DNA from: an uncultured Alphaproteobacteria bacterium
Lineage (GTDB): Bacteria; Pseudomonadota; Alphaproteobacteria; HIMB59
Direction of reading: 5' to 3'
Assembly: GCA_902610415.1 (NCBI GenBank)
Contig: CACLVL010000002.1
Span: forward strand, 1-64,000
Length of the DNA stretch: 64,000 nucleotides
Both the position numbers and the translations under genes were made by a program. Each line of letters opens with the position of its first letter. The first letter of the stretch is position 1. Below are positions 1 through 64,000 of the stretch, one piece after another. Below the pieces are notes generated by a model. That model was not told the origin of the DNA. It saw nothing but the letters and a program-made list of their open reading frames with translations, and made no database searches.

Positions 1-899
1 CGTAAATATAATTTTGAAATTATAAATCTTAAACATAATAGAAACTTTTTTTTTAATTTTTTTTTTAATTTATTTTTTATAATAAAAATAAAAAAAAAAT
101 TTAAAATTGATTTTATCCGCACAAATCAAACATTTGGATCATTATTTTTTATAATTCTTAAAATAATTTTTAAATCTAAATTAATTGCAAGAATGGGTCA
201 TGAAAGCTTTTATTTTGTATCGACATTTGGAAGAAGTAAGATTAAAAATATTTTTTTTAATTTAAATAATAAGCTTATTTATTTATTCTCTGATTATATC
301 TTTGTTCCAAATAATGAAATAAAGAAATATATAAATAAAACATTTAAGACAGATTTATATAAAATAAGTATTATAGAAAACTATATTTCAAAGGAATTTT
401 TTGTAAATAATAATGCAAAAATAAAAAAATTTAATAGTTTTGTATTAATTATCAAAAGTTAGATAAAGAATTTTTAGAATTAGTAAAAAAAATGAATATT
501 AAAATAGACGTATATGGCAACATGGAAGATGAAAAAGTGATCAAAGAAAATGGCTTTTTAAAATACAAAGGTGTTATTTTAAATGAACATATTCCAAATA
601 TTTTAAAAAATTATAAATACTATATTTTACTGAGTAAAATAGATCAAAATCCAAAATCTGTTCTTGAAGCAATGCGATTTGGATTAATCATTATTTCAAT
701 TCAATTTTTCGGCTCGGATTTTTTGGTTCATAAATACAATAGTTTTGTCTTAAAAAAAGATAATTTTAAGGAAGTTGAAAATTTGATATTTAATGAACAC
801 GCTGAGTTAGAAAAAAATATAATTAAAAATGCTTTGACATACACAAAAAATTTATCATCAAAAGATATTGCAAAAAAAGAAGTGAAAATAATTGGGTAA
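1..899 (+). pseudogene. GT4-type glycosyltransferase, 5'-truncated by window edge and frameshifted
   Basis: The reading frame is open from base 1 to a stop at 460-462. Homology then continues in another frame, open from about 438 to the stop at 897-899. The second part reads YQKLDKEFLELVKKMNIKI directly after the break, which is the usual post-sugar-binding linker of GT4 enzymes. It then carries the family's C-terminal pattern around PKSVLEAMRFG, where the ESxxEA-like loop binds the nucleotide sugar. The break falls at about 438-459, where a residue stretch such as GRL is expected before YQK. This is either a genuine frameshifted pseudogene or a sequencing error in AT-rich DNA. The start codon lies left of the window. 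The next glycosyltransferase starts inside the stop of this one, so they were probably one operon. The glycosyltransferase assignment is firm; substrate is unknown. Confidence 0.7.
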
Positions 900-1923
900 A
901 AATTTATTTTTATTTAATACATCAAATGAATTTGGCTCAAATACTTATTTTAAAAATATTATTAATCACCTTCCAGATAACGATTATTACGTTATTTATA
1001 AAAGTGATAAAATTTTAATGGGTAAAAAAAAAAATTTAATTATTTCTCCTTCAGGATTAAAGAAACATATTTTTAATCAAGTATATCTACCTATACTAAT
1101 TCATAAGCTAAAAATTAATTTTATCTATACTAATAGTATGATTGCTATTTTTTTAGGTGGTAAAAAGAATATTTTATCTGTAAGAAATGTTGATCCATTT
1201 CTTAATAAATTTAAAATTGGTTTTAAGTATAGAATTAAACTAAATCTAATTAAAAATTTGTTTATATTTTCATTGTTGTTTGCATATAAGATTGTATTTG
1301 TATCAAATTTTTCATTAAGTGCTGTTTCTAAAATAATTAAAGTCCCAAAAAAAAAAATAATAATTTCATATCATGGTGTAGACCATGTAGATAAGAGTGT
1401 TTTTCATAAAGAATATGATTTTTTATTTGTTGGTAAATTTATTCATTATCATAATTTAGATTTTGTATTATCTTTATTATATAAATTAGAAAAAAATTTT
1501 AATATTAATTATAGAATTGTTTTAGGAGACTTTGATATTAGTCTCAAAAAAGAAATCACTAAAAAATATCAACTCTTTAAAAACAAGAATTTCTTAAATA
1601 ATTTAAACAATAATGAGGTCATTACTCTTATGAAAAAATCTAAGATATTATTGTTTCCATCATCCTATGAGGCCTGCCCTTTTACTTTACTAGAAGCTAT
1701 GAGTTGTTCTTGCGCTGTAATAGCATCAGATGCTGGACCAAATAGAGAAATACTTAACAATAAGGGTATTTTTTACAATATCAATTCATTTGAGGATATG
1801 TATCAAAAGACTCTTGAAATTTTTAATAAAAAAACAAAAGTAAAAGAGTTAGGGGAAATTAATTGTTTTAATTCAAAACAATATACCTGGATAAAAACAA
1901 GAGATAATATTATTGATTTATGA
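892..1923 (+). CDS. GT4-family glycosyltransferase
   Basis: A 343-residue GT-B glycosyltransferase, probably cytoplasmic, adding one sugar to a lipid-linked surface glycan. The N-terminal Rossmann-like half includes the acceptor-side motif IYTNSMIAIFLGG. The C-terminal half has FLFVGKFIHYHNLD and the diagnostic E-x7-E nucleotide-binding motif in EACPFTLLEAMSC, followed by ASDAGPNREIL. The start is TTG at 892, overlapping the stop of the preceding broken glycosyltransferase. No nearby ATG fits because the first beta strand (NLFLFNTS) begins at once. The 3' end overlaps the convergent gene on the other strand by 14 bases. The family is clear; donor and acceptor sugars cannot be read from sequence. 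Confidence 0.85.
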   Translation: MGKNLFLFNTSNEFGSNTYFKNIINHLPDNDYYVIYKSDKILMGKKKNLIISPSGLKKHIFNQVYLPILIHKLKINFIYTNSMIAIFLGGKKNILSVRNVDPFLNKFKIGFKYRIKLNLIKNLFIFSLLFAYKIVFVSNFSLSAVSKIIKVPKKKIIISYHGVDHVDKSVFHKEYDFLFVGKFIHYHNLDFVLSLLYKLEKNFNINYRIVLGDFDISLKKEITKKYQLFKNKNFLNNLNNNEVITLMKKSKILLFPSSYEACPFTLLEAMSCSCAVIASDAGPNREILNNKGIFYNINSFEDMYQKTLEIFNKKTKVKELGEINCFNSKQYTWIKTRDNIIDL

Positions 1924-3079
1924 TGTTATAAAAATTATCTAGAATTGTTTTTTTATCATAATTTTTATTCAATTTTTTTACATTTAATCTCATCTTTTTG
2001 TAATCTTTTTTTTTTAATTCAATCAAATTTTTACCAATATTATCAATGTTTTTATTGTAACAAAAAAAGCCAATTTGGTTTTTAATAATTTCATCTTTTT
2101 TAGAATAAATATTAAAAGCTATAACTGGTAAATTATAAGATAAATATAATTGATATTTACCAGGTGTAGTAATTTTAGCAATTGTATTATCTTTAAGGCT
2201 GATAACACCAAAGTGACTTTTTTGCAGTATTTTTGAAAAACTTTTTGGTGACTGATAAGGATAGAATATGACTCTGTCGTTTAAATTAAGTTTATCTACT
2301 TTTTTTTTTATATTATTTAATTCTGTACCATCTCCTACAATACTTAAAAAAAGATTGAGATTACTTTTTATGAAATTAAATAAAATATTAAAATCTTGAG
2401 CTATACCTGTATTACCAAGATATATTAAATTAATTTTTTTATTATCAAATTTAATATTTGTTAATGAATTATTTTCAACAGGTGACCAGTTTGGTAAAAA
2501 AGATATTTTGGAATTAGGAATATTGTATCTTTTAACATAAGGTGTAAATGTTTTATCTTGGATAAATATTTTATTGGCATTTCTATATAAATATTTGATA
2601 TAAAAATTAAAAAATTTGAAGGTTAAAGAATATAACATTCTGCTTTTTACTAATATTGTTTCTGGCCAGATATCATTGATGATTATTACAAAATTTTTTT
2701 TATATATCTTACTCATAATTAATGCTGGTATCGCAGATGTGATAGGACTTGTTAGTGGCGATATTATGACATCTGAATTTTTAACAATTTCTTTATTTTT
2801 TAATAAATAAATATTTGAAAAAAAAATATAGCTTAAATAGTTTAAGACTCTTAAATAACTATTTTTTTTTGATCTTTTTAATATGCTATGACGGTGTATT
2901 TCTAAATTTTTATGTTTGAGGTTTTTAAATTTATTTTGTTCAAAATACTCTTTATTAGGATAATTAGGGAAAGGCGCAACTACATCAATGGTATCTTTTT
3001 TTTTTAATAAATAATCAATAATTTCATTAATTCTAAAATTTTCTGGGTAAAAATACTGAGTTATTACTAAAATTTTCAA
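1910..3079 (-). CDS. GT4-family glycosyltransferase, WbuB-like
   Basis: A 389-residue glycosyltransferase of the WbuB/WcaI-like branch of GT4. Family members transfer N-acetyl-fucosamine or related sugars onto lipid-linked O-antigen intermediates at the inner membrane. Seen here: N-terminal MKILVITQYFYPEN, the branch hallmark IINDIWPETI near residue 135, LIYLGNTGIAQDFN at the start of the C-terminal domain, and a TTPGKYQLYLSYNLPVIA nucleotide-binding segment. Translation appears to begin at TTG 3079, because the conserved first beta strand starts exactly there. It lies one base downstream of the 2-epimerase gene, so the two are co-transcribed. The donor could be UDP-L-FucNAc, but the other Fnl enzymes are not visible here, so this stays open. 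Confidence 0.85.
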   Translation of the reverse strand: MKILVITQYFYPENFRINEIIDYLLKKKDTIDVVAPFPNYPNKEYFEQNKFKNLKHKNLEIHRHSILKRSKKNSYLRVLNYLSYIFFSNIYLLKNKEIVKNSDVIISPLTSPITSAIPALIMSKIYKKNFVIIINDIWPETILVKSRMLYSLTFKFFNFYIKYLYRNANKIFIQDKTFTPYVKRYNIPNSKISFLPNWSPVENNSLTNIKFDNKKINLIYLGNTGIAQDFNILFNFIKSNLNLFLSIVGDGTELNNIKKKVDKLNLNDRVIFYPYQSPKSFSKILQKSHFGVISLKDNTIAKITTPGKYQLYLSYNLPVIAFNIYSKKDEIIKNQIGFFCYNKNIDNIGKNLIELKKKDYKKMRLNVKKLNKNYDKKTILDNFYNIINQ

Positions 3080-3080
3080 T

Positions 3081-4259
3081 CTATTTAATTAGATCATTAA
3101 TATAATTTTTTTTCATGAAATTATTAATCAACTTGTTTCTTATATTTAAATCATTGTTTTTAACTTTGTTAATAATATCAGTTGCTATTTTTTTTGATGA
3201 TGATCCATCTCCAAAATTATGTTTCCATTTCATATTTTTTAATTTAATTGATTTTTTATAAACATTCTTTAGGTACAAACTTTTATTATTTCTGGGATCA
3301 AACTTTACAGATGATTTCCATATATATACTTCTGGTCTCTCAGTTGACTCTCTGATTTGAACAGAAGGTATCTTAATAATACAGGCCTCCTCCACTACAG
3401 TACCTGAGTCTGTGAGAGTTAAAAAGGAATTATTTAATAAAGTCAAAAATTCTACATATCCAATCGGGTCAATAATCAATACATTTTTTGGTATCTTTAT
3501 TTTAAATTTTTGAATATTTTTTTGAGTCCTATAACTTGCTGCAAAAATAATTTTTTCATCATACAAATTACAAAGCTTAAATATATTTTTAAGGTTTTGA
3601 CTTATTTCAACATTTTCTCTTCTGTGAGCTGTCATTAATATGTATTTTTTATAAGAAACTTTATATTTAAATAATAGATCATTTATATTTTTTTTATTTC
3701 TATTAATTTTTGATAAAATTTTAGTAATAACTTCAACTATTGGGTTTCCTACAACTTTCATTCTATAATTAGGTATGCCCTCTAGCTTTCCTTGATATCT
3801 ATAATTATGAAGATATACATAAATGAAATCTGATAAATGGTCAGTAATTGTTCGGTATTTTTCTTCAGGCATTTTCCAGTTATAAGATCTCATACAACCC
3901 TCAATATGAAAAATTGGTATATTATGATTTGCAACACACATACTTCCTGAAGTTGTATTTGTATCGCCTAAAAATATTACTAGTTTTGGTCTATTTTTTG
4001 ATAGCAGACTATCTAGTTTTTTAAAATATTTTGATATAAATAGATTATCCTCTCCAGAGCAGTTTAACTCAACGTCAGGTTTAGGTAGTTTTAATTCTTT
4101 AAAAAAAGTATCTTTTAAATTTTTCGAATAATGTTGACCCGACCAAATTAATTTAAAATTAATTTTTTTAGATTGTCTAAGATATTTTATTATTATTGAA
4201 GCCCTGATTATATCAGGTCTTATGCCGAGGATCATGTAGATTAATGGTTTTTGATTCAT
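3081..4259 (-). CDS. UDP-N-acetylglucosamine 2-epimerase family protein (WecB-like)
   Basis: A 392-residue non-hydrolysing UDP-HexNAc 2-epimerase, making ManNAc- or FucNAc-type nucleotide sugars in the cytoplasm. Seen: the early ILGIRPDIIRA segment (family GTRPExIK), VIFLGDTNTT, HIEGCMRSYNWKMPEEKYR with the conserved Glu/Arg substrate residues, VVGNPIVE, MTAHRRENVE and TDSGTVVEEACI near the UDP site. HIEGC replaces the more common HVEAG, as in a subgroup that includes FnlC/WbjD- and WbpI-type enzymes, so the exact substrate is uncertain. Length is normal. It is divergent from the sugar dehydrogenase (41 bases between start codons) and upstream of the WbuB-like transferase. Confidence 0.87.
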   Translation of the reverse strand: MNQKPLIYMILGIRPDIIRASIIIKYLRQSKKINFKLIWSGQHYSKNLKDTFFKELKLPKPDVELNCSGEDNLFISKYFKKLDSLLSKNRPKLVIFLGDTNTTSGSMCVANHNIPIFHIEGCMRSYNWKMPEEKYRTITDHLSDFIYVYLHNYRYQGKLEGIPNYRMKVVGNPIVEVITKILSKINRNKKNINDLLFKYKVSYKKYILMTAHRRENVEISQNLKNIFKLCNLYDEKIIFAASYRTQKNIQKFKIKIPKNVLIIDPIGYVEFLTLLNNSFLTLTDSGTVVEEACIIKIPSVQIRESTERPEVYIWKSSVKFDPRNNKSLYLKNVYKKSIKLKNMKWKHNFGDGSSSKKIATDIINKVKNNDLNIRNKLINNFMKKNYINDLIK

Positions 4260-4300
4260 TCTAAATAGCTTATATTAAATGCAAAAATTTTTACATCATT

Positions 4301-5518
4301 ATGAAAAAAAAAATTGTTATAGTAGGTATTGGTTATGTAGGCCTACCTTTAGCAATAAGTTTATCTAGATTTTATGAGGTAATTGGTTTTGACACTAATG
4401 TAAACAGAGTTAAACAATTAAAAAATTTCAAAGATATAAATAAACAGATTTTAAGAAACAAACTAAAAGAATCGAAAATTAAATTTACTAATAATATAAA
4501 AGATATTAGACATTCATCAGTTTATATTATCACTGTACCAACACCAGTTTATAAGAAAAATAAGCCAAATTTATCATTATTAAAAGATGCTTCTAAAACT
4601 GTTGCTAAAACGATGAGAAGAAAATCTATAATAATTTATGAGTCAACTGTTTATCCAGGATTGACTAGATTTCTAAGTAAGTCAATCATAGAAAAAATTA
4701 GTAAATTCAAACTTAATAAGGATTTTTTATTAGGCTATTCACCTGAAAGAATTAATCCTGGTGATAAAAAAAATACACTGAATAAAATAGTAAAAATTGT
4801 ATCAGGATCTAATGAGGATGCTGTTTTAAAAATTAAAGAAATTTATTCTAAAATTTGTAGAAAAATTTATGTTGCAAATTCTCTAGAAATAGCAGAGTCA
4901 GCAAAAATAATTGAAAATATACAAAGAGATGTAAATATAGCTTTAGTAAATGAGTTTTATAAAATTTTCTCAGAGTTAAATTTAAACTTTGATGAAATTT
5001 TAAAAGCTGCAGCTACAAAATGGAATTTTCTTAAATTTAATCCTGGATTAGTTGGAGGTCATTGTATTGGTGTAGACCCTTATTATCTCTTACATCTTAC
5101 AAAATTAAAGAAAATTAAAACTGAAATGGTCTCGTCAGGAAGAAATGTAAATGACAATATGCATAAATATGTGGTTCAAAGAATAAATAAATTTGCAAAT
5201 AAATTGAGTAAAAATCCAAAAAATATAAAGATACTTATATATGGGTTGACTTACAAAAAAGACTGCCCAGATATAAGAAACTCACAATCCAAAAGAATAA
5301 GTAACATTTTAGATAAAAAATACGACTTAACAACTTTTGACTCTTTGATCGATAGGTCAGATGAAAAACAATTTCCAAATTTTAAGAAAAATTACTCAAA
5401 AAATAATTATGATATTATTTTTGTTAATCATGTTCACACTAAAGATGGAAAAAAATATAAATTTGAAAAAATACTTAATAAAAACGGATTTCTATACAGT
5501 TTAGAAAATTTTAAATAA
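4301..5518 (+). CDS. Nucleotide-sugar 6-dehydrogenase (TviB/WbpO-like)
   Basis: A 405-residue NAD-dependent UDP-sugar dehydrogenase, oxidising C6 of UDP-GlcNAc, UDP-GalNAc or UDP-Glc to a uronic acid. Visible: N-terminal Rossmann motif GIGYVGLPLA; ITVPTP and ESTVYPG; YSPERINPGD; the central helix with ESAKIIENIQRDVNIAL; and the catalytic cysteine in GGHCIGVDPYYL. A C-terminal Rossmann domain follows (LIYGLTYKKDCPDIRNS). These signatures match the UDP-HexNAcA branch (TviB/WbpO) better than UDP-glucose dehydrogenase. It sits 2 bases before the ABC flippase and is divergent from a UDP-HexNAc 2-epimerase, consistent with making an acidic amino sugar for the same polysaccharide. Substrate specificity is inferred. 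Confidence 0.9.
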   Translation: MKKKIVIVGIGYVGLPLAISLSRFYEVIGFDTNVNRVKQLKNFKDINKQILRNKLKESKIKFTNNIKDIRHSSVYIITVPTPVYKKNKPNLSLLKDASKTVAKTMRRKSIIIYESTVYPGLTRFLSKSIIEKISKFKLNKDFLLGYSPERINPGDKKNTLNKIVKIVSGSNEDAVLKIKEIYSKICRKIYVANSLEIAESAKIIENIQRDVNIALVNEFYKIFSELNLNFDEILKAAATKWNFLKFNPGLVGGHCIGVDPYYLLHLTKLKKIKTEMVSSGRNVNDNMHKYVVQRINKFANKLSKNPKNIKILIYGLTYKKDCPDIRNSQSKRISNILDKKYDLTTFDSLIDRSDEKQFPNFKKNYSKNNYDIIFVNHVHTKDGKKYKFEKILNKNGFLYSLENFK

Positions 5519-5520
5519 AT

Positions 5521-7239
5521 ATGTTTAAAGATATTAAAATATTTAAGGATATTGATAAAAAGGGATATTTTAGAGTTTTAACTTTCACTTTTATTGGTGC
5601 TATAGCAGAAATGTTTAGTATAGCTTTACTTGTGTTTTTACTGACTCTGATTAGTGATGAAGTCACACTTTACGAATTGATAGAGAAATTTGAATTTTTT
5701 GAAATAGCAAATTCTTTCTCTAATTTTGAGTTGATGATTACCTTAATTTCAATTTTTGTTTTAATACAAGCATTAAAATCATTATTAGTAATTTTAATGT
5801 ACTATTTCCAAGCTGATTTTATTTATAATTTAAGAACAAAAATTTCATCTTTGCTTCTTAAAAAATATTTATATCTTAACTTAGACAGCCATAGTGATAC
5901 AAACTCAAGCAAATTTATTAGAAATATTATTATTGAAAGTCAGTTGGCATGTACTGGTTTTGTACTACCTGTAATACTAATATTTACTGAAATACTAGTC
6001 TTTATTCTAATACTTATATTAATATTTCTTAATGATAAATATATTGCTACAGCTATTTTAATATCATTATTGATATTTTATTTTTTATATACCAGTCTTT
6101 TGAAAAAAAAATTGGGTATGTGGGGAAAATATCGTCAAGAATATGAAAATAATAGAATTAAATTTGCAAAAGAGTCAATTGGCTTATACAAGTTAATAAA
6201 TTTACATAGCTTACAAAATTCTTTTTATAAATTATTTATAAATATAAATAAAAAATTAGCTAGAGTAGAAAAAATTCAACTAGTTATTAGCCCTATTCCC
6301 AGATTAGTTATTGAGTTTTCGGCGGTTGTATTATTAGCTATTTTGATAGTAATTTATTCCTTTGGTTCAAAAGATATAGCACAGATATTACCCACATTAG
6401 GTCTATTAATTGCTTCAGGGTTAAGATTACTACCCTCTTTTAATAGAATTTTAACTTCATACCAAAAAATAGGCTACAATAAGACTGTTGTAAATTTAAT
6501 ACGTAATGAATTGATAGATATAGATACTATCAGCAAAAAGTTTATCCAGAATAAAAATATTTTTAAAAAAGATATTTCCTTCAAAAATATAGAGTACTCA
6601 TTAAAAGAGTCTGGTAGAAAAATATTCAATATAAATAATTTAAAAATTAAAAAGTATGAGAAAATTGGTATTTGTGGAAAAAGTGGTTCGGGTAAGAGCA
6701 CATTTATTGACTTAATTATGGGTTTTAGAAATCCTGATAAAGGTAATATAATAATTGATAATCAATACGATTTAAGAAGTAAAAAAAACTTAAATTCTTG
6801 GAAGAGCAAAATTGGATACGTACCACAAAAAATGACTTTATTGGATGATACGATAATTAATAATATAACGTTAAATTTTGATAATAAAAAAAATAATAAT
6901 TTAAAAAAGATAAATGAAATTATTGAAATTTGCTGTCTTAAAAATTTTTTAGACAACACAAAAAATGGCTTTAACACAATTATTGGAGAAAATGGCTCGA
7001 AAATATCAGGTGGAGAGATGCAAAGAATATGTATTGCTAGAGCACTCTATAATAATCCAACATTTTTAATTTTAGATGAAGCCACAAGTGCATTAGATAA
7101 AGAAACTGAGATATTGCTTATCAAAAATCTATTTAAACAGAAAAAGACAATTGTTTTTATATCTCATAAGTTATCCTCTTTAAAAGAATGTGGCAGGATT
7201 TTTAAAATAGAAAATAAAAAATTCGTATTGAAAGATTAA
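5521..7239 (+). CDS. ABC transporter half-unit, polysaccharide/lipid-linked oligosaccharide flippase type
   Basis: A 572-residue membrane ABC half-transporter of the MsbA/PglK type, acting as a homodimer in the inner membrane. The N-terminal ~330 residues hold about six hydrophobic helices. The C-terminal ATPase has Walker A GKSGSGKST (386-394), Q-loop VPQKMTLLDDTI, signature SGGEMQR (~497), Walker B FLILDEATSALD (~515-526) and switch His in FISHK. Context (glycosyltransferases, nucleotide-sugar enzymes and an O-antigen ligase) argues for flipping an undecaprenyl-linked glycan, as PglK does. No Wzx is visible here. The start is 2 bases after the dehydrogenase stop. The 3' end overlaps the convergent FkbM gene by 4 bases. 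A lipid A exporter role (MsbA) is the alternative. Confidence 0.87.
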   Translation: MFKDIKIFKDIDKKGYFRVLTFTFIGAIAEMFSIALLVFLLTLISDEVTLYELIEKFEFFEIANSFSNFELMITLISIFVLIQALKSLLVILMYYFQADFIYNLRTKISSLLLKKYLYLNLDSHSDTNSSKFIRNIIIESQLACTGFVLPVILIFTEILVFILILILIFLNDKYIATAILISLLIFYFLYTSLLKKKLGMWGKYRQEYENNRIKFAKESIGLYKLINLHSLQNSFYKLFININKKLARVEKIQLVISPIPRLVIEFSAVVLLAILIVIYSFGSKDIAQILPTLGLLIASGLRLLPSFNRILTSYQKIGYNKTVVNLIRNELIDIDTISKKFIQNKNIFKKDISFKNIEYSLKESGRKIFNINNLKIKKYEKIGICGKSGSGKSTFIDLIMGFRNPDKGNIIIDNQYDLRSKKNLNSWKSKIGYVPQKMTLLDDTIINNITLNFDNKKNNNLKKINEIIEICCLKNFLDNTKNGFNTIIGENGSKISGGEMQRICIARALYNNPTFLILDEATSALDKETEILLIKNLFKQKKTIVFISHKLSSLKECGRIFKIENKKFVLKD

Positions 7240-8153
7240 TTATTTGCCTCTAAGTAAACATATCTCACAACTTTTGGAATTGTATTCACAAGCTGAGTAG
7301 CATCAGAATTATTTATATTTTCATAATACCCTCTTTGTATAAAGTCAGAATTTATTACATTAATAGGATTTAAATTCATAGATTTAAACTCAGAAGGTTG
7401 AGGTTTTTGAGCAGAAATTAATGCTTTTACACTATAACCTAGTTTGAATAAGTAACTTAATTCATTAGAGAAATTTCTATCATCATCATAAAAATGAGGA
7501 TGGATTTCTATTAGAATTCTTGGTTTCATTTTAGATAATGTCGCTTTCATACCTCGTAGAACCTCAACCTCATATCCTTCTATATCCATTCTTATAAAGT
7601 CTATTGAAGTTTCTACCTCTTGGATAAAACTATCAATAGATATACAAGTAATTTTTTTTAACTCATTAACTTTATATTTTGCAAAAAATTTTTCATCATT
7701 TCCTGTGCTTATTGTATTTAGATTACTTTCATCAGTTATAATAATATTTTTTAAATCATTATTCTCTGCAAGTCCTTTTTTATAAATATATGTGTTATTA
7801 GATTTATCAAAGTATTTTATATTTTGTTTAAGTAATTCATAATTTCTATCATCTGGTTCAAAACAAAATATTTTGGAATTGTTCCCAATAATTTTTCTTT
7901 GAAAAATAGGATAAAAACCAATATTAGAGCCACAATCTAAAACATTCATATCTTTTTTTAAATATTTTGAAATTAAAAATTTCATGTCATCCTCTCTTGA
8001 ACCATATATAGCAAGAGTCTTTGAAATGCCTGGCGTAACTAGATCTAGAAAAATTTCAAATTCTTTTATTTTAAATAAGGCAATCTTATTTCTTAAAAAA
8101 TATTTTTGAAATATCCATCTTAATCTTTGAAAGAATCTGAGTTTTTTAAGCAT
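7236..8153 (-). CDS. FkbM-family methyltransferase
   Basis: A 305-residue SAM-dependent O-methyltransferase of the FkbM family, common in glycan clusters where it methylates sugar hydroxyls. SAM motif I is NVLDCGSNIGFY (~69-80), an acidic residue ends the second strand in FCFEPDDRNYELL, and the C-terminal family block is DFIRMDIEGYEVEVLRGM (~185-202), followed by RILIEIHPHFYDDD. It is the last gene of the minus-strand operon that starts with the cytidylyltransferase/aminotransferase fusion. Its start overlaps the stop of the preceding gene by 8 bases. The target hydroxyl cannot be predicted. Confidence 0.87.
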   Translation of the reverse strand: MLKKLRFFQRLRWIFQKYFLRNKIALFKIKEFEIFLDLVTPGISKTLAIYGSREDDMKFLISKYLKKDMNVLDCGSNIGFYPIFQRKIIGNNSKIFCFEPDDRNYELLKQNIKYFDKSNNTYIYKKGLAENNDLKNIIITDESNLNTISTGNDEKFFAKYKVNELKKITCISIDSFIQEVETSIDFIRMDIEGYEVEVLRGMKATLSKMKPRILIEIHPHFYDDDRNFSNELSYLFKLGYSVKALISAQKPQPSEFKSMNLNPINVINSDFIQRGYYENINNSDATQLVNTIPKVVRYVYLEANN

Positions 8154-9696
8154 TTAATATTTTATCTATTTTATTTGAACACTCATCTATATGAAAATTT
8201 TGTTTCGAAATAAAATTTTCTATATATTTTTTTTGGGTATTCACTACTTCCTCATAATATTGAGTATCATTCATTATTAAATCTACTGACTTAGATAGTT
8301 TTTGCAAATTGTTAAAACAGAAAATATTAGTTTCCATTTTATTGAAATAATAAATATCTTGAAATAATGAACTAATATAATCATTCATTGAAATAAAAAA
8401 TACTGGTTTATTTAAAATCATTGCTAAAATGGATGACTCTGATAAATCAGTAATCATTAATTTTGATTTTGATATTATTTTTATGATATTTTCGGATCGA
8501 TTAAATATCTCTATATTTTTCTTTTTTTCTAAAAATAAAAATTGATCAGATGAATCATTTGGATGATATTTGATGTTAATTCTATATTTATGATTAATTT
8601 GTGCTTTATTTATTAATGAATAAATCAATGTTTTACTGTATTTAATGGTGCCACCAGGAATAAAAATACTTTTGTTATCATTTAAATTATCTTTAGAGTT
8701 TAATTTGATTGAGTCAAATAGTGGCGATCCATAAGTGTAAAAGTTAATAATATTAGTATATTTTGATTTTTTAATAGCATTGGATTGAAAATCATTCCAC
8801 ACGAAGGCATTTTTAATATAACCCAAATGTCCCATTTCATTAATGAATTTACTTGTATTACCAACATTGCTATGAAGAAGAATGTAATTTTCTATGTTAA
8901 GTTCATAACTTTTTAAATTTACTGCCCTGTCAAAAATTCTCCTATTTCTAATAGATATTACATTATTAGCATTGATGTTATTAAAGAGATTATCAAGAGC
9001 TTTTAAATAAAGATAAGCTTCAGGAATTAACTTTTCAAAAGTATTCTTAAAACCATAATATGAACATTTGTAAAAATTAAAATTTTCAATATTAAATAAT
9101 GAGTAAAGGAAATCTTGGTTTTCATTAAAACATTTTTTAAAACTTTCTTTAGATTCATTATACTCATCAATAATGTTATTGGATAAAAATTCATCAAAAA
9201 TAATAAAATTTTTCATATTTGAGTTAGGTTTATATAAATCTTTTGTAATAATAATTTTATTATTAGTAAGTTTAGATTTTTCTATATATTTTTGAATAAC
9301 GTAAAGATAACTTCCCATATTTGCAAAAAATAAATTATATTTTTTATTATCTATTTTAAATTTTGTATTTTTAGAAAGATGATCAAAGTTACTCTCAGGT
9401 TTGAGGTTTTGAAAATAGTTTTGTTTTGATTTTTTAAAAATATGATTTAAATAAAATTTGTAAAAATAGTTTAATAAAAAATTATTTTTTTTTTTATAAG
9501 TCAAATAATTTAAATAATTATTATTTATTAAAGTATGAATACTAGTTGCTTTTGGTAAAACTACATATTCAATTTTTAGATCACTATATTTAGGTGGAAA
9601 TATTGTTTTAATTTGTAAAAATTTATTTCTTATTAAATCGTAACCTTGATCTATTTCGGTATCAGATAATATTTTTTTTTGAATTAACTTTATCAT
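8146..9696 (-). CDS. Putative GT-B transferase, CDP-glycerol/polyol-phosphotransferase-like
   Basis: A 516-residue protein without a strong family signature by eye. Its C-terminal third (roughly 340-500) has a GT-B nucleotide-binding look: IFIPGGTIKYSKT, then YHPND, then SKSKLMITDLSESSILAMILNKPVFFIS, resembling the KYHP... TDxSS... EA region of CDP-glycerol glycerophosphotransferases and capsule transferases. The N-terminal half is rich in Asn, Lys and Tyr and not recognisable. Translation starts inside the 3' end of the LicD-like gene (35-base overlap). With a cytidylyltransferase fusion and LicD in the same operon, a CDP-linked donor is plausible but not shown. An ordinary glycosyltransferase is the alternative. 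Confidence 0.55.
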   Translation of the reverse strand: MIKLIQKKILSDTEIDQGYDLIRNKFLQIKTIFPPKYSDLKIEYVVLPKATSIHTLINNNYLNYLTYKKKNNFLLNYFYKFYLNHIFKKSKQNYFQNLKPESNFDHLSKNTKFKIDNKKYNLFFANMGSYLYVIQKYIEKSKLTNNKIIITKDLYKPNSNMKNFIIFDEFLSNNIIDEYNESKESFKKCFNENQDFLYSLFNIENFNFYKCSYYGFKNTFEKLIPEAYLYLKALDNLFNNINANNVISIRNRRIFDRAVNLKSYELNIENYILLHSNVGNTSKFINEMGHLGYIKNAFVWNDFQSNAIKKSKYTNIINFYTYGSPLFDSIKLNSKDNLNDNKSIFIPGGTIKYSKTLIYSLINKAQINHKYRINIKYHPNDSSDQFLFLEKKKNIEIFNRSENIIKIISKSKLMITDLSESSILAMILNKPVFFISMNDYISSLFQDIYYFNKMETNIFCFNNLQKLSKSVDLIMNDTQYYEEVVNTQKKYIENFISKQNFHIDECSNKIDKILNA

Positions 9697-10255
9697 TAAT
9701 TTTTCTAAAAATTCTATTTATAAGACTTTTTTTAATATGAATTTTCTTTGATGAATAAACATTTTCATCATTAGACATCTTAGGTGTTCGCCAATCATCG
9801 TAAATAAATTCTAAGAGTTCTTCTGTTTGACTAGGTATATAATAGTATCTTGATTTAAAAAATAATTTATCAAATTTTAAAAAATGCTTTTTTGGAAATT
9901 TATAATAAGATCTTTTAAGATATTCTTTATCAAAATACATCCCCCACAATGAATATTTATTATTCTCAAAAAAAACGTTAATTTTATAATTTTGATAAGT
10001 ATCATCTACTAGTTCATAGTCTAAATTATGAATATTTAACTGATCAAAAATTTGATCTTTTTTTTTCATTAATTCTTTTGAAAAACAACCAATTTCTACA
10101 TCCCAATCCCATTTTATAAAATTTTTTTCTCTTACAGCACCAAGTAAAACTCCTAAAAATAAAAAATTATGAATTTCTAGCTTATCAAGAATATCTGAAA
10201 TTTTTATTAAACCTATATTTCGTACATCAAGTTCTTGATCAGTATAGATTTTCAT
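9662..10255 (-). CDS. LicD-family phosphotransferase-like protein
   Basis: A 197-residue LicD/fukutin-type nucleotidyltransferase-fold protein. LicD enzymes move phosphocholine, or a related group, from a CDP carrier to a glycan. The N-terminal part shows LGVLLGAVREKNFIKWDWDVEIG (~34-56). This matches the LicD block GTLLGAxRHxxFIPWDDDxDI, with metal-binding acids at about D50, D52 and E54. One canonical Asp is Trp here (WDWD for WDDD) and another is Glu. The C-terminal YDDWRTP matches the family's Y-G-D-W-xx-P ending. I chose ATG 10255; a TTG at 10291 would add 12 residues with no homology. Downstream of an O-antigen ligase and overlapping the next gene. The modest deviation in the acid motif leaves activity slightly uncertain. 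Confidence 0.78.
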   Translation of the reverse strand: MKIYTDQELDVRNIGLIKISDILDKLEIHNFLFLGVLLGAVREKNFIKWDWDVEIGCFSKELMKKKDQIFDQLNIHNLDYELVDDTYQNYKINVFFENNKYSLWGMYFDKEYLKRSYYKFPKKHFLKFDKLFFKSRYYYIPSQTEELLEFIYDDWRTPKMSNDENVYSSKKIHIKKSLINRIFRKINDKVNSKKNII

Positions 10256-10461
10256 AATGTTGATTGTGGTTGATTCATAGTTCTTTTTCAAAAAAGATGT
10301 TTTACTACTTAAAAGTTGAAATTAATAGTTAGTATTGTCTCAATAATATATTTTTAAATATTTAATACAATAATTAGAATAATTAAGGTGTTAAAAATTG
10401 TTTTTGTATTTTACTAAATGTTAAATAATATAAGAAAATTTTTTAATATAAAATTTTCATA

Positions 10462-11715
10462 TTATTTTCTAAAAGAAATTTTATTGAAGACAAATAATAT
10501 CAGTGCCAAATTAGTAAATAAAATTGTACCATACCAGTTATTAAAGAAATCAAAAGTGGGAGCAAGAGGCCATATCATTGAAAACAATGATGCCATAAAA
10601 ACAATTTTAAAATCACTATCAATTTTTTCTAATTGGTTATTAATTTTAAAAAATAGATTTTTAATTAAATATTTTAAAATATAAATAAATAATGCAATAA
10701 GAAACAAAACCCCAACAAGTCCGGTTTCGGCTAAAAGTTGCACATAAAAATTATGTGGATGGGAGGAACAAGAGTATTCATTATAAAAGTTTTTTTTATT
10801 ACATAATTTTTTGAACATTTTTGGCCCTTGACCAAAAATTGGTTTTTCGACAAACATTTTTAAACCTGATTTAATATGTCCTTCATGAACCACTGTAAAT
10901 GGTAATGAAAATTCAGATTCTTTAAAATCATTTAAAGTCTCTTTATATCTATTATTAAGATTATCCGAAAAAAATATTGATGAAATAAAAATACATAAGA
11001 TTGAAACAAAGATAAACGACAATTTCAAAAATGATATTGTCTTAGAGAGAGTAAATATTATGAAAATAAAAATTAAATAATGCAAAGAAGCAGCTCTTTC
11101 TCCTGATAAAATTATGGAACCAAAAGAAACTAATATAAAAAAAATTATAAATTTATTATTTAGATTTAATTTATTAGTTTTTAGATAAAGACCAATCACA
11201 ATTGGACAAAAAGATGATAGGAAAATCCCAATTACCAATTCATCTTTAAAAAAACTAGACAGTCTACCTTGATATCCACTTTCAAAACCAAAAATATTTT
11301 TGCCAAATACAAACTGATAGTATGTATCAAAAATAACAAATATAATTAACAAAAGAGAAAGTTTTCCAAAAATATTAATTAAATTTTTATTGTTTTCAAA
11401 AAGATATACTATGCCCAAAATGTAAAAAAAATATCTAAAGTAAAATATAACTCCGTATTCAAATAAACTATAAATGGGATTAGGAGAAATTAATGAGCTA
11501 AATATTAAATATGCAGAAAAAATTATTAATATTTTAACTATATAAGACTCATAGAAATAAAATAATTTTAATTGAAAAGTTTTAATTAAAAAATATAAAG
11601 CTATTAAGGATAAAATTATATCTGGAATAGCTGGGCCAGTTAAAAGAGCAAATGGCATAAGAATAAAAATCAAGCTAAAAAAATTAAAATCAACTTGACG
11701 ATTAAAAATTAGCAT
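10462..11715 (-). CDS. O-antigen ligase/polymerase family protein (WaaL/Wzy_C)
   Basis: A 417-residue polytopic inner-membrane protein with about eleven hydrophobic segments. The long periplasmic loop near residues 265-330 contains the family block HPHNFYVQLLAETGLVG, with the His used by WaaL-type ligases and Wzy-like polymerases, and GQGPKMF upstream of it. LSGERAAS near residue 205 matches the conserved Arg-containing cytoplasmic/periplasmic edge. Such proteins join lipid-linked glycan to lipid A core or polymerise repeat units in the periplasm. It lies between the UDP-glucuronate epimerase (15-base gap) and LicD. Ligase versus polymerase cannot be settled from sequence. Confidence 0.86.
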   Translation of the reverse strand: MLIFNRQVDFNFFSLIFILMPFALLTGPAIPDIILSLIALYFLIKTFQLKLFYFYESYIVKILIIFSAYLIFSSLISPNPIYSLFEYGVIFYFRYFFYILGIVYLFENNKNLINIFGKLSLLLIIFVIFDTYYQFVFGKNIFGFESGYQGRLSSFFKDELVIGIFLSSFCPIVIGLYLKTNKLNLNNKFIIFFILVSFGSIILSGERAASLHYLIFIFIIFTLSKTISFLKLSFIFVSILCIFISSIFFSDNLNNRYKETLNDFKESEFSLPFTVVHEGHIKSGLKMFVEKPIFGQGPKMFKKLCNKKNFYNEYSCSSHPHNFYVQLLAETGLVGVLFLIALFIYILKYLIKNLFFKINNQLEKIDSDFKIVFMASLFSMIWPLAPTFDFFNNWYGTILFTNLALILFVFNKISFRK

Positions 11716-11730
11716 TTTTGAATATTAATG

Positions 11731-12732
11731 TTATTTATAATAATCTAAATACCAATCAACTAATTTAGAAATGCCTTTATCTAGATTTGTGCTAGGTACA
11801 AAATTTATCCATTCTTTTAATTTATTTGAGTCAGAAAAAGTTTTTTCAACATCTCCAAGTTGTATAGTTTCATATTTCTTTATTGCTTTTCTATTTAATT
11901 TTTTTTCAATTGTGCATATAAAATCATTTAATTTAATTGGCTTTGAATTACCAATATTGAATATCTTGAACTTGCACGAACTTAAACTAGGAATTGGATC
12001 TTCGTGATTAAATTCATAATTTTCCAATGGAATTTTGTCATTAACTTTTATTATTCCATTAACGACATCATCGATAAAAGTAAAGTCTCTAAACATGTTA
12101 CCATTATTAAAAATTTTGATTGGTTCTTCATTTAAAATAGATTTAATAAAAATCATTCCAGCCATATCCGGTCTACCCCATGGACCATACACTGTAAAAA
12201 ACCTTAATCCGGTAGTGGGAATACCATAATTATAACTATAAACGTGAGACATGAGTTCATTAGTTTTTTTTGATGCAGCGTATAGACTAACAGGGTGGTC
12301 AGTTGAAGAGTCTTCATGAAATGGATATGATTTGTTCGCTCCATAAACACTTGAACTACTAGCAAATACTAAGTGTTTAACATTAAATTTCCTACAAGCT
12401 TCAAGTATGTTCAAAAAACCATAAATATTTGAGTCAATGTATGCCTTTGGATTTGATGAAGAAAATCTTACTCCAGCCTGTGCTCCCAAGTTAATAACAT
12501 TATCTATTTTAGAATTTTGAAATATGGAAAAAATTTCATCATTACAAAAATCTAAATGATTGAATTTAAAATTTTTGAAATTACTAAGAATTTTTAGCCT
12601 ATCTTTTTTTAAACTAACATCATAATAATCGTTAATATTATCTATTCCAAATACTTCATCTCCTCTCTCTAAAAGTTTTTTTGCTGTGTGCATTCCTATA
12701 AAACCCGCACAACCTGTAATTAATATTTTCAA
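11731..12732 (-). CDS. UDP-glucuronate 4-epimerase-like SDR
   Basis: A 333-residue NAD-dependent extended short-chain dehydrogenase, converting UDP-glucuronate to UDP-galacturonate in the cytoplasm. Seen: GCAGFIGMH NAD motif (7-15), the GAE-type sequence GIDNINDYYDVSLKKDRL (~34-51), SSSSVYG (~125), the YAASK Tyr/Lys catalytic pair (~151-155) and GLRFFTVYGPWGRPDMA, which is typical of the GAE/LpsL/Cap1J group. The start is TTG at 12732, fixed by the first beta strand MKILITG. It follows the fusion gene by 69 bases and precedes the O-antigen ligase by 15. UDP-glucuronate could come from a dehydrogenase elsewhere or from the one at 4.3 kb. Confidence 0.88.
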   Translation of the reverse strand: MKILITGCAGFIGMHTAKKLLERGDEVFGIDNINDYYDVSLKKDRLKILSNFKNFKFNHLDFCNDEIFSIFQNSKIDNVINLGAQAGVRFSSSNPKAYIDSNIYGFLNILEACRKFNVKHLVFASSSSVYGANKSYPFHEDSSTDHPVSLYAASKKTNELMSHVYSYNYGIPTTGLRFFTVYGPWGRPDMAGMIFIKSILNEEPIKIFNNGNMFRDFTFIDDVVNGIIKVNDKIPLENYEFNHEDPIPSLSSCKFKIFNIGNSKPIKLNDFICTIEKKLNRKAIKKYETIQLGDVEKTFSDSNKLKEWINFVPSTNLDKGISKLVDWYLDYYK

Positions 12733-12801
12733 TATAAAAAAAGTTCCAATCTCAATTTAAATTTATAGTAATAATATTTGACATAAAAAAATTATACATT
12801 T

Positions 12802-14121
12802 TTAACATTCCTCAATTAAATCTGTTATATACTGTTCTTCTTTGTATATTTCTCCAAGATGGCAAACTATTGATCCATCAATTTGGAGCCTTGGCTTGTA
12901 AAATATTACTTCTACATTTTTGTTAGTTGATTGAATTTTTTTGTTTAATCTTGTGCACAAAATAGGTTGATTTTCTGATTTATAAAATATTTCAAATTTA
13001 TCTAAAACTTTTTTTTTGGATTTTTTTACTCTATTAACTAATTTATTGTAGTTCTTCATCACACCATATAATGAACATATTGCATGATAAGGGCCTGTTG
13101 TTGTTTTATTTTTCATATTATCATAATTCATAGTAAATGAATTATGGATATTATTAGCTTCGATAATTTTTAATGAAGATTTGTGTGCAATAAATGCAGC
13201 TCCAGTAGTACCTAATAAACCTTTACATGAGCTGAAGCCAATTAAATCTGCATTTTCATGGCCTTCTTCTAGTCCTATTGATGCTGTTGAGTCTAAAAAA
13301 AGCTTTGCCCCTAATCTATTTGCTGTTTCTCTCAAAAATCTAATATCAGACTTAAAAGCTTTGGAAGTTTCAACATATGTAGCCATCACCCAATCAACTT
13401 TTGAGGTAAAATTATCCAAATCTTCATAACTACAATGTTTTACAGATACATTTTTTTTGTTTAAAAAAAATTCAAATCTATCACTGTAAACTCCTGTATC
13501 TACGATTAAAACTTTACTACTAATAAATGTCTTAGCTGCTAATTCAAGAGCATTCGTGGCACTACCTTGAAAAGTAATTAAGTTATCCATTTTTGTAAGA
13601 TTTTTAATCCAACTGGTAACCTCATCATAGATTTTATTATATTGGTCATCACCTCTTCCAAAAACTGGATTGAATTCATTGAGATGTTCATTTAAAATTG
13701 CGGCAGGACCGGGGGTTAAAAGTAATTTCGATTGGTTCCTTTTGTCAATAAGTGTCTGAAGACTTTTTTCACGAAGTTCATAACTACTTATACCCTCAGT
13801 TCTACTTACTATAATTAAGTGATCTTTGCTAACATCATTAATATTATCATCTCCATGAAAAAGATAGTCAATTTTATGCTTATTAAGAAATGCTTCATTT
13901 ATCAACCATGGGCACTCAATAACTTCACTTACATATTTAATTGACTCAAGTATCTCTTTTCTATACTCAAATTTTAATTCAGGTTTATATTGTTTCTTTT
14001 GATAGACCTCCTCATCGCTGGTTAAAGCAACAACAACTTTGCCGTGTTCTGCTGCTTTTTTTAACAAACGTATGTGTCCATGATGTATAAGAGTGGCGGA
14101 CATATCAACTAAAATTCTCAT
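12802..14121 (-). CDS. Fusion: TagD-like cytidylyltransferase + PhnW-like (2-aminoethylphosphonate-type) aminotransferase
   Basis: A 439-residue two-domain protein. Residues 1-130 are a nucleotidyltransferase-fold domain with HHGH (13-16, the HxGH motif), VVVALTSDEEV, and EGISSYELREK (~110-120, ISSTxxR-like). Its opening MRILVDMSATLIHHGH resembles the cytidylyltransferase domain often fused to PEP mutase. Residues ~133-439 are a class V, PLP-dependent aminotransferase. It starts LLLTPGPAAIL, has FLDSTASIG with the PLP-ring Asp, and Lys300 in FSSCKGLLGTTGAAFI, aligning with SSNKCIxGVPGFGFV of PhnW. The domains could form and activate an aminophosphonate or similar amino compound as a CDP derivative. 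No PEP mutase is in the window, so the substrate is inferred. ATG 14121 chosen over TTG 14136. Confidence 0.8.
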   Translation of the reverse strand: MRILVDMSATLIHHGHIRLLKKAAEHGKVVVALTSDEEVYQKKQYKPELKFEYRKEILESIKYVSEVIECPWLINEAFLNKHKIDYLFHGDDNINDVSKDHLIIVSRTEGISSYELREKSLQTLIDKRNQSKLLLTPGPAAILNEHLNEFNPVFGRGDDQYNKIYDEVTSWIKNLTKMDNLITFQGSATNALELAAKTFISSKVLIVDTGVYSDRFEFFLNKKNVSVKHCSYEDLDNFTSKVDWVMATYVETSKAFKSDIRFLRETANRLGAKLFLDSTASIGLEEGHENADLIGFSSCKGLLGTTGAAFIAHKSSLKIIEANNIHNSFTMNYDNMKNKTTTGPYHAICSLYGVMKNYNKLVNRVKKSKKKVLDKFEIFYKSENQPILCTRLNKKIQSTNKNVEVIFYKPRLQIDGSIVCHLGEIYKEEQYITDLIEEC

Positions 14122-14168
14122 CTTAAAAAATTTCAATACTCTCTTCTGTTTTATCCTTAAATATCAAA

Positions 14169-15263
14169 TTAATTATTTTTTTCTATGTAAATAGATTGAG
14201 ATGGGAATGCAAAATTTAGTCCAATATTTTCGACATATTCTTTTATTTTCATTGCTAACTCCTCTTTAATTTCAAGATATTTATCCCAGTCTTGGGTCGA
14301 AGTAAAACAAATAATTAATATGTCTATTGAGCTATCATTAAATTTTTCTAGTCTTACGAAAGATTTATAATTTTCATTAATCATGAAATTATCATTATTA
14401 ATAAGATAGTGTGATATTGAATTAGTAAGTTTTTTAATTTGATCTAATGTTGAATTATACTCAAGACCAATAGTCCAGTTTATTCTTCTGTAATTTCTGT
14501 TTGTATAATTTAATATTGGTGCTTCAGCAAAAATATAATTTGGTATTGTAATTGGTGTAGAGTCAAACTTTCTTATTAAAGTTGATCTAAATCCTATATG
14601 TTCCACAGTTCCTTCGGTGTGGCCAGGAACTTTTATTACATCACCTAATTGAAACCTTTTTTCAAGAAGTATCATTATTCCAGAAATCAAATTTTTAAAT
14701 AAATCTTGGGCACCTAACGCAACAGCTACACCAAATAAGCCTAAACCTGCAATTACTGGTCCAATTTTTATACCCCATACCTCAAGTACTGCAACTATAC
14801 CTAAAAAAATAATTAGGTATTTTAGCGATTTTATAATCCAAAGTACTAACCCCTTAGTAAGGATTTTTTCTAATCTGTTAAATAGATTAGAAAAAGGAAT
14901 TAAGGCTTGATGTATGAGCCAAAAAACAAATATTGTTGATAGAGTATTATTAATTTTTTGAAAATATAAACCTAAAGTTGACTCAATATCAAAATATAGT
15001 GTTATAGCTAGAAAGACAATTACTATTGGCAGAAGTCTAAAAGGTGGAACTAAAGCATCGAACAATTTATCATCAATTTTGTTACCAGTTTTGGATACTA
15101 AAGTCTTTACTTTATTTACAAGTATTCTTGCTATAACAGACCTTACTAATAAAGAAAAAATTACAGCAACAAAAATGATTGCTAGATCGACTAGGCTCAG
15201 ACCAAATACACCATCACTAAATACCCTTATAATTTGTGAGTATAAATTTCGAATAAGATCCAT
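14169..15263 (-). CDS. MscS-family mechanosensitive ion channel
   Basis: A 364-residue inner-membrane channel that opens under hypo-osmotic stress. There are about five hydrophobic helices in the N-terminal half. The pore helix is GLGLFGVAVALGAQDLFKNLISG, with Gly/Ala packing as in TM3 of MscS. The soluble beta domain LGDVIKVPGHTEGTVEHIGFRST follows, then a pairing TPITIPNYIF and a C-terminal alpha/beta domain. It sits 32 bases before the cytidylyltransferase/aminotransferase fusion on the same strand and could lead that operon. The groEL terminator lies just upstream, so it needs its own promoter in the ~27 bases beyond or read-through. Family call is secure. Confidence 0.93.
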   Translation of the reverse strand: MDLIRNLYSQIIRVFSDGVFGLSLVDLAIIFVAVIFSLLVRSVIARILVNKVKTLVSKTGNKIDDKLFDALVPPFRLLPIVIVFLAITLYFDIESTLGLYFQKINNTLSTIFVFWLIHQALIPFSNLFNRLEKILTKGLVLWIIKSLKYLIIFLGIVAVLEVWGIKIGPVIAGLGLFGVAVALGAQDLFKNLISGIMILLEKRFQLGDVIKVPGHTEGTVEHIGFRSTLIRKFDSTPITIPNYIFAEAPILNYTNRNYRRINWTIGLEYNSTLDQIKKLTNSISHYLINNDNFMINENYKSFVRLEKFNDSSIDILIICFTSTQDWDKYLEIKEELAMKIKEYVENIGLNFAFPSQSIYIEKNN

Positions 15264-15290
15264 AAAATAATATTATAGTAATTTAAAAAA

Positions 15291-15311
15291 AAAGCCGCAC
15301 AAAGCGGCTTT
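15291..15311 (-). terminator. Rho-independent terminator after groEL (bidirectional look)
   Basis: AAAGCCGC (15291-15298), a 5-base loop, and GCGGCTTT (15304-15311) form a perfect 8-bp stem. It is flanked by A runs on one side and T runs on the other, so it can end transcripts in either direction. It lies 28 bases beyond the groEL stop on the minus strand and insulates the chaperonin operon from mscS. Confidence 0.9.
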
Positions 15312-15338
15312 TTTTTTAATATTTAATAATTTAACAGC

Positions 15339-16997
<1,659 letters not shown>

Positions 16998-17014
16998 TTA
17001 TAAATTCCTCTCAA

Positions 17015-17305
17015 TTACTTCTCAATAATACCCATGATGTCTGACTCCTTCATAATTAGAAGCTCTTTACCATCAATTTTAACTTCTGTACCAGACCATT
17101 TTCCAAACAAAATTCGATCACCTTTTTTTACATCTAAGGCAACAACTTGTCCGTTTTCGTTTCTAGCACCACCACCTACAGAAATAACTTTACCTTCCAT
17201 TGGTTTTTCTTGAGCAGTATCAGGAATAATGATACCGCCTTTAGTACGATCTTCTTGTTCAACTCTTTCTACCAAGACTCTATCGTGTAAGGGTTTTAAA
17301 TTCAT
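17015..17305 (-). CDS. groS: Co-chaperonin GroES (10 kDa)
   Basis: A 96-residue GroES, the heptameric lid of GroEL. Begins [16 protein letters not shown], mobile loop [18 protein letters not shown], then GGGARNENG and the closing strand [11 protein letters not shown]. The start has a GAGGT Shine-Dalgarno 7-8 bases upstream. First gene of the groES-groEL operon, transcribed from a promoter overlapped by CIRCE. Confidence 0.99.
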
Positions 17306-17335
17306 TTTTTTACCTCTATATCTAAAATTTAGTTT

Positions 17336-17362
17336 TTAGCACTCACTTTTATAGAGTGCTAA
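17336..17362 (-). promoter_or_regulatory. CIRCE operator (HrcA binding site)
   Basis: TTAGCACTC (17336-17344), a 9-base spacer and GAGTGCTAA (17354-17362) form the perfect consensus CIRCE inverted repeat. HrcA binds it as repressor of heat-shock chaperonin genes. It lies 31 bases upstream of the groES start. No hrcA gene is in the window. Confidence 0.97.
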
Positions 17363-17376
17363 ACCATAATAGTAAA
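17348..17376 (-). promoter_or_regulatory. Putative groES promoter overlapping CIRCE
   Basis: On the minus strand a -35-like TTTACT (17371-17376) and a -10-like TATAAA (17348-17353) are separated by exactly 17 bases. The -10 box falls inside the CIRCE spacer, so HrcA binding would block RNA polymerase directly. Positions are inferred from consensus only. Confidence 0.5.
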
Positions 17377-17541
17377 TGGTTAATATATTCTTAGTTTCAA
17401 GCTACAATATTTAAAATAATGAAAAACATTGAAATTTATTGCTAATTAAATGATTATCCCTATGTGCAAAATTGCTAAGATTATAAAATATCTATTAAAT
17501 TTATGATAATTTATAGGCTTTTTTAAGATCGGATATGACAA

Positions 17542-19698
17542 TTGGTTGAGAATAATTTCACTAAACAATTAGTATTGATAGGTGGAGGCCATGCAAATGT
17601 GCAAGTTCTTAAAAAATTATGTATGAATAGAATTAAAGGACTTCATACAGTTCTAATTAGTGAGCGTTATGAGGCTACTTATTCAGGTATGACTCCTGGA
17701 TATATTCACAAGGATTTTAATAAAGAGGAAATAAGTATAGATCTTCAAAGATTGTGTTTTAATGCTGGAGCCACTTTTATTATGGATAAGGTAGTTAAGA
17801 TAGAAACTAAAAATCAAAAACTAGAATTACAGAATTTTCACTCAATTAATTATGATTTACTTTCAATTAATACCGGTTCAATTTCGAATTCAAAAAAAAT
17901 TAATATAGAAAATACATCAAAATATTTTTTTGTGAAGCCAATAAGTTCGCTAGTCAAAAATCTAAAAAAAATTGATCAAATTGTAAAAAATAAAAAAAAT
18001 AAGCTTATTATTATTGGAGGAGGAGTAGCATCTTATGAATTAGCCTTTAGTCTTGTAAAAAGATATGAAGAACCTTTAGAGATCGCAATTTTAGGAAAAA
18101 AAATACTAGGGGAAAAAAATTTAAATCAAAAAACAAAAAATAAACTTAGAGCAATAGCTAAAAGTTTAAATATTAAAGAGTATTCAGGAGAAGTTGTTTC
18201 AATATCAGAAACAAATTTAACTTTAAAAGACGGTAAAAAGATAAATTGTAATTTAAGTTTACTTTCTACAGGTGCAAATATTGAAAGGTGGTTGTTAGAT
18301 AGCGATCTAGGTAAAGATGAAAATGGATTTATCACTGTAGATTATAATCTTTTATCTACTAATAAAAAAAATATTTTTGTTACAGGAGATGCATGCAGCA
18401 TTGAAAATAATACTAGAGCAAAATCAGGAGTGATGGCGGTACGCCAAGGTGAAATATTAAAAGAAAATATTTTTCTTAAATTGACTGGTAAAAAGCTAAT
18501 TAAATTTAGGCCACAAAGAAACTGGCTATACTTGATTGGTACCTATGAAAACTATGCATTATTAAATTATTTTTTCTTATCTTTTCATGCCAAGTGGTGC
18601 TGGAAACTTAAAGTATGGATTGACAAAAATTTTATTAATAAATTTAAATTTGCTGAAAATCAAAAAATGACTAGAAAAAATTTTGAGTTAGAAAATTCAA
18701 GGGATATTAAAATGTATTGTCAAGGTTGTGGCTCTAAAGTTTCAAAAAGCACCTTAGTTGACTATATAAGAAAAATTAATGATAATGTTGATTTAAAAGA
18801 CTCTGCTATTATTAATAATAATTCCTCCAAGATATTGCAAACAATAGATCATATAAAACTTTTTTCATCTCTTAATCCTTTTGATTTTGGCAAAATTAGT
18901 TATTTACATTCCCAAAACGATATCTTATCAGCAGGTGGAGTTGTTAAATCACTTAGTGTTTCAATAGGTGTGCCATTCTCTGAAAATTTTATTGAAAAGT
19001 TTTATTTAGAATATTTTATGGAAGGAATTAAATCTGAAGCGGACAAAGATAAATGTCTCATTTCATCTGGTCATAGCTATCAATCTAAAGAGTCAGGTAT
19101 AACTCTCACTTTGAATGGTGAAATAGAGAGTATTGCTGCAAAAAATTCTGCCAGAGAGGGTGATCTTATATACTTGTCTAAGCCTCTTGGAACTGGTTAC
19201 TTGCTAGCTGCATACTTTAAAAACTCTGAAATGCTATCAAGTAATGATTTTGAAAAGATTATCAAAAATCTTAAGATGGGGAATCTATTTGCTGTAAATT
19301 CTGCAAGAAGTTCTGGCTGTCAAACTATGACTGATATCAGTGGTTATGGATTATCATCTCATCTTATTGACATATGTTCTTCATCTAATTTGTCTAGTAA
19401 ATTAATAATTAATAAAAATATTTTGATAAATTCTAATCTCGACCTATTAAAGATATTTCAAAGCACAGGGTTTGAAAATAATTATAAATCTACAAATGAA
19501 TTCATCGAAATTTCAGAAAACCATCCTTTGAAAAATATACTTTATGATCCACAAACAAATGGTCCAATATTAATGGCTATTGAAAAGAACAATAAAGAAA
19601 AATTTGAAAATTTTTTTTCAAATAAATTAGATAATAAACCAATCTTAATTGGTAAATTTGTAAATAAATCAAAAAAGATTATATATGTTGATGAATAA
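17542..19698 (+). CDS. selD: Fusion: NADH-dehydrogenase-like flavoprotein + SelD-like domain
   Basis: A 718-residue fusion. Residues 1-~385 form a pyridine nucleotide-disulfide/NDH-2-like FAD protein, with GGGHANVQVLKKL near the start, a second dinucleotide motif IIIGGGVASYELA (~155) and FAD-end motif FVTGDACSI. Residues ~391-718 are an AIRS/SelD-like ATP-dependent domain (selenide + ATP to selenophosphate in true SelD). It has CQGCGSK with a Cys396-x-x-Lys399 pair equivalent to the catalytic Cys/Lys of SelD, HSQNDILSAGG with a metal Asp, and SSGHSYQSKESG. The C-terminal half is divergent (SSGHS for GGHS). The start is TTG, forced by the early FAD motif. Fusions of this architecture are known; selenium use here is unproven. 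Confidence 0.8.
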   Translation: MVENNFTKQLVLIGGGHANVQVLKKLCMNRIKGLHTVLISERYEATYSGMTPGYIHKDFNKEEISIDLQRLCFNAGATFIMDKVVKIETKNQKLELQNFHSINYDLLSINTGSISNSKKINIENTSKYFFVKPISSLVKNLKKIDQIVKNKKNKLIIIGGGVASYELAFSLVKRYEEPLEIAILGKKILGEKNLNQKTKNKLRAIAKSLNIKEYSGEVVSISETNLTLKDGKKINCNLSLLSTGANIERWLLDSDLGKDENGFITVDYNLLSTNKKNIFVTGDACSIENNTRAKSGVMAVRQGEILKENIFLKLTGKKLIKFRPQRNWLYLIGTYENYALLNYFFLSFHAKWCWKLKVWIDKNFINKFKFAENQKMTRKNFELENSRDIKMYCQGCGSKVSKSTLVDYIRKINDNVDLKDSAIINNNSSKILQTIDHIKLFSSLNPFDFGKISYLHSQNDILSAGGVVKSLSVSIGVPFSENFIEKFYLEYFMEGIKSEADKDKCLISSGHSYQSKESGITLTLNGEIESIAAKNSAREGDLIYLSKPLGTGYLLAAYFKNSEMLSSNDFEKIIKNLKMGNLFAVNSARSSGCQTMTDISGYGLSSHLIDICSSSNLSSKLIINKNILINSNLDLLKIFQSTGFENNYKSTNEFIEISENHPLKNILYDPQTNGPILMAIEKNNKEKFENFFSNKLDNKPILIGKFVNKSKKIIYVDE

Positions 19699-19737
19699 AT
19701 TTAATTAAAATTTTAAAATGATATAAAAAGTTTTAAA

Positions 19738-20787
19738 ATGATTAACCATGATGAATTACTTTTCTTTATACTAATATCTTTTATTGTTCAAATAACTCTT
19801 TATATTTTCGTAAAATTTTTAGGCAATAAAGGCATTAAATCCAATTATTTTGCAAAACAAAAAATTCATGAAGGAGAGGTTCCTAGAATTGGAGGACTAT
19901 TATTTCTATCATCTTTTTTTGTTACTTTTATATTTATAAAAATAAGTTATTTGTCATTAATATTACCTTTGTTAATTGGCAGTTTGATAATTTTCTTATT
20001 TTCATTCTATGAGGATCTTAAACAATCTTTGAGCCCTTATTTTCGATTAATAATTTTATTTGTAGGGTCATTTGTATTTGTATTTTTTTCTGAACTTCCT
20101 GACATAAATATTTCAATACTTCTATTAATTAAAGATTATCAAATAATTAAAATATTATTATTTATTCTCAGCCTAATGCTTTTAATGAATGGTTTTAATT
20201 TTATAGATGGTCTTAATGGATTAAGTTCATTTAATTTTATATCTATAATGTCTAGTATTCTTTATATAGGATATTCTTATAATGATGATTTTATTGTTGA
20301 GCTAACAACACTTATAATTGTAATTGCTATTTTTATTTTTCTTTTAAATTTTCCTTTTGGAAAGATATTTTTAGGAGATAGTGGGTCATATGCTTACGCA
20401 CTTTTTGCAGGTGCGTTAATCATTTATTTATTTGAAAGGCATAGTCAATTACCTACTTTATTGGCGATGGTTATATTATCTTATCCAATTACTGAGATGC
20501 TTTTTTCAATATTCAGGAAATTATACCTAAAATATTCACCTCTCAGTCCAGACGTAAATCATTTACATCACCTTGTTTTTAAAAAACTCCAAGGAAATTT
20601 GAAAACAAGAAATAATATAGCTAGTATAATTATGTTACCCTTTTGTATCATACCTTTTGTATTAACATACTTTTCAGTTAACTATCATTTGAATGATAAT
20701 TTTTTAAAATTTATAATTTATTTTATACTTTATTCATTGAGCTATTTATTATTAAATAAATCAAATAAGATTAGGTCTATTTCTTAA
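19738..20787 (+). CDS. MraY/WecA-family polyprenyl-phosphate sugar-1-phosphate transferase
   Basis: A 349-residue integral membrane enzyme with about ten helices that attaches a sugar-1-phosphate from a UDP-sugar to undecaprenyl phosphate, starting glycan assembly. Seen: FIDGLNGLSSF with the catalytic Asp motif, FPFGKIFLGDSGSYAYA, and PLSPDVNHLHHLVFKKL with the His-rich cytoplasmic loop. The last fits WecA-type (GlcNAc/FucNAc-1-P) rather than MraY. It is not inside the glycan cluster, but no other initiating transferase is visible here, so it may start that glycan. The 3' end overlaps the convergent VTT gene by 11 bases. Confidence 0.87.
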   Translation: MINHDELLFFILISFIVQITLYIFVKFLGNKGIKSNYFAKQKIHEGEVPRIGGLLFLSSFFVTFIFIKISYLSLILPLLIGSLIIFLFSFYEDLKQSLSPYFRLIILFVGSFVFVFFSELPDINISILLLIKDYQIIKILLFILSLMLLMNGFNFIDGLNGLSSFNFISIMSSILYIGYSYNDDFIVELTTLIIVIAIFIFLLNFPFGKIFLGDSGSYAYALFAGALIIYLFERHSQLPTLLAMVILSYPITEMLFSIFRKLYLKYSPLSPDVNHLHHLVFKKLQGNLKTRNNIASIIMLPFCIIPFVLTYFSVNYHLNDNFLKFIIYFILYSLSYLLLNKSNKIRSIS

Positions 20788-21472
20788 ATTTTTTTTTAAA
20801 AATTAAAATAAATATTATCAATACCACTATTATTGATAATGGAACCATGTACTCTGGTTGAGTTATAAGAGAAAAAGTCAATTGAGTTTTATTGATAAAA
20901 ATATCCTCTAATCCTTGTCCTATGCTTCCAAAAATAAAAGACCATGGTGCTAACCCAATTAAAGTAGTAAAAAAGAATTTTTTATTCTTAGCTCCAACAC
21001 TTGCTAAAATTAAATTTTGTAAAAAAAATGGAATTGCTGGGATAATTCGAATTAATAACATTAACTCTAAATCATTTTTATTAAAGTAATTTTCTATATA
21101 TGAATATTTATTTAAGAATTTATTTTTAATAAAATCTAAAAAAAAAAATTTAGCAATTAAAAAAACACCAAAGGCTCCTAGTGTTCCTCCAACTATAGAT
21201 ATAGTACCCCCTATCCATGTTCCAAATAGAAAACCATTAATCATTGATAATAAAGAAGCAAGTGGAAAATTACACATTATTAAAAAACTATATGAAAGAA
21301 TAAATATAAATATTGAAACAAAGAAATTCTGTAATATGAAATTTTGTATAATTTCTAAATTAGAAAAAAATGTTTGAAGTTGAAAAAAATCTTTATTTAA
21401 AAAATATATCGTCCATAAAATTAATATTATTGTTAATAAAAAAAAAATTAATAATTTTTTTGATAAATTCAC
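20777..21472 (-). CDS. TVP38/TMEM64-family (VTT domain) membrane protein
   Basis: A 231-residue inner-membrane protein of the DedA/VTT superfamily. Seen: FPLASLLSMINGFLFGTWIGG, GGTLGAFGVFLIAKFF, and the family block RIIPAIPFFLQNLILASVGAKNKKFF with GLAPWSFIFGSIGQGL. About six hydrophobic segments, with two partial re-entrant hairpins expected for the fold. Members are linked to lipid scrambling or polyprenyl-phosphate recycling and membrane homeostasis. The exact role is unknown. Directly follows ccdA, whose stop shares one base with this start. Confidence 0.85.
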   Translation of the reverse strand: MNLSKKLLIFFLLTIILILWTIYFLNKDFFQLQTFFSNLEIIQNFILQNFFVSIFIFILSYSFLIMCNFPLASLLSMINGFLFGTWIGGTISIVGGTLGAFGVFLIAKFFFLDFIKNKFLNKYSYIENYFNKNDLELMLLIRIIPAIPFFLQNLILASVGAKNKKFFFTTLIGLAPWSFIFGSIGQGLEDIFINKTQLTFSLITQPEYMVPLSIIVVLIIFILIFKKKFKK

Positions 21473-22200
21473 TAGATTAGAAGCATTTCTAATGAGGGTA
21501 AAATTGAATTAAGTTGAAAACCTAAAGATTGAATTGACCCATTAAAAATTAACACACCTGTAATGAGTAGAATTATACCAGTGATGAATTGAAAATAACG
21601 AATATATCTATTTAAAAAACTAGTCATTATTAATAATTTACTCATCATAAGACCGACAATTATGAAAGGTATTGCTAAACCCATTGAATAAAAAGATAAC
21701 AATATGACTCCATTCACACTATCTTTAATAGCAACAGCCAATACTGATCCTAAAATTGGTCCTATACATGGGCTCCAACCAAAAGCAAATGCAACTCCTA
21801 TTAAAAAAGGAAAAAAATGGTTATTTTGAAAACCTTGTAACTTCAATTTACGTTCAAAATCCAAAAAAGGGATTTTAATTATTCCAATAAAGTAAAGTCC
21901 TAAACTAATAATTAATATACCTGATATAAAATTTAACTGCCTTTTAAAATCAAAAAAAATATCACTTAAAAAATCGATTGAAGCTCCCATAATTATAAAA
22001 ACAGAGGAAAAACCTAGTGTAAATAACAAGACATAGGGGAGCAACTTAAGACTGTTCACACTTGATGCATTTTGTAAATCAGCAAAAGATTTACCAACTA
22101 TGTATGATATAAATCCTGGAACAATAGGTAGGACACAAGGAGAAAGAAAGCTTAAAATACCAGCTAAAAAAGCAATAGTTAGTGGAATATCTTGAACCAT
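21472..22200 (-). CDS. ccdA: Cytochrome c biogenesis protein CcdA (DsbD transmembrane family)
   Basis: A 242-residue protein with six hydrophobic helices that passes electrons from cytoplasmic thioredoxin across the inner membrane to periplasmic thiol carriers, for haem c attachment or disulfide reduction. The two redox cysteines are in SFLSPCVLPIVPG (helix 1) and GWSPCIGPILGS (helix 4), each followed by Pro as in the family. Length is normal for the CcdA form without DsbD's periplasmic domains. Followed immediately by the VTT gene and divergent from the phosphatidyltransferase gene. Confidence 0.93.
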   Translation of the reverse strand: MVQDIPLTIAFLAGILSFLSPCVLPIVPGFISYIVGKSFADLQNASSVNSLKLLPYVLLFTLGFSSVFIIMGASIDFLSDIFFDFKRQLNFISGILIISLGLYFIGIIKIPFLDFERKLKLQGFQNNHFFPFLIGVAFAFGWSPCIGPILGSVLAVAIKDSVNGVILLSFYSMGLAIPFIIVGLMMSKLLIMTSFLNRYIRYFQFITGIILLITGVLIFNGSIQSLGFQLNSILPSLEMLLI

Positions 22201-22240
22201 GTAAATATAGTAACATTATACTAGCCTCACAATAACACAG

Positions 22241-22855
22241 ATGTTTGATCGACAAATTCAAAAATTCACTCAAAAACCACTAGCAGTTATAGCAAAAATT
22301 TTTACAAAACTAATAAAACCAAATCATATGACCATATTAGGTTTCATATTTGGTCTATTTATGTGCGTTCTCGTATTTTTTCAATTTTATTTTCCTGCTC
22401 TTATACTCTTAATACTAAATAGATTATGTGATGGCCTGGATGGAACAATGGCTAGACTTACTATCCCAACACCTTTGGGAGGGTACTTAGATATTGTTTT
22501 TGATTTTACTATCTACTCAGGATTTGTTTTATCTTTTGGATTGAGTAACAGTAATTACACAGTCGTATCCATGGTTTTACTTTTTTTATATATAGGCACA
22601 GGTACAACATTTCTTGCGCAAGCAGCACTACAAACGCAATTAGATAAAGTTCCTGCTAGATCAGAGTCGAATCAAAAATTAGCTAAAAGTTTTTATTACT
22701 CATCTGGTTTAATTGAAGGCACTGAAACATTTATTTTTATGGTTTTGTGTCTGTTATTACCTAATTTTTATATTTTTATATCAATTATATTTGGAATTTT
22801 ATGTTTAATAACTTTCATCTCTAGAGTTGTTGTTTGTTACAAAGAGTTTATTTGA
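22241..22855 (+). CDS. CDP-alcohol phosphatidyltransferase family protein
   Basis: A 204-residue membrane enzyme that moves a phosphatidyl group from a CDP-alcohol to an alcohol in phospholipid synthesis. The signature D-x2-D-G-x2-A-R-x8-G-x3-D-x3-D is intact, starting at DGLDGTMAR and ending LGGYLDIVFD. Helices flank it on both sides. The sequence PNHMTILGFIFGL before it is also family-typical. Whether the acceptor is glycerol-3-phosphate, serine, choline or other cannot be read. The 3' end overlaps the convergent 118-residue gene by 8 bases. Confidence 0.9.
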   Translation: MFDRQIQKFTQKPLAVIAKIFTKLIKPNHMTILGFIFGLFMCVLVFFQFYFPALILLILNRLCDGLDGTMARLTIPTPLGGYLDIVFDFTIYSGFVLSFGLSNSNYTVVSMVLLFLYIGTGTTFLAQAALQTQLDKVPARSESNQKLAKSFYYSSGLIEGTETFIFMVLCLLLPNFYIFISIIFGILCLITFISRVVVCYKEFI

Positions 22856-23204
22856 TAAAGGCTAAGTAACCTTCCATAAATATTTTTGCTATAACTAATG
22901 TAATAAAAAAGAATATTAACTTTAGAATTATTCTTGCTATTCTTCCTGGCTCAAAACCAGCATAATAAGCTTCAAAAATATTAAATCCGTCAAATAAATA
23001 TTTGATAACAATTATTTTTGATTTATGAAGAACGTAGGCTAAGGGTTTGCAAACTAAATGATATCCTAGAAAACCGAATAAAATAACTATAATGAGGCTT
23101 ATATTCATCATAAAAGACCAAATAATTAAAGAGAGTATCCAGTACCCAAGAAATGTCATGCGTTCAACTTGATCTGGCCGAGGAAATATTTGAAAGTAAT
23201 TCAA
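22848..23204 (-). CDS. Small membrane protein of unknown function
   Basis: A 118-residue protein I do not recognise. It has an N-terminal polar stretch (IFPRPDQVERM), hydrophobic segments at about 18-48 and 88-115 that could give three or four membrane helices, and a central basic stretch with FEAYYAGFEPGRIARI. It begins at the base after the stop of the amino-acid dehydrogenase, so it is co-transcribed with it. No catalytic motif visible. Confidence 0.6.
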   Translation of the reverse strand: MNYFQIFPRPDQVERMTFLGYWILSLIIWSFMMNISLIIVILFGFLGYHLVCKPLAYVLHKSKIIVIKYLFDGFNIFEAYYAGFEPGRIARIILKLIFFFITLVIAKIFMEGYLAFIK

Positions 23205-24239
23205 CTATTGAAATCCTGCCTCAGCTAGTTCATTTGAAGAAATAGTTGTGAGTTGGTTTTTTTCTTTTGAAAGGTTTAAAATTTTAATTAGTTGGTCTTT
23301 GATACCAATAAGTTTGTTTTTTGCTTCGGTATCTAAATATTCCATATCCTCTTTTATGCTTGAACGTAAAGCTAAAATAATTACCCCTCCAGCATTTACA
23401 CAATAATCAGGACAAAAAGTAATACCCATATCAAATAAAATTTTCTCAATAATGTTATTTTCTAATTGGTTATTTGCAGCGCCAATAACACAATCTATTT
23501 TAACAGAATTTGCAAACTCTATAAATTCTCTATTTAAATCTCCTCCTGTTGCACAAGGGGAGAATATGTCTATGTTATTGAACGATGTATCTTGATATTT
23601 TGAAATGAATTTAAACCCTTCACTCTCAATAAGACTTTTATTAGTTTCAAAATCAACGACTTCTACGTCAGCACCTGCCTCTTTACAAAAATGAGCTAGT
23701 CTCGATCCAACCTTTCCAAAGCCTTTAAGAACAATTTTTTTATTTTCAATTGAACTTGAATCATATTTAAATTCATTATAACCCAATATTGCATTAAAAA
23801 CACCGTATGCTGTGCTTTGACCTGAATCTGTACCTTTAGTGCTACAGACATAATTAGAGTATTTTTTTAGTTCCACTAAATCTTGATCTACTATGCCTAT
23901 ATCTCCAGCTGTAATGTAGGAGCCATCAAGATGATCTAGTGTTTTTCCATAAAGTTCATACATTTTATTTTTAGAAACCCTTGAGTTAATTGTAGCTTTC
24001 CCACCTCCAAAATCTAAGTCAGCTAAAGAATTTTTATAGGTCATAGCCTTTGAAAGTTTCAAAACATCTTTTTTTTGATCATCTTCTCCTTGATAATCAA
24101 AAAAACGACATCCCCCAAGAGCAGGACCTCTTTTTGTATTATGTATGGCTATTATAGAATAAAAACCACTTACACTCTCTTCAGCTAGTAATACTCTTTC
24201 GTATCCTTCTTGTTTAACGTCAGTAAATTTTAAGTTCAT
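23205..24239 (-). CDS. Leucine/valine-type amino acid dehydrogenase (Glu/Leu/Phe/Val family)
   Basis: A 344-residue NAD-dependent oxidative deaminase, interconverting branched-chain amino acids and 2-oxo acids. Visible: GPALGGCRFF and SKAMTYKNSLADLDFGGGKATI with the substrate-binding and catalytic lysines. The C-terminal Rossmann domain has VLKGFGKVGSRLAHFCKEAGADVEVVDF, then CPDYCVNAGGVI. This order and length match leucine dehydrogenase rather than the longer glutamate dehydrogenase. The start overlaps the MutT stop by 20 bases. The precise amino acid is uncertain. Confidence 0.88.
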   Translation of the reverse strand: MNLKFTDVKQEGYERVLLAEESVSGFYSIIAIHNTKRGPALGGCRFFDYQGEDDQKKDVLKLSKAMTYKNSLADLDFGGGKATINSRVSKNKMYELYGKTLDHLDGSYITAGDIGIVDQDLVELKKYSNYVCSTKGTDSGQSTAYGVFNAILGYNEFKYDSSSIENKKIVLKGFGKVGSRLAHFCKEAGADVEVVDFETNKSLIESEGFKFISKYQDTSFNNIDIFSPCATGGDLNREFIEFANSVKIDCVIGAANNQLENNIIEKILFDMGITFCPDYCVNAGGVIILALRSSIKEDMEYLDTEAKNKLIGIKDQLIKILNLSKEKNQLTTISSNELAEAGFQ

Positions 24240-24633
24240 TATTGATTATTTGATCTATGATTTCTTTATCACCATCAAGAAAATCATAGCTAGGTAAGTC
24301 CTCTTTTTCAATCCAATTCAGATTATTATGCAAATTATTTTTAATTTCACCTTTATACTTTGAAATCAAATAGAAATTTAAATGAATTTGCTTATCTAAG
24401 TCTTTGTAGGTGTAAAAATAGTCTATCAAAAAACTATAATTTTGAATAGTTATTGATAGTTCCTCTTGTATTTCTCTAATTAGGGCTATTTCCTTTGTTT
24501 CTTTATCCTCAATTTTACCTCCAGGAAATTCCCATTTTAAACCATGATCTTTATTCTTTGTCCTCTGACAAATTAATAATTTTTGATTCTTAATAATCAA
24601 ACCTCCTACAACATTTATAGTTTTATTTCTCAT
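24220..24633 (-). CDS. mutT: MutT-like Nudix hydrolase (8-oxo-dGTP diphosphatase type)
   Basis: A 137-residue Nudix enzyme that removes oxidised nucleoside triphosphates from the pool. The Nudix box G-x5-E-x7-REUxEExxU reads GGKIEDKETKEIALIREIQEEL, preceded by KWEFPGG, which is MutT-typical. The N-terminal part is VVGGLIIKNQKLLICQRTK. I chose ATG 24633; a TTG at 24648 would add five residues inside the upstream EamA gene. Overlaps both neighbours, so it is translationally coupled in a minus-strand run of genes. Confidence 0.88.
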   Translation of the reverse strand: MRNKTINVVGGLIIKNQKLLICQRTKNKDHGLKWEFPGGKIEDKETKEIALIREIQEELSITIQNYSFLIDYFYTYKDLDKQIHLNFYLISKYKGEIKNNLHNNLNWIEKEDLPSYDFLDGDKEIIDQIINNELKIY

Positions 24634-25492
24634 ATTTTGATCTAGCAATATAAATTCCTATTAATATTAATGCACTTCCAAAAAACTGAATTGTTGTCAG
24701 TTTTTCTTGAAAAAAGAAGTAGGCTAGAACTGTTGCGGCGATGGGTTGAATTAAAAGACATAGAGATGAGAGAGATGCAGATAAATATGCCAAAGAATAC
24801 GTAATAAATGACTGTCCCATAAATTGGCAAATAAGTCCTAAAAGAAATATTATCGTAATTGTAAATAGGGACTGTGGAATCAAACTTTGCTCAAAAAGTA
24901 TTGAAACAATTAAAAGAATTATTGCTGTCACTATTCCTGAAAGAAACATAATAGAAGTTGAGTTATATTTTTTTCTTAATTGACTAATTGTAACTATGTA
25001 GCTTCCATACCAGACTGCTGTTAACACTCCTAAAAGATCTCCTATAAATTGTGATTTATTAAATTGGAAGCTCTCACCAAGTAACATTAACATTCCCACC
25101 ATAGACAGTAATGCTGCTAAATAAAAAAATTTAGAAAATCTCTCTTTTAAAAAAATTAAGGAAAAGATAATAACTACTATTGGAGCGAGGTTTGATAAAA
25201 AGGTAGCTTTCGAGACAGTGGTAAGTTTTATTGACCAATGCCAACAAATCAAGTCTAGAGCAAAAAAAATACCTGAAACTAGAAAAATTACGTAACTATT
25301 ATTAAATTGAGGAAATTTAATTTTCTCAATTATATTGAAAGATGAAAAAAATAAAAAAAAGGGCAAGCTTATAAAAATTCTATAAAAAGCAGTCATTATT
25401 GGATCTACATCAGAAAATCTTACAAAGATTGGGGAGAAAGCAATCGCAATAGCACCTATTATTAAAATAAAGAATGGGTTTATTTTAGGCAA
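24623..25492 (-). CDS. EamA/DMT-family transporter
   Basis: A 289-residue inner-membrane carrier with ten hydrophobic helices in two EamA repeats (about 8-140 and 152-285). Repeat 1 holds the family's conserved ATFLSNLAPIVVIIFSLIFLKERFS, and repeat 2 the matching SLCLLIQPIAATVLAYFFFQEKLT. Substrate unknown; the family exports amino acids, nucleosides and other metabolites. The start is TTG, overlapping the stop of the MFS gene by 8 bases. No upstream alternative fits. Confidence 0.9.
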   Translation of the reverse strand: MPKINPFFILIIGAIAIAFSPIFVRFSDVDPIMTAFYRIFISLPFFLFFSSFNIIEKIKFPQFNNSYVIFLVSGIFFALDLICWHWSIKLTTVSKATFLSNLAPIVVIIFSLIFLKERFSKFFYLAALLSMVGMLMLLGESFQFNKSQFIGDLLGVLTAVWYGSYIVTISQLRKKYNSTSIMFLSGIVTAIILLIVSILFEQSLIPQSLFTITIIFLLGLICQFMGQSFITYSLAYLSASLSSLCLLIQPIAATVLAYFFFQEKLTTIQFFGSALILIGIYIARSKYEK

Positions 25493-26687
25493 AAACTTCT
25501 TCTGATTTTTCTTTTTCTACAATAGGTAGGTGAATAAAAGCAGAAAATAATGAGATTACTATTGCCATGATCCATGCTAAGTCAAGAGAACCATATGCAT
25601 CTATTACTAAGCCACCCACAAAAGATCCAAAAAAAGCACCTGCTTGATGAGAAACCATAACAATACCAAAAAGAGTTGATAGGTATCGTGTTCCAAATCT
25701 ATTTGCAACAATACCTGAAGTTGGAGGAACTGTTGAGAGCCAGAGTAAGCCAATTAAACAGCTAAAGCCAATGACAACAAAATTATTAGTAGGTAATATT
25801 AACAGGAAGAAGATTACTATGCTCCTTGAAAAATAAATAAAAGAAAGGACATATTTTTTTTTTATAATTCCAGAAATCTTTCCTGATATTAAAGTACCCA
25901 TCATGTTAAATATTCCAATTAATGTTAATCCCGTTGCGGCAATAGTAGTTTCAAGTCCTTTTAATTTTGTAAAAACTGGAAGATAATTTGAGATTAAAGC
26001 TACATGTAAGCCGCAAACAAAAAATCCTAAGATTAAATATTTATAACTTTTATCTTTAAAAGCCTCTTGAAGAACATCTGAGATTTTTCTTTTGGTAAAT
26101 TCTTTTTTATTTTTCTTTTCAGGTTTAGGTAGTAAAAAAATTAAGGATAAAGGTATCATAAATAAGAAAAAAATAGATGTTATTTGAAATGATAAACTCC
26201 ATTGATATGTAGATACTAAAAATTGATTTATCGGTGTAAATATGAACATACCAGAGGCAGCAATAGACATTAATATCCCTGTTACAGTACTTTGTGTTTT
26301 ATCATCTGCGTAAAACTTTGACACGCCTCCAATAATAACTGGTACAGAAATTACTCCAGCAGAAAGTCCACCTATAACACCAATGCCAAATAAGAAATGA
26401 ATCGGGTCAACTGCGGATGATGCTACATAAAATGATAAAGAGACACCGATAAATCCAACGCAGAGAGTTTTTACATACCCTTTTTGTTCAGCAAATGCTC
26501 CTGCTATAGGTGACATGGACCCCCACAGCAGATTAAAAATTCCATATGTTAGTCCAATTAATGAAGCACTAAAAACAGTTGAACCTAATAAATCAGGAAC
26601 GTAAATACCTAAAGACATTCTAAAACCATTCCCTACGCATAGTATTAATCCACTGATTAATATGAGGAAAAACGATTTCATCCGCAT
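25485..26687 (-). CDS. MFS transporter
   Basis: A 400-residue Major Facilitator protein with twelve hydrophobic helices. The A-like loop between helices 2 and 3 carries GAFAEQKGYVK. The central polar loop is at ~195-215 (KPEKKNKKEFTKRK), and GLLWLSTVPPTSGIVANRFG is in the second half. That block resembles the oxalate/monocarboxylate branch (OFA), but substrate is not certain. First gene of a minus-strand chain MFS-EamA-MutT-amino acid dehydrogenase-membrane protein. A second ATG lies two codons in. Divergent from the small basic protein gene. Confidence 0.9.
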   Translation of the reverse strand: MRMKSFFLILISGLILCVGNGFRMSLGIYVPDLLGSTVFSASLIGLTYGIFNLLWGSMSPIAGAFAEQKGYVKTLCVGFIGVSLSFYVASSAVDPIHFLFGIGVIGGLSAGVISVPVIIGGVSKFYADDKTQSTVTGILMSIAASGMFIFTPINQFLVSTYQWSLSFQITSIFFLFMIPLSLIFLLPKPEKKNKKEFTKRKISDVLQEAFKDKSYKYLILGFFVCGLHVALISNYLPVFTKLKGLETTIAATGLTLIGIFNMMGTLISGKISGIIKKKYVLSFIYFSRSIVIFFLLILPTNNFVVIGFSCLIGLLWLSTVPPTSGIVANRFGTRYLSTLFGIVMVSHQAGAFFGSFVGGLVIDAYGSLDLAWIMAIVISLFSAFIHLPIVEKEKSEEVFA

Positions 26688-26730
26688 AAATTATATTAAT
26701 GATAGAAAAAAAATATGTTTATTTTTTAAG

Positions 26731-26736
26731 TATAAT
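26731..26736 (+). promoter_or_regulatory. Putative -10 element for the small basic protein gene
   Basis: A consensus TATAAT lies 17 bases before the ATG of the 27-residue gene. No good -35 is present (the region is A/T runs). The leader would be about 10 bases and has no clear Shine-Dalgarno. Confidence 0.45.
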
Positions 26737-26753
26737 ATCTATTATACGCCGTC

Positions 26754-26837
26754 ATGGGTTATCCTAAAAAACATCGTGGCAGACGTAAAATCGGTTCTCG
26801 AAAACGTCGCGCCAAACGAAGAGCAAAAAAGAAATAA
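26754..26837 (+). CDS. 27-residue Arg/Lys-rich protein, bS22/AURKAIP1-COX24-like ribosomal protein candidate
   Basis: A very short frame encoding a protein in which 17 of 27 residues are Arg, Lys or His. The core RRKIGSRKRR aligns position by position with RHKMATHKRK of the bacteroidete bS22-type (AURKAIP1/COX24 domain) peptides, as I recall them. Those peptides associate with the small ribosomal subunit. Codons are strikingly GC-rich for this genome (CGT, CGC, GGC, GCC), unlike the surrounding DNA, which supports real and strong expression. It has a TATAAT just upstream and its own space between divergent genes. Assignment to the ribosome is inference; an RNA- or DNA-binding peptide is the alternative. 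Confidence 0.65.
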   Translation: MGYPKKHRGRRKIGSRKRRAKRRAKKK

Positions 26838-26882
26838 TTTTATTCATTTTTAATTTTTTATTCTTAAAATAGCACTAATATT

Positions 26883-27341
26883 TTGAATAGAAGATTTTTT
26901 TTAACTTTTACTTTAGGAGGGTGTTTAGTTGGGTTGAAACCTTTATTATCAATGGAAAAATTAGTGTTAACAGAAACAGAATGGAAAGCAAAACTCACAG
27001 AAGAGGAATATTACATACTTAGACAGTCAGGAACAGAGCGCCCTGGTACAAGTGTCTTAAATAACGAAAAGAGGAACGGTGTCTATCAGTGTGCTGGATG
27101 TGATCTTCCTTTATTTACTTCTGATATGAAATTTGATAGTGGAACTGGTTGGCCATCATTTTTTGATTACATTCCAAATTCACTAGGGTTTAAAACAGAT
27201 TTTAAAATTGTAATACCAAGAAAAGAATATCATTGCTCCAAATGTGGCGGTCATCATGGCCATGTCTTCAAAGATGGTCCGGAACCAACTGGACTAAGAT
27301 ACTGTAATAACGGTTTTGCTTTAAAGTTTATTCCAAGCTAA
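26883..27341 (+). CDS. msrB: Peptide-methionine (R)-S-oxide reductase MsrB, exported form
   Basis: A 152-residue MsrB that reduces the R-sulfoxide of methionine in damaged proteins. Zinc-binding pairs CAGC and CSKC, the family core SGTGWPSFFD, HHGHVF and the active-site Cys in RYCNNGFAL (canonical RYCxNS) are present. The N-terminus is an export signal: MNRRFFLTFTLGGCL has a twin-arginine-like pair and an LGGC lipobox-like end. It may therefore be a Tat substrate or a lipoprotein acting in the periplasm. The start is TTG at 26883. The 3' end overlaps bioY by 4 bases, convergently. Confidence 0.92.
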   Translation: MNRRFFLTFTLGGCLVGLKPLLSMEKLVLTETEWKAKLTEEEYYILRQSGTERPGTSVLNNEKRNGVYQCAGCDLPLFTSDMKFDSGTGWPSFFDYIPNSLGFKTDFKIVIPRKEYHCSKCGGHHGHVFKDGPEPTGLRYCNNGFALKFIPS

Positions 27342-27886
27342 TTTTTTTTTATTAACAAATATGAAATTGAGATAGCCAATGCTATTTTTAAAAGTTCACT
27401 ATAAACAAAAGGATATAAACCTGCTTTAATTGATTTTTCAAAACCAATAAAACCAGCAAGATGAGATAATCCACAAACAAAAATTATAGCCGCCCCAATA
27501 AATATTGAAAAAGTAATCTTTAGCAAATTTTTATTAAATAAATTTTTCGAAAAATAAGCGATTACAAAAGAAGCTAAAACCATGCCATACAAAAAGCCAA
27601 AAGTTGGTGACATCATATAACCAAATCCTCCACCAGTAGCAAAAATAGGCAGTCCTGTTAACCCGAGAATAACATAGGATAAAGTTGAGTAGAACCCAAC
27701 TATGCCCATAGAGGCGGCAATAAAATAAACCACAAAGGTTTGAAGAGTCATAGGAACTGGGTAAAATGGAATACTTATTTTACTAGATACAGACAAAAGG
27801 ATAATACCTAATAAGAAAAAACCTAATTTAGAAATATTGCTTGATAAATATTGACTGAGAATTGTGATATTTTTTCTATTTTGCAT
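27338..27886 (-). CDS. bioY: Biotin transporter BioY
   Basis: A 182-residue S-component of an ECF-type vitamin transporter, with about six helices. The family block PFYPVPMTLQTFVVYFIAASMG near residues 36-57 and the glycine-rich GLTGLPIFATGGGFGYMMSPTFGFLYG at ~76-102 are clear. BioY can work with or without an EcfAT module; none is visible here. Implies salvage of external biotin. Downstream of transaldolase on the same strand. Confidence 0.94.
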   Translation of the reverse strand: MQNRKNITILSQYLSSNISKLGFFLLGIILLSVSSKISIPFYPVPMTLQTFVVYFIAASMGIVGFYSTLSYVILGLTGLPIFATGGGFGYMMSPTFGFLYGMVLASFVIAYFSKNLFNKNLLKITFSIFIGAAIIFVCGLSHLAGFIGFEKSIKAGLYPFVYSELLKIALAISISYLLIKKN

Positions 27887-27924
27887 AGATATTATTTATA
27901 ATTTTGTTTGAAGTTTGGCAATAA

Positions 27925-28884
27925 TTATAATCGTTCTCTAATAGTTTCCTTGAGTTTTAGTAGGTCTTTGTTGAATAATCTAATTCCCTCAGCAAGCTTA
28001 TAAGAAGCCATTTGATTCTCATTTAAATGCCAACGAAAAGAACTTTCGTTTACATTTATTCTATCAATATCTATTTGGCTAGACTGATTTTGTGATAGTT
28101 TTTGATCCAAATCCCCTTGTGATTTATTTAATTCTTCAAGCAGAGATGGGCTTATTGTTAATTTATCACATCCTGCTAAATTAATTATTTCCTCTTTGTT
28201 TCTGAAAGATGCAGCCATTACAATCGTATTGTAATTGTACTTCTTAAAATAATTATAAATTTTCTCAACACTTTCTACACCAGGATCGTTAGTTATATCA
28301 TAGTTTTTTGAGCTGTTTGCTTTAAACCAGTCAAGAATCCTTCCAACAAAAGGTGATATCAAAAAAGCACCCGCCTCTGCACACGCTACAGCTTGGGTTA
28401 AAGAAAATATTAATGTGCAATTACATGATATACCTTGTGCTTCCAATTTTTTTACAGCTTGAATGCCTTCCCAAGTACCAGCTATTTTTATTAAAATTCT
28501 ATTTCTAGAAACTCCAGATTGTTCGTAACTATTGATTATTTGTTTAGCTTTTTCAACAGTTGCCTCTGTATTAAATGATAAATTAGAGTCCACCTCGGTT
28601 GAAACGTAACCTGGCACTATTTTCGTCAATTCTATTCCAAAGGCTATTGCAAGTTGATCTGCAATATAATCAACTTGATCATTTAATTGATTAAATTTTC
28701 TACTTTTTGAATTAGCTAATACTTCATCAAAAAGTTTTTTATATTTATTGGATTGAACTGCTTTAAATATTAAAGATGGATTTGTAGTGCAATCATCAGG
28801 ACTAAATTTTTGTATACTATCTATATCTCCGGTGTCCGCGACAACTGAAGAAAATTTTTTTAGACTTTCTAATTGAGATATCAT
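27925..28884 (-). CDS. tal: Transaldolase (TalB type)
   Basis: A 319-residue transaldolase of the pentose phosphate pathway, cytoplasmic TIM barrel moving dihydroxyacetone units. Signature blocks: VVADTGDIDSIQKFSPDDCTTNPSLI (N-terminal), RILIKIAGTWEGIQA with the Schiff-base lysine (LIKIA, ~142), NCTLIFSLTQAVACAEAGAFLISPFVGRILDW, and AASFRN. Length fits the classical ~320-residue class. Divergent from the tyrosine-phosphatase gene. Confidence 0.96.
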   Translation of the reverse strand: MISQLESLKKFSSVVADTGDIDSIQKFSPDDCTTNPSLIFKAVQSNKYKKLFDEVLANSKSRKFNQLNDQVDYIADQLAIAFGIELTKIVPGYVSTEVDSNLSFNTEATVEKAKQIINSYEQSGVSRNRILIKIAGTWEGIQAVKKLEAQGISCNCTLIFSLTQAVACAEAGAFLISPFVGRILDWFKANSSKNYDITNDPGVESVEKIYNYFKKYNYNTIVMAASFRNKEEIINLAGCDKLTISPSLLEELNKSQGDLDQKLSQNQSSQIDIDRINVNESSFRWHLNENQMASYKLAEGIRLFNKDLLKLKETIRERL

Positions 28885-28940
28885 GAAAATAAATATTGTT
28901 TCTTAATAGTTATTAAAGCTATATATTAATAAAACTTCTT

Positions 28941-29447
28941 ATGCAAAAAAAAATAATTATATGTGGATTAGCAGATATTCAATATTGTGTTGACAAATAC
29001 ATTCCGGATAAAATGCTAACCATCATTAATAAAAACTTTGAACCTGAGACACCCCTAGGTATGGATAAAAATAGACATCTTAAAATGTTAATTGATGATA
29101 TATCTGAGCCCAGAGATGGATTTATATTACCTGAAAAACATCATGCTCAAGAACTATTAGATTTCACTGATGACTGGGATAAGACCAAACCTATATTAAT
29201 TCATTGCCATATGGGTATAAGTCGCTCTACCGCAACAAGTTTAGGGGTTGCAGGAAAATTTGCACCTGAAAGCATTGAATTAATCGTTGAAAATCTCAAA
29301 GAAATAGCACCACACGCTAGTCCTAATAAAATTATGATGAAGTATTATGATGAAATATTGGACTTAAACAACAGACTTTATGGGTCTGTCCCTTATTTTA
29401 ACCCTGAACCAATTGAAGAAAGTAGAATTGTAGAATTAAAATTTTAA
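28941..29447 (+). CDS. Tyrosine-phosphatase-like protein
   Basis: A 168-residue protein with the Cys-based phosphatase loop HCHMGISRSTA (HC-x5-R, about 92-99) inside PILIHCHMGISRS. An earlier conserved LIDDISEPRDG provides the general-acid region. It resembles small alphaproteobacterial dual-specificity-like phosphatases whose targets are unknown. Followed after 9 bases by a 52-residue zinc-finger-like gene, probably co-transcribed. Catalytic competence is likely because the P-loop is intact. Confidence 0.82.
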   Translation: MQKKIIICGLADIQYCVDKYIPDKMLTIINKNFEPETPLGMDKNRHLKMLIDDISEPRDGFILPEKHHAQELLDFTDDWDKTKPILIHCHMGISRSTATSLGVAGKFAPESIELIVENLKEIAPHASPNKIMMKYYDEILDLNNRLYGSVPYFNPEPIEESRIVELKF

Positions 29448-29456
29448 GATAATTTT

Positions 29457-29615
29457 ATGAATAATAATTGTGAAGTATGCAAAAAGAAAATTATTGAACC
29501 ACTATATTGGGCCGATCCAAAATTTTATAACATCCCAAAAAAGGTATTTTTTTGTGGTGCTGATTGCTCACTAATTTATTATAAGAAAATTAAAAAATTA
29601 TTTAAAATTCAATAG
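29457..29615 (+). CDS. 52-residue TRASH/zinc-ribbon-like protein
   Basis: A small frame beginning 9 bases after the phosphatase stop. It has CEVC (residues 5-8) near the N-terminus and FFCGADCSLIYYK (residues 31-43), giving a C-x2-C ... FC-x3-C layout like TRASH/MYM-type treble-clef metal sites. Between them lies EPLYWADPKFYNIPKKV. The C-terminus is basic. Size, cysteine spacing and tight placement argue that it is real; the partner and metal are unknown. Confidence 0.6.
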   Translation: MNNNCEVCKKKIIEPLYWADPKFYNIPKKVFFCGADCSLIYYKKIKKLFKIQ

Positions 29616-29711
29616 AATCAATATTTATAGCTATGCATATTTTGCACAGCTACTTTTTAATTTCTGCAATTTAATATTGAGCAGATTATTAGTAAGTTTT
29701 TGTTATTCAAG

Positions 29712-29763
29712 AAACTAGCTCCAACCTTATTCCTATCCTTACTTATTCCTCCGGAGCTAGTTT
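29712..29763 (+). ncRNA. Candidate structured RNA: 11-bp stem with CU-rich 30-base loop
   Basis: AAACTAGCTCC (29712-29722) pairs perfectly with GGAGCTAGTTT (29753-29763). The 30-base loop is almost free of G and repeats CCT units (ATTCCTATCCTTAC, ending TTCCTCC), which are complementary to Shine-Dalgarno sequences. A T-rich tail follows the stem. It sits in the 224-base gap before exonuclease I. It could be a small RNA, a terminator variant or an mRNA leader; no family recognised. The rest of this gap has only a weak second hairpin near 29632-29655. Confidence 0.4.
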
Positions 29764-29839
29764 TATTTAAATTTCCAAAATATTAAATTTTTTAAGTAGA
29801 ACTTTATTATGCAAATTGAATGCATATAATTTTTAAAAT

Positions 29840-31267
29840 ATGAGTGATCGTTTTATTTTTTGGGATTTGGAGACAACTGGGCGAAATGATAAATTTAATC
29901 AAATCACTCAAGTGGGCGCCGTATTAACAGATCATAACTTTGAAGTTAAAGATAAATTAGAAATACATAGCAAATTAAGAGAGGGAAAATGGTTTGAGCC
30001 AGGTGCTTTAATCACAACTGGTGTTGATCCAAGAAGTTTAATACAAAATAATTATCCAAATTATTACGAAGCAAGCTCTCAATTGTATGAAACTTTTCAA
30101 GAGTGGTCATCCTCATCTGCAATATTTGTAGGTTTTAACAATATAAACTTTGATGAGCCCTTTTTAAGGCAGGCACTCTATCAAAATTTGTTACCTGAAA
30201 TTTATATGACAGTGACAAACAATAATGTCCGTATGGACGTTTTTGATATATTAAGATTAGTTTCAGTATACAGCCCAGAACACATAAAATTTAATATTGA
30301 TGATCAAGGCTATCCTATACTTAAATTAGAGGAGATTTTTAAGCTCAACAAGATTTCAATAAGCTATGAAGCAGGGCCACACGATGCTGTTTTTGATAGC
30401 CTTGTAACCTTAGAGCTTAATAAAATACTAAATGTAAGATGTCCAAAAATTTGGAATGCAGCTTATGAATTTCGTCATAGAGATACTCCAAAAAAGTTCA
30501 TGTTAGAAAATTTAGTATTTACCAATACTACTTTTTGGGGAAGAAGACCGACAATTAAATCTCAAACTCTCATAGGTGGTATTCCAGGAAGAAATCATCA
30601 CTATCTGGTTTATAATTTACATACCGATCCAACTAAGTTAATTGAGTTGAATGACAAAGATCTAATTAAAAAGATGAATGAAGGTGCTTTAAGAATATGT
30701 GAGGTTTTTGATGGCTCAAAATCAAAAACACTTTTAAATGAAAGTTATTCTTTCAAAGATACTAAATATGCAGAATTAGGAGTGGATGAATTAAGAAACA
30801 GAGCAAATTTTATAAAAAAAAATGAAGAGTTTTGTTCAAGGTTGATCAAACTCCATCTATCTAATCAAAAAGAATGGCCTGAGCCTTTTAATGTTGAAGA
30901 TAGAATTTTTGAGAACTTTCCATCGCATCAAGATAAAAAACTAATGATTGATTTTCATACTGCTCCAAACGAAAAGAAGTATGAAATTGCAAAACACTTT
31001 AAAGACGACCGATACAAAGAAATAGCAATAAGAATTTTATATGAAATAGCTCCTCATACTCTCCCTGAAAACGATAAGAGAAACTATGAATTTGAAATAA
31101 AAGAACGTTTTAATGATGATGAGAAATCTAAGTGGAATTCTAAAAACAAAATACTTTCTAGCTTAGACGCTGACTTAGATAGGATAGTAATAGATGAAAA
31201 TGAGAAAATTCAGTTTAAGCAAAAAGTTATAACCTTTTTAAACAATGAGTCAGCAAAATGGGATTGA
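29840..31267 (+). CDS. sbcB: Exodeoxyribonuclease I
   Basis: A 475-residue single-strand 3'-5' exonuclease acting in recombination and mismatch repair. The DEDDh nuclease domain is clear: FIFWDLETTGRNDKFNQITQVGAV (Exo I), VGFNNINFDEPFLRQALYQN (Exo II) and AGPHDAVFDSLVTLEL (Exo III). The ExoI-specific C-terminal domain follows (WNAAYEFRHRDTPKKFML, HHYLVYNLHTDPTKL). Length matches E. coli SbcB (475). Ends 2 bases before the convergent rmlA-like gene. Confidence 0.94.
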   Translation: MSDRFIFWDLETTGRNDKFNQITQVGAVLTDHNFEVKDKLEIHSKLREGKWFEPGALITTGVDPRSLIQNNYPNYYEASSQLYETFQEWSSSSAIFVGFNNINFDEPFLRQALYQNLLPEIYMTVTNNNVRMDVFDILRLVSVYSPEHIKFNIDDQGYPILKLEEIFKLNKISISYEAGPHDAVFDSLVTLELNKILNVRCPKIWNAAYEFRHRDTPKKFMLENLVFTNTTFWGRRPTIKSQTLIGGIPGRNHHYLVYNLHTDPTKLIELNDKDLIKKMNEGALRICEVFDGSKSKTLLNESYSFKDTKYAELGVDELRNRANFIKKNEEFCSRLIKLHLSNQKEWPEPFNVEDRIFENFPSHQDKKLMIDFHTAPNEKKYEIAKHFKDDRYKEIAIRILYEIAPHTLPENDKRNYEFEIKERFNDDEKSKWNSKNKILSSLDADLDRIVIDENEKIQFKQKVITFLNNESAKWD

Positions 31268-31269
31268 AA

Positions 31270-32151
31270 TTACACTTTAGTTAAATATTCCTTAATATAA
31301 TTTCCGTAATCAGATTTTATTAATTTTTCTGCTATATTATTTAATTGATTTTTGTTAATAAACCCCTTTTCATATGAAGCAATTTCATAAGAACCAATTT
31401 TTAAATCATTATTTTCTTCATATAATTTTACTTTTTGCGCTGCTTCTAATAAAGCATTTGCATTTCCAGCATCATGCCAGACAATAGAGTTATCTAAAAT
31501 TTCTAAAGCTAGTTTTTTTTTGGATAAATAAATCTCAATTAAATCAGTAATCTCTAACTCGCCTCTGTTCGACGGTTTAAGTGTCTTGGCATACTCTGAA
31601 GCATTGGAGTCAAAAAAATAAAACCCTGGAATGATCAAATTACTTTTAGGCTTCGATGGCTTTTCTTCTATGCCAACAATATTATTATTTTCATCTAATT
31701 CTAAGACACCAAATTTTTCTGGATCTGGAACTGGTAATCCAAATATACTTCCACCTGCATCTTGCATCTTAAGAAGAGCTGAATTGGCATAATCAAAATA
31801 TTTTTTGCCAAGAAAGATATTATCGCTCAATGCTAAAACTGAGGGGTTCCCATCTAAAAATTTTTCCGCAATAAAATATGCATCGGCTATACCTCTTTGT
31901 ACATTTTGTATTTCGTAAGAAAAATTAAGACCAACATCAGAACCAGAGCCAAATGTTTTTTTAAATATTAAAAGGTCATTGTCTTGAACAATAAATAAAA
32001 TATCCTTAATACCTAATCTAATTAATGTCTCCAAAGGATAATATATCATTGGCTTATCATACAATGGTAACAATGGCTTTGAGGCAGGAATTGTTGCAGG
32101 CATTAATCTTGTACCCTTACCGGCGGCAAGAATAATCCCTTTAGTTCTCAT
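31270..32151 (-). CDS. rmlA: Glucose-1-phosphate thymidylyltransferase (RmlA-like)
   Basis: A 293-residue sugar-1-phosphate nucleotidyltransferase, making dTDP-glucose for deoxysugars. Signature GIILAAGKGTRLMPATIPASKPLLPLYDKPMIYYPL at the N-terminus (G-G-x-G-T-R-L and the KP lysine), ALSDNIFLG with the metal Asp, EEKPSKPKSN, and TDLIEIYL near 215. The start overlaps the CBS gene stop as ATGA. RmlB-D are not in the window, so the product may feed the 1-14 kb glycan locus or another pathway. Confidence 0.9.
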   Translation of the reverse strand: MRTKGIILAAGKGTRLMPATIPASKPLLPLYDKPMIYYPLETLIRLGIKDILFIVQDNDLLIFKKTFGSGSDVGLNFSYEIQNVQRGIADAYFIAEKFLDGNPSVLALSDNIFLGKKYFDYANSALLKMQDAGGSIFGLPVPDPEKFGVLELDENNNIVGIEEKPSKPKSNLIIPGFYFFDSNASEYAKTLKPSNRGELEITDLIEIYLSKKKLALEILDNSIVWHDAGNANALLEAAQKVKLYEENNDLKIGSYEIASYEKGFINKNQLNNIAEKLIKSDYGNYIKEYLTKV

Positions 32152-32624
32152 ATCCAGCCAAATGATTTAGTTAAAAATACTATTGGGATAATCATACAAA
32201 TAAATGTAATCAAAATTATATTAAGCTTAGTGCTCCCTCTTACAGAACTAATTAAATCTCTGTGAGATATAAAATTAATTAATTTATTTTGGTCATCAAC
32301 AACCGGAAGATGTCTAATATTATTTTCACCCATAATTTTAATTGCTATTTCTGAGGACATTTTTAAGTCTACAGTTATAATTTCAGTGGTCATAATGTCT
32401 GAAGCTGATACTAAATCTGGATCTCTTCCATCTTTAACACATTTTCGAACTATATCCCTCTCTGATACGACACCTAATAATATTTTCTGATCGTCTAATA
32501 TTGGAACTGCTCCGATGTTCTTTAAATCCATACTGTCAGCTATTTCACTAACAATTGACTCAGGACCAAAATATATATACTCATCATTTTGTTTAATTTT
32601 TTTAATATCATTAATACTAGGCAT
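32148..32624 (-). CDS. CBS-domain protein with C-terminal membrane anchor
   Basis: A 158-residue protein with two CBS repeats (about 18-70 and 78-128). Seen: IGAVPILDDQKILLGVVSERDIVRKC and MTTEIITVDLKMSSEIAIKIM followed by RHLPVVDDQNKLINFISHRDLI. Such pairs bind adenine nucleotides. A hydrophobic segment at ~135-155 (LNIILITFICMIIPIVFL) anchors it. Coupled (4-base overlap) to the RmlA-like gene, an unusual pairing whose meaning is unclear. Confidence 0.85.
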   Translation of the reverse strand: MPSINDIKKIKQNDEYIYFGPESIVSEIADSMDLKNIGAVPILDDQKILLGVVSERDIVRKCVKDGRDPDLVSASDIMTTEIITVDLKMSSEIAIKIMGENNIRHLPVVDDQNKLINFISHRDLISSVRGSTKLNIILITFICMIIPIVFLTKSFGWI

Positions 32625-32724
32625 CGTCTTATTATATAAGTAATCAGGTATTAAAATAAATTAAGCGTATTGAAGCACTTAACTCTTCAAAAAATGTAAT
32701 TTTTCGCATATTGTTGCAAATTAA

Positions 32725-33720
32725 ATGTTCAGATTTTTTAATTCAAAAAAATGGTTTTTATGGGCTTGGGCTGGATCAGCTGCGATTTTAGGAAGCCTAT
32801 GGGTTCAGGTAGAAATCGATGTCAAAATCAATGAGTGGTTTGGAACTTTTTACGATATGATTCAAAAAGCTCTTGCTGAGCCTAATTCGATTACTATTGA
32901 GGAGTATTGGGCTGGCTTAATGTCTTTTATTACTCTTGCTGGTATTTATGTTGCTATTGCTGTATTAGTGAGTTTCTTCACTGCCCATTTCTTATTTAGA
33001 TGGAGGACTGCCATGGTAGAATGGTATCACAGCGTTTACAACTATGCTCGTACCATTGAAGGAGCAGCTCAAAGAGTTCAAGAAGACACTATAAAATTTG
33101 GAAGAATTATGGAAGGTCTTGGAACTAGTTTAATTGAGTCTGTTATGATTATTGTTCAATTCTTACCAATTTTATTAGGACTCAGCGCTGGTATTCCAAT
33201 ATTCTTTTTTGGTGATTGGGAATATGGTTTAGTTGTTGGTGCATTAATATGGTCAGTTGGTGGAACTATTTTTTTAATTCTTCTTGGAATTATCCTTCGC
33301 CTTGTAGGTGTAGAGTATGATTTACAAAAACAAGAGGCAGCTTACAGGAAAGTGTTAGTGATTGCTGAAGATGATGAAACTGTTCGTCCTAAAACAATTG
33401 AAGAATTATTTGACGACGTAAGAAAAATTCATTTTGTATCATATATTCGTTACCTGTACTTTAATATTGGCAGAATTGCCTATTTACAAGCTAATGTTTT
33501 AAGTGCTTATGTATTCTTAGCACCAGCAATTGTTGCAGGAGTAATTACTCTTGGTGTAATGCAACAAATTATCCGTGCCTTTGGAAGAGTTGAAGGATCA
33601 ATGCAATATTTATTAAAATCTTGGCCAACGATTATTGAGTTAGCAAGTGTTTATAAAAGACTAAGAGAATTTGAGAGAAAACTTAAAGCTACTGCAGGTA
33701 CTGCCAAGGTGTCTGAATAA
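32725..33720 (+). CDS. sbmA: SbmA/BacA-family peptide transporter
   Basis: A 331-residue inner-membrane protein matching the SbmA/BacA fold (the transmembrane part of an ABC-like unit without ATPase). Such proteins import peptides or export very-long-chain lipid precursors. Seen: WFGTFYDMIQKAL, FLFRWRTAMVEWYHSVY with the conserved Arg-Trp-Arg segment, EGAAQRVQEDTIKFG (family EGxxQRxxED), and SWPTIIELASVYKRLREFE. About seven helices. Slightly shorter than E. coli SbmA (406). Single gene, with a small antisense frame overlapping its 3' end. Confidence 0.9.
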   Translation: MFRFFNSKKWFLWAWAGSAAILGSLWVQVEIDVKINEWFGTFYDMIQKALAEPNSITIEEYWAGLMSFITLAGIYVAIAVLVSFFTAHFLFRWRTAMVEWYHSVYNYARTIEGAAQRVQEDTIKFGRIMEGLGTSLIESVMIIVQFLPILLGLSAGIPIFFFGDWEYGLVVGALIWSVGGTIFLILLGIILRLVGVEYDLQKQEAAYRKVLVIAEDDETVRPKTIEELFDDVRKIHFVSYIRYLYFNIGRIAYLQANVLSAYVFLAPAIVAGVITLGVMQQIIRAFGRVEGSMQYLLKSWPTIIELASVYKRLREFERKLKATAGTAKVSE

Positions 33721-33829
33721 ATATTTTTGACATTACATAAACTGAGCTCAAAGTAATTAAAACAATAATAATCCATACCCATCTATTTTTCTTATCATAA
33801 TTTTCACCATTTTTATCGGGATCAGCCAT
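33689..33829 (-). CDS. Candidate 46-residue single-pass membrane protein
   Basis: The frame starts at ATG 33829 and encodes a charged N-terminus (MADPDKNGENYDKKNR), one hydrophobic helix (WVWIIIVLITLSSVYVM) and a short tail. It ends 32 bases inside the 3' end of sbmA, antisense. The polar head plus helix looks like a real small membrane protein. There is no clear Shine-Dalgarno and no family known to me. Confidence 0.4.
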   Translation of the reverse strand: MADPDKNGENYDKKNRWVWIIIVLITLSSVYVMSKIFIQTPWQYLQ

Positions 33830-33860
33830 AATATTTAAATATAATATAAATTAATAAGAA

Positions 33861-34289
33861 TCAATTATGCTTTTTTAGATATCTCGTCCTATTAATTACA
33901 GTATAATTTTTAAAAAGCTTCTGTGCGAGTAAATTACTTTTTTCTACTCCTTTAATAATTAGATCAAGTTTTTGATCTTTCGCTATTTCTTCTATTTTGT
34001 TCATTAAAGATCTTGCGACACCAATTTTTCTAAAATCTTGCAACACGTATAGAACATCTAAAACAATATTCTTTTCATAATAAGTCTCATTAATTTTAGC
34101 CACAACAATTCCCATAAATTTATCTTCATTTTTTGCCGCAAAAGCAAAATAATCATCCTGAAATATACACTGCCAGAATAAACTGAAATTAACTTCATCA
34201 AATTGAAAAGAATTTGATGAGGCACTCTCATTGATTATATCTTTCCAACTCTTGAGGTGTATTTCTTTTGGTTTTTCTATTGTGAACAT
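33861..34289 (-). CDS. GNAT-family N-acetyltransferase
   Basis: A 142-residue acyltransferase of the GCN5 fold. The acetyl-CoA pyrophosphate loop is DFRKIGVARSLMNKIEEIA (R-x2-G-x-A, about 92-110), preceded by strand NIVLDVLYVLQ. The N-terminal region is FTIEKPKEIHLKSW. The acceptor cannot be predicted. Single gene, divergent from cysE. Confidence 0.82.
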   Translation of the reverse strand: MFTIEKPKEIHLKSWKDIINESASSNSFQFDEVNFSLFWQCIFQDDYFAFAAKNEDKFMGIVVAKINETYYEKNIVLDVLYVLQDFRKIGVARSLMNKIEEIAKDQKLDLIIKGVEKSNLLAQKLFKNYTVINRTRYLKKHN

Positions 34290-34384
34290 TTATCCATCAA
34301 TCTAACAATAAATTGCTATTATTTATATGAATTATTGATTAATAACTTGATCTTAAAACTATAAGCCTTATTTGTATAATATAC

Positions 34385-34969
34385 ATGTTTGAGAATTTAA
34401 AAAAATATATTGAATCCATTAAAGCCAGAGATCCTGCAGCGACCTCGTTATTACTTGTTATTTTAACATACCCGGGAGTTAAAGCAGTGTTCTTTCATCG
34501 TATAGCAAATTTTATCTGGGAACTAAATTTAAAAATTCTAGGAAGAATGATCTCACAATTATCTAGATTTTTGACTGGAATAGAAATTCACCCTGCTGCA
34601 AAAATTGGAAAAAATTTTTTTATTGATCATGGAATGGGTGTAGTGATTGGAGAGACAGCTGAAATAGGCAACAACGTCACTATTTATCATGGAGTAACTT
34701 TAGGTGGAATATCTCCTGCAATTAAATCCTCAGAACAAATAGGCATGAAAAGACACCCTACTCTTGAAGATGATGTGATTGTGGGATCTGGTGCTCAAAT
34801 ATTGGGCCCTGTTTTAGTAAAGAGTTGTGCACGTATTGGCTCAAATGCTGTTGTTACTAAAGACGTACCTAAAGGTGGAATAATGATTGGTATACCTGCT
34901 AAAAATATTAGTTCAGGAACTAAAAAAACTGATACTACGTTTGCTCCATATGCTGTTACAAAAAAATAA
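34385..34969 (+). CDS. cysE: Serine O-acetyltransferase
   Basis: A 194-residue CysE that makes O-acetylserine for cysteine synthesis. An N-terminal helical domain ([30 protein letters not shown]) is followed by a left-handed beta-helix of hexapeptide repeats: [30 protein letters not shown] and [11 protein letters not shown], with the catalytic His/Asp in IDHGMG and KRHPTLED. Short form, like many bacterial CysE. Single gene. Confidence 0.94.
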
Positions 34970-35959
34970 TTAAATTTGATCGATGCGACTCATAAGTTCT
35001 TCTGAAATAAAAATATCTTTATTTATATTTTCTTCAAATGCTTTCAATCGCTTTGAACCAGGTGTTCTGGAGCCTTCTTGGGATGAAATAGAAATAAGAA
35101 GTTGCTCTAAACGAGGCTCAAAATCTTGATTAAATTTTTTTGGATTAATAGCTATAAAAAATTGACCTGTAGAGGGAGGGCCACCATCATCACCTGCAAA
35201 TGATGAGGCTTGTGTGCCTAAGTTTCCTCCAGCTACACATGTAGTTAAGATTTCAACTAATAATCCTGTGCTAAAACCTTTGTAACCACCACTAGGAGCC
35301 ATTGTTCCTTTAAGAGCCTCTTTTGCATTTGTTGTGACTTTACCATCTTTATCATATGCCCATCCCTTTGGTATTGGCTCATCAGTTTTTGCTCTCACAG
35401 AAATTTCACTTTTTGCTATAACGCTAGCTGATTGATCGATAATTATTGAAGCCTTACCATTTAAGGGTGCAGCCATTGAATAAGGGTTAGTTCCTATTAC
35501 TGGCTTAGTACCTCCAATGGGAGCTATTGAAGCTGGTGCATTTGTAAAACCTAATCCTATTAAATTTTGTTCAGCAATTCTTTTGGTGTGAAAACCAAGA
35601 ACTCCACAGTTATATGAATTGTAAATAGACATGCAGGAAATTCCCTCGTTGGAACTCATTTTAATTAAATGCTTTAAACCGATATCAATTGCTGTATGTG
35701 CAAAACCATTATCTGCATCAATTTTGATTGATGAACTAGAAATTTGTTCAAATGTTGGATAAGCGTTACCTTTTATCTTACCTATTTTAAGATGATTGCA
35801 ATATATTGGTAAATAGTGAAAACCGTGACTTTTGATGCCACAATACTCGGCGTCAATTATACCATCAATTATACCCTCAGAGTTTTTGAGAGAGCATCCA
35901 GATTTTAATAGCTTTTCAGAAGCTAAATTTTTGGCCAGAGTTTTTTTAAGATAAGGCAA
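34970..35959 (-). CDS. Ldh2/malate-ureidoglycolate-type NAD(P) dehydrogenase
   Basis: A 329-residue oxidoreductase of the LDH2/MDHG fold (not classical Rossmann MDH). Seen: GIKSHGFHYLPIYCNHLK (conserved SHG near 43-45), VGVxNS-like SIYNSYNCGVLGFHTKRIAE, FTNAPASIAPIGGTKPVIGTNPYSMAAP, and GGYKGFSTGLLVEIL. Members oxidise malate, lactate, sulfolactate, ureidoglycolate or reduce cyclic imines; the substrate here is unresolved. Starts 3' to 3' against cysE and is divergent from the proX operon. Confidence 0.85.
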   Translation of the reverse strand: MPYLKKTLAKNLASEKLLKSGCSLKNSEGIIDGIIDAEYCGIKSHGFHYLPIYCNHLKIGKIKGNAYPTFEQISSSSIKIDADNGFAHTAIDIGLKHLIKMSSNEGISCMSIYNSYNCGVLGFHTKRIAEQNLIGLGFTNAPASIAPIGGTKPVIGTNPYSMAAPLNGKASIIIDQSASVIAKSEISVRAKTDEPIPKGWAYDKDGKVTTNAKEALKGTMAPSGGYKGFSTGLLVEILTTCVAGGNLGTQASSFAGDDGGPPSTGQFFIAINPKKFNQDFEPRLEQLLISISSQEGSRTPGSKRLKAFEENINKDIFISEELMSRIDQI

Positions 35960-36036
35960 TATGATTAATTAAATTGCTTTTATTGAATGAATCAAGACAA
36001 ATAGAGTAAATAAGACAATTTAGACTCAAATACTAT

Positions 36037-36065
36037 TTGCATGATTATGCCCTAAATGTTTATAT
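36037..36065 (+). promoter_or_regulatory. Putative proX promoter
   Basis: TTGCAT (36037-36042) and TTATAT (36060-36065) are separated by 17 bases, 31 bases before the proX start. A small inverted repeat GCAT-GATT-ATGC overlaps the -35. Consensus-based only. Confidence 0.35.
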
Positions 36066-36096
36066 ATCATCAGATATATCTACATAAGGAGGAAAT

Positions 36097-37095
36097 ATGT
36101 CAATTTTACGTTTATTTACCGCGCTCTTCCTTGCATTAGGGATAACCTCCATTTCTTCTAATGTTAAAGCTGGGGCACACTGCAGTAATGTTACAATTGC
36201 AGAAATGAACTGGGCTTCTGCTCAGGTCATCGCACACATCGACGCTGTTCTCTTAAGAGGACTTGGATGTGAAGTGGAATTAATTCCTGGAGATACTATG
36301 CCAACAGCAACATCTCTGGTTGAAAAAGGTGAGCCTTCAATAGCTCCTGAATTATGGTCTCAAAATATTAAGCCAATCTTAGATCCTGCTGAAGCTGAGG
36401 GTTTAATCAAAAACGTTGGTAAAGTGTTTGAGGATGGTGGTGAAGAAGCAATTTGGATACCAACATACATAGCTCAAGAACATGGTATTGTTACTATCGA
36501 TGATGCTCTTGCAAGACCTGATTTATTCCCACACCCTGAAGATTCAAGTGTAGCTGGTTTCTACGGATGTCCTGCTGGTTGGAACTGTCAGATTACTACA
36601 ACTCAAATGTTTAAAGCATTTGGCATGGCTGATGCTGGATTTGAATTTATTGATCCAGGCTCAGGTGGAGCTCTTTCAGGTGCAATGGGTGAGGCATACA
36701 ACAAAGGTGAAGGTTGGATGGGTTACTATTGGGGCCCTACAGCTATCCTTGGTAAGTATGATATGACAAAACTTGATGAAGGTGTTGAACATGACAAAGA
36801 AACCTGGCTTTCAGAAATCAATGATCTCAATGTAGAAGCTCCAGGCAGAAATAAATATCCTGCCTCAGTTGTGGAGACTTATGTTGGTAAAGATATGCTT
36901 GGAAACGCTGAAGTTATGGGTTACTTGGAGAAAAGAAGCTTTAACAATACTCTTCTAAGTCAAATACTTGCATGGAAAGAAGAAAATCAAGCTGAGGCTG
37001 AAGAGACAGCCTACTATTTCTTAGAGAATTTTTCTAATGTTTGGGGAGAATGGGTACCATTTGACCAAAAACTAGATATACAAAACTCTCTATAA
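36097..37095 (+). CDS. proX: Glycine betaine/proline-type ABC transporter, periplasmic binding protein (ProX-like)
   Basis: A 332-residue exported binding protein of the OpuAC family. The signal peptide is MSILRLFTALFLALGITSISSNVKA, cleaved after KA near residue 25. The mature part has EMNWASAQVIAHIDAVLLRG, ELIPGDTMPTATSLV, WGPTAILGKYD with Trp/Tyr residues that can form the aromatic cage for a quaternary ammonium, and GFYGCPAGWNCQ. A strong AAGGAGG Shine-Dalgarno lies 6 bases before ATG, rare in this genome. Followed by an intercistronic terminator, then proW and proV. The ligand may be glycine betaine or a related osmolyte. Confidence 0.92.
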   Translation: MSILRLFTALFLALGITSISSNVKAGAHCSNVTIAEMNWASAQVIAHIDAVLLRGLGCEVELIPGDTMPTATSLVEKGEPSIAPELWSQNIKPILDPAEAEGLIKNVGKVFEDGGEEAIWIPTYIAQEHGIVTIDDALARPDLFPHPEDSSVAGFYGCPAGWNCQITTTQMFKAFGMADAGFEFIDPGSGGALSGAMGEAYNKGEGWMGYYWGPTAILGKYDMTKLDEGVEHDKETWLSEINDLNVEAPGRNKYPASVVETYVGKDMLGNAEVMGYLEKRSFNNTLLSQILAWKEENQAEAEETAYYFLENFSNVWGEWVPFDQKLDIQNSL

Positions 37096-37111
37096 AAGCT
37101 TTATACTATTT

Positions 37112-37141
37112 ACCTGGGGACTATGTCCCCAGGTTTTTTTT
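37112..37141 (+). terminator. Intercistronic terminator between proX and proW
   Basis: ACCTGGGGAC (37112-37121), a 3-base loop and GTCCCCAGGT (37125-37134) form a perfect 10-bp stem, followed by eight T. It lies between the proX stop and the proW start on the same strand. It probably stops most transcripts after proX, so the binding protein exceeds the membrane parts. Confidence 0.92.
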
Positions 37142-37160
37142 AAAATGAATTTTAATATAT

Positions 37161-38051
37161 ATGTCTAATTTCCTAACAGATTTTCCAGAAATGCCTAACA
37201 AACAGTTTCGCGAATTCAAAAAAGGTGTTGATGCTAGTTATAAAGATTTTGCTCGTGAATGGGGTGATTTAATTGATGCAATGTTTGATCCTCTTCTAAA
37301 AATGCTAGTTTTTTTTGAAAAAACTCTCATTGCTACACCCTGGCCGATATTTATGATTGTTCTTTTAGGTCTTACTTATTGGGGAAGTAGAAGTATTAAG
37401 TTAGTGATTGGAACTTTTTTAGCTTTTGTGTTTATAGGATACTTTAGGATGTGGGATGAAACAATGAGCACTATTGCTATCATACTTACATCTGTAATAA
37501 TGTCCGTTGTAATAGGTCTACCAACAGGAATAGCAATGTCTAGATCTGATCGTACGCAAAGTATAGTTACCCCAATTTTAGATGTCATGCAAACAATGCC
37601 ACCATTTGTGTATTTGATACCTATCGTAATGTTAATGGGCATTGGAAAGATACCAGGATTGATTGCTGTTGTAATATATGCAATACCTCCTTTAATTAGA
37701 TTAACTAATTTAGGTATTCGAGAAGTGGATAAAGAGGCTTTAGAAGCTGCAGATGCATTTGGTGCTACCAAAAAACAAAAGCTATATCAAGTTCAACTCC
37801 CTTTGGCTTTACCAACAATTTTTGCTGGCATTAATCAGACTATCATGATGGCTTTAGCGATGGTTATTATTGCTTCAATGATAGGTGTGAAAGGCTTAGG
37901 ACAACCAGTTTTACAATCTATATATAATCAATATTTTACCAAAGGCGTATTATATGGACTTGCCATAGTAATCGTTGCTATTGTTTTTGATAGAGTATCT
38001 CAGTCTTATGGTCAACGTATTCAAAAACATCGCTCCGGTAAAATAGTATAA
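37161..38051 (+). CDS. proW: Glycine betaine/proline-type ABC transporter permease (ProW-like)
   Basis: A 296-residue BPD-type permease with six to seven helices. The N-terminal cytoplasmic tail (LTDFPEMPNKQFREFKKGVDASYKDF) is typical of ProW. The EAA loop reads EVDKEALEAADAFGATKKQKLYQVQLPLALP, the ATPase contact. LDVMQTMPPFVYLIPIVMLMGIGKIPG also matches ProW. The stop is followed at once by proV. Expressed below proX because of the terminator upstream. Confidence 0.94.
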   Translation: MSNFLTDFPEMPNKQFREFKKGVDASYKDFAREWGDLIDAMFDPLLKMLVFFEKTLIATPWPIFMIVLLGLTYWGSRSIKLVIGTFLAFVFIGYFRMWDETMSTIAIILTSVIMSVVIGLPTGIAMSRSDRTQSIVTPILDVMQTMPPFVYLIPIVMLMGIGKIPGLIAVVIYAIPPLIRLTNLGIREVDKEALEAADAFGATKKQKLYQVQLPLALPTIFAGINQTIMMALAMVIIASMIGVKGLGQPVLQSIYNQYFTKGVLYGLAIVIVAIVFDRVSQSYGQRIQKHRSGKIV

Positions 38052-39074
38052 ATGTCAGAAGCAAAAATACAGATTAAAAATCTTTATAAAATCTTTGGAA
38101 AAAATCCCAAAGGTGCAATGGAGCACGTCAAAAATGGAGTTGGAAAAGATGAATTGCTGGAAAAACATAATCATGTTCTTGGACTAAAAGATATCAACCT
38201 AGATATTCACGCTCAATCAGTTCAGGTTGTTATGGGATTATCTGGATCTGGAAAATCAACTTTAATTAGGCATATCAATAGATTAATTGAACCCACAGAT
38301 GGCAGTGTAACTGTTGATGGTGACGAAGTTTTAAAAATGAATGAAGAGGAACTTCGAAGTTTTAGAAGAGGCAAAACCGCAATGGTCTTTCAACGTTTTG
38401 CCTTACTTCCCCATAAAACTGTTTTGCAAAATACCATATTTGGTCTTCATATACAGAATATTAGTGAAGAAGATGCAAACAAAAGTGCTCTTCGTTGGAT
38501 TGAAAGAGTCGGTTTATCAGGCTATGAGGACAAATATCCTCAACATTTATCAGGTGGAATGCAACAACGCGTGGGTTTAGCGAGGGCCTTAACTAATGAC
38601 GGTGATATTCTTTTAATGGATGAAGCTTTTAGTGCACTGGATCCTCTAATCCGTAAAGATATGCAAGATATACTTTTAGAACTTCAAGACGAACTTCATA
38701 AAACAGTTGTTTTTATTACACATGACCTTGACGAGGCTTTAAAAATTGGAGACCGTATTGCTATTTTAAAAGATGGAATTATGGATCAAGAAGGAATACC
38801 TGCAGAGATTTTGCTAAATCCAAAAACAAAGTATGTAAAAGATTTCGTAGAAGATGTAAATAGAGCAAGAGTGATTAAAGCAAAACATATAATGAGTGAA
38901 ATTAATGGCCAAGATCTCAGTGGGGCTATGCCAATAGACCAGGATGATTTTATTGATCGTTTTATTGATAAAGTTATTTCAGATAAACCCGATAACTTAG
39001 TCATTCAAGACAAAGACAAAAAAAATGTAGGTTTTTTATCTACAAAAAAACTTTCTGAGATCTTAAAAAGATAA
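38052..39074 (+). CDS. proV: Glycine betaine/proline-type ABC transporter ATPase (ProV-like)
   Basis: A 340-residue ATPase of the ProV/OpuAA family. Walker A GLSGSGKST (~60-68), the ProV-type sequence RLIEPTDGSV, Q-loop VFQRFALLPHKTV, signature HLSGGMQQRVGLARAL (~172), Walker B ILLMDEAFSALDPLIR and the switch His in FITHDLDEA. The C-terminal ~70 residues, where ProV has CBS repeats, are short and only weakly CBS-like (NVGFLSTKKLSEIL). Contiguous with proW; followed by an aldehyde dehydrogenase 3 bases on. Confidence 0.95.
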   Translation: MSEAKIQIKNLYKIFGKNPKGAMEHVKNGVGKDELLEKHNHVLGLKDINLDIHAQSVQVVMGLSGSGKSTLIRHINRLIEPTDGSVTVDGDEVLKMNEEELRSFRRGKTAMVFQRFALLPHKTVLQNTIFGLHIQNISEEDANKSALRWIERVGLSGYEDKYPQHLSGGMQQRVGLARALTNDGDILLMDEAFSALDPLIRKDMQDILLELQDELHKTVVFITHDLDEALKIGDRIAILKDGIMDQEGIPAEILLNPKTKYVKDFVEDVNRARVIKAKHIMSEINGQDLSGAMPIDQDDFIDRFIDKVISDKPDNLVIQDKDKKNVGFLSTKKLSEILKR

Positions 39075-39077
39075 CTT

Positions 39078-40517
39078 ATGAAAAAATCTAACTATATTGC
39101 TGGCCAGTGGGTCGAGGGTACCAGTTCAATTAAAAATATTAACCCTTCTGACACTTCCGAAATAATCGATAAGTATACTACTTGTACTGATGAACAATTT
39201 GAACAATCTATTCGTTCTGCCGCTATTGCTCAAAAAGAGTGGGAGACCGTAGGAATTGAAAAGAAATCACAGATACTAATAAATATAGGTGATGAACTAA
39301 TACAAAAATCTCAACAAATCGGAGAATTATTATCTCGTGAAGAGGGAAAACCATTAAACGAGGGTATTGGTGAAGTATCGAGAGCTGGTCAACAATTTCA
39401 GTTTTACGGGTCAGAGTGTTTACGTTTATATGGTGAGAAAATTCCCTCAACTAGACCAGGTTTTCAAGTTGAAATATCAAGAGAGCCTTTAGGAATAGTT
39501 GGTATTATTTCACCATGGAATTTTCCAATAGCAATTCCGGCATGGAAAGCAGCACCCGCAATGATGTGTGGTAATGCCGTGATTTTAAAACCAGCCTCTC
39601 TAACAGTAGGGAGTGCTATCGCTTTAACTGAGATAATTTCTAAGCAAGATATACCTGCTGGTTTATTTAATTTAGTCTTGGGTTCTGGAAGTGATGTCGG
39701 CCACAAAATAGCAACCCATCCAGAGATTGCAGCAATAACTTTTACTGGTTCTGTAGAAGTAGGAAAACAGCTTTATCAAAATTCCTCATCTTCCATGAAA
39801 AAAATGCAAATGGAAATGGGCTCTAAAAACCCATTAGTTGTGATGGATGATGCAGATTTAAAAACAGCCATTACATGTGCGGTTAATGGAGCGTATGGTG
39901 GAACAGGCCAAAAGTGTACTGCTTCCTCAAGATTGATAGTTCATGAAAATATTTATAAAAATTTTGTAAAAGGCTTATTAGAGAGTATTAAAAACTTAAA
40001 AGTAGGACATGCTTTAGATGAAGGGACACAAATGGGACCTGCCTCAAATCTATCTCAGTTTGAGTCAAACTTAAATTATATCGAAGTTGGTAAAAGAGAA
40101 GCTAAACTTGCTTTTGGAGGAAACCCAATGAACATGAGAACCCCAGGATATTATATGGAACCAACCTTGTTCATTGATGGAGATAATAAATCTCGCATTA
40201 ACCAAGAAGAAATGTTTGGACCAATCGCATGTGTAATACCTGCAAAGAACTTAGATCATGCACTTGAAATTGCTAATGCTACAGATTTTGGACTATCCAG
40301 TGGTATTATCACTAATTCTTTGGCAAAAGCTGAGTATTTTAAACAAAATATTAAAACTGGAGTAACGACTATCAATTTACCAACTGCTGGCTTAGATTAT
40401 CATGTGCCATTTGGAGGAAGAAAAGCCTCAAGTTTTGGTCCTCGAGAACAGGGAACATATGCCAGAGACTTTTACTCACAAGTAAAGACTTCCTACATTA
40501 ATTCTGGATCCGTATAA
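39078..40517 (+). CDS. NAD(P)-dependent aldehyde dehydrogenase
   Basis: A 479-residue ALDH. Rossmann part with SPWNFPIAIPAWKAAPAMMCGNAVILKPAS, TFTGSVEVGK, catalytic Glu in QMEMGSKNPLVVMDDAD and catalytic Cys in GGTGQKCTASSRL, then EEMFGPIACVIPA. It resembles the succinate-semialdehyde and 2,5-dioxovalerate branches, which also occur in osmolyte pathways. It lies 3 bases after proV and 7 before the dipeptidase, so it probably oxidises an aldehyde made from the imported compound. Substrate not determined. Confidence 0.9.
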   Translation: MKKSNYIAGQWVEGTSSIKNINPSDTSEIIDKYTTCTDEQFEQSIRSAAIAQKEWETVGIEKKSQILINIGDELIQKSQQIGELLSREEGKPLNEGIGEVSRAGQQFQFYGSECLRLYGEKIPSTRPGFQVEISREPLGIVGIISPWNFPIAIPAWKAAPAMMCGNAVILKPASLTVGSAIALTEIISKQDIPAGLFNLVLGSGSDVGHKIATHPEIAAITFTGSVEVGKQLYQNSSSSMKKMQMEMGSKNPLVVMDDADLKTAITCAVNGAYGGTGQKCTASSRLIVHENIYKNFVKGLLESIKNLKVGHALDEGTQMGPASNLSQFESNLNYIEVGKREAKLAFGGNPMNMRTPGYYMEPTLFIDGDNKSRINQEEMFGPIACVIPAKNLDHALEIANATDFGLSSGIITNSLAKAEYFKQNIKTGVTTINLPTAGLDYHVPFGGRKASSFGPREQGTYARDFYSQVKTSYINSGSV

Positions 40518-40524
40518 TTCTCGG

Positions 40525-41493
40525 ATGAATTTTCGAGTTGACAATCTTCAGTATTGTAACTGGTCTAGAGAAATATTTGAAATAAATCGTGAGGCTAAAT
40601 TAGATGCAGTTCATGCTACGATCTGTTATCACGAAGACTACGACGAAGTTCTCTGTAATATAAAGACTTGGAATACTTATTTTGAAAAAAACAAAGATTT
40701 AATCTTTCAAGGCAAAAGTTCAAAAGATATTGCTAAAGCGAAGCTCGAGAATAAGACTGCTATATTTTATGGTTTACAAAATTGCTCTCCTGTTGAAGAT
40801 AATATTGATTATGTAGAGTCTCTAAAAGAATTGGGCGTACTATTCATGCAACTTACTTACAATAATCAATCATTACTAGCCACCGGGTGTTATGAAAAAC
40901 GTGATAGTGGTATTACTCGAATGGGAAAAGAGGTTATTAAAGAGATGAATCGGGTAAATATGATTATTGATATGTCCCACTCAGCAGAATTTTCAACATT
41001 AGAAGCAATTGAAATTTCAATTCAGCCAATTGTTGTAAGTCATGCCAATCCTTTGTTCTGGCATAAGGGGCTTCGAAATAAATCTGATGAAGTATTAAAA
41101 GCATTAAACGATAGTGGTGGAATGATAGGGTTCTCGTTATATCCTCACCATCTTAAAGATACTTCAAATTGCACTCTTCAATCATTTTGTGAGATGATTG
41201 CAGAAAGTACAAAAAAAATATCTGTTAAGCAAATTGGTATTGGCTCAGATCTTTGTATTAATCATCCAGATAGTATAGTTGAATGGATGAGAAATGGTAC
41301 TTGGACAAAAACAAAAGATTTTGGTGAAGGAACAGCTGATAATGCAGGTTTTCCTCCTCAGCCCTCATGGTTTAAAGATGCCAGAGGTTTTGATAATCTC
41401 CATAAAGGTTTAAAAGATGTTGGTTTCAGCGAAGATGAGACGCACGACATCTTGGGTAATAATTGGTACAATTTTTATAAGAAATTTGATTGA
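40525..41493 (+). CDS. M19-family dipeptidase-like amidohydrolase
   Basis: A 322-residue membrane-dipeptidase (M19) family metalloenzyme. Visible: IDMSHSAEFSTLEAIEIS, VVSHANPLFWH with metal His, GGMIGFSLYPHHL, GIGSDLCINHP and the terminal GNNWYNFYKKF. The first HxD is altered: LDAVHATICYHEDYD. It matches, as I recall, the subfamily found beside glycine-betaine/choline catabolism genes in pseudomonads, where the substrate may not be a dipeptide. Coupled to the next gene (TGATG). No signal peptide, so cytoplasmic. Confidence 0.82.
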   Translation: MNFRVDNLQYCNWSREIFEINREAKLDAVHATICYHEDYDEVLCNIKTWNTYFEKNKDLIFQGKSSKDIAKAKLENKTAIFYGLQNCSPVEDNIDYVESLKELGVLFMQLTYNNQSLLATGCYEKRDSGITRMGKEVIKEMNRVNMIIDMSHSAEFSTLEAIEISIQPIVVSHANPLFWHKGLRNKSDEVLKALNDSGGMIGFSLYPHHLKDTSNCTLQSFCEMIAESTKKISVKQIGIGSDLCINHPDSIVEWMRNGTWTKTKDFGEGTADNAGFPPQPSWFKDARGFDNLHKGLKDVGFSEDETHDILGNNWYNFYKKFD

Positions 41494-43148
41494 TGCAAAT
41501 AGATTTAAGAAAACCAGAATTTGTTATGAAATTAGACCGATTAGGGTCTTTTCATCAATCTAAATTGTCTTTTCTAAGAAGCTTTATAAGAGAATTTAAG
41601 AATTGGGAATTTAAAACTAAAGAATTCAACTTAGATAATCGAGGCTTTGGTCATATTGTTTATGTTGTAAATAATGGGCAAAAACAATACTCCCTAATTT
41701 GCTTTTCAAATCATATTGAAGATAGTGAAAGATCTGATCGAGTTATAGCTACGAAATGGGATGCATCTTTTGTTTTATTTGATGGAGTTCCAGCTAAAGA
41801 GGATATTGAAAGGCTTAAAGCTAATGTTCCCCTCCAAGAGCAGGGAAGAGTGAGTGAAAAGGAACTTTGCCTATCTCGAGCTAACAAATCAGTACGTGTT
41901 TTTGAACATGTGGTAGATAAACTGTCTAAAGGTATACAACCTGATACTAAGCTTCTATACAGTGTGGGTTATCTTTATAGAACTACTGCAGTTTATGGCT
42001 CTGGAAAATTTGGATTAGCTGATCGAGTTAAAATTCAAGATAGAGAAGAGCTTAAAGGGCCATTTAGATTGGAGATGATGCTTGTATACCTTGCAAGACA
42101 ATTTACTTTCGATGTCGTCAACCATGTGGCTCACTTTCGCTCTCCAAATAAGGCAATTAAACTTAGCGAAGATATTGCTAGAAATTTAGGTATTGGTAAT
42201 TCTACAGGTTTGGGAATGGCACCCTTTATAGTAAATCATCCAGCTTTATTAAATCAGTGGATCATTGCAAAAGAAAAAGCATTAAAAGCCATTCGATCAA
42301 TTTTATCTGTGAGTCAAAAAGATAAAGATATTTTTGAGTCATATCTTTCTGCTATTCAAGAGAATATTAAATATTGGAAAACGGAGAGTGATTACCAAAA
42401 GAAAAAAAATAAACAGCTTTTAAAGGACTTAGATAGTTTTCAAAATTTTTATTCAACATATTCCTTGAAAAATTATTTTTGGAATTCTATTTACGAGTGG
42501 ACAGAAGCAAATACTCAATCTGAATGCTGTGAGTTTATTGTTTCATTAATGATGGAGGTTTATCCAGATATTGTAGAACCTCTCAGTTATGAAATGTCTA
42601 TAAATGAAGATAAGTACTTTGATATTGATACATCAAAGACAATTTATGAGGTGTGTAAATTAATTGAAAATCAATATACCTGGTTGCTAAATATTGATTT
42701 TGATAACAAAGAAAATATTTTTAATTTTTGGTATTACTCAAAAAATAAACAAGAGCCTCGGATGTCAGATAGATTTTCTGAGGAAGGCTCAGAATTAGAG
42801 CTGCCCCTAGCTATAGCAAGAGATATAAGTGCACTTTATGGTGATTTAAAATCTTATGATTTAAAAAGAGACTTAGGCTATTATTTGTTAAAAAGTCAAG
42901 AATATCGACATATATTAAGAAGAGTCCTGGTATGTGAAAAACTGCCCTACTCAGAAATTCAAGATAACACTATCTCAAAAACTTTAATCCCAGTTGATAT
43001 GATACGACTAAAGTTATCCTTTTTTGGTGCAACACGATTTGATCCTCGTTCTGATCGATGGGTAAGAATTACTATGTATCAAGGTGCTCCCTTAATGAAA
43101 GAAATAAGTACATCTAACGATACGTGGTCTTACAAAAAGATAGCTTAA
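41493..43148 (+). CDS. Conserved-looking protein of unknown function (551 residues)
   Basis: I do not recognise this protein. It is soluble, with no signal peptide or membrane helix. Regions with a conserved look are FGHIVYVVNNGQKQYSLICFSNH, ATKWDASFVLFDGVPAKEDIERL, YGSGKFGLADR (~170) and LGIGNSTGLGMAPFIVNHP (~237), plus a helical C-terminal half. SGKFG is not a Walker A (no GxxxxGK[ST]). Translation starts at ATG 41493, which shares a base with the dipeptidase stop, and the stop overlaps the DUF3726 start (TAATG). So it is locked into the ALDH-dipeptidase-DUF3726-YeiH operon and probably works on the same substrate. Confidence 0.75.
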   Translation: MQIDLRKPEFVMKLDRLGSFHQSKLSFLRSFIREFKNWEFKTKEFNLDNRGFGHIVYVVNNGQKQYSLICFSNHIEDSERSDRVIATKWDASFVLFDGVPAKEDIERLKANVPLQEQGRVSEKELCLSRANKSVRVFEHVVDKLSKGIQPDTKLLYSVGYLYRTTAVYGSGKFGLADRVKIQDREELKGPFRLEMMLVYLARQFTFDVVNHVAHFRSPNKAIKLSEDIARNLGIGNSTGLGMAPFIVNHPALLNQWIIAKEKALKAIRSILSVSQKDKDIFESYLSAIQENIKYWKTESDYQKKKNKQLLKDLDSFQNFYSTYSLKNYFWNSIYEWTEANTQSECCEFIVSLMMEVYPDIVEPLSYEMSINEDKYFDIDTSKTIYEVCKLIENQYTWLLNIDFDNKENIFNFWYYSKNKQEPRMSDRFSEEGSELELPLAIARDISALYGDLKSYDLKRDLGYYLLKSQEYRHILRRVLVCEKLPYSEIQDNTISKTLIPVDMIRLKLSFFGATRFDPRSDRWVRITMYQGAPLMKEISTSNDTWSYKKIA

Positions 43149-43744
43149 TGCACTCCTTATATGAAATTGAAACAACAATTAAGAGATCATCGCGTGCTAA
43201 GGGCTTAAGTTGGGGCGTTTCTGAGGAGGCTGGAAAAGCAGTAAGAGTATTAGAGCAATCTAAATTTCAAGGATTAGAAAGTTTTAAAAGACTAGTTGAT
43301 TTAGATCTAACTAAGCTTAATAAACTTTTGGATGTAGATCAATCTGATACCAGCAACCTTTGCCCCATACATTTTGGAATTTTTTTTCTTGACCAATCTC
43401 ATAATAAAGACTTACATCGTATTCATCAATTCAAGAATATAAATGAGCCACTATTAATTTTTCCTTTCTTATCTAAGTCAGCAAAAAATAATTTACTCTA
43501 TTTTGATTTAAAGTCATCAGTTTTAAATTTTACAATAAGTCCTGGGGATATTTTTTTTATAGATCAAAATGTGGTTCCTAATAATTTATCAGATTTTTCT
43601 TTAACCATTTCAACTCAAAGGAAAAGCCTATATGACCAAAGTTCTTGGGATTATCTATATAAACTATCACTTGAAACTTTTGTTGAAGAGACAGAAGAGA
43701 AGAAAATTTCTGGAGCTGGTGCTGGTTTAACAGATAATGATTAG
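43148..43744 (+). CDS. DUF3726-family protein
   Basis: A 198-residue protein with the DUF3726 look: N-terminal SLYEIETTIKRSSRAKGLSWGVSEEAGKAVRVLE and the hallmark C-terminus SGAGAGLTDND. Function unknown. ATG 43148 overlaps the stop of the 551-residue gene and is preferred to the TTG/ATG region upstream. The end overlaps the YeiH-like gene by 8 bases. Soluble, no catalytic motif recognised. Confidence 0.8.
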   Translation: MHSLYEIETTIKRSSRAKGLSWGVSEEAGKAVRVLEQSKFQGLESFKRLVDLDLTKLNKLLDVDQSDTSNLCPIHFGIFFLDQSHNKDLHRIHQFKNINEPLLIFPFLSKSAKNNLLYFDLKSSVLNFTISPGDIFFIDQNVVPNNLSDFSLTISTQRKSLYDQSSWDYLYKLSLETFVEETEEKKISGAGAGLTDND

Positions 43745-44792
43745 TAGAAATATATCAGGAATTACAGTTATTTGTCTTATTTACATATTTGCAATTTTTT
43801 TAAGACAACCCTTTAGTTATATTTTAAATATATCGGTTCTGCCATTAAGTTTACTATGTCTTATTTTGGGAATATTGTTCTTCAATTTATTTCAATTTTC
43901 AGAAAAAATTCTAGAAGGACGTGATTTTATAAAAAAAAATATTCTTCAATTAGCGATAGTATTGTTGGGTATAAAAATAAGTTTTACACAACTTGCTAGC
44001 GTTAGTGTTCAATCATTAGGGATAATAATAATCACAATTTTGTTGATATTATTGACATATTTAGCCCTCTCAAAGTTATGGCCTGTTCAAAAAGAGATCT
44101 CAAAATTATTGGCAATTGGGACGTCAATTTGCGGTGTTACAGCAATAATGATCTCATCTAATGTTTTAAAATCTAAAGATTATGATGTTGTTACAGCAGT
44201 ATTGATTGTTGTTCTTTGGGGCAGCTTAGCTGTATTGGCTTATCCTTTTTTTATAGAGTGGTATTTTATATCAGATCTAGCTAAGGGGATTTTTTTAGGT
44301 GTAGGTATCCATGATACAAGTCAGGTATTGGCTGCTGCAATGGTGCATAATGATTTATACCAAAATAATAAAGTTCTTGAAATCGCTACTATTACTAAAC
44401 TACTCAGAAATTTATTTCTAGTAATATTAATTCCATGTTTAGTTATTTTAAAAAATAGTGCAGAAAAAACCCCTTCTAAAAATTTATCAATTTTGGATAA
44501 AATTAAAAATTCAATACCACTATTTGTAATAGGGTTTATTGTTTTAATTATTATTCGTGCAGTTATAGATAGTTATTATTTAAGTTCTGTGACTTGGATA
44601 AATATTTTAGAAATTTTAGAAAATGTATTTACTATTTTTTTTGGTTTGGCATTAACTGCTCTTGGAGCTTCAATTAATTTGAAAAAAATATTCAGTCAAA
44701 GCTTTGTCCCAATAGCAATTGGAATGATTTATAGTCTTGTAAGTTTTTTCACCATATGTATTTTAATTTTTATTTTAGGACTAAACATCTAA
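43737..44792 (+). CDS. YeiH-family putative sulfate/anion exporter
   Basis: A 351-residue membrane protein with about ten helices. Family signatures GTSICGVTAIMISSNVL (~133-149), LGVGIHDTSQVLAAAMV (~190-206) and TKLLRNLFLVILIPCLV are intact. The YeiH (UPF0324) family is annotated as sulfate exporters from weak evidence and is often beside sulfonate or sulfur-compound genes. Here it ends the transporter-ALDH-dipeptidase operon and stands one gene from dmdA, so a sulfur oxyanion or organic anion product is a reasonable guess. Confidence 0.87.
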   Translation: MISRNISGITVICLIYIFAIFLRQPFSYILNISVLPLSLLCLILGILFFNLFQFSEKILEGRDFIKKNILQLAIVLLGIKISFTQLASVSVQSLGIIIITILLILLTYLALSKLWPVQKEISKLLAIGTSICGVTAIMISSNVLKSKDYDVVTAVLIVVLWGSLAVLAYPFFIEWYFISDLAKGIFLGVGIHDTSQVLAAAMVHNDLYQNNKVLEIATITKLLRNLFLVILIPCLVILKNSAEKTPSKNLSILDKIKNSIPLFVIGFIVLIIIRAVIDSYYLSSVTWINILEILENVFTIFFGLALTALGASINLKKIFSQSFVPIAIGMIYSLVSFFTICILIFILGLNI

Positions 44793-45344
44793 TTAAATTA
44801 AATTTTCTAAAGATTTTAATTTACTTCTTACATTTTCATCGTGGGGAAGTATTTTTTCAAGCTCTTTATATGTATAGTAAGCCTTACTTTTTTTATTTTG
44901 TTTCTCATAAACTAAAGCCAAAACTCTTAATGCATCAAAATGTCTTGGCTCAAAAGACAAAACACTTAGGAGATCTACACGTGCCTCGTTGATTTCTCCC
45001 TGATAATAATGAACGATCGCTCTTTGGTAATAAGCATCCATAAAATCTTCTTGTTCAAGAATTATGAGAGATAAGTAATCTTCCGCCTCTTGGTATTGCC
45101 TAAACCTTATAAAATGCCCGATATTACTCATTTTTTGTTGTATTTCTTCACTTTTTGAAATTTTCCAAATTCTCATAATAGCGCCCTTAATTTCTTCTTG
45201 GGACTCCTCATCTAGTGGTTCTTTTAATAATTCTATTAAATAGTCCACACGATCTGAATCGCTGTTTGCATATACCTGAGATATACAAATTTGGTATGAT
45301 AATAATACTAAAATAATAAAAAAATATCGTTTGCTTTGTATCAA
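44793..45344 (-). CDS. Exported tetratricopeptide-repeat protein
   Basis: A 183-residue protein with a signal peptide (MIQSKRYFFIILVLLSYQICISQVYA) and two to three TPR units at about 85-175: FRQYQEAEDYLSLIILEQEDFMDAYYQRAIVHYYQGEINEARVDLLSVLSFEPRHFDAL and the following NKKSKAYYTYKEL. Probably a periplasmic or lipid-free scaffold. It interrupts a long plus-strand run and is divergent from dmdA. Role unknown. Confidence 0.8.
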   Translation of the reverse strand: MIQSKRYFFIILVLLSYQICISQVYANSDSDRVDYLIELLKEPLDEESQEEIKGAIMRIWKISKSEEIQQKMSNIGHFIRFRQYQEAEDYLSLIILEQEDFMDAYYQRAIVHYYQGEINEARVDLLSVLSFEPRHFDALRVLALVYEKQNKKSKAYYTYKELEKILPHDENVRSKLKSLENLI

Positions 45345-45373
45345 GAATACATATTAACTAAATTCGAAATTTT

Positions 45374-46480
45374 ATGAACCATTTAATCGCTAAAAGTGCT
45401 CGACTTCGCTCCACACCCTATACCAAAAGAATAGAAAAGTATGGAGTTCAATCCTACACAGTTTACAATCATATGATTTTACCAGCATCTTTTAAAGGGA
45501 TAGAGGAAGACTGTCTTCATCTTAAAAACAATGTTCAAGTTTGGGATGTGTCTGTAGAAAGGCAAGTCCAATTTAAAGGCCCTGATGCTGCAAAGCTTAC
45601 ACAGCTTATTACTTGTAGAGATCTATCTAATGCAAAAGATTATCTTTGTTACTATGCTCCAATTATTGATGAAAAAGGAAAAATTCTTAATGATCCTTTA
45701 ATTATGAAGGTTGGTGATGATACTTGGTGGTTATCTATAGCCGATTCAGATATCTTATTATATGCAAAGGGTATTACCATTGGTATGAATTTAGATGTAG
45801 AAATTTCAGAGCCCAATGTCAATATATTAGCTGTACAAGGTCCTAAATCTTTTGATTTGATGGAGAGAGTCTTTGGAGAAGAAATAAAAAAATTAAAATT
45901 TTTTAATTTCAAAAGATATGAATTTCAAGGCCATAAATTGTTAATCGCAAGATCAGGTTGGTCGAAACAGGGTGGATTTGAAATTTATGTTGATGATGAT
46001 GAAGTTGGTCTAAATCTTTATGATAGCTTGATTAATAATGGAGAAGATTTAAATGTAAGACCAGGCTGTCCAAATTTAATTGAAAGGATTGAGGGAGGTC
46101 TGCTTTCTTTTGGAAATGATATGACTATGGAAGATACTCCCCTAGAATGTAGCCTAAATCCTTTTGTATCTTTTAATCCAGATATAAATTATTTAGGAAA
46201 ATCAATACTAGAAAAACAAAATCGAGAAGGAGTACAAAGATCATTAATTGGTTTAAAACTCAAGCTTGATAATTTAACTATAACAAAATACTTACCTATT
46301 CAATTAGATGGTCAGTTTATTGGCGAATTAAGATCTGGTTGTTTTAGCCCTGATTTTGGGTGTTGTCTTGGTATCGCAATGATACAAACCAAGTTTCAAA
46401 ATTTTAATGAAGTTAAGACACTATTGATTGATAATCTAGAAGTGCAATCACAGATGACGTCATTACCTTTTTCAAAATAG
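45374..46480 (+). CDS. dmdA: Dimethylsulfoniopropionate demethylase DmdA
   Basis: A 368-residue GcvT-fold enzyme that moves a methyl group from DMSP to tetrahydrofolate, giving methylmercaptopropionate. The sequence follows Pelagibacter DmdA as I recall it: LRSTPYTKRIEKYGVQSYTVYNHM, VQVWDVSVERQVQFKGPD, WWLSIADSDILLYAKG, VQGPKSFDLMERVFG and SGWSKQGGFEIYVD. Length matches (about 369). Context is a methylated-compound region. A distant paralog at 52.4 kb differs in the same blocks. Confidence is high for the DmdA clade; substrate is from family knowledge. Confidence 0.88.
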   Translation: MNHLIAKSARLRSTPYTKRIEKYGVQSYTVYNHMILPASFKGIEEDCLHLKNNVQVWDVSVERQVQFKGPDAAKLTQLITCRDLSNAKDYLCYYAPIIDEKGKILNDPLIMKVGDDTWWLSIADSDILLYAKGITIGMNLDVEISEPNVNILAVQGPKSFDLMERVFGEEIKKLKFFNFKRYEFQGHKLLIARSGWSKQGGFEIYVDDDEVGLNLYDSLINNGEDLNVRPGCPNLIERIEGGLLSFGNDMTMEDTPLECSLNPFVSFNPDINYLGKSILEKQNREGVQRSLIGLKLKLDNLTITKYLPIQLDGQFIGELRSGCFSPDFGCCLGIAMIQTKFQNFNEVKTLLIDNLEVQSQMTSLPFSK

Positions 46481-46518
46481 CTATTGCATTCTTAAACTAA
46501 AAGTTTATCAATTCGCGG

Positions 46519-47784
46519 GTGTTTGGAACTATTTTAAATTCATGGGCACTTTTTAGTGGCTTTGGGCTAATAATGATTGCTCATACACTTCAAGGAACTT
46601 TACTAAACATCAATTCTGTTTTTTTTAATTTTACAGACTTTGAGATTGGCTATGTATTTACAGGATATTTCATAGGATTTCTGTTTAGCTCAATTCAATG
46701 TCCTAAACTTATTAAAAATGTTGGGCATATAAGAGTATTTGCAGCATTTGCATCTTTAGGATCAATAGCTATCTTATTGCATTGGATTTTTGTTGATCCA
46801 GTTCTTTGGTTAATCTTTAGAGTAATTACTGGTTTCTCATATGCTGCCATTTATATAGTTTGTGAGAGCTGGTTGAATGATCGAGCAGATAACCAAACAA
46901 GAGGCCAGTTGATTGGTTTCTATATGATTGTTTTATATATTTCTACAAGTATCGGGGTAATGTTAATAAATATAGGGACAACTACAGAAGCGCATCTTTA
47001 TATTCTATCATCTTTGTTGATATCCCTTGCATTGGTTCCTATATTGCTTACTAAGAAACCTGCTCCTGAATTCACAACACCTAAATTTTTAAGTCTTAAA
47101 GACTTATATAATAAATCACCTATGGCTTTTGTCGGCTCTTTTTCAATTGGAATGATTTATAGTGCTTTATTCGGTTTAATTGCAGTTTTTGGTGCTAAAA
47201 TTGGTTTTAGTATATTTCAAATTTCAATTTTAGTTTTTGTAAACATGTTTATTGGAGCTGTTTTTCAGTATCCTATTGGAAAAATCTCAGATCGTTATGA
47301 TCGAAGAACTATTTTATTTGTACTAAATTTGATAGCTATTGGCTCTTTATTACTGGCCTTGATATTTGGTTCATTCTCATTTTATGTTCTATTATTGTTT
47401 ATTGGTTTTCATTCTGCTGTTTCATTACCTTATTACGCTGTCGTTATTTCACATATGAACGATTTTTTGGAAAAAGACGAGATTGTTTCAGCAAGTTCAA
47501 CATTAACACTTGTTAATGCTTTAGGTATGGTAGCAGGTCCTATGTTAGCCTCAGGTTTTATGGCTTATTTTGGACCCTATGGTTTTTTTATTTATATGAT
47601 AGTAGTGTATTCTTTAGTGGCTCCTTATAATTATTTTAGAATTAGAGTGGGAAGAACTAGTGATATCTATTATGAAAATACACCTTCAATGATTGTTCCT
47701 AGAAATACATCTTCAATTGGGATGCAATTAGCAACAGAACAGATTATAAATAAAATTGAAGAGGGAGAGGAAATCTCACAGTGA
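46519..47784 (+). CDS. MFS transporter (YcaD-like)
   Basis: A 421-residue MFS protein with twelve helices. The motif YPIGKISDRYDRRTILFVL (cytoplasmic A-like loop, helices 8-9) and the family-like CESWLNDRADNQTRGQLIGFY (~114-134) match the YcaD branch. The start appears to be GTG at 46519; length from there is typical. Sits between dmdA and a RidA gene whose GTG start overlaps its stop. It could carry an osmolyte or phosphonate, but substrate is unknown. Confidence 0.88.
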   Translation: MFGTILNSWALFSGFGLIMIAHTLQGTLLNINSVFFNFTDFEIGYVFTGYFIGFLFSSIQCPKLIKNVGHIRVFAAFASLGSIAILLHWIFVDPVLWLIFRVITGFSYAAIYIVCESWLNDRADNQTRGQLIGFYMIVLYISTSIGVMLINIGTTTEAHLYILSSLLISLALVPILLTKKPAPEFTTPKFLSLKDLYNKSPMAFVGSFSIGMIYSALFGLIAVFGAKIGFSIFQISILVFVNMFIGAVFQYPIGKISDRYDRRTILFVLNLIAIGSLLLALIFGSFSFYVLLLFIGFHSAVSLPYYAVVISHMNDFLEKDEIVSASSTLTLVNALGMVAGPMLASGFMAYFGPYGFFIYMIVVYSLVAPYNYFRIRVGRTSDIYYENTPSMIVPRNTSSIGMQLATEQIINKIEEGEEISQ

Positions 47785-48242
47785 TTATAGAGGATAAATT
47801 ACAAGAGTTAGGAATTGTTTTACCCAATCCCGCAAAACCAGCTGGAAGTTACAAACCTTGTGTAATAGTTGATAATACTGCATATATTTCAGGCCAAGGT
47901 CCTCTCCTTGAGGATGGAAGTTTTGCAAAAGGTGTTGTTGGTAAAGATTTGAGTTTGGAACTAGCTCAAGAACATGCACAAAAGTGTGGTTTGGCAATAT
48001 TATCTGCCTTAAAAAATGAAATCAAAGATCTAGATAGAGTAGAACAATTAATAAAGTTGACAGGTTTTGTGAACTGTTTAGATAATTTTACTCAACAACC
48101 TCAGGTTATTAATGGTTGTTCAGATTTAATGCAAAAGATCTTTGGCGAAAAGGGTATTCATGCTCGTGCAGCAGTTGGAGTGAATTCTCTTCCTTTAGGC
48201 TTCTCAGTTGAAATTGAAGCTATATTTAAAGTAACTCCTTAA
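47781..48242 (+). CDS. RidA-family (YjgF/UK114) protein
   Basis: A 153-residue member of the RidA superfamily, which hydrolyses reactive enamine/imine intermediates. Conserved: YISGQGPL near 38-45, GLAILSALKNEIKDLDRV, and C-terminal ARAAVGVNSLPLGFSVEIEAIF with the R-AAVG... EIEA pattern including the catalytic Arg. Longer than classical RidA (~128), as in the annotated 'RidA-like' subgroup with PxxAxPxG-type N-terminus. GTG start overlaps the MFS stop. Fits a pathway giving imine intermediates. Confidence 0.88.
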   Translation: MIIEDKLQELGIVLPNPAKPAGSYKPCVIVDNTAYISGQGPLLEDGSFAKGVVGKDLSLELAQEHAQKCGLAILSALKNEIKDLDRVEQLIKLTGFVNCLDNFTQQPQVINGCSDLMQKIFGEKGIHARAAVGVNSLPLGFSVEIEAIFKVTP

Positions 48243-48310
48243 TTTCTTAATTGACAAATATCATTAATTAACAAAAAATCTTTTTAAGAATTAATTTTGA
48301 GAGTAGCGCC

Positions 48311-49441
48311 ATGAAGGTTCAGTTTTCAAGTGACTCATTAAAAGTGACACACCAAAATCATGATTATGAATTACATCCTATTTGGCTAAGAGAAAGATTA
48401 CCAGGTCGTGAGTATGTCGACAAAGATACAAATCAAAGGCTCTACGAACCCTCTTCTATCAAATTAGATTTGCAAATTAAAACAGCAAAAATTTTAGAGG
48501 AAAAACTTGATATTGAATTCAATGATGGGGCTAAAGGGAAGTATAATATTAAAGATCTTCTAACAGAATTTGATAACGATAAAAACAAACGTGGCCCTTT
48601 ACCTAAAAGACTACTTTGGAACTCAGATTTAAAAGTATTTCCAAGTGTAGAATTTGAAGAAAATATGGTTGAGAGAGAGTCAATGTATAGACTTTTAGAG
48701 GAATTTTATAAATATGGTTTTGTAATTATTAAAAACGTACCAACAAAAAATCAGTATTTACTCAAATTTGTGAGATCTATAGGTCCTATTAAAGTGACTA
48801 ACTTTGGAGAGTATTTTGATGTAATGTCAAAACCTAACCCTAATGATTTAGCTTATAAGCCTATTGCTCTTCCTCCACATACGGACAATCCCTATAGAAA
48901 GCCAGCTGCGCCTGGCATTCAATTTTTACATTGTATTAAAAATGAGGTCAGTGGTGGTTTTTCGACTCTAGTAGATGGTTTTGCAGTTGCTGATTATATT
49001 AAGATCAATTACCCTGAAGCTTTCGAGTCTTTGACTAAAACTAATCTTAGATATCAATTTCAAGATAAAGATATTATTTTAGAAAACTGGGGAGAGCTTA
49101 TTGAGTTGGATAAAGAGGGAGACTATAAACAAGTAAGGTATAGTACAAGAGTTGATTATGTTCCGCCAATTAATCGAAAAAAACTTACAAATTTCTATAA
49201 AGCAAGAAAACTACTAAGTGATTTATATTCTTCATCAGATTTTGAGATTAAGTTTAAACTTAAAACCGGTGACATTATGATGTTTGATAATCATAGACTG
49301 CTTCATGGAAGAACTTCATACAATGCTAATGAAGGTGCTAGACACCTCCAGGGTTGTTATCTAGATTTTGACTCAACAGATGGCAAATTTAGACATTTGC
49401 ATAGAAAACACATTCAAAATGGATCTAAAAATTTTGGTTGA
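48311..49441 (+). CDS. tmpA: 2-oxoglutarate/Fe(II) oxygenase, TmpA- or gamma-butyrobetaine-hydroxylase-like
   Basis: A 376-residue non-haem iron oxygenase. The N-terminal DUF971-like domain (LHPIWLRERLPG) is followed by a TauD-type barrel with the iron triad H190-x-D192 (PHTDNPYRK) and H332 (LLHGRTSY), and a 2-oxoglutarate Arg in ARHLQGCYLD. Such genes are usually called gamma-butyrobetaine hydroxylase. However, the next gene overlaps it and encodes an HD-type diiron oxygenase with all PhnZ ligands. This pair is the signature of TmpA/TmpB, which turn 2-trimethylaminoethylphosphonate into glycine betaine and phosphate. Assignment to TmpA rests on that context. Confidence 0.7.
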   Translation: MKVQFSSDSLKVTHQNHDYELHPIWLRERLPGREYVDKDTNQRLYEPSSIKLDLQIKTAKILEEKLDIEFNDGAKGKYNIKDLLTEFDNDKNKRGPLPKRLLWNSDLKVFPSVEFEENMVERESMYRLLEEFYKYGFVIIKNVPTKNQYLLKFVRSIGPIKVTNFGEYFDVMSKPNPNDLAYKPIALPPHTDNPYRKPAAPGIQFLHCIKNEVSGGFSTLVDGFAVADYIKINYPEAFESLTKTNLRYQFQDKDIILENWGELIELDKEGDYKQVRYSTRVDYVPPINRKKLTNFYKARKLLSDLYSSSDFEIKFKLKTGDIMMFDNHRLLHGRTSYNANEGARHLQGCYLDFDSTDGKFRHLHRKHIQNGSKNFG

Positions 49442-50039
49442 TAAGTATGTAAAATTTAAACATATGAAAGAAGGTGATAAAAATGATTATTTATTACTTC
49501 AAGAGTATGAAGAAAAATATGTCTCTTTAACTTATGAGAGAATTATCGAAGAACTATCAAGACAAGGAAAAAATACTATGGAGGGCTATAAAATTTCCAG
49601 ACTGGATCATGGACTTCAATCAGCAACAAGAGCTTATAACGATGGGGCTGATATTGATTGGATTGTTGGAACATTACTTCACGATATTGGCGATGGACTT
49701 GCTCCTCAAAATCACGATAGATTTTCTGCTGAGGTCATAAGACCTTATGTTAGAGAAGAAGTAACTTGGGTGGTTGAGCATCATGGAATTTTTCAAATGA
49801 TTTACTACGCCCATCATTATGGTTGGGATAAAAATGCTAGGGATAAATTTAAAGATAATATTTATTTTCAAACATGCGCGGACTTCTGCGAAAGATGGGA
49901 TCAAAAATCTTTTGATCCAGAATATGAGAACAAAGATCTAGATTTTTTTAAACCCATGATAAAAGAGATTTTTAATAGACCTCCATACAAAGAGGAATTC
50001 ATTAAAAAAAGAGAAGTTTTGGGATTACCAAAAATTTAA
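49419..50039 (+). CDS. tmpB: HD-domain mixed-valent diiron oxygenase, TmpB/PhnZ-like
   Basis: A 206-residue HD-fold protein. All six metal ligands of PhnZ-type oxygenases are found in order: H64 (RLDHGLQSA), H88-D89 (LLHDIGD), H99 (NHDRFSAE), H122 (EHHGIFQ) and D161 (ERWDQKSFD). PhnZ has H34, H58, D59, H80, H104, D161 with the same motif neighbours. TmpB cleaves the hydroxylated trimethylaminoethylphosphonate to glycine betaine and phosphate. It starts at ATG 49419 inside the oxygenase gene (23-base overlap). An ATG at 49464 would also keep every ligand. An ordinary phosphohydrolase is the alternative. Confidence 0.75.
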   Translation: MDLKILVDKYVKFKHMKEGDKNDYLLLQEYEEKYVSLTYERIIEELSRQGKNTMEGYKISRLDHGLQSATRAYNDGADIDWIVGTLLHDIGDGLAPQNHDRFSAEVIRPYVREEVTWVVEHHGIFQMIYYAHHYGWDKNARDKFKDNIYFQTCADFCERWDQKSFDPEYENKDLDFFKPMIKEIFNRPPYKEEFIKKREVLGLPKI

Positions 50040-50080
50040 GATTTGCAAATCTAGATTACTTAAAGTCAGTATAAAATCAC

Positions 50081-50605
50081 ATGAGAATTCTCTTGATAAC
50101 CTTAAGTGTATTACTCACAAATATAGGAAGTGTTATGGCGCAAAACTTACATAATTTTAGTATTCAAGATATTGATGGTAATCAAATTAGTTTGGATAAA
50201 TTTAAAGGAAAACCTGTTCTTCTTGTGAATACTGCTAGCAGATGTGGTTTTACTAAGCAGTATGCTAACTTGTCCAATCTTCATCGTGAATATTTAGATA
50301 AAAATTTAGTAATTATTGGAACTCCCTCTAACAGCTTTCGACAAGAGTTAGATGATGAAAAGGATGTTAAAGAGTTTTGTTTAGTTAACTATGATACAAA
50401 ATTTATCATTTCTGAAATCATTGATGTGAACGGTGAGGACGCCCATCCATTATACAGCTGGATGATGTCAACATATAATGAAACTCCAAAATGGAATTTT
50501 TATAAATATCTTTTTGATGGTGAGGGAAATTTAGTTAAAAGTTGGTCTTCAATGACTAAGCCTGATAGTTCGAAAATTACAGATTTAATAGATGACTTAA
50601 TATAA
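50081..50605 (+). CDS. Exported glutathione peroxidase family protein
   Basis: A 174-residue thioredoxin-fold peroxidase with a signal peptide (MRILLITLSVLLTNIGSVMA). Peroxidatic Cys in VNTASRCGFTKQYANL; the second block is TPSNSFRQELDD instead of the common NQFGxQEP, so the catalytic Gln is replaced in part by Ser-Phe-Arg-Gln. WNFYKYLFDGEGNLVKSW fits the third motif. It is likely a periplasmic, possibly thioredoxin-linked peroxide scavenger. The gene ends just before a bidirectional terminator. Confidence 0.88.
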   Translation: MRILLITLSVLLTNIGSVMAQNLHNFSIQDIDGNQISLDKFKGKPVLLVNTASRCGFTKQYANLSNLHREYLDKNLVIIGTPSNSFRQELDDEKDVKEFCLVNYDTKFIISEIIDVNGEDAHPLYSWMMSTYNETPKWNFYKYLFDGEGNLVKSWSSMTKPDSSKITDLIDDLI

Positions 50606-50611
50606 TAAAAA

Positions 50612-50634
50612 GGGCGCGATAAGCGCCCTTTTTT
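50612..50634 (+). terminator. Bidirectional terminator between gpx and amtB
   Basis: GGGCGC (50612-50617), loop GATAA, and GCGCCC (50623-50628), with A run before and T run after. It can end gpx on the plus strand and amtB on the minus strand. Confidence 0.92.
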
Positions 50635-50654
50635 AGGAGTACTATAAATAAGAA

Positions 50655-51935
50655 TTATTTAAATTCTGGGTAAGCTTCTGTGGTAAGTTCAGCTTTATCA
50701 AGACCTGAAGCTTCAGTTTCTTCAGATACTCTTAAACCAACTGTTCCCTTTAGGATGTAGAAGAATACACCACTTAAAGGCACAACTAATACAGCAGCTG
50801 CGATTATGCCAATCAATTGTACTAAGAAGTCACCTGCACCGAAGATACCTACAGCTAACGTTCCCCAAATACCTGCAACTAAGTGAGCAGAAATAGCTCC
50901 CACAACATCATCGATTTTCATTTTATCGAGCATTGGGATAGCAATTGTACAAAGAATACCACCTATCGCACCAACAATCATAGATAAGAAATGATTGGTC
51001 AAGTCAGGGCCAGCAGTAATAGCAACAAGACCAGCAATAGCACCATTAAGTGCGATTGATAAATCAATCTTCTTATACAATAATTGAGATAAAATAATTG
51101 CTGCAACAACACCACCACATGCAGCGATGTTAGTATTTACAACAACGATTGACATTGCAGATGCGTCTGCGGCACTACCTAAAGCTAGTTGTGATCCGCC
51201 ATTAAATCCAAACCATCCAAACCATAGGATAAAGGTACCTAGACATGCTAATGGCATATTTGCACCAGCAATTGGAGTTATTTTTCCATCAGAGCCGTAT
51301 TTTCCAGCTCTCGGGCCGAGGATTAAACATCCAGTTAGAGCCGCCCATCCACCAACTGAGTGAACAATTGTTGAACCTGCAAAATCAGAGAAGCCCATTT
51401 CTGTAAGCCATCCACCGCCCCAAGTCCATGCACCATAAATTGGATAAATAATTCCTGTCATAAACGCAGCAAATATCATAAAAGGCCACACTTTTATTCT
51501 CTCAGCACAAGCACCAGATACAATTGAAATAGCAGTTGCACAAAATACCATCTGGAAGAACCAATCCGATGCTAATGAGTAGCCACCCTCTTCTGCGGCA
51601 ACAGTCAAGTCGTCAGCTGTGTCGTAAAAAGCACCACCTAATGATCCTATATATCCTGAAACATCTACATACATTAGGCTGTATCCGATCAGATAAAACA
51701 TTATTCCTGCAATAGAGTATAATGCTATATTTTTTAATAAAATAGCCGATGTGTTTTTTTTACGAACAAATCCAGCTTCTAACATGGAAAAACCTAATGC
51801 CATGAACATCACTAAGACTCCACTAAAAACAAATAAAAATGTATTAAATACAAAAGCTGTTTCAGCAGAAACCTCTGCACTTGCTACTCCGGAGAGGAAC
51901 AAGGTAGGAATTAAAAAAGTTAATATTTTTTTCAT
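50655..51935 (-). CDS. amtB: Ammonium transporter
   Basis: A 426-residue Amt protein with a signal sequence (ending around GVASA) and eleven helices. Conserved: VFSGVLVMFMALGFSMLEAGFVRKKN, FAGSTIVHSVGGWAALTG with the first pore His, WFGWFGFNGGSQL, NTNIAACGGV, and GAISAHLVAGIWGTLAVGIF with the second pore-related His. Trimeric inner-membrane ammonium channel. Follows glnK by 9 bases, the classical glnK-amtB arrangement, in which GlnK blocks the channel under nitrogen excess. Confidence 0.97.
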   Translation of the reverse strand: MKKILTFLIPTLFLSGVASAEVSAETAFVFNTFLFVFSGVLVMFMALGFSMLEAGFVRKKNTSAILLKNIALYSIAGIMFYLIGYSLMYVDVSGYIGSLGGAFYDTADDLTVAAEEGGYSLASDWFFQMVFCATAISIVSGACAERIKVWPFMIFAAFMTGIIYPIYGAWTWGGGWLTEMGFSDFAGSTIVHSVGGWAALTGCLILGPRAGKYGSDGKITPIAGANMPLACLGTFILWFGWFGFNGGSQLALGSAADASAMSIVVVNTNIAACGGVVAAIILSQLLYKKIDLSIALNGAIAGLVAITAGPDLTNHFLSMIVGAIGGILCTIAIPMLDKMKIDDVVGAISAHLVAGIWGTLAVGIFGAGDFLVQLIGIIAAAVLVVPLSGVFFYILKGTVGLRVSEETEASGLDKAELTTEAYPEFK

Positions 51936-51944
51936 ACGATCTCC

Positions 51945-52286
51945 TTATTTAATAGCCTCAGCGCCTCGTTCTCCAGTACGTATTCGGACAACATCCTGCA
52001 CTTCAGTTACATAAATTTTACCATCACCAATTTTTCCTGATTTAACTGCCTCAGAAATTGTAGTAATGACCTTTTCGGCGTCAGCAGAATCTACTAAAAC
52101 CTCTGCTCGAGATTTAGGAAGAAAATGTACCTCATATTCTGCGCCTCGGTACAGTTCGGTATGACCCTTTTGGCGCCCATATCCTTTTGCCTCAACAATA
52201 GTTAAACCTTGAATATCAACACCTGTAAGTGCCTGTCTCAAAGCTTCGACTTTGTCTGGCTTGATAATTGCTGTTATTAGTTTCAT
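51945..52286 (-). CDS. glnK: PII-family nitrogen regulator GlnK
   Basis: A 113-residue PII protein. MKLITAIIKPDKVEALRQAL, T-loop with RQKGHTELYRGAEYEVHFLPK including Tyr51 (the uridylylation site), B-loop GKIGDGKIYV and C-terminal RIRTGERGAEAI. Starts with a GAGAGG Shine-Dalgarno seven bases upstream. The 137-base gap upstream (52287-52423) is AT-rich and presumably holds the promoter; I see no sigma-54 element. Confidence 0.97.
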   Translation of the reverse strand: MKLITAIIKPDKVEALRQALTGVDIQGLTIVEAKGYGRQKGHTELYRGAEYEVHFLPKSRAEVLVDSADAEKVITTISEAVKSGKIGDGKIYVTEVQDVVRIRTGERGAEAIK

Positions 52287-52423
52287 AAATACCTCTCTAT
52301 ATTTTGAGTAATAAAATATATAAATTCTGAATCAAAAAAAAAATAATGCTAAGAAGTTAACGAAACTATGCATCTAGTGAATATCAAAAGAAATTCAATA
52401 ATATCAACGATATTTCAATTTTA

Positions 52424-53578
52424 TCAAGAACTTGGAAGCGCTTTTTTAGGATCAAAGAAAGGCTTTTCTACTATTATTGCATCTCTGAGAACCCCATAAA
52501 TTTCAACTAATAATTTCATTCCTATTTCAGTGTAATTTTTATCAACCATAGCCAATGCTATATTTTTTTCTAATCGTGGTGAAAATACTGCGGAAGTTAC
52601 TTTTCCAATGCTTTTATCATCACAGAATATTTCCCAAAATATTGTGTTTGGTCCTGTCAAAGAATCTCCCTCTATTTCCAAGCCAATTTGCTTACGTTTT
52701 ATACCTTTTTTTTGAATTTCAATAAGTGCTTTTTTACCAATGAAATTAATGTCACTATCCAAAGATACTAATCTTTCAAGTCCCATTTCAAATGGGTTAG
52801 TATGTATATCTGCATCTGCGTGATATGACAACATACCTCCTTCGATACGGCGAATGCTTGATGTGTGACCAGGCTGAAGACCATATTCATTCCCTGCTAT
52901 CATGATCATTTCCCATAATTTATCTCCCTGAGATCCGTCTCGTAAAAATAATTCATATCCAAGTTCTGTAGACCATCCAGTACGAGATACAACTAAGGGA
53001 ATACCATCTAATTCTAGTTCTTTGAGCCAGTAATATTTTAAATCTCTTATGCTTTCTCCAAATAATTTCACCATAATCTCTCTTGACTTTGGTCCCTGTA
53101 GCTGAAGAGGTGAAACATCTGGTTCATTGATGCTAACATTTAGCCCTGAATTTACTGCAACACCTTGAGCCCAAAGTAAAATATCGCTATCAGATAGAGA
53201 TAACCAAAAATGATTTTCATCTAAACAAAGTAAGACAGGGTCATTGAGTATACCCCCTTTTTCGTTGGTAATTAGAACATATTTACACTGCCCTATAGAT
53301 AATTTGCTAAGATCACGAGGTGTAAGTAATTGAATAAACTGAAATGCATCAGGACCAGTTATCTCAACTTGTCTTTCAACTGCTACATCACATAAAATTG
53401 CATCATTAACTAAATTCCAAAAATTTTTCTCAGGGTCGCCAAAATCCCTTGGGATATACATGTGATTATAAACTGAAAAGCCAGTGGCCCCCCATCGAAC
53501 TGTAGCATCAAAAAATGGAGATTTTCTAATTTGAGTGCCAAATCCAAAATGTTTATTTGTATTTTTACTTTGCATCAT
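52424..53578 (-). CDS. DmdA/GcvT-like folate-dependent methyltransferase
   Basis: A 384-residue GcvT-fold protein related to DmdA but distinct. Seen: RKSPFFDATVRWGATGFSVYNHMYIPRDF, CDVAVERQVEITGPDAFQFIQLLTPRDL, FWLSLSDSDILLWAQG, LQGPKSREIM, SRTGWSTELGYELFL and IRRIEGGMLSYHADADIHTNPFEMGLERLV. GWSTELGYE replaces GWSKQGGFE of DmdA. It probably demethylates another methylated substrate to folate (dimethylglycine or similar), since it ends the betA operon. I chose ATG 53578 with GGAAGGAG 5 bases upstream; it overlaps the SOUL stop by 4 bases. Confidence 0.8.
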   Translation of the reverse strand: MMQSKNTNKHFGFGTQIRKSPFFDATVRWGATGFSVYNHMYIPRDFGDPEKNFWNLVNDAILCDVAVERQVEITGPDAFQFIQLLTPRDLSKLSIGQCKYVLITNEKGGILNDPVLLCLDENHFWLSLSDSDILLWAQGVAVNSGLNVSINEPDVSPLQLQGPKSREIMVKLFGESIRDLKYYWLKELELDGIPLVVSRTGWSTELGYELFLRDGSQGDKLWEMIMIAGNEYGLQPGHTSSIRRIEGGMLSYHADADIHTNPFEMGLERLVSLDSDINFIGKKALIEIQKKGIKRKQIGLEIEGDSLTGPNTIFWEIFCDDKSIGKVTSAVFSPRLEKNIALAMVDKNYTEIGMKLLVEIYGVLRDAIIVEKPFFDPKKALPSS

Positions 53579-54129
53579 AGTGGCTCCTTCCATTCGACTA
53601 AAAAAATTGCTTCATTTCTTCGAAGATTAGGAAGTGTAAAAGGACCATCATATGTAGCTTTAACAGCGGAACCTAGGACTTTTACATCATCGGCATTTAA
53701 TTTGTTTTTTAAAATTTCTCTATGTTTGTAAAAATTTTTATCAGAGGCAAAACCTGAGTATCTAATTACTGCAAAATACCCTGGTTCTATTGTCGAAATT
53801 TTTACTGATTTGTCTGAGGGTAAAGGTATCTCATTTTGTTGAAATCTATTGGGTAAGTAAAATTGCATAACAAACTTATTTTCAATTTCTGTAACATTAA
53901 CTGGTGTAGTCATTTCAATTTTTTGACTTTGTTTATTATTGCCTGATATATATTCAAAGAGTTTCTGAAATCCATTATTTTGATTAGAGTATTGTGTTTC
54001 TACTATTAAACGTTCCTCATAATATCGAATTTCATAAGTATCCGTTTGATAAACAACTCTATAGGGAGACTCACTGTAGGCCATCAAGTTTTGTACCATG
54101 AGTAACAACAATAGTAAGTATTTAATCAT
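53575..54129 (-). CDS. SOUL-family haem-binding-like protein, exported
   Basis: A 184-residue protein with a signal peptide (MIKYLLLLLLMVQNLMA) and the SOUL/HBP fold: PYRVVYQTDTYEIRYYEERLIVE, KIEMTTPVNVTEIENKFVMQFYLP and GYFAVIRYSGFASDKNFYKHRE. Family members bind haem or porphyrins; a role in folate/haem methyl chemistry is not established. I chose ATG 54129 (ATGATTAA overlap with the SH3 gene); the longer TTG form adds 10 residues before the signal peptide. Overlaps the DmdA-like gene. Confidence 0.85.
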   Translation of the reverse strand: MIKYLLLLLLMVQNLMAYSESPYRVVYQTDTYEIRYYEERLIVETQYSNQNNGFQKLFEYISGNNKQSQKIEMTTPVNVTEIENKFVMQFYLPNRFQQNEIPLPSDKSVKISTIEPGYFAVIRYSGFASDKNFYKHREILKNKLNADDVKVLGSAVKATYDGPFTLPNLRRNEAIFLVEWKEPL

Positions 54130-54658
54130 TGATAGATTGTGTTTCTGAATTAGAAACACCCCACAGTCTCTTATCTATAGGTATCCAACCTTTAACAGAG
54201 GATTTTTTACCATCTGGAATACTTATCTTTACCATTGTCTCATTTACCTCTAATAAGTTTACAATTTTTGGTGCAAGAATTAATCCTTTTTGAATAGTTA
54301 AGAGAGACTCAGGATCATAAGATCTCAGAGCGTATAATTCAGTATCCTCTAAGACTAACAAAGTTCTTTTTTTAGATAACTGATTATGTGCAATCCAACC
54401 CTGTATTCCATTAAATAACTCTATACGATACCAGTCAGTATATGAACTCCAACTATTCTGAAACTCTTCAATAACCCTCACTGGCATATTTTCTTCTGTG
54501 AGAAGAAATTTCTCTGTTTGCTTACTCAAATCTTGATTTTCTGGATAATGACGAAGCCAAGACTCATCATGAGCTAAAGACTTATAATAAGGGATGTGTT
54601 TATCTGTATAAGCAATTAATGGGATTATCAAAAAAAAGAGAATGAGTCTGATCATCAA
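54122..54658 (-). CDS. SH3-domain protein, exported
   Basis: A 178-residue protein with a signal peptide (MMIRLILFFLIIPLIAY) and two SH3-like segments. The first, at about 26-85, runs YKSLAHDESWLRHYPENQDL ... PVRVIEEFQNSW ... DWYRIELFNGIQGWIAHNQLSKKR. This is the bacterial SH3 (DUF1058-like) pattern of periplasmic proteins; the usual NLRxGPG loop is degenerate. A weaker SH3 repeat ends at VKGWIPIDKRLWG. Between betA (2-base gap) and SOUL (overlap). Ligand unknown. Confidence 0.78.
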   Translation of the reverse strand: MMIRLILFFLIIPLIAYTDKHIPYYKSLAHDESWLRHYPENQDLSKQTEKFLLTEENMPVRVIEEFQNSWSSYTDWYRIELFNGIQGWIAHNQLSKKRTLLVLEDTELYALRSYDPESLLTIQKGLILAPKIVNLLEVNETMVKISIPDGKKSSVKGWIPIDKRLWGVSNSETQSIND

Positions 54659-54660
54659 TT

Positions 54661-56319
54661 TTATCTTTGAGAATTCTGCCAGTTTGGATGAATATAGGGT
54701 TGTAGATTAGATGGAGCTAAAAGAGGTTTTCCTAAAATATGATCTGATGCTTTTTCACCAGTCATTATGGATGGTGCATTGAGATTTCCATTACAAATTT
54801 GAGGAAAAATTGAGGAGTCTGCTAGATATAAATTTGAAAAACCCTTAACTTTACAGTCATTTTGAACAACTGATGAAGGGTCATTTTCTGCTCCTATCTT
54901 ACAAGTGCCACATGGATGGTAAGCACTTTCACAGTTATTTTTTATAAATTCATCAAGTCCCTCATCTGATACAACATCATCTCCAGGTTGAATTTCACTT
55001 CCTTTATAAAGAGCTAATGCATCTTGGTTAAGAATTTCTCTGGAAAGCCTGAGTGATTTTCTAAAGTTTGGAAAATCCTCTTCATGAGACATATAATTAA
55101 ATTTTATTAAAGGTGCCTCAAAAGGGTTGCCAGACTTTAATTTCACAAATCCTCGAGATTTTGAGCGCATGGGTCCTACATGTAGTTGAAAACCATGTCC
55201 TTTACTTGGTGCTTTGCCATCATATCGTATTGCAACGGGAAGAAAATGGAATTGGATATCAGGATACGGGATATTTTTATCTGAACGAATAAATCCAAGT
55301 GTTTCAAATTGGTTTGTCGAGCCTGGTCCACTTTTAAGAAACATCCATTGCATACCGATTAGCAATTTAGAAAATGGGTTTAAGTACTTGTTAAGTGTTA
55401 CTGGTTGTAAACACTTCACTTGAAAATAAACTTCTAGATGATCTTGTAAATTTTTACCAACTCCAGGTAAATTTTTAATTACCTTAACTCCTATGCTTTT
55501 TAAATCATTAGCCTCTCCAATTCCTGACCTTTGGAGAATAGTTGGACTATTTATAGCGCCAGCTGATAAAACAACTCCGATATTGGCGTTAAAAATTTTT
55601 TTTTGGCCTTGATGAAATACTTCCACCCCTTTAGCCTTGTCTTCACTAAATATTATTTTATCGACTAAAACTTTAGTAATAAGTTCTACATTTTTCTTTG
55701 CTAATGCGGGTTTCAAATAAGCTTTAGCTGTTGAAAAACGTGAACCTTTCCAAACATTCATGTCAGCAGGCCCAAAGCCCTCCTGTCGAAAACCATTATA
55801 ATCTTCAGTATATGTATACCCTGCTTGTTCAGTTGCTTTTACAAACGCGTCATGTAAAGGATTATCTCTTTTGCCATGAGTTATATTTAAAGGACCTGAT
55901 TTCCCTCTAAATTCAGAATTTCCTCCATGGCTTGCTTCCATTCTTTGAAAATATGGAAGAACATCTGGATAATCCCAACCTTTCGCTCCGCTTTCTGCCC
56001 ATTGATTATAATCACCAGCATTTCCTCTTACATAAATCATTCCATTAATTGAGGAAGATCCTCCGATAACTTTACCTCGAGGACAGGCTAAAGACCTTCC
56101 GTTTAATGCTTGCTCTGGTTCAGCTTTATAACCCCAATCGAACTTATCCATGTTCATAGGGTAAGAGAGAGCAGCAGGCATTTGAATAAATGGACTTTTG
56201 TCTAGTCCACCAAATTCCAAAACTAGAATTTTTAACTTTGGGTTTTCCCCAAGCCTGTATGCTATTGTAGATCCTGCCGATCCAGAACCAATTACAATAT
56301 AATCAGGATTTTCAAACAT
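54661..56319 (-). CDS. betA: Choline dehydrogenase (GMC oxidoreductase)
   Basis: A 552-residue FAD enzyme oxidising choline to betaine aldehyde, and often on to glycine betaine. FAD motif IVIGSGSAGSTIAYRL (N-terminus), PRGKVIGGSSSINGMIYVRG (GMC signature 1), GAINSPTILQRSGIG (signature 2), and the C-terminal active-site YHPCGTCKIG and NLNAPSIMTGEKAS. Length matches BetA (~556). Other GMC alcohol dehydrogenases share these motifs, but overall similarity and the betaine-linked region favour choline. First gene of a four-gene coupled operon. Confidence 0.88.
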   Translation of the reverse strand: MFENPDYIVIGSGSAGSTIAYRLGENPKLKILVLEFGGLDKSPFIQMPAALSYPMNMDKFDWGYKAEPEQALNGRSLACPRGKVIGGSSSINGMIYVRGNAGDYNQWAESGAKGWDYPDVLPYFQRMEASHGGNSEFRGKSGPLNITHGKRDNPLHDAFVKATEQAGYTYTEDYNGFRQEGFGPADMNVWKGSRFSTAKAYLKPALAKKNVELITKVLVDKIIFSEDKAKGVEVFHQGQKKIFNANIGVVLSAGAINSPTILQRSGIGEANDLKSIGVKVIKNLPGVGKNLQDHLEVYFQVKCLQPVTLNKYLNPFSKLLIGMQWMFLKSGPGSTNQFETLGFIRSDKNIPYPDIQFHFLPVAIRYDGKAPSKGHGFQLHVGPMRSKSRGFVKLKSGNPFEAPLIKFNYMSHEEDFPNFRKSLRLSREILNQDALALYKGSEIQPGDDVVSDEGLDEFIKNNCESAYHPCGTCKIGAENDPSSVVQNDCKVKGFSNLYLADSSIFPQICNGNLNAPSIMTGEKASDHILGKPLLAPSNLQPYIHPNWQNSQR

Positions 56320-56377
56320 CTAAAATGAGTTAATAGGTTGTTTTAAAAAAAGTAAACTTCAAAAATCTATTTAAATT

Positions 56378-57811
56378 TTATCTATTCTGTCTGCTACCAT
56401 GTCTGATAAAAACATTTTTGGCCATCTTTTGATGCTCTGGGAGCTTCCTGATACTAAAAATTTTATCTCTTGCAAACTTTGCTGTTTTAGTGACATCTAC
56501 TATTGTTTCAAGGTTAGAGTCGTTAAATAAATTTTCATTATTAGATAGTTCAGGGGGTTTGAAAAAAAAGCTGGGTGGAAAATTATTATATTCAGGTAAT
56601 TGTGATTTTATAAATTTTGCCTCAGGGTCTTGATCTAAGGCTTGTTTATATGGATTATACATTCTGATTGTATTAATTCCGGTCGTTCCTGATTGCATTT
56701 GTAGCTGGCTGTAATGTATTCCCGGTTCAAAGTCAGTAAATAAGGCTGCAAGGCGTGGACCGAAATATCTCCAATCTAGCCAAAGATTATAGGACGCAAA
56801 AGAGGCTAGCATTGCCCTCATTCTAAAATTAATCCATCCATGATTTCGAAGATAAATCATACATGCATCTATAAAATGCACGCCTGTTTTTCCCTCTATC
56901 CAAGCATCTAATTTTCTAGAATCTTTCTCACGTATTTGGTCATAAACTGGAATAAAACTCTCGTGCTCGATTGATGGTTGGTCCTCTAATTTTTGGATAA
57001 AATGTGATCTCCAATGTAAACGAGATAAAAAAGAATTTATAGAATTAGAGAAATTTTTATTAGTCAATTGTATGTTTTCTTTTTTTTGATTAGCCTCTTG
57101 GAAGACTGAACGATGCGATATCGTCCCGTACGTCAAATGAGTCGATAATCTTGAGCAACTTTTTTCTGCACTTATAGGACTAGACATCTCAAATTGATAG
57201 TTTTCACCTCTTCTGTTGAGAAAAGTGCTTAATAATTTTTCTGCCTCTTCTGAGCCACCTTTCTGTCTATTAGGGCAAGGAGTCGAGTCGTAGAAATTTT
57301 TTGGTAAATCGTAATTTTTTAATCCTAAATTAATCGATTGTTTAATGATGGGTAAATTTGGATATCTAAGTATATCCTTTCTGAAAAATTTCGCCCATTG
57401 ATTTCTATCATGACGTCCACGTCTTACACCCGGATAGGCACACTCAATCCAATGAATATCATTTTGGAGAAAAAAAGATTTTAATTTTTTATCTCTTTCA
57501 AAAGTCCATTTGATTCCTGTTTCTTGTTCGCTTATAACACTATCAAAATTATATTTATCCTTTAAAAACTTAAATATCTCTAAGGCATCTCCATATAAAA
57601 TATTTAAATGTAAATTATTTTTTGTTAATTGGTATTGAAGATCTTTTAAGCTGTCTAGAGTAAATTGCCATTGTCTTAAAGACATATCCTTTTGTTTCCA
57701 GAGCTCAGGTTCAATTATATAAATTAAGATCGATTTTTTATCCTCATCGATTAAGATTTCGTTATCCTTATACCTTAAATTTTTTTTAAACCAGACAACT
57801 CTATTTGACAT
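56378..57811 (-). CDS. Deoxyribodipyrimidine photolyase / cryptochrome
   Basis: A 477-residue photolyase-family flavoprotein. The N-terminal Rossmann antenna domain starts VVWFKKNLRYKDNEIL. The C-terminal FAD domain has LTYGTISHRSVF, LHWRSHFIQKL, NHGWINFRMRAMLASF (the FAD/DNA-binding helix with the Trp-Arg pattern) and GTTGINTIRMYNPYKQ. Repairs UV-induced pyrimidine dimers with blue light, sensible in sunlit surface water. The ending LPEYNNFPPSFF differs from class I CPD types, so the subclass (CPD, 6-4 or cryptochrome) is open. Confidence 0.86.
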   Translation of the reverse strand: MSNRVVWFKKNLRYKDNEILIDEDKKSILIYIIEPELWKQKDMSLRQWQFTLDSLKDLQYQLTKNNLHLNILYGDALEIFKFLKDKYNFDSVISEQETGIKWTFERDKKLKSFFLQNDIHWIECAYPGVRRGRHDRNQWAKFFRKDILRYPNLPIIKQSINLGLKNYDLPKNFYDSTPCPNRQKGGSEEAEKLLSTFLNRRGENYQFEMSSPISAEKSCSRLSTHLTYGTISHRSVFQEANQKKENIQLTNKNFSNSINSFLSRLHWRSHFIQKLEDQPSIEHESFIPVYDQIREKDSRKLDAWIEGKTGVHFIDACMIYLRNHGWINFRMRAMLASFASYNLWLDWRYFGPRLAALFTDFEPGIHYSQLQMQSGTTGINTIRMYNPYKQALDQDPEAKFIKSQLPEYNNFPPSFFFKPPELSNNENLFNDSNLETIVDVTKTAKFARDKIFSIRKLPEHQKMAKNVFIRHGSRQNR

Positions 57812-57817
57812 CTGTAA

Positions 57818-58579
57818 TTAATCTTTGATTTTAAAACCCTTAGAAAAAATATAAATAATTGCAGTGATATTAAGTATTAGGAATGTAAATATCATAATTA
57901 GACTTGTGGTAATGCTTACGTCAGCCATTTCATAAAAGCTCCATCGAAAGCCACTCACTAAATAAAGCACGGGATTTACAAGGGACACATTCTGCCAAAA
58001 TTCTGGTAACCAATTTATGGAGTATAATGAACCACCAAGAAAAACAAGTGGGGATAAAATAAGAGTAGGAAATATTGAGAGTTCTTCCCAATTAGTTGAC
58101 AACATTCCAATTAAAAAACCAAGTAAACTAAAAGTTAAAGATGTTAAAACAAGCATCAGGATCATCGCAAATGGGTGCATAATATAAATTTCAACAAAAA
58201 ATAAACCTGTTGCCAAAATTAAGCTCCCCAGAATTATAGATTTAGTGGTAGCTGCTCCGACAAAACCAATAACGATTTCTGTAGTTGATAAAGGTGCGGC
58301 ATAAATTTCATTAATAGTGCCTAAAAATTTAGGAAAAAAAATTCCAGACGAAGCGTTTGAAACACTCTGTGTAAGTAAGGCTAACATTATCATACCTGGA
58401 ACTATGAAAGATCCATATGAAATATCCTCAATTACAGGTATTCGGCTACCAATTGCTGCACCAAATACAACAAAATATAAAGAGGAGGAGATAACAGGAG
58501 AAAATATACTTTGAACTGTTGTCCTTCTCATACGGTCCATTTCATGCAAGTAAATTGCTATGATACCTGTCCAATTCAT
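57818..58579 (-). CDS. ABC-2 type transporter permease (YadH-like)
   Basis: A 253-residue permease with six hydrophobic segments. Conserved: MDRMRRTTVQSIFSPVISSSLYFVVFG, SYGSFIVPGMIMLALL and LILSPLVFLGGSLYSINWLPEFWQNVSLVNPVLYLV, typical of the NodJ/YadH branch. Pairs with the ATPase upstream (ATGA overlap). Probably exports a lipid, polysaccharide or drug-like molecule; substrate unknown. Confidence 0.9.
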   Translation of the reverse strand: MNWTGIIAIYLHEMDRMRRTTVQSIFSPVISSSLYFVVFGAAIGSRIPVIEDISYGSFIVPGMIMLALLTQSVSNASSGIFFPKFLGTINEIYAAPLSTTEIVIGFVGAATTKSIILGSLILATGLFFVEIYIMHPFAMILMLVLTSLTFSLLGFLIGMLSTNWEELSIFPTLILSPLVFLGGSLYSINWLPEFWQNVSLVNPVLYLVSGFRWSFYEMADVSITTSLIMIFTFLILNITAIIYIFSKGFKIKD

Positions 58580-59505
58580 GCGCTTTCCTCCAATAATTTT
58601 TCAAATATTGTCTCTAAAGATGTCTGGGAGGAATTTAAATCTTTTAGTTTAAGCCCAGCTGATTTTATATCTTGAAGCAGTGCGGTAATACCTGTTGAGG
58701 ACCCCTGAGAGTCATAAGTATAGGTTAATGAAATATTATTATTCATCTTAAGATTGTACGTTCCAAGAGAAGATGGGATTTCATTAAAGGGCTCTTGAAA
58801 TTCTATGGTTAAATTCTTTTGGCCCATTTTCTGCATTAAATCATTTTTATTATCTGTAATTATTATTTCACCATTATTTATCACAGAAACTCTATCAGAA
58901 ATTGCCTCTGCCTCTTCGATGTAATGTGTTGTAAGGATTATTGTTACGCCCTTTTCTTTTAATTCTCTAACTGCTCTCCACATGTCTCTTCGCAAATTAA
59001 TATCAACACCTGCAGTGGGTTCATCTAAAAATAATATTTTTGGTTCATGACTTAGGGCTTTGGCGATCAAAGCTCTTTTCTTCATACCCCCAGAAAGCTC
59101 TCGAAGTTTACTATCTTTTTTATCCCAAAGACTGAGGTCTCTTAAAATTTTTTCAATAAAAGCAGGATCTTTTTTCTTGCCATAAAGGCCTCTAGTGTAA
59201 GATACGTTTTGAAAAACTTTTTCAAAAGCCTCTAAATGAAGTTCTTGGGGCACAAGTCCAATCATAGACCTTGTTCTTCTATAGTCTTTTACTACATCGT
59301 AACCATCAACTGTAATGCTACCAGAGGTTGGCAAGACTATACCACATATTGCATTAATGAGTGTAGTTTTTCCAGCACCATTGGGGCCCAAGAGTGCTAA
59401 AATTTCACCTCTTTGAATTTCCAAATTAACTCCCTTGAGAGCCTCTAGGCCTCCATGAAATGATTTTTTTAAATTCTCAATTTTAATTAGAATATCTGCT
59501 GACAT
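58576..59505 (-). CDS. ABC transporter ATPase (YadG-like)
   Basis: A 309-residue ATPase: Walker A GPNGAGKTT (~39-47), Q-loop GLVPQELHLEAFEKVF, signature RELSGGMKKRALIAKAL (~138), Walker B ILFLDEPTAGVDINLRRDMW and switch His in TTHYIEEAEAI. C-terminal ~80 residues are a variable extension. Forms a two-gene exporter with the overlapping permease gene. Confidence 0.93.
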   Translation of the reverse strand: MSADILIKIENLKKSFHGGLEALKGVNLEIQRGEILALLGPNGAGKTTLINAICGIVLPTSGSITVDGYDVVKDYRRTRSMIGLVPQELHLEAFEKVFQNVSYTRGLYGKKKDPAFIEKILRDLSLWDKKDSKLRELSGGMKKRALIAKALSHEPKILFLDEPTAGVDINLRRDMWRAVRELKEKGVTIILTTHYIEEAEAISDRVSVINNGEIIITDNKNDLMQKMGQKNLTIEFQEPFNEIPSSLGTYNLKMNNNISLTYTYDSQGSSTGITALLQDIKSAGLKLKDLNSSQTSLETIFEKLLEESA

Positions 59506-59542
59506 AATTAGATTGCGTACAGTATATTATAAGTCAATAACA

Positions 59543-60442
59543 TCAAGATAGTTTATCTGTAACTTTTATTTTTTTACTTTTTTCAATTAAGTACGTACTG
59601 ATCAAAACAGCAATCAATGCCACTATTATTTTATAAGTTATTTTTTCATTTAAAAAGAGATAGCCAAATATTAGGCCAAATATTGGGATGATGTAGGCAA
59701 CTTGAGATTGAAATACTAACCCATTATTTTTAAGAATATAAAATCTCATTAGCCACGCAATCGCAGTAGCAACAATTCCCAGATAAATAAGAGAAATTGT
59801 AGCGTTCAAAGAGGGTCTTAATTCTGTTGGATTTTCGAAGATAAACATAATAGGGAGTAAGATAATTACAGCCCATATTAGAATACTAGAGGTGAGTACT
59901 TCATTTTTTATATGTTTTAGCTTAAGTGAAAACAAACCGCCAATGGTGTAACAAACTGGGCCTAAAATTACCATAAATGCATAGAAGATATTTGATTGAT
60001 TAATTAAAATATTATCTGAGAACAGATAAACAATCCCTAGAAAGCCAATTAGGATTCCAAGGAATTTTAAAAGATTAATTTTTTCATTTTGAATAAACAA
60101 ATGACCCAATATTGTTGCTGCGATAGGAGCTGTGGACATCAAGATAGCAGCTAGATTACTTTGAACTTTTACTATTCCAAATGAGATAAAAAAAAAAGGT
60201 AGAACTAAATTTACAAATCCTATAGTTGCATACCATAGCCAGTTTTCTCCAAATGCTTCAATAGAAATTTTTCTAATCCAACAGTAAATAAGCATTACGA
60301 TTGCAGCAAAAAAAATTCTACCAAAAGCAAGGGCCATTGGAGTATAACTCTCTGAGGCGATTTTAATATTAAAGAAGGCGCTACCCCATATACCAGCTAA
60401 TACAAATAATAGTATAAAATCTTTAAGAGACGCTTTATGCAT
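59543..60442 (-). CDS. EamA/DMT-family transporter
   Basis: A 299-residue carrier with ten helices in two EamA repeats. The first contains QSNLAAILMSTAPIAATILGHLFIQNEKI, the second VFQSQVAYIIPIFGLIFGYLFLNEKITYK, both family blocks. Opening LAGIWGSAFFNIKIA fits too. A second EamA paralog is at 24.6 kb. Start overlaps the alaX stop. Substrate unknown. Confidence 0.9.
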   Translation of the reverse strand: MHKASLKDFILLFVLAGIWGSAFFNIKIASESYTPMALAFGRIFFAAIVMLIYCWIRKISIEAFGENWLWYATIGFVNLVLPFFFISFGIVKVQSNLAAILMSTAPIAATILGHLFIQNEKINLLKFLGILIGFLGIVYLFSDNILINQSNIFYAFMVILGPVCYTIGGLFSLKLKHIKNEVLTSSILIWAVIILLPIMFIFENPTELRPSLNATISLIYLGIVATAIAWLMRFYILKNNGLVFQSQVAYIIPIFGLIFGYLFLNEKITYKIIVALIAVLISTYLIEKSKKIKVTDKLS

Positions 60443-61125
60443 TATATAAGAGTAAACTGAACACGCTTATTCATTTTTCCTTTACTCTCATATTTAATAA
60501 ATTTAAATTCTCCAATCTCACTAGTATTAGCTACATGAGTCCCCCCACATGGCTGTAAATCAATATCACCAATTTTAACTAAACGAATTTTATCATTTGT
60601 TCTTGGAGGTTTGACAGAAAGTGTGCGAACCAATTCAGGTTTTTGATCAAGCTCTTCATTTGTAATCCACTGATACGTAATCGAGTGAGATTGTTGAATA
60701 AATTCATTAATAATTTTGTTTAACATTTCAAATTCAAATGTTTCCTCTCCTAAATCAAAATCCAATCGGCTTTTTTCTAAACCAATTGAACCTCCAGTAA
60801 CATAATAAGGTAATGCTGCGCACAAAAGATGCATAGTGGTGTGCATCTTCATTAAACGATAACGATGATCCCAATCGATATGCCCTTTGATATCCCCCGA
60901 AAGATCACTAATTTCAGTTTCAACAACATGAGCTATACCTAATTCATGCTTAATTGTATTGATAACATTGAATTTTTGATCATTGATTTCCAATATTCCT
61001 TTATCTCCAGGTTGCCCACCGCTTTGGGCATAAAAAGAGCTATCTTGAGTGATGATTTTGTCTTCCTCAACTAATACAATTTTCTCTTCAAAATTCTTGA
61101 TGTAACTATTTTTAAGGTAAATCAT
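60442..61125 (-). CDS. alaX: Alanyl-tRNA editing protein AlaX
   Basis: A 227-residue free-standing editing enzyme that hydrolyses mischarged Ser- or Gly-tRNA(Ala). The zinc motif is split: HTTMHLL (HxxxH, about residues 94-98) and CGGTHVANTSEIG (CxxxH). FYAQSGGQPGDKG near the N-terminus is the AlaRS-editing-domain signature. ATG overlaps the stop of the coupled 57-residue gene. Form type 2-like without the C-Ala domain. Confidence 0.92.
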   Translation of the reverse strand: MIYLKNSYIKNFEEKIVLVEEDKIITQDSSFYAQSGGQPGDKGILEINDQKFNVINTIKHELGIAHVVETEISDLSGDIKGHIDWDHRYRLMKMHTTMHLLCAALPYYVTGGSIGLEKSRLDFDLGEETFEFEMLNKIINEFIQQSHSITYQWITNEELDQKPELVRTLSVKPPRTNDKIRLVKIGDIDLQPCGGTHVANTSEIGEFKFIKYESKGKMNKRVQFTLI

Positions 61126-61295
61126 TTTTTTGCTTCTTTTATCTTATAATCAACACAGGACTCAATTCCTCCTTGGGTATTACTTTGTTTTTCACATTCC
61201 TCATAGTACTCGTGGTATTCAAAAGTTGAGGAAATATATAGACCAATACCGATAATGCTAAAAACTGCAATACTATATAAAATTTTCTTACTCAT
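61122..61295 (-). CDS. 57-residue membrane protein, coupled to alaX
   Basis: The frame begins MSKKILYSIAVFSIIGIGLYI, a signal/anchor helix, then an acidic FEYHEYYEECEK stretch and a second Cys in GGIESCVDYK. The two cysteines (~34 and ~47) could form a periplasmic disulfide. The ATG lies one base after the helicase stop, and its TGA overlaps the alaX ATG, so translation is coupled on both sides. No family known to me. Confidence 0.6.
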   Translation of the reverse strand: MSKKILYSIAVFSIIGIGLYISSTFEYHEYYEECEKQSNTQGGIESCVDYKIKEAKK

Positions 61296-61296
61296 C

Positions 61297-62598
61297 TTAA
61301 ATTAATCTATCCTGGAAACCTATCAACTGATTGTTAACAATGATATCAGATTTTTTGATGGGTCTTAGAAGTTCTATACCCTCTAAACTTATACATCTAC
61401 TTAATGCAACATAAAGCTGTCCTGGAGCAAAGGAACCTTGGCTCATGTCTATTATTACTTTTTCAAAGGTTTGTCCTTGGCTTTTGTGAATAGTAATTGC
61501 CCAAGCTAATCGCATTGGATACTGTTTAAAAGATCCCGTTATCTCTTCTTGAACTTCTTGTTGATCATCATCATAAGTATACTGAATGCGATCCCATTTT
61601 TCTTTTTTGACTTCAAAGATTTTGTTATCGATTTTTACTTTGATTTTTTTTTGTGCAATATCGTGAATAATACCTATGGATCCATTAACCCATCTTTTTT
61701 CAGGATCATTTTTGATCATAATTACTTGAGCCCCTTTTTTTAATTTCAAAATTTCATCAGTGGGAAATAATTCTTTATAAAACTGACCTGTCGCCTGTCC
61801 TCGGTAGGAAAACTCTTCTTCATTCAACTGACTTAAGTATTTTTGATTAATACTACTTGCTCGAGCGTTGGTAGTAGTAAGTATTATTTTTCCCTCGTAC
61901 ATCTCAATATGATCAATTAAAGAGTCATTGATATTATCTATTTGAGAGTGGGTTATAGAGCCATCTCGAACAGAGTTAAGTAAATGAATAAAGTGATCAT
62001 CTTTTTGACGATATATACTATATAATTCAAGGGTTTTAAATTGAGCATCCTGAAAAATATTTGAGTGAAAGAAGAAATATCCTTTGGAATAAATTCGCTG
62101 AAGAAGACCAGACTCATCCATGTTGACAACTGGTGGGAGTTGAAATAAGTCTCCAAATACTACCAACTGAACTCCTCCAAAAGGCTGCGTAAGTTTTTTT
62201 CGATGAACACGAAGACTATAATCAATTGCATCAAAAACATCAGCACGCACCATTGATACTTCATCTATAATGAGAGTTTCTAAATTTTGGAGCACTTCAA
62301 TTTGTCTCACTTTCTTAATGTGCCTTGTCTGAATAACCTTGGGAGGGAAGCCAAAAAATGAATGAATAGTTTGTCCCTTGACACGGATTGCAGCGACACC
62401 TGTAGGAGCAAGAACAGCAGTATTTTTTTTTGTGATGGATCGAAAATATGCTAACAAAGTCGACTTACCACTTCCTGCTTTTCCTGTAATATAAAAATGA
62501 TCTTTTGTATTTTCTAACTGTTCGATAATTGTCTCAAATTCCTCACTTAACACAAAATCATCAGGTAGCAAACTATTATAATTTCGCTTATAGCCCAT
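61297..62598 (-). CDS. Pif1/RecD-like superfamily 1 helicase
   Basis: A 433-residue DNA helicase. Motif I GKAGSGKST (~39-47), motif Ia LAPTGVAAIRVKGQTIHSFFGF, motif II LIIDEVSMVRADVFD (DExx), motif III VVFGDLFQLPPVV, and the C-terminal motif V/VI RLAWAITIHKSQGQTFEKVIID with ALSRC. The bacterial Pif1-like group has this length and order. May resolve structures or assist recombination/repair. Start overlaps the pncC end. Confidence 0.93.
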   Translation of the reverse strand: MGYKRNYNSLLPDDFVLSEEFETIIEQLENTKDHFYITGKAGSGKSTLLAYFRSITKKNTAVLAPTGVAAIRVKGQTIHSFFGFPPKVIQTRHIKKVRQIEVLQNLETLIIDEVSMVRADVFDAIDYSLRVHRKKLTQPFGGVQLVVFGDLFQLPPVVNMDESGLLQRIYSKGYFFFHSNIFQDAQFKTLELYSIYRQKDDHFIHLLNSVRDGSITHSQIDNINDSLIDHIEMYEGKIILTTTNARASSINQKYLSQLNEEEFSYRGQATGQFYKELFPTDEILKLKKGAQVIMIKNDPEKRWVNGSIGIIHDIAQKKIKVKIDNKIFEVKKEKWDRIQYTYDDDQQEVQEEITGSFKQYPMRLAWAITIHKSQGQTFEKVIIDMSQGSFAPGQLYVALSRCISLEGIELLRPIKKSDIIVNNQLIGFQDRLI

Positions 62599-63067
62599 TT
62601 AGTATCTCGCTTACCATTTGAAAACATTCGTTAACTGTACCCTTTTGAATTTGTGCTCTTGAGAGTCTTGGACTAAACTTTAATTGTTCAACATAAATTT
62701 TTTTTTTAAAATATATTCCTATGAAAACTGAACCTACTGGTTTTAATTTAGTTCCGCCATCTGGGCCAGCCACACCTGTTGTCGAAAATGTTAGTTGGCT
62801 TTTTGTTATTTTATGTAATTGAAAACACATCTGAGCACAGACTTGGCGACTGACAGCACCATACCTTTTGAGAGTATGGGGGGAGATTTTTAGATGTTTA
62901 ATTTTTGAGTCATTTGAATATGTAATAAATCCGCTCTTATAAATTTTAGATATTCCTGGCTTAGATGTAAATTTCGCTGCCAACAAACCACCCGTACAAG
63001 ACTCCGCTGTAGATAGGGTAATATTTTCATTTAAGAGATATTTAATTATCTTTGATTCTACTGTCAT
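62588..63067 (-). CDS. pncC: CinA C-terminal domain protein, nicotinamide mononucleotide deamidase (PncC)
   Basis: A 159-residue stand-alone CinA-C protein that deamidates NMN in pyridine nucleotide recycling. Conserved: TLSTAESCTGGLLAAKFTSKPGIS with the catalytic Ser/Lys region, YGAVSRQVCAQM and STTGVAGPDGGTKLKPVGSVFIG. ATG 63067 chosen; a TTG one codon upstream is the only alternative. First gene of a minus-strand run. Followed by the helicase with an 11-base overlap. Confidence 0.92.
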   Translation of the reverse strand: MTVESKIIKYLLNENITLSTAESCTGGLLAAKFTSKPGISKIYKSGFITYSNDSKIKHLKISPHTLKRYGAVSRQVCAQMCFQLHKITKSQLTFSTTGVAGPDGGTKLKPVGSVFIGIYFKKKIYVEQLKFSPRLSRAQIQKGTVNECFQMVSEILNGL

Positions 63068-63193
63068 CAACTAGATATACTTATTATAAGGACTACAAAA
63101 TAACAATGGTACTTATAGGTATCTAAAAATTGCATAAAAAAATGATTTTTACTCAGATTATCAACAGAAAAATCAACAATTTTGAAAATAATG

Positions 63194-63210
63194 TATGCAA
63201 TAATTGCATA
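63194..63210. promoter_or_regulatory. Perfect 7-3-7 inverted repeat, candidate operator
   Basis: TATGCAA (63194-63200), spacer TAA, TTGCATA (63204-63210) in the 191-base divergent region between pncC and the 27-residue peptide gene. Symmetric sites of this size commonly bind dimeric regulators. The right arm also resembles a -35 box (TTGCAT). Otherwise this region shows nothing I recognise. Confidence 0.4.
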
Positions 63211-63258
63211 TTAATCATAAACCTTTAATCTTATTCCATGGAATCTAGGAGGTTTTAA

Positions 63259-63342
63259 ATGGCTGACATGTTCACAGGACACTACCCTTTTATAATAATG
63301 ATTATTTGGTTGATAGCCGGGATCGTGGGTTCAAAATTATAA
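63259..63342 (+). CDS. 27-residue hydrophobic membrane peptide
   Basis: An ATG with a full AGGAGG Shine-Dalgarno 7 bases upstream starts a 27-residue peptide: short polar MADMFTGHYP, one hydrophobic helix FIIMIIWLIAGIVG, and SKL at the end. Such a perfect ribosome site is rare in this window (only proX is similar), so translation is likely. A GC-rich hairpin follows at 63353-63370. No family known to me; size suits a subunit-like microprotein. Confidence 0.55.
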   Translation: MADMFTGHYPFIIMIIWLIAGIVGSKL

Positions 63343-63352
63343 GTTTTTTTGG

Positions 63353-63370
63353 GGGTGGTGAGAGCCACCC
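63353..63370. other. GC-rich hairpin after the microprotein gene
   Basis: GGGTGG (63353-63358), loop TGAGAG, CCACCC (63365-63370). The T run precedes it rather than follows, so it is not a classical terminator for the plus strand; it may stabilise the transcript 3' end or act as a weak terminator (TTTGTTTT follows 5 bases later). Confidence 0.4.
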
Positions 63371-64000
63371 TCAATTTGTTTTAGTAAGCCTCTTTCCTTT
63401 TTCTCTCAATACAAATTTTTGAATTTTGCCAGTTGAAGTTCGAGGAATGTTCTCAAAAAAATAATATTTAGGAACTTTAAATGATGCCAAGTTTTCTTCG
63501 CACCACTGTTTTGCATTTATCTCATTCCAATTTTGATCTTTCTTTAGTTCAATAAAAGCACAGGGGACTTCGCCCCACTTTTGATCAGGAATAGCAATGA
63601 CTGCTGCAGCACTGACACAATCATTTTTTAAGAATACTTCCTCAATTTCAATCGATGAAATATTTTCTCCACCAGATATTATAATATCTTTTGATCGATC
63701 TTTTAGCTGGAGATAACCATCAGGGTGCATTACTGCTAAATCTCCTGAGTGAAACCAACCACCTTCAAAAGCTTTTTGATTTGCAGATTTATTTTTTAAA
63801 TAACCCTTCATAACAATATTTCCTTGAAACATAACTTCACCAATTGTTTTGCCATCGGCAGGAACCTGCTTCATAGTATCTGGGTCAAGAACTTTGAGAT
63901 GTTCTAGAGGAAGGTATCGTACACCCTGCCTTGCTTTAAGTGATGCCTGTGCATTCATGTCTAATGAATTCCATTCTTGATGCCAATCATTGATGACAGC
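63371..64000 (-). CDS. AMP-forming acyl-CoA synthetase, C-terminal part (cut by window edge)
   Basis: The frame stays open to base 64000, giving the last 209 residues of an ANL-superfamily enzyme that activates a carboxylic acid with ATP and CoA. Seen: WNSLDMNAQASLKARQGVRY, GEVMFQGNIVMKGYLKN, GWFHSGDLAVMHPDGYLQLKDRSKDIIISGGENISSIEIEE (hinge Asp/Arg motif A8) and PRTSTGKIQKFVLR with the catalytic Lys (A10). The internal ATG at 63958 is not the real start. Medium-chain fatty acid or DMSP-type (MMPA-CoA ligase, DmdB) substrates are possible; this cannot be decided from the C-terminus alone. Confidence 0.9.
   Translation of the reverse strand, partial: AVINDWHQEWNSLDMNAQASLKARQGVRYLPLEHLKVLDPDTMKQVPADGKTIGEVMFQGNIVMKGYLKNKSANQKAFEGGWFHSGDLAVMHPDGYLQLKDRSKDIIISGGENISSIEIEEVFLKNDCVSAAAVIAIPDQKWGEVPCAFIELKKDQNWNEINAKQWCEENLASFKVPKYYFFENIPRTSTGKIQKFVLREKGKRLTKTN

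Follow-up and report, generated by a model that had tools for sequence, protein, structure and literature searches.

The minus-strand gene at positions 12802-14121 of the window (the whole 64,000-nucleotide stretch analyzed here) encodes a 439-residue protein in which an N-terminal cytidylyltransferase (CyT) domain is fused to a C-terminal aminotransferase domain, referred to here as AT2. This protein of a marine bacterium is probably a bifunctional enzyme that makes 2-aminoethylphosphonate (AEP) and activates it with CTP for surface tailoring. Phosphonoacetaldehyde would be supplied by PEP mutase and phosphonopyruvate decarboxylase, whose genes would lie beyond the sequence recovered. The AT2 domain would transfer an amino group to this aldehyde to give AEP, and the CyT domain would convert AEP and CTP to CMP-AEP and pyrophosphate. 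Within the same surface-polysaccharide island, a transferase of a LicD-like or similar type would then move the phosphonate onto a glycan. The fusion itself, its intact motifs, the predicted folds, the placement of both families and the gene neighborhoods of relatives are observed; we infer the substrates, products and order of these steps as well as the amino donor, the acceptor glycan and the upstream enzymes in this organism.

Architecture of the fusion protein

The reading frame starts with an ATG at 14121; use of an in-frame TTG at 14136 would extend the uninterrupted frame to 12802-14136. In line with what the sequence-only reading had described, an HxGH nucleotidyltransferase and a PLP enzyme are joined in a single continuous frame of 439 residues with both motif sets intact. 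An AlphaFold2 model of the fusion, run with 55 relatives, showed two domains (pLDDT 94.2, pTM 0.90). Relatives were collected by scanning GTDB genomes with the CyT domain as the query, and the best 80 of 129 loci were analyzed. The fusion is no assembly accident because CyT-AT2 fusions recur in ten other loci from Pseudomonadota, Chloroflexota, Cyanobacteriota, Bacteroidota and Melainabacteria. A tblastn search of plasmids gave no match, and a viral scan returned one weak CyT match with 38% identity.

The CyT domain (residues 1-119; 13765-14121, minus strand) was assigned using Pfam and structural alignment. PF01467 covers residues 11-100 (E 3.9e-15; 56.7 bits against a cut-off of 21) and was the only Pfam family found in the window protein; a MobA/LicC-like domain was not found. 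The catalytic HHGH motif lies at residues 13-16 (14074-14085, minus strand) and the RTEGISS nucleotide-binding motif, aligned with RTEGIST of TagD, at residues 107-113 (13783-13803, minus strand). The earlier assignment to the TagD type rather than the MobA/LicC type thus holds, and CTP motifs are present in this first domain. HxGH was conserved in 80/80 CyT family members from the best 80 of 129 loci. When modeled alone (pLDDT 97.1), the CyT domain aligned with phosphoethanolamine cytidylyltransferase (3elb, Z 17.3), TagD (1coz, Z 17.2) and the phosphonate cytidylyltransferase Fom1 (Z 16.6). CTP enzymes reached Z scores of 15.0-17.3 compared with 12.0 or less for phosphopantetheine adenylyltransferases, and this closer structural match is only suggestive of CTP rather than ATP specificity. 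The solved structures closest to the CyT profile were likewise phosphoethanolamine, hydroxyethylphosphonate (Fom1) and glycerol-3-phosphate cytidylyltransferases.

The nucleotidyltransferase had initially been likened to the one attached to PEP mutase. Our CyT tree rules out this type, since the window domain belongs to a distinct, widespread family that is separated from the PEP-mutase-fused CyTs with a support of 99. The family motif is RTxG[IV]S while PEP-mutase-fused CyTs mostly carry YTxG[VI]S or lack the motif. The tree is otherwise poorly resolved and the number of fusion events cannot be counted from it; a topology that keeps all fused CyTs together was not rejected (p-AU 0.427), although their aminotransferase domains differ. 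As a separate observation, the PEP mutase in about 40 loci (e.g. L053, 4524-5864) already carries a CyT of the different clade, resulting in two CyTs per cluster.

The AT2 domain (residues 129-439; 12805-13737, minus strand) was assigned by its tree clade and a fold-type-I match. Lys300, proposed as the PLP lysine from the sequence alone, lies in SSCKGLLG (codon at 13222-13224, minus strand) and aligns with the PhnW lysine, as does the ring-binding aspartate D277 with its PhnW counterpart. A lysine occupies the PLP position in 19/20 rows of the AT2 alignment, and AT2 retains the GSA and ET motifs. Its own invariant residues include H288, H346 and H421, with R411 being nearly invariant, and the window domain keeps the catalytic lysine and nearly all AT2-conserved residues.

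The description of this domain as PhnW-like had to be revised. Its best NCBIfam aminotransferase match was PhnW-AepZ (TIGR03301, residues 133-335), at 55.4 bits against a cut-off of 360.8, and the PhnW model TIGR02326 gave 35.7 bits against 400.8. In a quick tree, AT2 formed its own clade with a support of 100, apart from both PhnW and a glyoxylate-aminotransferase-like set, a placement that rules out either identity within a reference set drawn by PhnW similarity, in which serine- and alanine-glyoxylate aminotransferases were not exhaustively sampled. The domain thus groups neither with the serine- or alanine-glyoxylate enzymes nor with PhnW. Two PhnW-invariant arginines are missing in AT2, including the arginine of the C-terminal FRI motif (R in 14/14 PhnW rows, V or I in 20/20 AT2 rows). 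Judged from these residues, substrate binding by AT2 must therefore differ from that of PhnW. All 32 AT2 members scanned (32/32) matched PhnW profiles, and the top four solved structures closest to the AT2 profile were AEP transaminases (7e7g, E 1.7e-22). The fold was rejected as a basis for assigning function, as the full-length search tied PhnW, PntC-AEPT and other class-V aminotransferases at Z values of about 31. Pfam did not recognize the AT2 of locus L053, the single AT2 gene scanned, and gave a sub-threshold class-V match for the aminotransferase of L045. By these profile and tree comparisons, AT2 is a separate clade that is mostly missed by Pfam and whose closest profiles are AEP transaminases.

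A variable surface-polysaccharide island

The fusion gene heads a minus-strand run of genes. The next gene of the likely operon (11731-12732) encodes a sugar-nucleotide epimerase (PF01370) with its best match, at 51% identity, in the SAR86 cluster L067. It is followed by genes for an O-antigen ligase/polymerase-like protein (10462-11715; PF04932) and a LicD-like protein (9662-10291), a candidate user of the CMP-activated group. The latter scored 22.0 bits for PF04991, with the cut-off at 22.6, and matched the NCBIfam cholinephosphotransferase model Mf1 at E 3e-8, below cut-off. A 516-residue protein (8146-9696) resembles CDP-glycerol phosphotransferases by eye only and has no Pfam or NCBIfam match. 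Last in the run is an FkbM-family methyltransferase (7236-8153; PF05050), whose only match in the best 80 of 129 loci is again found in L067.

On its other flank, the fusion gene adjoins mscS and groEL (14169-16997). mscS was present in 10/10 genomes of the genus searched and adjoined groEL in 4/5 regions read; beyond this pair, other genomes of the genus carry either another polysaccharide island or genes of an ordinary kind. Based on the window and five further regions (L154-L158), mscS-groEL is a conserved anchor with variable surface-polysaccharide islands, or none, beside it. Since the neighbors of mscS differ across the genus, the window island is one version of this variable island. The contig starts at base 1 of the window, still among glycosyltransferase-like genes, and the far end of the island lies beyond it. 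On visual inspection, a 718-residue protein encoded on the groEL side (17542-19698) resembles a fusion of an FAD oxidoreductase with a selenide, water dikinase-like domain.

Among 52 genomes of the family, which consists of one genus, the fusion was found only in the window genome and PEP mutase in only 1/52. PEP mutase and phosphonopyruvate decarboxylase had been called absent by the sequence-only reading, and neither was found in the window genome. This absence says little because genome completeness is 66% and the island is cut by the contig end, and both enzymes are encoded next to the fusion or its domains in most relatives. A different phosphonate cluster is present in the same genus (L032, genome G071, 7319-11428). 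It encodes a CyT-PEP mutase and a decarboxylase-like protein together with iron alcohol dehydrogenase-like and CDP-alcohol phosphatidyltransferase-like proteins, perhaps a route to a hydroxyethylphosphonate lipid.

Gene contexts of relatives and the choice between readings

Relatives from more than ten phyla are found either within clusters for phosphonate synthesis or next to phosphonate importer genes. The best 80 of 129 loci comprise 10 CyT-AT2 fusions, 7 CyT-PhnW-type fusions, 33 loci with a CyT and a separate AT2 gene and 30 with a CyT and neither; given its CyT query, the search reveals only AT2 genes living with a CyT. PEP mutase was encoded in 7/10, 7/7, 30/33 and 1/30 of these loci, respectively. 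Loci with an aminotransferase therefore differ sharply from those without (44/50 vs 1/30; Fisher p 8e-15, with related loci treated as independent), while a phylogeny-aware test on the CyT tree rested on two supported pairs only and was not significant. Phosphonopyruvate decarboxylase was present in most of the aminotransferase-carrying loci. A search for PhnW genes in the AT2 loci of this set found none, which leaves AT2 as the only transaminase candidate there. Of the aminotransferase loci without PEP mutase, three (L104, L090 and L095) are truncated at contig ends and a fourth, L108, encodes the enzyme at another place in its genome; in the genomes of L045 and L107, PEP mutase was not detected. 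L045 and the SAR86 locus L067 are the closest full-length relatives of the window fusion within the set (51% identity). In L067, PEP mutase, fusion and decarboxylase genes lie in a row, accompanied by homologues of four window-island genes. Genes for PEP mutase, decarboxylase, AT2 and CyT also occur together at locus L091 of the cultured species Methylophilus methylotrophus.

Some CyTs without an aminotransferase are found in a second context. A three-gene ABC importer related to phnS2/phnT2/phnU2, putatively for AEP, was present in 13/30 aminotransferase-less loci and 0/50 others among the best 80 of 129 (Fisher p 4e-7, again with related loci treated as independent). These importer names are database annotations. 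With 421 and 415 bits, respectively, the binding proteins from Photobacterium and Shewanella exceed the 393-bit cut-off of phnS2, which is annotated as a putative AEP-binding protein, and the ATPase and permease have phnT2 and phnU2 as their best matches, below cut-off. In L066 (8463-12147), L069 (8472-12143), L070 (8463-12157) and L046 (8462-12031), the CyT gene is located immediately upstream of such an importer, and no PEP mutase over cut-off was found in these four genomes; L069 belongs to Shewanella marina. AEP transporters of the AepXVW, AepP and AepSTU types have been characterized in other bacteria (2021; PMC8316502). A CyT beside an importer where PEP mutase was not detected suggests AEP salvage for surface decoration. 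The biosynthesis and import contexts of the relatives thus point from two sides to AEP as the likely CyT substrate. Large proteins encoded beside the CyT were also noted in L077 (1782-4745; YidC-like N-terminus and a weak sulfatase-like match) and L105 (6099-9029; similar to the L077 protein by eye).

The import context raises the question of whether the window organism itself might import AEP and make no phosphonate, with the CyT domain activating imported AEP and the aminotransferase being left over or running in reverse. The association of CyT-only relatives with AEP-type importers and the failure to find PEP mutase in the 66% complete genome would both fit, as would the CyT-AT2 fusion of Flaviramulus (L107, 7977-9362). 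There, FNSGNALGG replaces SSCKGL, placing an asparagine at the PLP lysine position, and a LicD-like gene adjoins the fusion. This decayed aminotransferase in a genome with no detected PEP mutase is also consistent with our preferred reading, in which only organisms that make phosphonoacetaldehyde would require the AT domain. Against pure import, the window aminotransferase retains the catalytic lysine along with almost all AT2-conserved residues. Further, no importer permease reached cut-off in the window genome in a search confined to the PhnU2 type (best 63 of 593 bits). We therefore regard pure import as unlikely.

A CDP-amino-alkyl phosphate had been named as an alternative product. In this case, the aminotransferase would aminate a phosphorylated aldehyde or ketone and CyT would activate the product. 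The CyT fold and profile are equally close to phosphoethanolamine and glycerol-3-phosphate enzymes and to Fom1, two PhnW arginines are lost in AT2, and PEP mutase was not seen in the 66% complete window genome, all of which would be compatible with such a substrate. It is disfavored by the PEP mutase found in 44/50 aminotransferase-carrying loci among the best 80 of 129, most of them with the decarboxylase, and we consider it quite improbable. Very improbable is a third reading, in which each domain has its own substrate or an AEP derivative (e.g. hydroxylated or N-methylated) is the substrate and the fusion serves co-regulation only: clusters with two CyT types, at least one of which may act on a non-AEP substrate, would allow for it, but the CyT family occurs in fusions with aminotransferases of two kinds, AT2 or PhnW-type, both in PEP-mutase clusters, suggesting that the aminotransferase product is the CyT substrate. 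Formation and activation of AEP by the same protein, with a CMP-aminophosphonate as the most likely product, is the reading that we prefer.

Comparison with known systems and significance

The protein closest in design, and the one enzyme known to perform both steps, is PntC-AEPT from Treponema denticola (Tde1415, PDB 6pd1/6pd2), for which CMP-AEP formation and AEP transamination have been measured (Rice et al. 2019, PMC6697681). Both proteins combine a cytidylyltransferase and a (for the window, putative) AEP transaminase in one chain, and PntC-AEPT clusters also carry LicD-like genes. In contrast to the MobA/LicC-like PF12804 domain of PntC-AEPT, the window protein has an HxGH domain of PF01467, and its transaminase belongs to another clade. 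By analogy, the window protein would work like PntC and PntC-AEPT, for which such a scheme is established (PMC6697681); it is not a member of that group because its cytidylyltransferase is of another superfamily. The idea of a solution different from PntC, as put forward by the sequence-only reading, is thereby supported.

The single domains have known counterparts as well. The Fom1 cytidylyltransferase domain (PDB 5x3d) acts on hydroxyethylphosphonate (PMC6697681). It is of the PF01467 type like the window CyT and ranks first among single-domain matches to the CyT profile (90.5 bits) but is fused to PEP mutase, and the PEP-mutase-fused CyTs of our loci form a different clade. TagD, a glycerol-3-phosphate cytidylyltransferase (1coz), shares fold, HxGH and RTEGIS with the window domain (39% identity over 119 structurally aligned residues), whereas its gene contexts differ from those of the CyT family and its NCBIfam equivalog model gives the window CyT 56 bits against a 165-bit cut-off. 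PhnW, the AEP-pyruvate transaminase (1m32, 9kk8, 7e7g), has the fold-type-I class-V architecture, PLP lysine and aspartate in common with AT2 but, besides the differences in clade and arginines described above, AT2 has a shorter C-terminal part. The CyT-PhnW-type fusions (L035, L036, L038, L042, L056, L057 and L064; Campylobacterales, Methylophilaceae and Hydrogenothermaceae) combine the same CyT family with a transaminase of the PhnW clade, unlike the window protein, in clusters with PEP mutase and decarboxylase. Another locus (L120, genome G184) encodes a 595-residue protein with a PhnW-like domain and extra sequence, a possible further PhnW fusion.

No biochemical evidence came to light for members of the CyT or AT2 family, and the open-licence literature yielded no description of a CyT-AT2 fusion, a CyT-PhnW-type fusion or a PF01467-type AEP cytidylyltransferase. 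On balance, we lean towards the broader view that a TagD-type AEP cytidylyltransferase family and AT2 with its rebuilt substrate site constitute a second, independently evolved route to CMP-AEP, with the CyT also serving AEP-importing bacteria that decorate their surface with AEP rather than break it down.

To our knowledge, apart from PntC, little has been established about how phosphonates become attached to surface glycans in bacteria. If the proposed function is true, the CyT family would provide a marker for CMP-AEP formation that escapes searches with PntC, in groups such as SAR11, SAR86, Prochlorococcus and Methylophilus, and a role would be assigned to an unrecognized aminotransferase family. 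Some bacteria with AEP importers would decorate themselves with salvaged AEP instead of using it as a nutrient only. Phosphonate genes are common in the marine phosphorus cycle, on which these findings would then have a bearing.

Follow-up and report, generated by a model that had tools for sequence, protein, structure and literature searches.

The window, that is, the whole stretch of 64,000 nucleotides that was analyzed, comes from a streamlined alphaproteobacterium and carries a conserved run of six genes on the + strand, in which a predicted Fe(II)/2-oxoglutarate oxygenase gene overlaps the gene of an HD-domain protein. The run consists of the following features.

45374..46480, + strand: DmdA-type methyltransferase of the GcvT fold, opening the conserved run (NCBIfam DMSP demethylase, 500 bits, cut-off 410; gene order)
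46519..47784, + strand: MFS protein, candidate transporter (Pfam MFS_1; gene order)
47781..48242, + strand: Rid/YjgF-family protein (Pfam PF14588, 61 bits; gene order)
48311..49441, + strand: "D-type" TmpA/BBOX-like Fe(II)/2-oxoglutarate oxygenase, 376 aa (PDB matches TmpA, E = 4e-47, and BBOX, E = 1e-43)
49419..50039, + strand: PhnZ-fold HD-domain protein, a probable mixed-valent diiron oxygenase; overlaps the oxygenase gene
50081..50605, + strand: glutathione-peroxidase-family protein (Pfam GSHPx, 109 bits)

The run is followed on the opposite strand by genes for AmtB, GlnK, a second DmdA-like protein, and choline dehydrogenase (BetA; 769 bits, cut-off 732). The two overlapping reading frames and the DmdA, Rid, MFS, and betaine-gene neighbors were thus all found where a preliminary description of this DNA had placed them. 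The second DmdA-like protein (52424-53593), adjoining GlnK/AmtB, scored 380 bits, under the DMSP-demethylase cut-off of 410. The HD gene has an uncertain start; ATG 49419 or TTG 49434 is more likely than TTG 49368, since in relatives (L002 and others) a stop codon lies shortly downstream of the latter, ruling it out as a family-wide start. HD residues are numbered here from ATG 49419. Computation on the locus and its relatives covered the conservation of the genes, their co-occurrence and context, the folds, metal ligands, and pocket changes of the proteins, the separation of the clades, and an exchange of the HD partner.

Comparison of gene order showed that the six-gene run is kept within the window's genus. 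The oxygenase-HD pair is present in 31 genomes of that genus and is therefore not a chance arrangement. The Rid gene is co-conserved upstream both in these genomes and in those with an enolase-superfamily gene in place of HD, and outside the genus it is not adjacent to the pair. MFS homologues with 39 to 41% identity were found close to the HD gene or to the pair in SAR11.

In the oxygenase, the iron ligands H190-x-D192 and H332 named in the preliminary description were confirmed by alignment, in register with those of TmpA and BBOX. The nearest solved relative is TmpA, with BBOX a close second, and a fold search with the predicted model (pLDDT 85.6) ranked the same two proteins first. The pair had been read as TmpA/TmpB, converting 2-trimethylaminoethylphosphonate to glycine betaine and phosphate, and several features speak for this: TmpA is the top NCBIfam model for the oxygenase, the HTDNPYR motif is common to both, and the aromatic cage is kept (F165, F169, Y182, and Y350). 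The score against the curated TmpA equivalog model (NF049936), at 339 bits, nevertheless lay below the cut-off of 400. Scores were likewise below the cut-offs of the models for gamma-butyrobetaine dioxygenase (TIGR02409; 260 bits, cut-off 414.75) and trimethyllysine dioxygenase (TIGR02410; 191 bits, cut-off 268.3). An authentic pair from a Labrenzia plasmid scored 577 bits for TmpA and 352 bits for TmpB in the same test, so the models do recognize genuine pairs. In a maximum-likelihood tree, the window oxygenase grouped with D-type proteins in a clade of 20 members (support 100/99), which lies beside TmpA but outside it, the sister relation being weak (81/49). The phylogenetic check against characterized TmpA that had been suggested earlier thus excluded the window oxygenase from that family, and a tree constrained to place it with TmpA was rejected (p-AU 5.7e-7).

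The head-group pocket of the oxygenase is formed by Asp179 and R280. In TmpA, the phosphonate is held by N187, N287, and R288 (PMC9296572), the equivalents of which are Asp179, Thr279, and Arg280 in the window protein, so that Arg alone is retained; across the D-type proteins, these positions hold Asp179, a variable residue, and Arg or Lys. Asp179 was invariant among the D-type proteins examined. By alignment it lies 11 residues before the first iron-binding His, in exact register with Asp231 of trimethyllysine hydroxylase (TMLH), which is thought to bind the alpha-ammonium group of the substrate and corresponds in position to BBOX Asn191 (PMC7764450). At this position the window oxygenase therefore carries the Asp of TMLH and not the Asn of BBOX. 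The replacement of Asn by Asp at residue 179 could instead serve to bind a hydroxyl or protonated group, and the conserved R280 could still hold an anion.

For the HD protein, the full set of PhnZ-type metal ligands (H64, H88, D89, H99, H122, and D161) was present, as described before, and proved invariant across the family. The spacing had also been said to match; this held for H64-H88, but the later loops are much shorter than in TmpB and PhnZ. A Foldseek search with the AlphaFold model (pLDDT 93.7) placed PhnZ (E = 1.7e-6) and TmpB (E = 7e-6) on top, with TM scores of about 0.6 to 0.7, while the best hydrolase-type match had an E value of 3e-2 and MIOX gave a TM score of 0.47 (E = 1.1). With its H...HD...H...H...D ligands and a fold nearest to PhnZ/TmpB, the protein fits the wider PhnZ-fold HD diiron class. 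The model supports an oxygenase of the PhnZ-fold type, with a putative diiron center, rather than a hydrolase.

Within this class, the HD protein was clearly distinct from TmpB. It scored 23 bits against the TmpB equivalog model (NF049941; cut-off 300), missing it by more than 10-fold, and its family was set apart from TmpB and PhnZ-like proteins with support of 100/100. The YxxE loop, which caps the iron and contacts the amine in PhnZ and TmpB (PMC8177086), was absent; M54-E-G-Y57 stands in its place, and hydrophobic-x-G-Y was seen in nearly all members of the family. The family further carries Asp92, Gln126, and Glu158, at positions held by His, Lys, and Arg in every TmpB/PhnZ-like protein of the comparison. 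The measurement at these positions is of a residue difference between families; PhnZ K108, R158, and H62 are presumably the residues that bind the phosphonate. In two independent proteins, then, acidic or neutral residues have taken the place of basic or amide ones, which fits a non-phosphonate head group. Tmp-specific substrate residues were absent from both proteins; such a lack in the HD protein was part of what the preliminary description had itself named as speaking against its proposal.

The distribution of the two genes was examined in an even sample of 385 genomes of the class. The HD family was found in 11 of the 12 genomes with a D-type signature, compared with 109 of 385 overall (P = 6e-6), and outside the window's genus in all eight D-type genomes, from five families (P = 3e-5), with kinship inflating both results. 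With 109 of 385 genomes against 12, the HD family is far more widespread than the oxygenase; it therefore has further partners and may act on something other than the oxygenase's product. Many Pelagibacteraceae genomes encode D-type oxygenases with 50 to 57% identity, usually as solitary genes, and in a few SAR11 genomes the oxygenase and HD genes are adjacent. That the unpaired SAR11 oxygenases lack an HD partner proved wrong, as 18 of the 19 genomes searched encode the HD family elsewhere. In SAR11, an unlinked HD gene lies directly behind purF with an MFS homologue nearby (L213-L217 and L228), and several of these genomes have apparent glutathione-synthesis genes (gshA/gshB) beside it.

The frequent occurrence of the HD family apart from the oxygenase, and the fact that the two are unlinked in SAR11 and in a sister family (f2), would suit a phosphohydrolase or other hydrolase that merely adjoins a carnitine-type hydroxylase and shares no intermediate with it. 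Since the nearest folds are oxygenases, with no hydrolase at E < 0.03, and since the H...HD...H...H...D set is complete and the protein strongly co-occurs, and is exchanged, with the oxygenase's operon, this explanation is considered distinctly unlikely.

The exchange of the HD partner was seen on comparison of 52 genomes of the genus. The slot between the oxygenase and peroxidase genes was occupied by HD in 31 genomes and by an enolase-superfamily gene in 12, never by both; the 9 genomes with neither also had no full-length D-type oxygenase. Between an HD-type locus (L046) and an enolase-type locus (L196), DNA identity was 93% upstream and 98% downstream of the exchanged block, within which the HD-peroxidase segment is replaced by an enolase-peroxidase segment and one more gene. 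The breakpoint lies about 50 bases ahead of the oxygenase stop codon. Oxygenase identity across the swap was 94 to 97%, the same as among HD genomes. The glutathione-peroxidase-family gene was exchanged together with HD, with 77% identity across the swap, compared with 94 to 100% in unexchanged flanking genes. The incoming gene, of 382 aa, had clean cassette edges and near-identical flanks in L192-L201 and L092 (genus genomes G111, G112, G115, G116, G120, G122, G128, G136, G155, and G160). Behind the peroxidase gene, several enolase-type genomes carry a 233-aa pirin/cupin-like reading frame (L196:8910-9611). In one genus genome (G117:C2:34173-36143), the D-type oxygenase and enolase genes are full of in-frame stops, probably from a noisy assembly.

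The enolase-superfamily protein has 4jhm as its nearest solved relative (E = 4e-76) and, by alignment, retains the Lys and the Asp, Glu, Asn metal-ligand pattern. Enzymes of this superfamily abstract the proton neighboring a carboxylate group. The exchange is most readily explained if the HD and enolase partners use one common hydroxylated product or fill a common need. Because the superfamily acts on carboxylates, the oxygenase product would most simply bear a carboxylate as well, which argues against a phosphonate.

Gene neighborhoods in relatives contained choline, carnitine, and betaine genes. A Pseudomonas aeruginosa plasmid carries the pair with further genes behind it, encoding a choline-binding protein (458 bits against a cut-off of 379), choline dehydrogenase, and aldehyde dehydrogenase. 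In SAR11, it lies near genes resembling those for betaine-homocysteine methyltransferase, dimethylglycine dehydrogenase, and betaine-aldehyde dehydrogenase, and in f2 the HD gene adjoins genes for a BKACE enzyme, a homologue of L-carnitine dehydrogenase, and a thioesterase that resembles the C-terminal domain of carnitine dehydrogenase. The carnitine-pathway BKACE was present in 34 of the 52 genus genomes, with 25/31 of the HD type and 3/12 of the enolase type, a difference confounded by kinship. It was rejected as an obligate companion, given this count and its absence from the window's genome, which is 66% complete. One SAR11 locus (L101) holds an authentic PhnZ-like HD gene (L101:7495-8040; Phn-HD, 172 bits) and a BBOX-like gene (L101:2-1075) near a D-type pair; the two HD types therefore coexist and probably have different jobs. 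On plasmids (L235 and L236), BBOX-like oxygenase genes are followed by a class II aldolase gene and no HD gene, representing another partner type for the oxygenase family.

No phosphonate operon was found in the neighborhoods examined. The search for a phosphonate importer that had been suggested earlier fared no better: a phosphonate-type binding protein occurred in 3 of the 52 genus genomes, was absent from that of the window, and did not track the pair. Although the PhnZ fold of the HD protein and the Arg at the TmpA R288 position would also suit a true TmpA/TmpB pair, model scores (both proteins under the equivalog cut-offs that authentic pairs pass), tree test, pocket residues (N187 as Asp, N287 not Asn; YxxE and the His, Lys, and Arg gone), the rare transporter, and the exchange of HD for an enolase-family gene all stand against it. 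This reading was judged very improbable, and the release of phosphate from 2-trimethylaminoethylphosphonate by this pair is unsupported.

The data are better explained by a two-step oxidative catabolic module of TmpA/TmpB-like type that acts on a different substrate, and this is regarded as moderately probable. The D-type oxygenase would hydroxylate a compound whose quaternary (or sulfonium) end sits in the cage of F165, F169, Y182, and Y350 and whose cationic or amino-acid-like head group is held by Asp179 and R280. The HD protein, with its putative diiron site, would then use O2 to cleave the C-C bond beside the new hydroxyl, and the shortened betaine acid would pass into the catabolism of carnitine or glycine betaine. 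Trimethyllysine, offered as a guess of fairly low probability, is the leading candidate substrate in view of Asp179, the Rid protein, and the carnitine-related neighbors. It would be converted to 3-hydroxytrimethyllysine and cut between C2 and C3 to give gamma-butyrobetaine and iminoacetate, the imine of glyoxylate, which the Rid protein might hydrolyze. Against this choice, the oxygenase sequence is nearer to the TmpA and BBOX models than to that of trimethyllysine dioxygenase (339, 260, and 191 bits).

The main rival to trimethyllysine is a carboxybetaine or DMSP. In that case, a betaine carboxylate such as beta-alanine betaine, gamma-butyrobetaine, or DMSP would be hydroxylated beside the carboxylate and would then lose CO2 oxidatively through the HD enzyme, as a carboxylate analogue of the TmpA/TmpB reaction. 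The surrounding glycine betaine or DMSP genes agree with this, the enolase-superfamily partner suits an alpha- or beta-hydroxy carboxylate, and R280 could hold the carboxylate group. BBOX uses Asn191 for its carboxylate, however, and an Asp would be odd beside an anion, as would the acidic HD pocket; such a substrate is therefore thought unlikely.

Returning to the two-step module, it may represent an undescribed oxidative pathway, widespread among SAR11 and HIMB59-type bacteria, in which a PhnZ-fold diiron HD enzyme would act on a hydroxylated betaine or quaternary-ammonium amino acid and break a C-C rather than a C-P bond, in a step repeatedly exchanged for an unrelated enolase-superfamily enzyme at the same operon position. 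We hold this broader proposal to be a real possibility, somewhat short of probable. No published account of an HD/butyrobetaine pairing in marine bacteria was found in the open-licence literature. If the proposal is true, the genes that in many SAR11 genomes are commonly annotated as gamma-butyrobetaine hydroxylase and HD phosphohydrolase would constitute an unrecognized route into glycine betaine metabolism, ocean counts of TmpB/PhnZ should exclude this HD family, and the small set of known HD oxygenases would gain a further kind of substrate. The recent swap of HD and enolase between near-identical genomes would restrict the common intermediate to a compound acceptable to both enzymes, most simply a hydroxylated carboxylate, making the substrate directly searchable.

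Among known systems, TmpA/TmpB of Leisingera caerulea (PDB 6npb and 6npa) shares with the window pair the gene order, with a double-stranded beta-helix oxygenase followed by a PhnZ-fold HD protein, as well as the aromatic cage, the HTDNPYR motif, and all metal ligands. Identity to authentic TmpA/TmpB is about 28% for the oxygenase and 25% for the HD protein. The window pair differs in that both anion pockets are rebuilt, the clades are separate, YxxE is missing, and the context is non-phosphonate. PhnY*/PhnZ, acting on 2-aminoethylphosphonate (PDB 4mlm), has the same HD fold and ligands, and PhnZ catalyzes the second step there, following a 2-oxoglutarate hydroxylase, a role like that proposed here for the HD protein. 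The residues lost relative to TmpB are lost relative to PhnZ also, and the window oxygenase is of the BBOX/TmpA type. BBOX (PDB 4bg1) and TMLH are alike in fold, iron ligands, and cage, with Asp179 equivalent to TMLH Asp231, but BBOX has Asn191, the TMLH Asn334 region (YST-R) differs, and the window oxygenase is nearer overall to TmpA. MIOX (myo-inositol oxygenase, PDB 2huo) has the same HD diiron ligand set, and its Pfam model was weakly matched by 9 of 13 HD family members; its fold is a distant match (see above), and the window locus has no inositol context. The enolase-superfamily protein 4jhm, nearest to the protein that replaces HD, is unrelated to HD in fold and chemistry. The architecture of the preliminary description, with a PhnZ-fold HD protein behind a TmpA/BBOX-type hydroxylase in a betaine-gene setting, thus stands, whereas the TmpA/TmpB family identity and substrate are wrong or at least unsupported. 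The pair is best seen as a variant of the known TmpA/TmpB-like architecture with an unusual partner swap.
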